This document shows, in pieces, positions 1 through 14,863 of a DNA stretch of 14,863 bases (position 1 is its first letter; the number at the start of each line of letters is the position of its first letter). The DNA lies in assembly GCA_905236295.1 (NCBI GenBank), contig CAJOQF010000148.1:1-14863 (forward strand), given 5' to 3'. Below the pieces are notes generated by a model, which did not search any database, was not told the DNA's origin, and was given only the letters and a program-made list of their open reading frames with translations. Made by a program: the position numbers and the translations under genes. This DNA is from an uncultured Eubacterium sp. (GTDB lineage: Bacteria > Bacillota > Clostridia > Lachnospirales > Lachnospiraceae).

Positions 1-65
1 AAATAAATACTTATATACCATCAAATATAATTATTAATTTAATTAAAAAACTGTAAAAAAACAGG

Positions 66-92
66 TAAGGTGACCCTAGGGTCACTTTTCTT
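66..92 (+). terminator. Palindromic Rho-independent terminator of an upstream gene
   Basis: Positions 70-85 form a perfect 16-base palindrome (GTGACCCT/AGGGTCAC). It is extended at the base by A-T and G-U pairs and followed by TTTTCTTT. In RNA it would form a GC-rich stem with a small CUAG loop and a U-rich tail. Because its gene lies outside the window, the strand is inferred from the T tract on the + strand. A run of A on the other side is weaker, so bidirectional action is possible but not favoured. Confidence 0.75.
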
Positions 93-266
93 TAATACTT
101 AAAAATGATAGTATTCAGAATCGTAAGTGTAAGAAATGCCTACAGGATTTTCGTTGACCCAGTATTTCGGTTAATTACTTAGACACATTTTGTACATTAT
201 TTATACATCTTTTTTCTTGACAGAATAGCATTTTATTATTAAGCTACTAGATGAAATTATTTTGAT

Positions 267-295
267 TTGAACAGGTTATCCTGTTTGAATATATT
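267..295 (+). promoter_or_regulatory. Predicted sigma-A promoter of the lipoprotein gene
   Basis: The -35 is TTGAAC at 267-272 and the -10 is TATATT at 290-295, with an ideal 17-base spacer. Transcription would start near 302, giving a leader of about 50 bases before the ATG at 353. The spacer contains an inverted repeat, annotated separately. No other promoter in 93-352 has both boxes at proper spacing. Confidence 0.6.
270..285. promoter_or_regulatory. Inverted repeat in promoter spacer, candidate operator
   Basis: AACAGG at 270-275 and CCTGTT at 280-285 form a perfect 6-base inverted repeat around TTAT. With flanking TT/AA the similarity extends to about 8 of 10 positions per arm. It covers the end of the -35 box and most of the spacer, the usual place for a repressor site. 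The binding protein is unknown, and the site does not match an operator I can name. Confidence 0.4.
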
Positions 296-352
296 CGCCC
301 GTTATGAAAAGGGTGGTAACGCTATTATTTATTTTTAAGGAGGAACAATCAA

Positions 353-916
353 ATGAAAAAGCGTATTTTAACACTTGTATTTGTCGGAGTTTTAGGAGTT
401 TCAACACTTGCAATGACAGCTTGCGGTAGCAAGAAAGCATCTGCTGAGCAGCCTACATCAGAGTCTACATCAGAGGCAGCTTCTGATAATGCTTCAGATG
501 CAACTACAGAAGCCGGAACAGCAAGCGATCTCACATCAGATGATGTCACAGCAGCTATTGAGGAGCAGATCAATGCAGGCGTTGAGAATCTTGAGGTACC
601 GGAGTCTACAGGTGATCTCACTGCTATAGTTGGTGAGTGGAAGATTGCAGCAATTGTAGATTCAAACGGAGAAGAGACAGAGCTTAATGATGACGCGATC
701 AACGCTGTTTATACATTTAATGAGGATGCTACATGTATTCTGAATATCGCAGGCATTAATACATACGGTGTTTACGGAATCGATGAGAATGGTACGATAA
801 CTATGCGTACAACTTCTGCTGACATTATTATGAACTATGATGCTGAGTCTGACAAAATAGAAGTCGAAGATACTACAACTGATACAGGAATGTATACTTA
901 TCTTGTTAGACAGTAA
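353..916 (+). CDS. Small secreted lipoprotein with lipocalin-like C-terminal domain
   Basis: A 187-residue protein of unknown function, predicted to be anchored to the outer face of the membrane. Residues 1-23 are a signal peptide: KKR at the N-terminus, a hydrophobic stretch, then a lipobox-like AMTA before Cys24, which would be lipidated. The Met at -3 is slightly off consensus. Residues 25 to about 85 are a low-complexity Ser/Thr/Ala/Glu/Asp linker, probably an extended acidic tether. Residues 88-187 begin with a VGEWK motif followed by alternating hydrophobic strands, resembling small beta-barrel or lipocalin-like domains found in Clostridia lipoproteins. The start is fixed by AAGGAGG nine bases upstream. 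The gene has its own promoter and terminator, so it is probably monocistronic. The domain assignment is tentative; the lipoprotein call is firm. Confidence 0.85.
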   Translation: MKKRILTLVFVGVLGVSTLAMTACGSKKASAEQPTSESTSEAASDNASDATTEAGTASDLTSDDVTAAIEEQINAGVENLEVPESTGDLTAIVGEWKIAAIVDSNGEETELNDDAINAVYTFNEDATCILNIAGINTYGVYGIDENGTITMRTTSADIIMNYDAESDKIEVEDTTTDTGMYTYLVRQ

Positions 917-972
917 TACTATTTGATGATCACACTAAATATTTCATTGCATTTAAAAATGATTTAGTTTAA

Positions 973-1010
973 AATAAATCTGTCGTAGAGATACGGCAGA
1001 TTTATTGTTA
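973..1010 (+). terminator. Intrinsic terminator after the lipoprotein gene
   Basis: A 15-base-pair stem (973-987 with 992-1006, one G-U pair) closes on a GAGA tetraloop and runs into a T-rich tail (TTTATTGTTAT). The stem is very long, but its lower part is A/T-rich and the U tract is interrupted, so termination may be incomplete. It separates the lipoprotein from dapA. Confidence 0.75.
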
Positions 1011-1018
1011 TATGAAGT

Positions 1019-1047
1019 TTTTCATTATCAATAAGTACAATTATAAT
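1019..1047 (+). promoter_or_regulatory. Predicted promoter of dapA
   Basis: A perfect TATAAT at 1042-1047 lies 17 bases after a weak -35, TTTTCA at 1019-1024. Transcription would start near 1054, leaving a leader of roughly 28 bases. That leaves no room for a lysine riboswitch or a leader-peptide attenuator before dapA. The surrounding sequence is very A/T-rich, which raises the chance of a coincidental -10. Confidence 0.45.
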
Positions 1048-1081
1048 TATTATGATATGAAAAATTTGTGAGGAGGGTTAT

Positions 1082-1972
1082 ATGTCATTATTCAAAGGTG
1101 GCGGTGTAGCAATTATTACACCATTTAAAAAGAATCTTGAGGTAAATTACGATAAGCTTGAAGAAATTATCAATGACCAGATAGACGGCGGTACAGATTG
1201 TATCGTAATTGCCGGGACTACAGGTGAGGGCTCTACTCTTACAATGGAGGAGCACACCGATGTTATCAAAGCAGCCGTAGAATTTACAAAACACAGGATT
1301 CCGGTGGTAGCAGGTACAGGTTCCAACTGCACCAAGACAGCTATCGAGCTCACTCGTGATGCAGAAGCTGCCGGAGTAGACGGAGCGTTGGTGGTGACAC
1401 CGTATTACAACAAGGCTACACAGAAGGGACTTATAGCTCATTACTCAGCTGTTGCGGATTCAACAAAACTTCCTATTATAATGTATAATGTTCCTTCAAG
1501 AACAGGCTGCAATATCCTTCCTGAGACAGCTGCAGAGCTTTTTAATACCAAGGAAAATATTGTCGGTATGAAGGATGCTACAGGAAACATTGAGCAGGGT
1601 GTACACACCATGTCACTTACAGAAGGAAAGCTTGAGATGTATTCAGGAAATGATGATCAGGTTGTTCCGCTTCTTGCAATAGGTGGCTTAGGTGTTATTT
1701 CCGTACTTTCAAATATTGCACCGGGATATGTACATGATATGGTATTCGCTTTCTTAGAGGGACGTACCAAGAAGGCTGCCAATATGCAGCTTAAGGCATA
1801 TCCGCTTATAAAGGAGCTTTTCTGTGAGGTCAATCCAATCCCTGTAAAAGCTGCTATGAATATGATGGGTATGGATGTGGGCGATTTGCGTGCACCGCTT
1901 ACCAATCTTGAAACGGGACATGAGGCTCAGTTAAAGAGTGCTCTCGAGACATTTTTCGGTAAGAAATTATAA
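1082..1972 (+). CDS. dapA: 4-hydroxy-tetrahydrodipicolinate synthase (dihydrodipicolinate synthase)
   Basis: Condenses pyruvate with aspartate semialdehyde, the first committed step of diaminopimelate and lysine synthesis in the cytosol. The 296-residue length is normal for this TIM-barrel family. The pyruvate-binding AGTTGEG lies at 44-50, the TPYYN segment with the inter-subunit tyrosine at 106-110, YNVPSRTG with the catalytic Tyr135 at 135-142, and GMKDATG with Schiff-base Lys164 at 162-168. Ser/Thr and Tyr proton-relay residues therefore all appear present. The start ATG follows GAGGAGGG at about six bases. dapB follows 62 bases downstream, separated by a hairpin, so the two steps are probably co-expressed with some attenuation between them. 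No anomaly was seen. Confidence 0.97.
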   Translation: MSLFKGGGVAIITPFKKNLEVNYDKLEEIINDQIDGGTDCIVIAGTTGEGSTLTMEEHTDVIKAAVEFTKHRIPVVAGTGSNCTKTAIELTRDAEAAGVDGALVVTPYYNKATQKGLIAHYSAVADSTKLPIIMYNVPSRTGCNILPETAAELFNTKENIVGMKDATGNIEQGVHTMSLTEGKLEMYSGNDDQVVPLLAIGGLGVISVLSNIAPGYVHDMVFAFLEGRTKKAANMQLKAYPLIKELFCEVNPIPVKAAMNMMGMDVGDLRAPLTNLETGHEAQLKSALETFFGKKL

Positions 1973-1977
1973 GGATA

Positions 1978-2006
1978 AGGGAGAGCGGAGTGTTCTCCCT
2001 ATTTTT
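1978..2006 (+). terminator. Terminator-like hairpin between dapA and dapB
   Basis: AGGGAGA (1978-1984) pairs with TCTCCCT (1994-2000) around a nine-base loop, followed by ATTTTTAATTT. It sits six bases after the dapA stop and has the form of an intrinsic terminator. I see no promoter between it and dapB, so partial read-through, or a role in mRNA processing and stability, is more likely than full termination. Confidence 0.55.
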
Positions 2007-2034
2007 AATTTAATAATAAACGGAGGAACTGAAA

Positions 2035-2796
2035 ATGGTTAAGATTATTATGCATGGTTGTAACGGTCACATGGGCAGAGTTATCACTGATATTGTAAAA
2101 AACGATGCTGATGCCGAGATAGTTGCAGGTATCGATATCTCCGATGACGGACACAATGATTATCCGGTGTTCGACACTATTGATAAATGTGATGTAGATG
2201 CCGATGTCATCATTGATTTTGCTCATGTATCTGCGATCAAACCGCTTATGAAATACAGCACCGACAAAAAGATTCCGGTTGTTGTATGTACCACAGGTTT
2301 GGACGAGGAGCTTATAAGCCTTGTAGGGGAGAGCTCAAAAGAAGTTGCGGTATTAAGATCTGCAAATATGTCACTCGGTATAAACACTTTGATGCATCTT
2401 CTCAAAGCTGCCGCAAATGTATTTGTGCCGGCGGGATTTGACGCTGAGATAGTCGAGAAGCATCACAATCTTAAACTTGACGCACCCAGCGGAACAGCTC
2501 TTGCGCTCGCCGATTCCATCAACGACGCTTTGCCTGAGGATTACGAGTACAAATTCGACAGAAGCAAAGAGCGCAAGAAACGCGAGAGAAAAGAAATCGG
2601 TATCTCCGCTGTGAGAGGTGGGAATATAGTAGGAGAGCACGAAGTGTTCTTCTGCGGTACGGATGAAGTTATCGAATTCAAACATACAGCTTACTCAAAA
2701 GCTGTTTTTGCCAAGGGAGCAGTTGAGGCTGCCAAATTCCTTAAAGGAAAATCAGCCGGAATGTATGATATGCAGGATGTTATAAAAGAGGGATGA
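2035..2796 (+). CDS. dapB: 4-hydroxy-tetrahydrodipicolinate reductase
   Basis: Reduces the DapA product with NAD(P)H to tetrahydrodipicolinate, the second step of the diaminopimelate/lysine branch. At 253 residues it is of typical size. The N-terminal Rossmann fold carries the nucleotide-binding GCNGHMG at 8-14. The CTTG segment that packs on the cofactor lies at 85-88. The substrate motif EKHHNLKLDAPSGTA at 141-155 supplies the catalytic His143/144 and Lys147. A strongly basic stretch (about 177-187, KERKKRERK) lies between the catalytic motif and the conserved SAVRGG, as in other bacterial DapB. The start is supported by GGAGGA upstream. The stop is only four bases before the fbp ATG, so the two are surely on one transcript. 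Confidence 0.97.
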   Translation: MVKIIMHGCNGHMGRVITDIVKNDADAEIVAGIDISDDGHNDYPVFDTIDKCDVDADVIIDFAHVSAIKPLMKYSTDKKIPVVVCTTGLDEELISLVGESSKEVAVLRSANMSLGINTLMHLLKAAANVFVPAGFDAEIVEKHHNLKLDAPSGTALALADSINDALPEDYEYKFDRSKERKKRERKEIGISAVRGGNIVGEHEVFFCGTDEVIEFKHTAYSKAVFAKGAVEAAKFLKGKSAGMYDMQDVIKEG

Positions 2797-2800
2797 CATT

Positions 2801-4771
2801 ATGAGCAAAAAATTTTCAGATGAAGAGCTTAAGTATCTGCGCATTTTATCCAAGCAGTATCCGACTATATCTGCGGCGGCTACTGAGATAATCAACCTTT
2901 CGGCTATTCTCAGCCTTCCGAAGGGAACGGAGCATTTTATAACCGATCTTCACGGAGAGTTTGAACAGTTTCAGCATGTCCTTAAAAACGGTTCGGGAGC
3001 TATAAGACGAAAGATCGACGATGAGTTCGGCAATTCGTTGACAATGGCTGAAAAGAAGACACTTGCCACACTTATTTACTATCCGGAACTCAAGATAGAA
3101 GAGATACTTAAAAAAGAAGACTGTAAAGAAGACTGGTATAAGGTGACATTGTATCGGCTCTTGAGACTGTGCAAGAACGCCTCATCCAAATATACCAGAT
3201 CCAAAGTAAGAAAGGCGATGCCGGACGATTTCCTCTATATTATGGAGGAGCTGTTTTGTGGCAGAGACGAGTTTTCAAATCTCGAGGCATACTATACCGA
3301 GATCATGAACGCCATAATCGAGACCGGCAGAGCTGAGGATCTTATAATTGCACTTTGCAACCTTACCAGAAGATTTGTTGTCGATCATCTGCATGTAGTC
3401 GGAGACATTTTTGACAGGGGACCGAGACCACACGATATTATGGAGACTCTCATGAATCATCATTCCGTTGATATACAGTGGGGAAACCATGATGCTTTGT
3501 GGATGGGTGCGGCAGCCGGAGAGACCTGTTGTATGGCAAACCTTCTTAGGATCTCCGCAAAATACGGCAATCTCGATGTCCTGGAAGACGGATACGGTAT
3601 AAATATGCTTCCGCTTGCAAGATTTGCCCTTGAGACCTATGCAGATGATCCGTGTGAATGTTTTACGCTCAGCTACACCAAGGACGAGTACAATCCGAAA
3701 GATATAGATTTCAATATGAAGATGCATAAAGCTATTGCCATTATTCAGTTTAAGCTCGAGGGTCAAAAGATGAAAGAGCACCCCGACTTTGATATGGATG
3801 AGAGACTTATAATGCATACAATGGATTTGAAGAATGCCAAGGTTACCGTAGAAGGCAAGGAGTATGACCTTAAAGACACCTATTTTCCGACGGTTGATAT
3901 GAAGGATCCGTACAAACTAAGTAAGGAGGAGGCAGAGGTTGTTGCTCATTTGAGAGACTGCTTCATAAATTGTGAAAAGCTTCAAAAGCATGTAAGGTTT
4001 ATGTATTCCAAGGGAAGCCTCTATAAAGTTTACAACGGAAATCTTCTTTACCACGGATGCGTTCCGCTCAATCCTGACGGAACGTTTAAAAAAGTATCTA
4101 TCTATGGCAAGGAGTACTGCGGAAAGGCGCTATATGATGTGCTCGAGAACTACGCCCGAAAAGGTTACTACTCAAACGATCCGGTCGAAAAGAAAAAAGG
4201 CGAGGATATAATGTGGTATATCTGGGAAAATAAGAATTCTCCGGTCTTTGGCAAGGACAAGATGACCACATTTGAGAGATACTTTATCGAGGATAAGGAG
4301 ACTCATAAAGAGCCGAAGAATCCGTACTATAAACTATATGAAAAACATGATATCGTTGAAAATATCCTAAAGGAGTTCGGCCTTGATCCCTCTGAGGGTC
4401 ATATTATAAACGGTCATGTCCCTGTAGAACAGAAGAAGGGTGAGTCACCGATCAAATGTGATGGAAAGCTCCTTATCATAGACGGTGGTTTTTCAAAGGC
4501 ATATCAGGGGAAGACGGGTATTGCAGGTTACACCCTCATCTACAATTCATACGGACTTGTCCTGGCTGCGCACGAGCCGTTCGAGTCACTTGATAAAGTA
4601 ATAAAAGATGAGAGCGATATCCATTCTCAGGAAATACTTGTTCAACATGTTGTAAAGAGAAAGCGGGTTGCAGATACCGATATAGGAGTAGAAATAAAGG
4701 AAAATATCGATGGATTAAAACGTCTTCTCGAGGCATACCGAACCGGTATATTGATTGAAAGACATAATTAA
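2801..4771 (+). CDS. fbp: Class III fructose-1,6-bisphosphatase
   Basis: Hydrolyses fructose 1,6-bisphosphate to fructose 6-phosphate, the gluconeogenic step. The 656-residue length and sequence match the Firmicute-type (class III, Bacillus Fbp-like) enzyme, not the shorter class I or II forms. It is built on a metallophosphoesterase core: TDLHGE at 48-53, GDIFDRG at 201-207 and GNHD at 228-231 provide the metal ligands, and INGHVPV near residue 550 provides a later histidine. The N-terminal helical region (1-45) and the long insertion between the GNHD and INGH motifs are family features. Start ATG follows GAGGG at the dapB end. No promoter is visible between dapB and fbp, so sugar-phosphate synthesis and the dap pathway appear coupled transcriptionally. 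No clear strong terminator follows; only an A/T-only hairpin is present around 4775-4801. Confidence 0.95.
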   Translation: MSKKFSDEELKYLRILSKQYPTISAAATEIINLSAILSLPKGTEHFITDLHGEFEQFQHVLKNGSGAIRRKIDDEFGNSLTMAEKKTLATLIYYPELKIEEILKKEDCKEDWYKVTLYRLLRLCKNASSKYTRSKVRKAMPDDFLYIMEELFCGRDEFSNLEAYYTEIMNAIIETGRAEDLIIALCNLTRRFVVDHLHVVGDIFDRGPRPHDIMETLMNHHSVDIQWGNHDALWMGAAAGETCCMANLLRISAKYGNLDVLEDGYGINMLPLARFALETYADDPCECFTLSYTKDEYNPKDIDFNMKMHKAIAIIQFKLEGQKMKEHPDFDMDERLIMHTMDLKNAKVTVEGKEYDLKDTYFPTVDMKDPYKLSKEEAEVVAHLRDCFINCEKLQKHVRFMYSKGSLYKVYNGNLLYHGCVPLNPDGTFKKVSIYGKEYCGKALYDVLENYARKGYYSNDPVEKKKGEDIMWYIWENKNSPVFGKDKMTTFERYFIEDKETHKEPKNPYYKLYEKHDIVENILKEFGLDPSEGHIINGHVPVEQKKGESPIKCDGKLLIIDGGFSKAYQGKTGIAGYTLIYNSYGLVLAAHEPFESLDKVIKDESDIHSQEILVQHVVKRKRVADTDIGVEIKENIDGLKRLLEAYRTGILIERHN

Positions 4772-4813
4772 TTCAAATATATTAAATAATAGTTTATATT
4801 TTTGTATAAAAAC

Positions 4814-4842
4814 TTGCACCATACTATAGTATTTGATAGAAT
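4814..4842 (+). promoter_or_regulatory. Predicted sigma-A promoter of the fapA block
   Basis: TTGCAC at 4814-4819 and TAGAAT at 4837-4842 are separated by exactly 17 bases. The spacer contains the perfect 12-base palindrome ATACTATAGTAT (4821-4832), which could be an operator or a chance A/T-rich palindrome. Transcription would start near 4849, about 50 bases before the TTG start codon. Confidence 0.6.
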
Positions 4843-4899
4843 AAATTTGAATAAATCTGTAATCTTTGGGGTATTTGTACAGAAGGGAGGTGCAAGAGA

Positions 4900-6285
4900 T
4901 TGGCAACAAGAGCTGTTCCGCCGGAAATAACTATCAGTTCGGACAAGATGCATGCGTTTGTCACTCTTGCGCCGCCTGCTTTCAATGAACCGAAATACAC
5001 CGTTGATGAGATTGTAGATGCTCTCAATGAAAAAAAGGTAACCTACGGAATCGAAATGGACATCATCAAAAACATGATAATGTCTTCCACATATTCACAG
5101 ACAGTCTGTGTCGCAAACGGAAAACCTGTGATGGAAGGTTCGGACGGATACTACCTCTACAATTTCAAAGAGAAAGGCTCCTTAAAGCCCGAGGAAAAGC
5201 CGGATGGATCAGTGGATTATTGGAGCGTCGATCTTATCCAGATTGTTAAAAAGGGAGAGGTGGTTGCCGAATACCATTCCGCCGTTCAGGGATCTGACGG
5301 TATGGATGTCAGCGGAAAGACTCTTTTAGCAAAGCGCAAAAAAGACCTCTCGCCTCTAAAGGGCAGAGGTTTTACCCGCGATGATGATCTCGGTATTTAT
5401 ATTTCCGACGTGGATGGCAAAATTGATTTCCAAAGAGACCATCTTGTCATTAGCCCCGTATATGAGGTCAAGGGCAATGCGGATATCAAGACAGGCAACA
5501 TCGATTTTCCGGGTGATGTAGTGATACATGGCAACGCCATTGCCGGAGTCACCATAAAAGCCAACGAGTCCATTACAATTGACGGGGTTGTTGAGAACGC
5601 CAACCTCATCGCGGGAAAAGATGTCATCATAAGACAGGGTGTCAAGGGAGTCAACAAGACCAATATCAAGGCCAGAGGCTCCATTACCTCCAAGTATATC
5701 GAATTTGCAAATGTCGAGGCGGGAGGAAACATAGAAACCGACTCTATAGTAGATTCAACTATTGTTGCCGGAGAGAAGGTTATACTAAACGGAAAATATG
5801 GTACCATCATAGGCGGCATTGTCTCGGCGGTATCAGGCATCGAGACAAAGGATCTCGGAAGTGAATCCGAGATTCACACTTTTGTACATGTCGGAACGAA
5901 CATGGAGGTCTTCCAGAGGATAGAAGCTCTCAGAAAGAAGATGGCGGTAACTCAGAAAAACATTGAAAAGATCGGCAAGGGTATTGCTGAGTTTGACAGG
6001 CTCATAGCCAAGAACGAAAGCATTAAAAAAGACGATCCAAGGCGTATGCAGCTGCTAAAAGTCAAGATCAGGGACACCGCACTTTTGGCGGCAGACAAAG
6101 CTGAATACGACAACTTAAATGCCATTGTCGCCAGAGGCGCAGGCGCTACGGTTTATGTATTAAATACAGTTTACCCCGGAGTGGAGATCGGAATCGGACC
6201 GTACACTGTCCGGGTCAAAGAGTATCAACAGAATGTTGAATTTGTAAGAGAAAATGAAACTATAAAAATGAAAAGTCTTAAGTAG
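4900..6285 (+). CDS. fapA: FapA/DUF342 family polymer-forming beta-helix protein
   Basis: A 461-residue protein of the FapA (formerly DUF342) family; its biochemical role is poorly known. An N-terminal alpha/beta region (about 1-175) precedes a right-handed parallel beta-helix-like stretch (about 185-320), with recurring turns such as VKGNAD, VVIHGNA, SITIDG, VIAG/LIAGK and VEAGGNI. Next comes a helical coiled segment (335-410, rich in Lys/Glu) and a C-terminal strand region. Translation starts at TTG: AGAAGGGAGG at 4881-4890 sits nine bases before it and no better in-frame ATG fits. No flagellar genes lie nearby, so the 'flagellar assembly' name should not be taken as function. The gene heads a block with its own promoter and ends within a hairpin. 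Confidence 0.88.
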   Translation: MATRAVPPEITISSDKMHAFVTLAPPAFNEPKYTVDEIVDALNEKKVTYGIEMDIIKNMIMSSTYSQTVCVANGKPVMEGSDGYYLYNFKEKGSLKPEEKPDGSVDYWSVDLIQIVKKGEVVAEYHSAVQGSDGMDVSGKTLLAKRKKDLSPLKGRGFTRDDDLGIYISDVDGKIDFQRDHLVISPVYEVKGNADIKTGNIDFPGDVVIHGNAIAGVTIKANESITIDGVVENANLIAGKDVIIRQGVKGVNKTNIKARGSITSKYIEFANVEAGGNIETDSIVDSTIVAGEKVILNGKYGTIIGGIVSAVSGIETKDLGSESEIHTFVHVGTNMEVFQRIEALRKKMAVTQKNIEKIGKGIAEFDRLIAKNESIKKDDPRRMQLLKVKIRDTALLAADKAEYDNLNAIVARGAGATVYVLNTVYPGVEIGIGPYTVRVKEYQQNVEFVRENETIKMKSLK

Positions 6286-6313
6286 GTTTACGCCTGCTTT
6301 TGACTTTTCTTTA
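6271..6313 (+). terminator. Long hairpin spanning the fapA stop codon
   Basis: Positions 6271-6286 pair with 6293-6308 around a six-base loop (TTTACG): 16 positions with two T-T mismatches and one G-U pair, followed by CTTT. The stop codon TAG (6283-6285) lies inside the left arm. Terminator-like in form but with an interrupted T tract, and only 16 bases before the next ORF's ATG, so partial termination or 3'-end protection of fapA mRNA is plausible. Confidence 0.5.
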
Positions 6314-6324
6314 CGGAGAGAGAT

Positions 6325-6480
6325 ATGATCAATTTTGAAGAAGAATTAAAAAACTTTCAGCCTTCATATGAAATACATGAAGTTGAAGATTCAATTTACA
6401 ATCGTGACCTTACTGATCTGACTGATATCATGCAGGAGATGATGAAGGAAGCCAAGATCAACAGTAATCATTTGAGGTAG
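6325..6480 (+). CDS. Small acidic protein of unknown function, 51 residues
   Basis: A short reading frame between fapA and the TPR gene. It starts at ATG after ACGGAGAG (spacing about six) and ends in TAG. The product (begins MINFEEEL, ends NSNHLR) is acidic, with no Cys, Trp or membrane segment. The C-terminal half (DLTDLTDIMQEMMKEAK) looks like an amphipathic helix, suggesting a protein-binding peptide. Its end contributes the GAGGTAGG ribosome binding site of the next gene, which starts six bases after its stop; such spacing supports real translation and coupling. I do not recognise the family. It could be a partner of FapA or of the TPR protein; this is only inference from position. Confidence 0.65.
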   Translation: MINFEEELKNFQPSYEIHEVEDSIYNRDLTDLTDIMQEMMKEAKINSNHLR

Positions 6481-6486
6481 GCAGTT

Positions 6487-7875
6487 ATGAATTGTTACAT
6501 GTGCGGAGCCAAGCTTACGACAGATATTATATGTCCGGAGTGCGGTATTCAGGTCAAAGTATATAAGCATATAGTCTCTGTCTCAAATAAGCTGTATAAC
6601 GATGGACTTGAAAAGGCAAAAATAAGAGACTTGGACGGGGCCGCAAAGGCTCTTAATTTATCAATAAAATATAATAAAGTAAACATCGATGCCCACAATC
6701 TTTTGGGACTCGTATATTACGAGATGGGAGAAATTGTCGGCGCCCTGAGTGAATGGATAATCAGCCGAAACATTCAGCCGAAGGATAATGCCGCATCTTA
6801 CTATCTCGATAAGGTTTATGCGGACAAGAACAAATTAGACAGTATAAATAAATCCATAAGACGATACAATCAGGCAGTAGAGCATTGTCAATCCGGAGAT
6901 TACGATCTGGCCATCATTCAGTTAAAGAAGGTGGTTTCAACCAACTCCGGATTTGTTCGTGCATTTCAGCTTTTAGCTCTTCTGTATATACATGCAAAAG
7001 ATTACAAGGCAGCCAACTCTGTGCTTAAAAAAGCCATCAAGATTGATGCTTCAAACACGATCACAAGACGTTACATATCCGAAGTCAATGAGCATCTCGA
7101 GGCAAAACAGAGAGAAAAAAGAAAGGCTGATGTGATCAGCTACAAGAGCGGTAATGAAACAATTATTACTCCAAGAAATTCCTACAGGGAGTCGACACCG
7201 CTTTCAAATACGTTTAATATCATCATCGGTATTGTGATCGGTGTTATGGTGACGGGATTTTTGATCGTTCCGAGCGTCAAACAGAATGCAAAGGCAGGAG
7301 CCAATACATCCGTTATAGAAGCAAACGAGGAAGTTGCTGAGAAGGATGCGACGATCACTTCGCTTAACGCTGATATCGATGAGTTGAACGATCAGATCAA
7401 TAAGCTTGAGAATGATGTGAAGTTGTCAGATAAAACCATAGATTCATACAGCAATCTACTGGTCGCTTATCAGCATTACAATGACAAGGAACTCACTCTG
7501 GCAGGTGAAAGCCTCAGAAAAGTAAAGAAAAAGCTTCTTAACGGCAGCGCCAAGGAAATCTACGAAACGATAAATGAAGATGTATCCGTCGCTTACTACA
7601 AAGAGCTATATGAGGATGCGGTCAATGCATACAATAGATTTGATTACACTACAGCTGTGACTAATCTAAAAGAGATACTCGAATCAGACGAAGAGTATCA
7701 TGACGGTGATGCGTTGTACTACCTCGGACAATGCTATTACAAACAGGCAAAATACAAGAAGGCATATTCTACATACGAGAAAGTAGTTGAACTCTTCCCG
7801 GGCACGGTTAAGGCTAGAAATGCCCAGACCCAGATGGATGAGATAGATGCTATGGATGATATAGAAGAAGAATAA
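6487..7875 (+). CDS. Zinc-ribbon/TPR protein with one membrane span and coiled coil
   Basis: A 462-residue protein with a clear modular layout but no function I can name. A zinc-ribbon-type motif occupies the N-terminus: Cys3-x2-Cys6 and Cys16-x2-Cys19. Tetratricopeptide-like helical repeats span about 32-110 and 125-190 (e.g. GDYDLAIIQLKKVV, KDYKAANSVLKKAIKID). A basic linker follows, then a single hydrophobic membrane helix at about 243-264. After it comes a heptad-rich coiled coil (about 277-320) and a second TPR region (about 325-450, FDYTTAVTNLKEIL, AKYKKAYSTYEKVVELFPGT) resembling the YbgF/CpoB type. By the positive-inside rule the basic stretch before the span keeps the zinc ribbon and first TPRs in the cytosol and puts the coiled coil and second TPRs outside. 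The ribosome binding site lies in the end of the preceding small ORF. Probably a scaffold linking cytosolic and envelope partners. Confidence 0.85.
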   Translation: MNCYMCGAKLTTDIICPECGIQVKVYKHIVSVSNKLYNDGLEKAKIRDLDGAAKALNLSIKYNKVNIDAHNLLGLVYYEMGEIVGALSEWIISRNIQPKDNAASYYLDKVYADKNKLDSINKSIRRYNQAVEHCQSGDYDLAIIQLKKVVSTNSGFVRAFQLLALLYIHAKDYKAANSVLKKAIKIDASNTITRRYISEVNEHLEAKQREKRKADVISYKSGNETIITPRNSYRESTPLSNTFNIIIGIVIGVMVTGFLIVPSVKQNAKAGANTSVIEANEEVAEKDATITSLNADIDELNDQINKLENDVKLSDKTIDSYSNLLVAYQHYNDKELTLAGESLRKVKKKLLNGSAKEIYETINEDVSVAYYKELYEDAVNAYNRFDYTTAVTNLKEILESDEEYHDGDALYYLGQCYYKQAKYKKAYSTYEKVVELFPGTVKARNAQTQMDEIDAMDDIEEE

Positions 7876-7889
7876 GGAGGATATATATC

Positions 7890-8417
7890 ATGGCAGAAAA
7901 ACCAATCGTGACTATTGAGATGGAGGATGGAAAGGTTATAAAGGCAGAACTTTATCCTGAGGTCGCTCCAAACACGGTAAATAATTTTATTTCACTTATC
8001 AACTCAAATTATTATGACGGGCTCATATTCCACCGCGTGATAAACGGATTTATGATCCAGGGTGGATGTCCTGACGGAACAGGAATGGGCGGCCCGGGCT
8101 ACACCATCAAGGGCGAGTTCTCAATGAATGGCTTTAAGAATGAATTGAAACATACAGCTGGTGTGCTCTCTATGGCAAGGGCAATGCATCCGGACTCAGC
8201 AGGTTCACAGTTTTTCATTATGCACAAGGATGCTCCCCACCTCGATGACCAGTATGCCTCATTCGGTAAGGTTATAGAGGGAATGGATGTTGTTAACGAG
8301 ATCGCAGAGTGCGATACGGATTTCTCTGACAAACCAAGAAAACCACAGGTTATGAAGTCTGTAACAGTAGATACATTCGGAGTAGATTATCCAGAACCGG
8401 AGAAATTTGATGAATAA
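7890..8417 (+). CDS. ppiB: Cyclophilin-type peptidyl-prolyl cis-trans isomerase
   Basis: Catalyses cis-trans isomerisation of proline peptide bonds; no signal peptide, so cytosolic, like PpiB. At 175 residues it is a single cyclophilin domain with a short acidic tail. Active-site residues are visible: FHRVINGFMIQGG at 47-59 (Arg49, Phe54, Gln57) and SAGSQFFI at 103-110. The position of the Trp that binds cyclosporin in human CypA is His117 here, a common change in bacterial enzymes. AAGGAGG overlaps the end of the TPR gene, 14 bases away, and the 3' end overlaps the acetyltransferase by eight bases, so the three genes form one transcript. The symbol is by family resemblance only. Confidence 0.93.
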   Translation: MAEKPIVTIEMEDGKVIKAELYPEVAPNTVNNFISLINSNYYDGLIFHRVINGFMIQGGCPDGTGMGGPGYTIKGEFSMNGFKNELKHTAGVLSMARAMHPDSAGSQFFIMHKDAPHLDDQYASFGKVIEGMDVVNEIAECDTDFSDKPRKPQVMKSVTVDTFGVDYPEPEKFDE

Positions 8418-8928
8418 TATTGTTTGCGAAACAAAAAGATGTATCATAAGAGAGCTTTCCATGGATGACATGGAGGCTCTTTTTAAGCTCTATTCATATC
8501 CGGGGATGACCGATCACATGGAGGGACTTCTTCCGTGGGATGAGGAGTGTGAATATCAACAGGCTTACATAAAATATATGTATGGTTTCTACGGATACGG
8601 TTTATGGCTTTGCTTCGACAGGGTGAGCAATGAACTCATAGCAAGAGCCGGACTCGAAAACCGTATCTTAGATGACGGAACAAATGATATCGAGCTTGGA
8701 TATGCGGTTGGTACTCCCTTTTGGAATCAGGGGTATGCAACTGAAATCTGTAAAGCCATATTGGATGTTTCGCCCGATTATATATATGATGAGCCTATAT
8801 ATGCATTTATAAAGCCGGCAAATGAAGCATCCATAGGTTTCATTACCAATAAACTTTCCTTTAAATATGACTGCGATATTGTGGTTGAGAAACAGAAATA
8901 TAAGCGCTTTAAATATGAAAAAAAATAA
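8410..8928 (+). CDS. GNAT family N-acetyltransferase (RimJ/RimL-like)
   Basis: A 172-residue acetyl-CoA-dependent acetyltransferase of the GNAT fold; the substrate cannot be told from sequence. The N-terminus has the usual ETKRCIIRELSMDD opening strand and helix. ELIARAGLENR (75-85) forms the central strand. The acetyl-CoA-binding region is IELGYAVGTPFWNQGYATE (94-112), with a QGYA version of the QxxGxG/A loop, followed by the IKPANEASIGFITN helix (135-148), typical of RimJ/RimL and protein or antibiotic acetyltransferases. The ATG at 8410 is chosen over the TTG one codon earlier because GGAG at 8399-8402 is spaced correctly from it. It overlaps the cyclophilin gene by eight bases, implying translational coupling. 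The CIRCE hairpin lies 12 bases downstream. Confidence 0.88.
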   Translation: MNNIVCETKRCIIRELSMDDMEALFKLYSYPGMTDHMEGLLPWDEECEYQQAYIKYMYGFYGYGLWLCFDRVSNELIARAGLENRILDDGTNDIELGYAVGTPFWNQGYATEICKAILDVSPDYIYDEPIYAFIKPANEASIGFITNKLSFKYDCDIVVEKQKYKRFKYEKK

Positions 8929-8940
8929 TTTCTAGTTTTG

Positions 8941-8967
8941 TTAGCACTCTCACTTGACGAGTGCTAA
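8941..8967. promoter_or_regulatory. CIRCE operator (HrcA binding site)
   Basis: A perfect inverted repeat TTAGCACTC-N9-GAGTGCTAA, identical to the consensus CIRCE element, bound by the heat-shock repressor HrcA. It lies 82 bases before the clpB ATG and its nine-base centre supplies most of the -35 box. It is followed directly by TTTTTGTG, so in RNA read from upstream it would also look like an intrinsic terminator. hrcA itself is not in this window. Confidence 0.97.
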
Positions 8968-8982
8968 TTTTTGTGATATTTT
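8954..8982 (+). promoter_or_regulatory. Predicted promoter of clpB, overlapped by CIRCE
   Basis: TTGACG at 8954-8959 lies in the CIRCE spacer and right arm; a 17-base spacer leads to TATTTT at 8977-8982. Repressor bound at CIRCE would directly block the -35. The -10 is imperfect. The leader would be about 60 bases, ending in GGGAGG before the ATG. Confidence 0.6.
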
Positions 8983-9048
8983 TAGTCATAGAGAAATATG
9001 ATATGAAAGATTTAAGGGATTAAATCGGTTTTGAAGGGAGGTTTGGTT

Positions 9049-11631
9049 ATGAATATTCAAAAATTTACTCAAAAGTCAATTGAAGCTATCAATGATTGCG
9101 AGAAGCTTGCTTACGATTATGGCAATCAGGAGATTGAGCAGGAACATTTGATGGTCGCTCTGCTTGAACAGGAAGAAGGTCTGATTCCAAAGCTTATAGA
9201 AAAGATGGATATAAACCTGGAACATTTTACTGATAATGCAAGATCCAAGCTTGCTGCCAGAGTCAAGGTGTCCGGCGGACAGGTTTATATGGGACAAAAT
9301 TTAAATAAGGTTCTTATATCCGCAGAGGATGAGGCAAAAAAGATGGGAGATGCCTATGTATCTGTAGAGCATATCTTCCTGACGCTTATCAAATATCCAA
9401 ACTCTGCTATCAAAGCACTGTTTAAGGAATATGGTATAAAGAGGGAGAGATTCCTCGAGGCTCTTGCTTCTGTAAGAGGCAACAAAAAGGTGACAACCGA
9501 CAATCCGGAGAGCACCTATGATGCGCTTGAAAAATTCGGATACAACATGGTGGAAAGAGCCAGAGATCAAAAGCTCGATCCGGTTATAGGAAGAGATTCC
9601 GAGATCAGAAATGTGATCAGGATCCTTAGCAGAAAGACCAAAAACAATCCGGTTCTTATCGGCGAACCGGGAGTCGGCAAGACTGCTGTAGTTGAGGGAT
9701 TGGCTCAGAGGATTGCATCCGGTGATGTGCCGGAAGATTTAAAGAACAAGAGTCTGTTTGCGCTTGATATGGGCGCAATGCTTGCCGGAGCAAAATACAG
9801 AGGCGAGTTCGAGGAAAGACTTAAAGGCGTATTGGATGAAGTAAGAGAATCCGAAGGGGAGATAATCTTATTTATAGATGAGCTTCATACAATTGTCGGA
9901 GCCGGTAAGACAGAGGGCTCTATGGATGCCGGCAATATGTTAAAACCGATGCTTGCCCGAGGTGAACTTCACTGTATCGGAGCTACTACATTGGATGAAT
10001 ACAGAGAATATGTTGAAAAGGATGCGGCTCTTGAGCGTCGTTTCCAGCCTGTACATGTCGATGAACCGACAGTTGAAGACACCATCTCCATCCTTCGAGG
10101 ACTTAAAGAAAGATATGAAGTATTCCACGGAGTAAGGATTACTGACAGCGCCCTGGTTTCGGCAGCTACATTGTCCAACAGATATATTTCGGACAGATTC
10201 CTTCCGGACAAGGCGATCGACCTGGTCGATGAAGCATGTGCTCTTATCAAGACGGAGCTTAACTCAATGCCTACTGAGCTTGATGAGATGAACAGACATC
10301 TTATGCAGATGCAGATTGAGGAAGCTGCTTTAAAAAAGGAAGATGACAGATTAAGTTTGGAGCGCCTTGAGACTCTGCAAAAGGAGATAGCAAAGCTTCA
10401 GGAGGAATTTTCATTAAAGAAGGCGGAATGGGATTCCGAAAAGAGTGAGGTCGAAAAGGTAAGGGCAATAAGGGAACAGTTGGAGGATGTCAAGAACCGT
10501 ATTACCGCAGCTCAACAAAATTACAATTTAGAGGAGGCTGCAAAGCTTCAATACGGTGAATTGCCAAAGCTTCAAAAAGAATTGGAAGAAGCCGAAGAAA
10601 AATCAAAATCCAAGGATGATTCTCTGGTTCATGAGAATGTTTCCGAGGAGGAGATCGCAAAGATCATTTCGAGATGGACAGGCATTCCGGTCGCAAAGTT
10701 AAACGAGTCAGAGAGGAATAAAGCTCTTCATCTGGACGATGAACTTCACAAGAGAGTAATCGGACAGGATGATGCGGTCACGCTTGTATCGGAGGCTATC
10801 ATCAGATCCAAGGCAGGTATAAAAGATCCATCCAAACCTATAGGTTCATTCCTGTTTTTGGGACCTACGGGTGTCGGCAAGACGGAGCTTGCCAAAGCTC
10901 TTGCTCACAGTCTGTTTGACGATGAAAACAATATGGTCAGACTTGATATGAGTGAGTATATGGAAAAGTATTCCGTATCACGACTTATCGGAGCGCCTCC
11001 GGGATATGTTGGATATGACGAGGGTGGCCAGCTTACAGAGGCTGTCAGAAGAAAACCGTATTCAGTAGTCCTTTTTGATGAGGTGGAAAAAGCTCATCCT
11101 GATGTGTTTAATGTACTGCTGCAGATCCTCGACGATGGTCGTATAACGGACTCTCAGGGACGCACAGTAGATTTTAAGAATACGATCATTATTATGACAT
11201 CAAATCTGGGATCGGCATCATTGCTTGATGGTATTACTTCCGATGGTGAGATTTCAGAGGAAGCCAGGGATTCTGTTATGGAACAGCTTAGAATGAGCTT
11301 CAGACCGGAGTTCCTTAACAGACTTGACGAGATAATAATGTTTAAGCCGCTTACAAAGAATGATATTTCAGGGATCATGGATCTGCTGGTCGCTGATCTT
11401 AACAGAAGATTAGCTGACAGAGAGGTAAGCATAGAACTTACCCCAGCTGCGTCCGATTATATAGCCTATAAAGCCTATGATCCGATGTACGGAGCAAGAC
11501 CGTTAAAGAGATATCTGCAAAAGACCGTAGAGACTTTATCCGCTAAGCTTATGCTATCCGGTGAGGTTGAAGCAGAGGACGTTATCCTTATCGATCTCGA
11601 TGGTGATAAGCTTGAAGCGAAGAGAAAATGA
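9049..11631 (+). CDS. clpB: ATP-dependent protein disaggregase ClpB
   Basis: A Hsp100 hexameric AAA+ unfoldase that pulls proteins out of aggregates together with DnaK in the cytosol. The 860-residue product has all ClpB parts in order. The double Clp N-domain covers about 1-140. The first AAA module has Walker A GEPGVGKT at 205-212 and Walker B IILFIDE at 272-278. A long coiled-coil middle domain covers about 400-530, rich in Glu/Lys/Leu heptads. The second AAA module has GPTGVGKT at 605-612 and VVLFDE at 673-678, then the LNRLDE sensor region and C-terminal domain. The long middle domain and lack of a UVR motif separate it from ClpC. The ATG at 9049 is chosen because GGGAGG sits eight bases upstream; an in-frame TTG at 9031 would place that ribosome binding site inside the gene. 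It is controlled by CIRCE/HrcA and ends in a strong terminator. Confidence 0.97.
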
Positions 11632-11645
11632 TTCATTTCGTACTA

Positions 11646-11677
11646 AAAAAAGAGGGTGGATATCCACCTTCTTTTTT
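11646..11677 (+). terminator. Strong intrinsic terminator of clpB
   Basis: The perfect palindrome GGTGGATATCCACC at 11655-11668 is extended by A/G-rich and T/C-rich flanks to about 15 base pairs and ends in a run of six T. The A run on the other side makes it bidirectional in form. It lies 15 bases after the clpB stop and only 15 bases before the next gene's start codon. Confidence 0.9.
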
Positions 11678-11701
11678 GTTATCATTAAACTTATGATAAC
11701 A
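11677..11701. repeat. 9-bp inverted repeat enclosing the VWA gene start codon
   Basis: TGTTATCAT at 11677-11685 and ATGATAACA at 11693-11701 are perfect inverted copies around a seven-base loop. The right arm begins with the ATG of the VWA gene. It could be a protein-binding operator or an RNA hairpin that hides the start codon. The first base is the last T of the clpB terminator's U tract. The A/T richness makes a chance occurrence possible, though nine perfect pairs are notable. Confidence 0.45.
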
Positions 11702-13099
11702 GAAGATAACAAAGCCAGCCTGGTTGCTACGGATATAATAAAATATGCCAGAGAACAGGTTATGATACACCTGCGTTTCCTTGACAGAGCACTGTATAAA
11801 ATGCCTGTTTTTAAGGACGATAAGACTATACTTCTGGCAACCGACGGTAAGAAAATATTCTACAACACAAAGGACGTAATATACAACTTTAAGAGAGAGC
11901 AGGCATTTATAACAAGAACCTATCTTCATATGGTTCTTCACTGTGTTTTCGCGCATCCATGGAAATACGAAGATATGGATATGGCTGTATGGGACATAGC
12001 CTGCGATCTGGCGGTGGAGAGTTCGATTCTCGGGCTTGAGATACCTTCTTTGAAACTTATAAGCGATGAGAGATTACGGATCAGGTTAAATGCACTAAAG
12101 TCACATGTCTCGGTATTTACTGCTGAAAATATATATCGCTTTTTTCTTGATAATCCGGAAGAGATCAAGTTCTGGAAGTCAAATCCGATATTGTTTTTGC
12201 GCGATTCACATGATCTGTGGATTACTGCGGTCGAAAATACAAAGGATGATAACAGTCAAAAGAATTATAATCCGAATACTCAGACAGCAACCATCGGATG
12301 TCACGAGGCAGACGGTGGGAGTGACGGAGAACAGGTTGAGGATCTTGATGAGGTCCTGCTTGGAAGGGGCGAGAGTGACTGGGATGACATAGGGCAGCGA
12401 GCTCTTACAGATATCGATACATTTTCAAACGGAAAAGGATACGGAGCCGGCGACCTTGCGATCAATATAAAAAATGTTCTCCGAAAAAAACAGGATCTCG
12501 GTTCATTTCTCAAGAAGTTTGCCGTGATGGGCGAGGAGATGCGAATAAATCCGGATGAATTTGACTATATTTACTATACTTACGGTCTGAATATCTACAA
12601 GGATATGCCACTTATTGAGCCGCTTGAGTACAGGGAGAACAAACGCATTCGCGAATTTGTCATAGCCATAGATACCTCCGGTTCTTGTCAGGGTGAGATG
12701 GTACACAGATTCTTAAGGAAGGCCTATTCCGTACTTAAAAACGAGGGAAGTTATTTCGAACAGTTCAATATTCATATAATTCAATGCGATTGCAAAATCC
12801 AGGACGACACAAAGATAACATCCGATGAAGAATTCGAGAGCTATATGGATGACGTCACCCTCAAAGGTTTTGGCGGAACTGATTTCAGACCGGTGTTTGA
12901 GCATGTCGATATGCTTATCAGGACACATGAGTTCTACAATCTTAAAGGTTTGATATATTTTACTGACGGAGAGGGAACTTTCCCGGAGACAATGCCCGAT
13001 TACAGATGCGCATTTGTATTTGTTGAGGAGGGCTTCAGGGTTCCCGAGGTTCCGGTGTGGGCGATAAGACTTGTGCTGCACGAAGATGAGGTGGCATAG
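11693..13099 (+). CDS. VWA domain protein with degenerate metallopeptidase-like domain
   Basis: A 468-residue protein resembling the DUF2201 group (putative metallopeptidase domain plus VWA-like domain). In the N-terminal part (about 15-115) the expected zinc motif HExxH reads HMVLH at 79-83, followed by His88: both histidines are kept but the catalytic Glu is Met, so peptidase activity is unlikely. The following DIACDLAVE (101-109) is also typical of this domain. Residues 115-300 are helical with an acidic, Gly-rich linker (about 200-235). The VWA domain (about 320-465) has a complete MIDAS: DTSGS at 327-331, GGTD at 394-397 and TDGEG at 424-428. No signal peptide. The ATG at 11693 is inferred because the reading frame upstream runs into the clpB terminator; there is no ribosome binding site, and an inverted repeat covers it. 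It precedes a MoxR ATPase by 60 bases; such pairs act as ATPase plus target-presenting partner. Confidence 0.8.
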   Translation: MITEDNKASLVATDIIKYAREQVMIHLRFLDRALYKMPVFKDDKTILLATDGKKIFYNTKDVIYNFKREQAFITRTYLHMVLHCVFAHPWKYEDMDMAVWDIACDLAVESSILGLEIPSLKLISDERLRIRLNALKSHVSVFTAENIYRFFLDNPEEIKFWKSNPILFLRDSHDLWITAVENTKDDNSQKNYNPNTQTATIGCHEADGGSDGEQVEDLDEVLLGRGESDWDDIGQRALTDIDTFSNGKGYGAGDLAINIKNVLRKKQDLGSFLKKFAVMGEEMRINPDEFDYIYYTYGLNIYKDMPLIEPLEYRENKRIREFVIAIDTSGSCQGEMVHRFLRKAYSVLKNEGSYFEQFNIHIIQCDCKIQDDTKITSDEEFESYMDDVTLKGFGGTDFRPVFEHVDMLIRTHEFYNLKGLIYFTDGEGTFPETMPDYRCAFVFVEEGFRVPEVPVWAIRLVLHEDEVA

Positions 13100-13159
13100 A
13101 AGTCACGTTCCGACAAGTATATACACATATAAGTGATTGACTTAGAAAGTAGGTATAAG

Positions 13160-14695
13160 ATGAACATTAACGAAGCAAAAGATCAGATAAAAAAAGCTGT
13201 AAGCATATATTTAAAAAAAGATGAATACGGAATATACCGCATTCCGCAGGAACGTCAGCGCCCTGTATTTCTTCTTGGAGCTCCCGGCATCGGTAAAACC
13301 GCGATTATTGAACAGATTGCAAAAGAGCTTGATATAGCGCTTGTGTCTTATTCAATGACCCATCATACCAGACAGAGTGCTTTGGGACTCCCTATCATTA
13401 AACATAAGAAATACGGCGATGTTGAATTTGATGTCTCGGAATATACCATGAGTGAGATAATAGCCAGTATATATGAGACTATGGAAAAGACAAAGAAGAC
13501 AGAGGGAATCCTGTTTTTGGATGAGATAAACTGTGTTTCGGAGACGCTTGCCCCGTCCATGTTGCTGTTCTTGCAGTACAAGATGTTTGGAAAACACAAG
13601 GTTCCGGAGGGATGGATAGTAGTTACCGCCGGAAATCCTCCTCAGTTTAACCGTTCTGTGCGGGAATTTGATATCGTTACAATGGACAGACTCAAGGTAC
13701 TGGAGGTTGATGCGGATTACGAGACATGGAGAGCATATGCCGTAAACAACAGTTTCCACACAGCGGTAATCACTTATCTGGATATAAAGACCAAGGATTT
13801 CTATTCAATAGAAAACACTGTGGACGGGAAATCTTATGTTACCGCAAGAGGATGGGAGAATTTATCCGAAACTCTTTTCCTATATGAGGAGATGTTATAT
13901 AAGGTGGATGAAACGCTTGTAGCCCAATATCTCAGAAACCAGAGGATTGCCAGAGATTTTTCAGCTTATTACGATCTGTTTATCAAGTATAAACAGGATT
14001 ACAAGGTCAGCGCAATCCTTACCGGAAAACCGGAGAGAGAGATCATAAAGATGGCAAAAGAAGCAGGATTTGACGAGAGACTTTCTCTCATGGGACTTCT
14101 TCTTGAGGCAATTCAGAACAATATTCATGAATGCGTTGCAAAAGAGGATGAGTTAAAGCTGCTTCATAAACATTTAAAGCATGTCAAGGAACTCTTTAGT
14201 GGAAGTCTGTCAATGGAAAACTGTGTCGAACTTCTTGAGCATGAGGCTATGTTGCTTACAAATGAGATGAATGAAAAAGACATCGCAAATTCTCTTTCAA
14301 CTGCTGATGAGCATTCATACATTGCAGTGATAAGAAGTATCAGGGACTTCGCCAACAGAATAAAATTGCAGCGTGTAGTCGATTCAAATGCCGCTTTTGA
14401 TCTTATCAAGAGTATATTTGATGCTGATGTTGCAAAGATGCGTGAAAACAACAGACAGACATCCTTAAAGCTTTCGAATCTCTTTGACTTTGTTGAAAAT
14501 GTCTTTAAAGAGGAGAGCGAGATGCTTATTCTGGTTACGGATCTTACAATTAATAAAGATACGGCACGTTTTATAAGTGCAAACGGATGTGACAAATACT
14601 TTAAGTACAATAAAAAATTTCAGCTCTATGAGAGAGGCAATAAGATATTGGAAGACATAAAGAATCTCGAGGCTGATGAATTGACATTTAACTGA
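13160..14695 (+). CDS. MoxR-like AAA+ ATPase
   Basis: A 511-residue ATPase of the MoxR/dynein-related AAA group, cytosolic, predicted to remodel a protein target with the neighbouring VWA protein. Walker A GAPGIGKT is at 40-47 and Walker B ILFLDE at 117-122. Sensor 1 Asn159 lies in TAGNPPQ, and a candidate arginine finger, Arg177, in MDRLK. The NPPQFNRSVREFD stretch is the usual MoxR segment between sensor 1 and the finger. About 300 residues after the ATPase core (200-511) are mostly helical, rich in Lys/Glu/Leu, and match nothing I recognise; they are longer than in a minimal MoxR (around 320-350 residues in all). The start ATG at 13160 follows AAAGTAGG; a GTG at 13133 lies in frame but has no ribosome binding site. 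The stop is one base before the next ATG, which implies translational coupling. Confidence 0.85.
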   Translation: MNINEAKDQIKKAVSIYLKKDEYGIYRIPQERQRPVFLLGAPGIGKTAIIEQIAKELDIALVSYSMTHHTRQSALGLPIIKHKKYGDVEFDVSEYTMSEIIASIYETMEKTKKTEGILFLDEINCVSETLAPSMLLFLQYKMFGKHKVPEGWIVVTAGNPPQFNRSVREFDIVTMDRLKVLEVDADYETWRAYAVNNSFHTAVITYLDIKTKDFYSIENTVDGKSYVTARGWENLSETLFLYEEMLYKVDETLVAQYLRNQRIARDFSAYYDLFIKYKQDYKVSAILTGKPEREIIKMAKEAGFDERLSLMGLLLEAIQNNIHECVAKEDELKLLHKHLKHVKELFSGSLSMENCVELLEHEAMLLTNEMNEKDIANSLSTADEHSYIAVIRSIRDFANRIKLQRVVDSNAAFDLIKSIFDADVAKMRENNRQTSLKLSNLFDFVENVFKEESEMLILVTDLTINKDTARFISANGCDKYFKYNKKFQLYERGNKILEDIKNLEADELTFN

Positions 14696-14696
14696 T

Positions 14697-14863
14697 ATGG
14701 AATTATTTAAATACTCTGTAATTAACGGTGAAATCAGAATAGATGAATATATAGGTGATGAGAGTATATCGGAGTTGATCATACCCGAGACCATTGCCGG
14801 GCTCCCTGTTACCAGTATAGGTGTATCCGCTTTTTCTGAAAACGGGGGAAGCCTTGAGAAAAT
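14697..14863 (+). CDS. BspA-like leucine-rich-repeat protein, N-terminal part only
   Basis: The first 55 codons of a gene that runs off the window. The product starts MELFKYSVINGEIRI, and residues about 27-55 match the LRR_5 (BspA/TpLRR) repeat pattern: LIIPETIAGLPVTSIG, then SAFSENGGSLEK. Such repeats form curved solenoids that bind proteins. No signal peptide is visible in the first 20 residues, so this one appears cytosolic, unlike many surface BspA proteins. Its ATG is one base after the MoxR stop with no strong ribosome binding site, so it is probably translated by coupling. The total length and any further domains cannot be seen. Confidence 0.75.
   Translation, partial: MELFKYSVINGEIRIDEYIGDESISELIIPETIAGLPVTSIGVSAFSENGGSLEK

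Follow-up and report, generated by a model that had tools for sequence, protein, structure and literature searches.

MoxR-type ATPases and their VWA-domain partners form widespread pairs for which few further partners are known. In the MoxR-vWA ternary systems the pair is accompanied by a third protein, which the portions of text available to us name as VMAP, iSTAND, FtsH or a beta-propeller protein, with iSTAND2 and TERNS3 added later (PMC7159879, PMC8195603). Jumbo phages encode a MoxR protein together with a vWA domain fused to an N-terminal metallopeptidase, and peptidolytic processing is proposed in the accessible part of that report (PMC7824862). For NorQD, the available sections describe how a finger of the VWA protein enters the MoxR pore and propose that the MIDAS binds acidic residues of the target, while the N-terminal domain of NorD is described there as being without obvious homology (PMC13036017, PMC9976466). 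Our literature search returned no paper on a triad of MoxR, VWA and LRR genes, and no mention of COG3864.

The DNA analysed here, hereafter the window, is one whole contig of 14,863 bp (G000:C148) that breaks off inside the third gene of such a triad. The VWA gene (11693..13099, + strand) encodes 468 amino acids, with a putative pseudo-metallopeptidase domain (DUF2201_N) at the N-terminus followed by a VWA domain (DUF2201). It is followed on the same strand by the gene for a MoxR-type AAA+ ATPase (13160..14695; 511 amino acids counted from the ATG at 13160) and by the 5' end of a gene for a BspA-type LRR protein (14697..14863; 55 codons, cut by the contig end). The tight spacing described in the earlier note was confirmed, with 60 bases between the VWA stop codon and the MoxR start and a single base between the MoxR stop codon and the ATG at 14697. 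Upstream of the VWA gene, a terminator-like hairpin (11646..11677, + strand; a stem of 14 pairs and, behind it, a T-rich stretch) sets the triad apart from clpB; six terminator-like sites were found in the region versus 2.3 expected. ClpB was considered as a fourth member, since its gene adjoins the VWA gene on the 5' side in the window and lies beside the triad at one other locus (L219), but it was rejected because a ClpB-like match occurred in just 1 of 220 loci searched and because the hairpin intervenes in the window.

Both domains of the DUF2201 family (PF13203 and PF09967) exceed their Pfam cut-offs in the window VWA protein (DUF2201_N with 29.7 bits against a cut-off of 23.2, DUF2201 with 55.3 bits against 26.4); no other domain, and in particular no effector-like one, was above cut-off in this protein. 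A sequence search of the PDB yielded no relative of it, and no NCBIfam model scored above cut-off for the window VWA or MoxR protein. No fold was assigned to DUF2201_N, the VIA-align matches shown being filled by the VWA part. The PHROGs label 'HNH endonuclease' (phrog_1314) of a VWA relative was taken as a naming error. The peptidase motif HMVLHCVFAH (11927..11956, + strand) retains His79, His83 and His88, but Met80 stands where the catalytic Glu is expected, so that the first His of HMVLH (11927-11941) has no Glu behind it. This is a property of the whole family: in an alignment of 205 VWA proteins, the His triad was present in all 204 rows with letters there and the catalytic Glu in none, while Asp105 and Glu109 were kept in 201 and 199 rows, respectively. 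By comparison, HExxH was intact in 7 of the 8 distant bacterial DUF2201_N proteins read (L254 being the exception; L252, L255 and L258, on the minus strand, were left out of this reading) and in the one phage VWA-like protein checked, L311 of Synechococcus phage MinM2. The MIDAS is made up of DxSxS (D327, S329 and S331; 12671..12685, + strand), Thr396 (12878..12880, + strand) and Asp425 (12965..12967, + strand). D327, S329 and Asp425 were found in all 205 rows, and S331 and Thr396 in 204 each. Judged from these residues, the MIDAS is predicted to be intact and the peptidase motif to be dead, as had been claimed for the latter from the window alone.

The MoxR protein of the window matches AAA (35.8 bits) and AAA_5 (28.5 bits) above the Pfam cut-offs. 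In its Walker A motif GAPGIGKT (13277..13300, + strand), G40, P42, G43, I44, G45, K46 and T47 are invariant in 19 aligned rows, as is its Walker B motif ILFLDE (13508..13525, + strand). Homologues reach 67% identity, and 158 of 299 genomes of the window's family encode this MoxR (E<=1e-60). The C-terminus is indeed long, as previously noted, but not unusual: it is common to the 19 aligned homologues and therefore usual for this MoxR family.

The 55-codon piece of the third gene in the window gave no Pfam match. The remainder was located in the same genome on contig C151 (L262, bases 2-1318), where the ORF is open at its 5' end. The two contigs share an exact end overlap of 12 bases that joins the ORFs in frame, and the two pieces abut on three homologues (4-56 then 54-442 on L115, 29-78 then 76-512 on L112, and 5-54 then 52-400 on L117). 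The joined gene encodes a BspA-type LRR protein of about 490 amino acids that ends in FDFSL, and its C151 piece matches LRR_5 (PF13306) with 129 bits, above the Pfam cut-off. LRR_5 was the sole domain above cut-off in the three third proteins searched (L262, L050 and L036), which carried no effector-like domain and no Pfam match in their helical C-terminal domain. An N-terminal export signal is typical of BspA surface proteins. By the hydrophobicity criterion such a signal was absent: a 19-residue stretch above 1.6 on the Kyte-Doolittle scale occurred in 3 of 120 third proteins and in none within the first 45 residues, and the window piece reached a maximum of 1.43. A structure model (pLDDT 92.6, pTM 0.86) shows the LRR part followed by an alpha domain, with the last residues at a pLDDT of about 63. 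At E<=0.001 Foldseek matched the third protein to LRR proteins only; the helical C-terminal domain was assigned no fold, and the VIA-align matches shown were filled by the LRR part.

The gene-neighbourhood comparison suggested in the earlier note covered 140 MoxR loci. They come from 129 genomes, close to one for each genus in the window's family, and 11 of these genomes contribute two regions; of 150 listed rows, 140 were used, without that of the window itself and nine of low rank. Among the matches listed, a VWA match was present in 138 of the 140 regions, and a third gene lay beside the pair at 122 loci, always in the same direction. It is located after MoxR at 37 of these loci and elsewhere at 85, nearly all of them 5' of the VWA gene, which gives two main orders, VWA–MoxR–LRR and LRR–VWA–MoxR; L136 (LRR-MoxR-VWA) and L230 (VWA-LRR-MoxR) fit the 'upstream' label only loosely. 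Median gaps were 11 nt for the 37 genes after MoxR and 58 nt, counted to the tblastn start of VWA, for the 83 genes before VWA. Gene order splits the MoxR tree deeply (SH-aLRT 99 in a quick tree): the deep clade of the window holds 48 rows, with 38 third genes after the pair, 4 in other positions and 6 lacking, whereas the other clade of 93 rows holds 81 before the pair, 12 lacking and none after it. An LRR gene following the pair, as noted from the window, is the rule in the window's clade alone, and in the rest of the tree it stands in front. The order has changed while the association has been kept, which speaks against an incidental neighbour, and the association proposed in the earlier note is supported.

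For most of the 18 loci at which the HMM detected no third gene, one exists beyond the region edge or at another place in the genome. The tail gene, which encodes the helical C-terminal domain, was visible by eye at two (L205, L241), lay upstream past the region edge at three (L209, L249 and L234; G132:C55, G100:C14 and G022:C12), and was found elsewhere in the genome for L137, L131, L156 with L158, L181, L222, L233, L201 (on the same contig, next to a VWA gene) and L176 (close to the end of a contig); L196 is truncated at a contig end. At L145, L150 and L238 (G198, G308 and G225) the pair is present with neither an adjacent third gene nor a tail hit. Across genomes, the tail domain was detected in 141 of 158 with MoxR versus 1 of 141 without it (Fisher p 1.7e-64, genera taken as independent); since 41 of these loci also supplied the A5 rows, sensitivity is inflated in the MoxR-positive genomes, and the near absence in the others is unaffected. 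The lone exception (G139) carries a decayed tail-VWA-MoxR remnant, and six of the 17 MoxR-positive genomes without a tail hit have an LRR third gene (G024, G099, G208, G211, G224 and G266). The hosts found were mostly Lachnospiraceae and some other Clostridia; at three loci outside the window's family (L303, L304 and L307) no third gene lay within 1.5 kb.

What stays constant in the third protein is its helical C-terminal domain, which ends in F-x-L-COOH. Phi-x-Phi-COOH was found at 109 of 118 complete C-termini, nine not matching, versus 76 of 648 control ORFs, and the stricter [FY][DESVTAN][LF]-COOH at 74 of 118 versus 4 of 648. These counts leave out L136, L140 and two third genes truncated at contig ends, and the control ORFs run from stop to stop over at least 250 amino acids, some surely being no genes. 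Of the parts compared, evolution is fastest in the LRR part: over 496 pairs from 32 loci, the median identity was 37% for the LRR part, 41% for the last 175 amino acids, 54% for VWA and 64% for MoxR, and in 60 close pairs the values were 53%, 68%, 73% and 78%. At five loci (L180, L200, L225, L229 and L245) the third protein has lost the LRR part altogether and comprises 102-143 amino acids, and a sixth of 165 amino acids was recognized by eye (L205); two further HMM hits of the seven without an LRR part, L153 and L236, are merely cut by the region edge (ORFs of 335 and 352 amino acids) and were not counted. Furthermore, in a neighbouring group the tail domain is fused to VWA (seven genera) or to VWA together with most of MoxR (one). 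Tail-VWA fusions occur in other assemblies too; by eye, the fused proteins have no F-x-L at the former end, and the His triad was not found in 2 of 9 fusion ORFs (G136 and G121).

The best explanation, and a reasonably probable one, is that MoxR and VWA form a remodelling machine to which a dedicated LRR adaptor attaches through its tail. MoxR would build an AAA+ ring and the VWA protein would act as its co-chaperone in the manner of NorQ and NorD, the third protein being the dedicated adaptor of what may be a three-subunit, ATP-driven machine. The fast-evolving LRR solenoid would recognize the target, and the helical C-terminal domain with its exposed F-x-L-COOH would dock the adaptor directly on the VWA protein, in which the domain preceding VWA is presumably a former peptidase that now serves as a binding module. 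The output would be the remodelling of the target. The initial suggestion that the LRR protein is a client, adaptor or sensor can be narrowed, since the survival of the C-terminal domain after LRR loss, and its fusion to VWA in several genera, make an adaptor or subunit the best fit. The penultimate tail residue is not always acidic (FSL, FVL), and a simple acidic MIDAS ligand is therefore not conserved. Rather unlikely is a more specific version in which the dead DUF2201_N, with its three-His metal site kept, and the MIDAS together read the adaptor's free F-x-L-COO-, allowing interchangeable solenoids to be plugged into the MoxR motor through this tag. Where the tail domain is fused to VWA, the tag disappears.

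It is somewhat unlikely that the LRR protein is instead a dedicated client, which MoxR and VWA would fold, activate or assemble with the tail as a handle. C-terminal tags are common handles of AAA+ proteins, the gene linkage resembles that of NorQD with its target as far as the available text describes it, and in some genomes tail proteins are encoded away from the pair (e.g. L264, L268, L270 and L271). Yet one would hardly expect a client to dwindle to its handle, as the loss of the LRR part would imply, or to join its own chaperone, as the fusions to VWA would. Some of the distant tail proteins are extra copies; they would fit several clients as well. Decidedly unlikely is a conflict system for immunity or self-killing, built like the MoxR-vWA ternary systems but with VMAP or iSTAND replaced by an LRR sensor. 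The core pair is the same, each ternary subtype is set by its third component in the parts of the reports at hand (PMC7159879, PMC8195603), and the LRR part evolves fastest. However, the window VWA protein and the third proteins L262, L050 and L036 are devoid of effector-like domains above cut-off, and gene order follows the descent of MoxR. Moreover, the genes after MoxR at the named loci chiefly encode LRR_5 (64 of 73, for 25 of 32 families listed), other domains such as DUF4132 or a YhcG nuclease occurring in a few single genes and the nSTAND models matching one of the 73 weakly. PADLOC matched MoxR only weakly to AAA proteins (IetA best, 5.9e-6) and matched neither VWA nor the 55-amino-acid piece. 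An active protease, in which DUF2201_N would cleave the LRR tail or other targets fed to it by MoxR, is very improbable: the retained His triad, Asp105 and Glu109 may bind a metal, but the catalytic Glu that nearly all distant members read have kept is missing throughout the family. Finally, a chance neighbour has a practically negligible probability and is already contradicted, because, although 12 of the 13 genomes searched contain LRR_5 matches, the linkage, the two main orders, the conserved tail and the co-occurrence stand against it, and 80 named loci hold 66 LRR ORFs directly after MoxR versus 31 elsewhere in 1,147 kb, many of which again surround the pairs.

With an adaptor as the preferred reading, several separate genomic lines pin down a third subunit for a MoxR/VWA pair in a major gut family, and the short C-terminal tag offers a directly testable handle on what the pair acts on. 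Compared with BspA-type LRR proteins (PF13306; TpLRR, 6mlx; BACCAP_00569, 4oju), the third protein differs in having no N-terminal hydrophobic stretch, a conserved helical C-terminal domain and a place in a MoxR/VWA gene cluster. The triad shares a MoxR protein with a vWA partner, the MIDAS and probably the ring and target remodelling with NorQ/NorD, CbbQ/CbbO and RavA/ViaA, whereas the accessible sections mention no constant LRR third subunit for these (PMC13036017, PMC9976466). The jumbo-phage pair has the same two-protein layout of metallopeptidase-vWA and MoxR, but no third LRR protein is mentioned in the available text (PMC7824862). The phage protein L311, which is outside that report's named examples, keeps HExxH, whereas the family of the triad has lost the Glu. 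With the MoxR-vWA ternary systems, as far as the accessible text describes them, the triad has in common a MoxR AAA+ protein with Walker motifs, a clustered vWA protein with a MIDAS and a conserved third protein. It differs in that this third protein consists of LRR_5 and a helical F-x-L-COOH domain rather than VMAP, iSTAND, FtsH, a beta-propeller, iSTAND2 or TERNS3, in that its vWA protein bears a predicted dead DUF2201_N, and in that no effector domain appears on the vWA or third protein of the window. The available passages stress multicellular groups as hosts of the ternary systems (PMC7159879, PMC8195603), whereas the triad occurs mostly in Lachnospiraceae. We regard the triad as a new form of the MoxR–vWA ternary systems.

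The triad occupies the right end of the window, which is the complete contig C148 of a fragmented genome assembly (G000; 387 contigs, completeness 79.87). It comprises the VWA gene (11693-13099; DUF2201_N and DUF2201, both over the Pfam cut-off), the gene for the MoxR AAA+ ATPase (13160-14695; AAA/AAA_5 over the cut-off) and a third gene, of which the window includes the first 55 codons, from 14697 to the window end. The 55-aa piece itself gave no match in Pfam. A search for the helical C-terminal domain of the third protein (the tail domain) pointed to the first ORF on contig C151 of this genome; it is open at its 5' end, overlaps the window end by 12 bases in frame, matches LRR_5 (129 bits) and has the C-terminus FDFSL. 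Since the two pieces also abut when placed on three relatives, the window's third gene encodes an LRR protein of the BspA type, about 490 aa long; in a congener (G002) the third protein has a similar length, 488 aa. The triad is immediately preceded by clpB (9031-11631; NCBIfam TIGR03346 over the cut-off), with a terminator-like hairpin in between; this adjacency is not general, being seen in 1 of 220 other loci.

Among the named relatives (the best 80), Lachnospiraceae predominate, with Oscillospiraceae and others also present, and 73 of the 80 loci have an ORF of at least 100 aa beginning shortly after the MoxR stop; LRR_5 is matched by 64 of these 73 ORFs. From the named loci, models were made of the LRR part and of the C-terminal 75 residues and searched against all ORFs of a broader sample of 140 regions from 129 genomes, taken from the 150 MoxR matches listed in the window's family. 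A third gene was found in 122 regions, always on the strand of the pair, which supports the three-part module of the earlier note over an incidental neighbour. That the LRR gene follows the pair, as also supposed there, holds for the 37 regions in which it lies just after MoxR; in the other 85 it lies elsewhere, nearly always before VWA. The median gap to the pair is 11 nt after MoxR and 58 nt before VWA. The LRR part was found in 115 of the 122 and the C-terminal domain alone in 7, 2 of which are merely clipped by the region edge. Of the 18 loci without a model match, all but four (those of G198, G308 and G225, and one cut by a contig end) could still be assigned a third gene, in some of them at another place in the genome (e.g. 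G216, G059, G071, G260, G137, G129). An additional copy is present in some genomes.

In a quick tree of 141 MoxR proteins the gene orders separate at a deep branch (SH-aLRT 99): the side of 48 rows is made up of 38 'after', 6 that lack a third gene and 4 of another order, the side of 93 rows of 81 'before' and 12 that lack a third gene, with no 'after'. The order VWA-LRR-MoxR occurs at one locus outside the family (L305) and one inside (L230). The association of the third gene with the pair has thus outlived changes of gene order. Variants were also seen: several-gene LRR arrays around the pair in some named relatives, some without the end-tag F-x-L-COOH (L080, L087, L104, L085); a prolipoprotein diacylglyceryl transferase gene between MoxR and an LRR gene in two named loci (L055, L060); ankyrin-repeat matches in 2 of the 73 genes after MoxR, probably L081 and L083, both with an altered end-tag; and, in the order LRR-MoxR-VWA, a 578-aa LRR protein with an N-terminal P-loop-like stretch (GxxGSGKTT), as if an NTPase-LRR fusion (L136, G209:C1).

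At E<=1e-60, the window's family has MoxR in 158 of its 299 sampled genomes (157 of 298 genera); a class-level sample of 196 genomes has it in 9, 4 of them outside the family. The tail domain was sought in the same 299 genomes with two models, A4 (E<=1e-3) and A5 (E<=1e-2), which together matched 141 of the 158 MoxR-positive but only 1 of the 141 MoxR-negative genomes, counts in which genera are not fully independent and in which A5, drawn from 41 of the same loci, raises sensitivity among the positives but cannot create absence among the negatives. The one exception (G139) carries a single ORF of tail domain, most of VWA and only a short C-terminal MoxR piece, a decayed triad. Six of the 17 tail-negative MoxR-positive genomes do possess an LRR third gene.

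The LRR part evolves fastest, with a median identity of 37% against 41% for the last 175 aa, 54% for VWA and 64% for MoxR (496 pairs, 32 loci), and it can be lost: in one clade (L200, L225, L229, L245 and, by eye, L205) and in L180, a third protein of only 102-165 aa comprises the C-terminal domain and its tag, with no LRR. Adjoining this clade are rows in which the tail domain is fused N-terminally to the VWA protein (G109, with its ORF clipped by the contig start, G243, G077, G136, G187, G276, G121). One change on the tree suffices for the fused MoxR rows, with a branch support of only 19 and G187 outside that tree. Fused proteins of 425-440 aa exist in other assemblies; two of them, P0247 and P0249, share 73 and 55% identity with the G121 protein over the first 150 residues of the latter. 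By eye, no F-x-L was seen at the old domain end in fused proteins, and a pattern search did not find the His triad in those of G136 and G121. In G245, a 935-aa ORF joins tail, VWA and most of MoxR (L280, G245:C17); its MoxR match begins at residue 89, so that the P-loop part may be absent, and the genome has another MoxR/VWA locus. Gene fusion is classical evidence for two proteins acting in one complex. The third protein could be a client of the pair or its adaptor; based on the LRR loss and the fusions, we favour the adaptor.

In an alignment of 205 VWA proteins (window, regions and named loci), all 204 rows with letters there have His79, His83 and His88, and none has Glu at position 80, in agreement with the dead zinc-peptidase motif noted earlier. 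Asp105 is found in 201 and Glu109 in 199 proteins, and the MIDAS residues are essentially invariant. HExxH is intact in the distant DUF2201_N proteins L017, L018, L253, L256, L257, L260 and L261, and also in L311 from a phage, but not in L254. Loss of the Glu thus goes with the lineage studied here, the putative metal site being retained. A structure model (mean pLDDT 73, pTM 0.59) confirmed the VWA domain by fold. It should be mentioned that phrog_1314 ('HNH endonuclease') matches the VWA protein almost end to end (11693-13096) and probably bears a wrong name; in L311, the VWA gene of the phage has an HNH gene nearby.

In NorQD, as described in sections of PMC13036017 and PMC9976466, the VWA domain inserts a finger into the pore of MoxR, and acidic residues of the target are the proposed ligands of the MIDAS. 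By analogy, MoxR would pull or twist the VWA protein, on which the third protein would dock via its C-terminal domain and end-tag, presenting the LRR to a target. The window's pair falls within the broad MoxR-vWA kind, for which passages of PMC7159879 and PMC8195603 describe VMAP, iSTAND, FtsH, beta-propeller, iSTAND2 and TERNS3 as third components of ternary systems, whereas here it is an LRR protein; in PMC7159879, 'leucine-rich' is absent and 'LRR' occurs once, within a reference that concerns a different protein. Jumbo phages are reported to have a pair of metallopeptidase-vWA and MoxR but, unlike the present triad, without mention of an LRR third protein in the relevant passage of PMC7824862. 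Our literature search found no paper on the MoxR/VWA/LRR triad, in line with the earlier remark that no named system of this composition is known. We therefore call the triad a new form within the MoxR-vWA kind.
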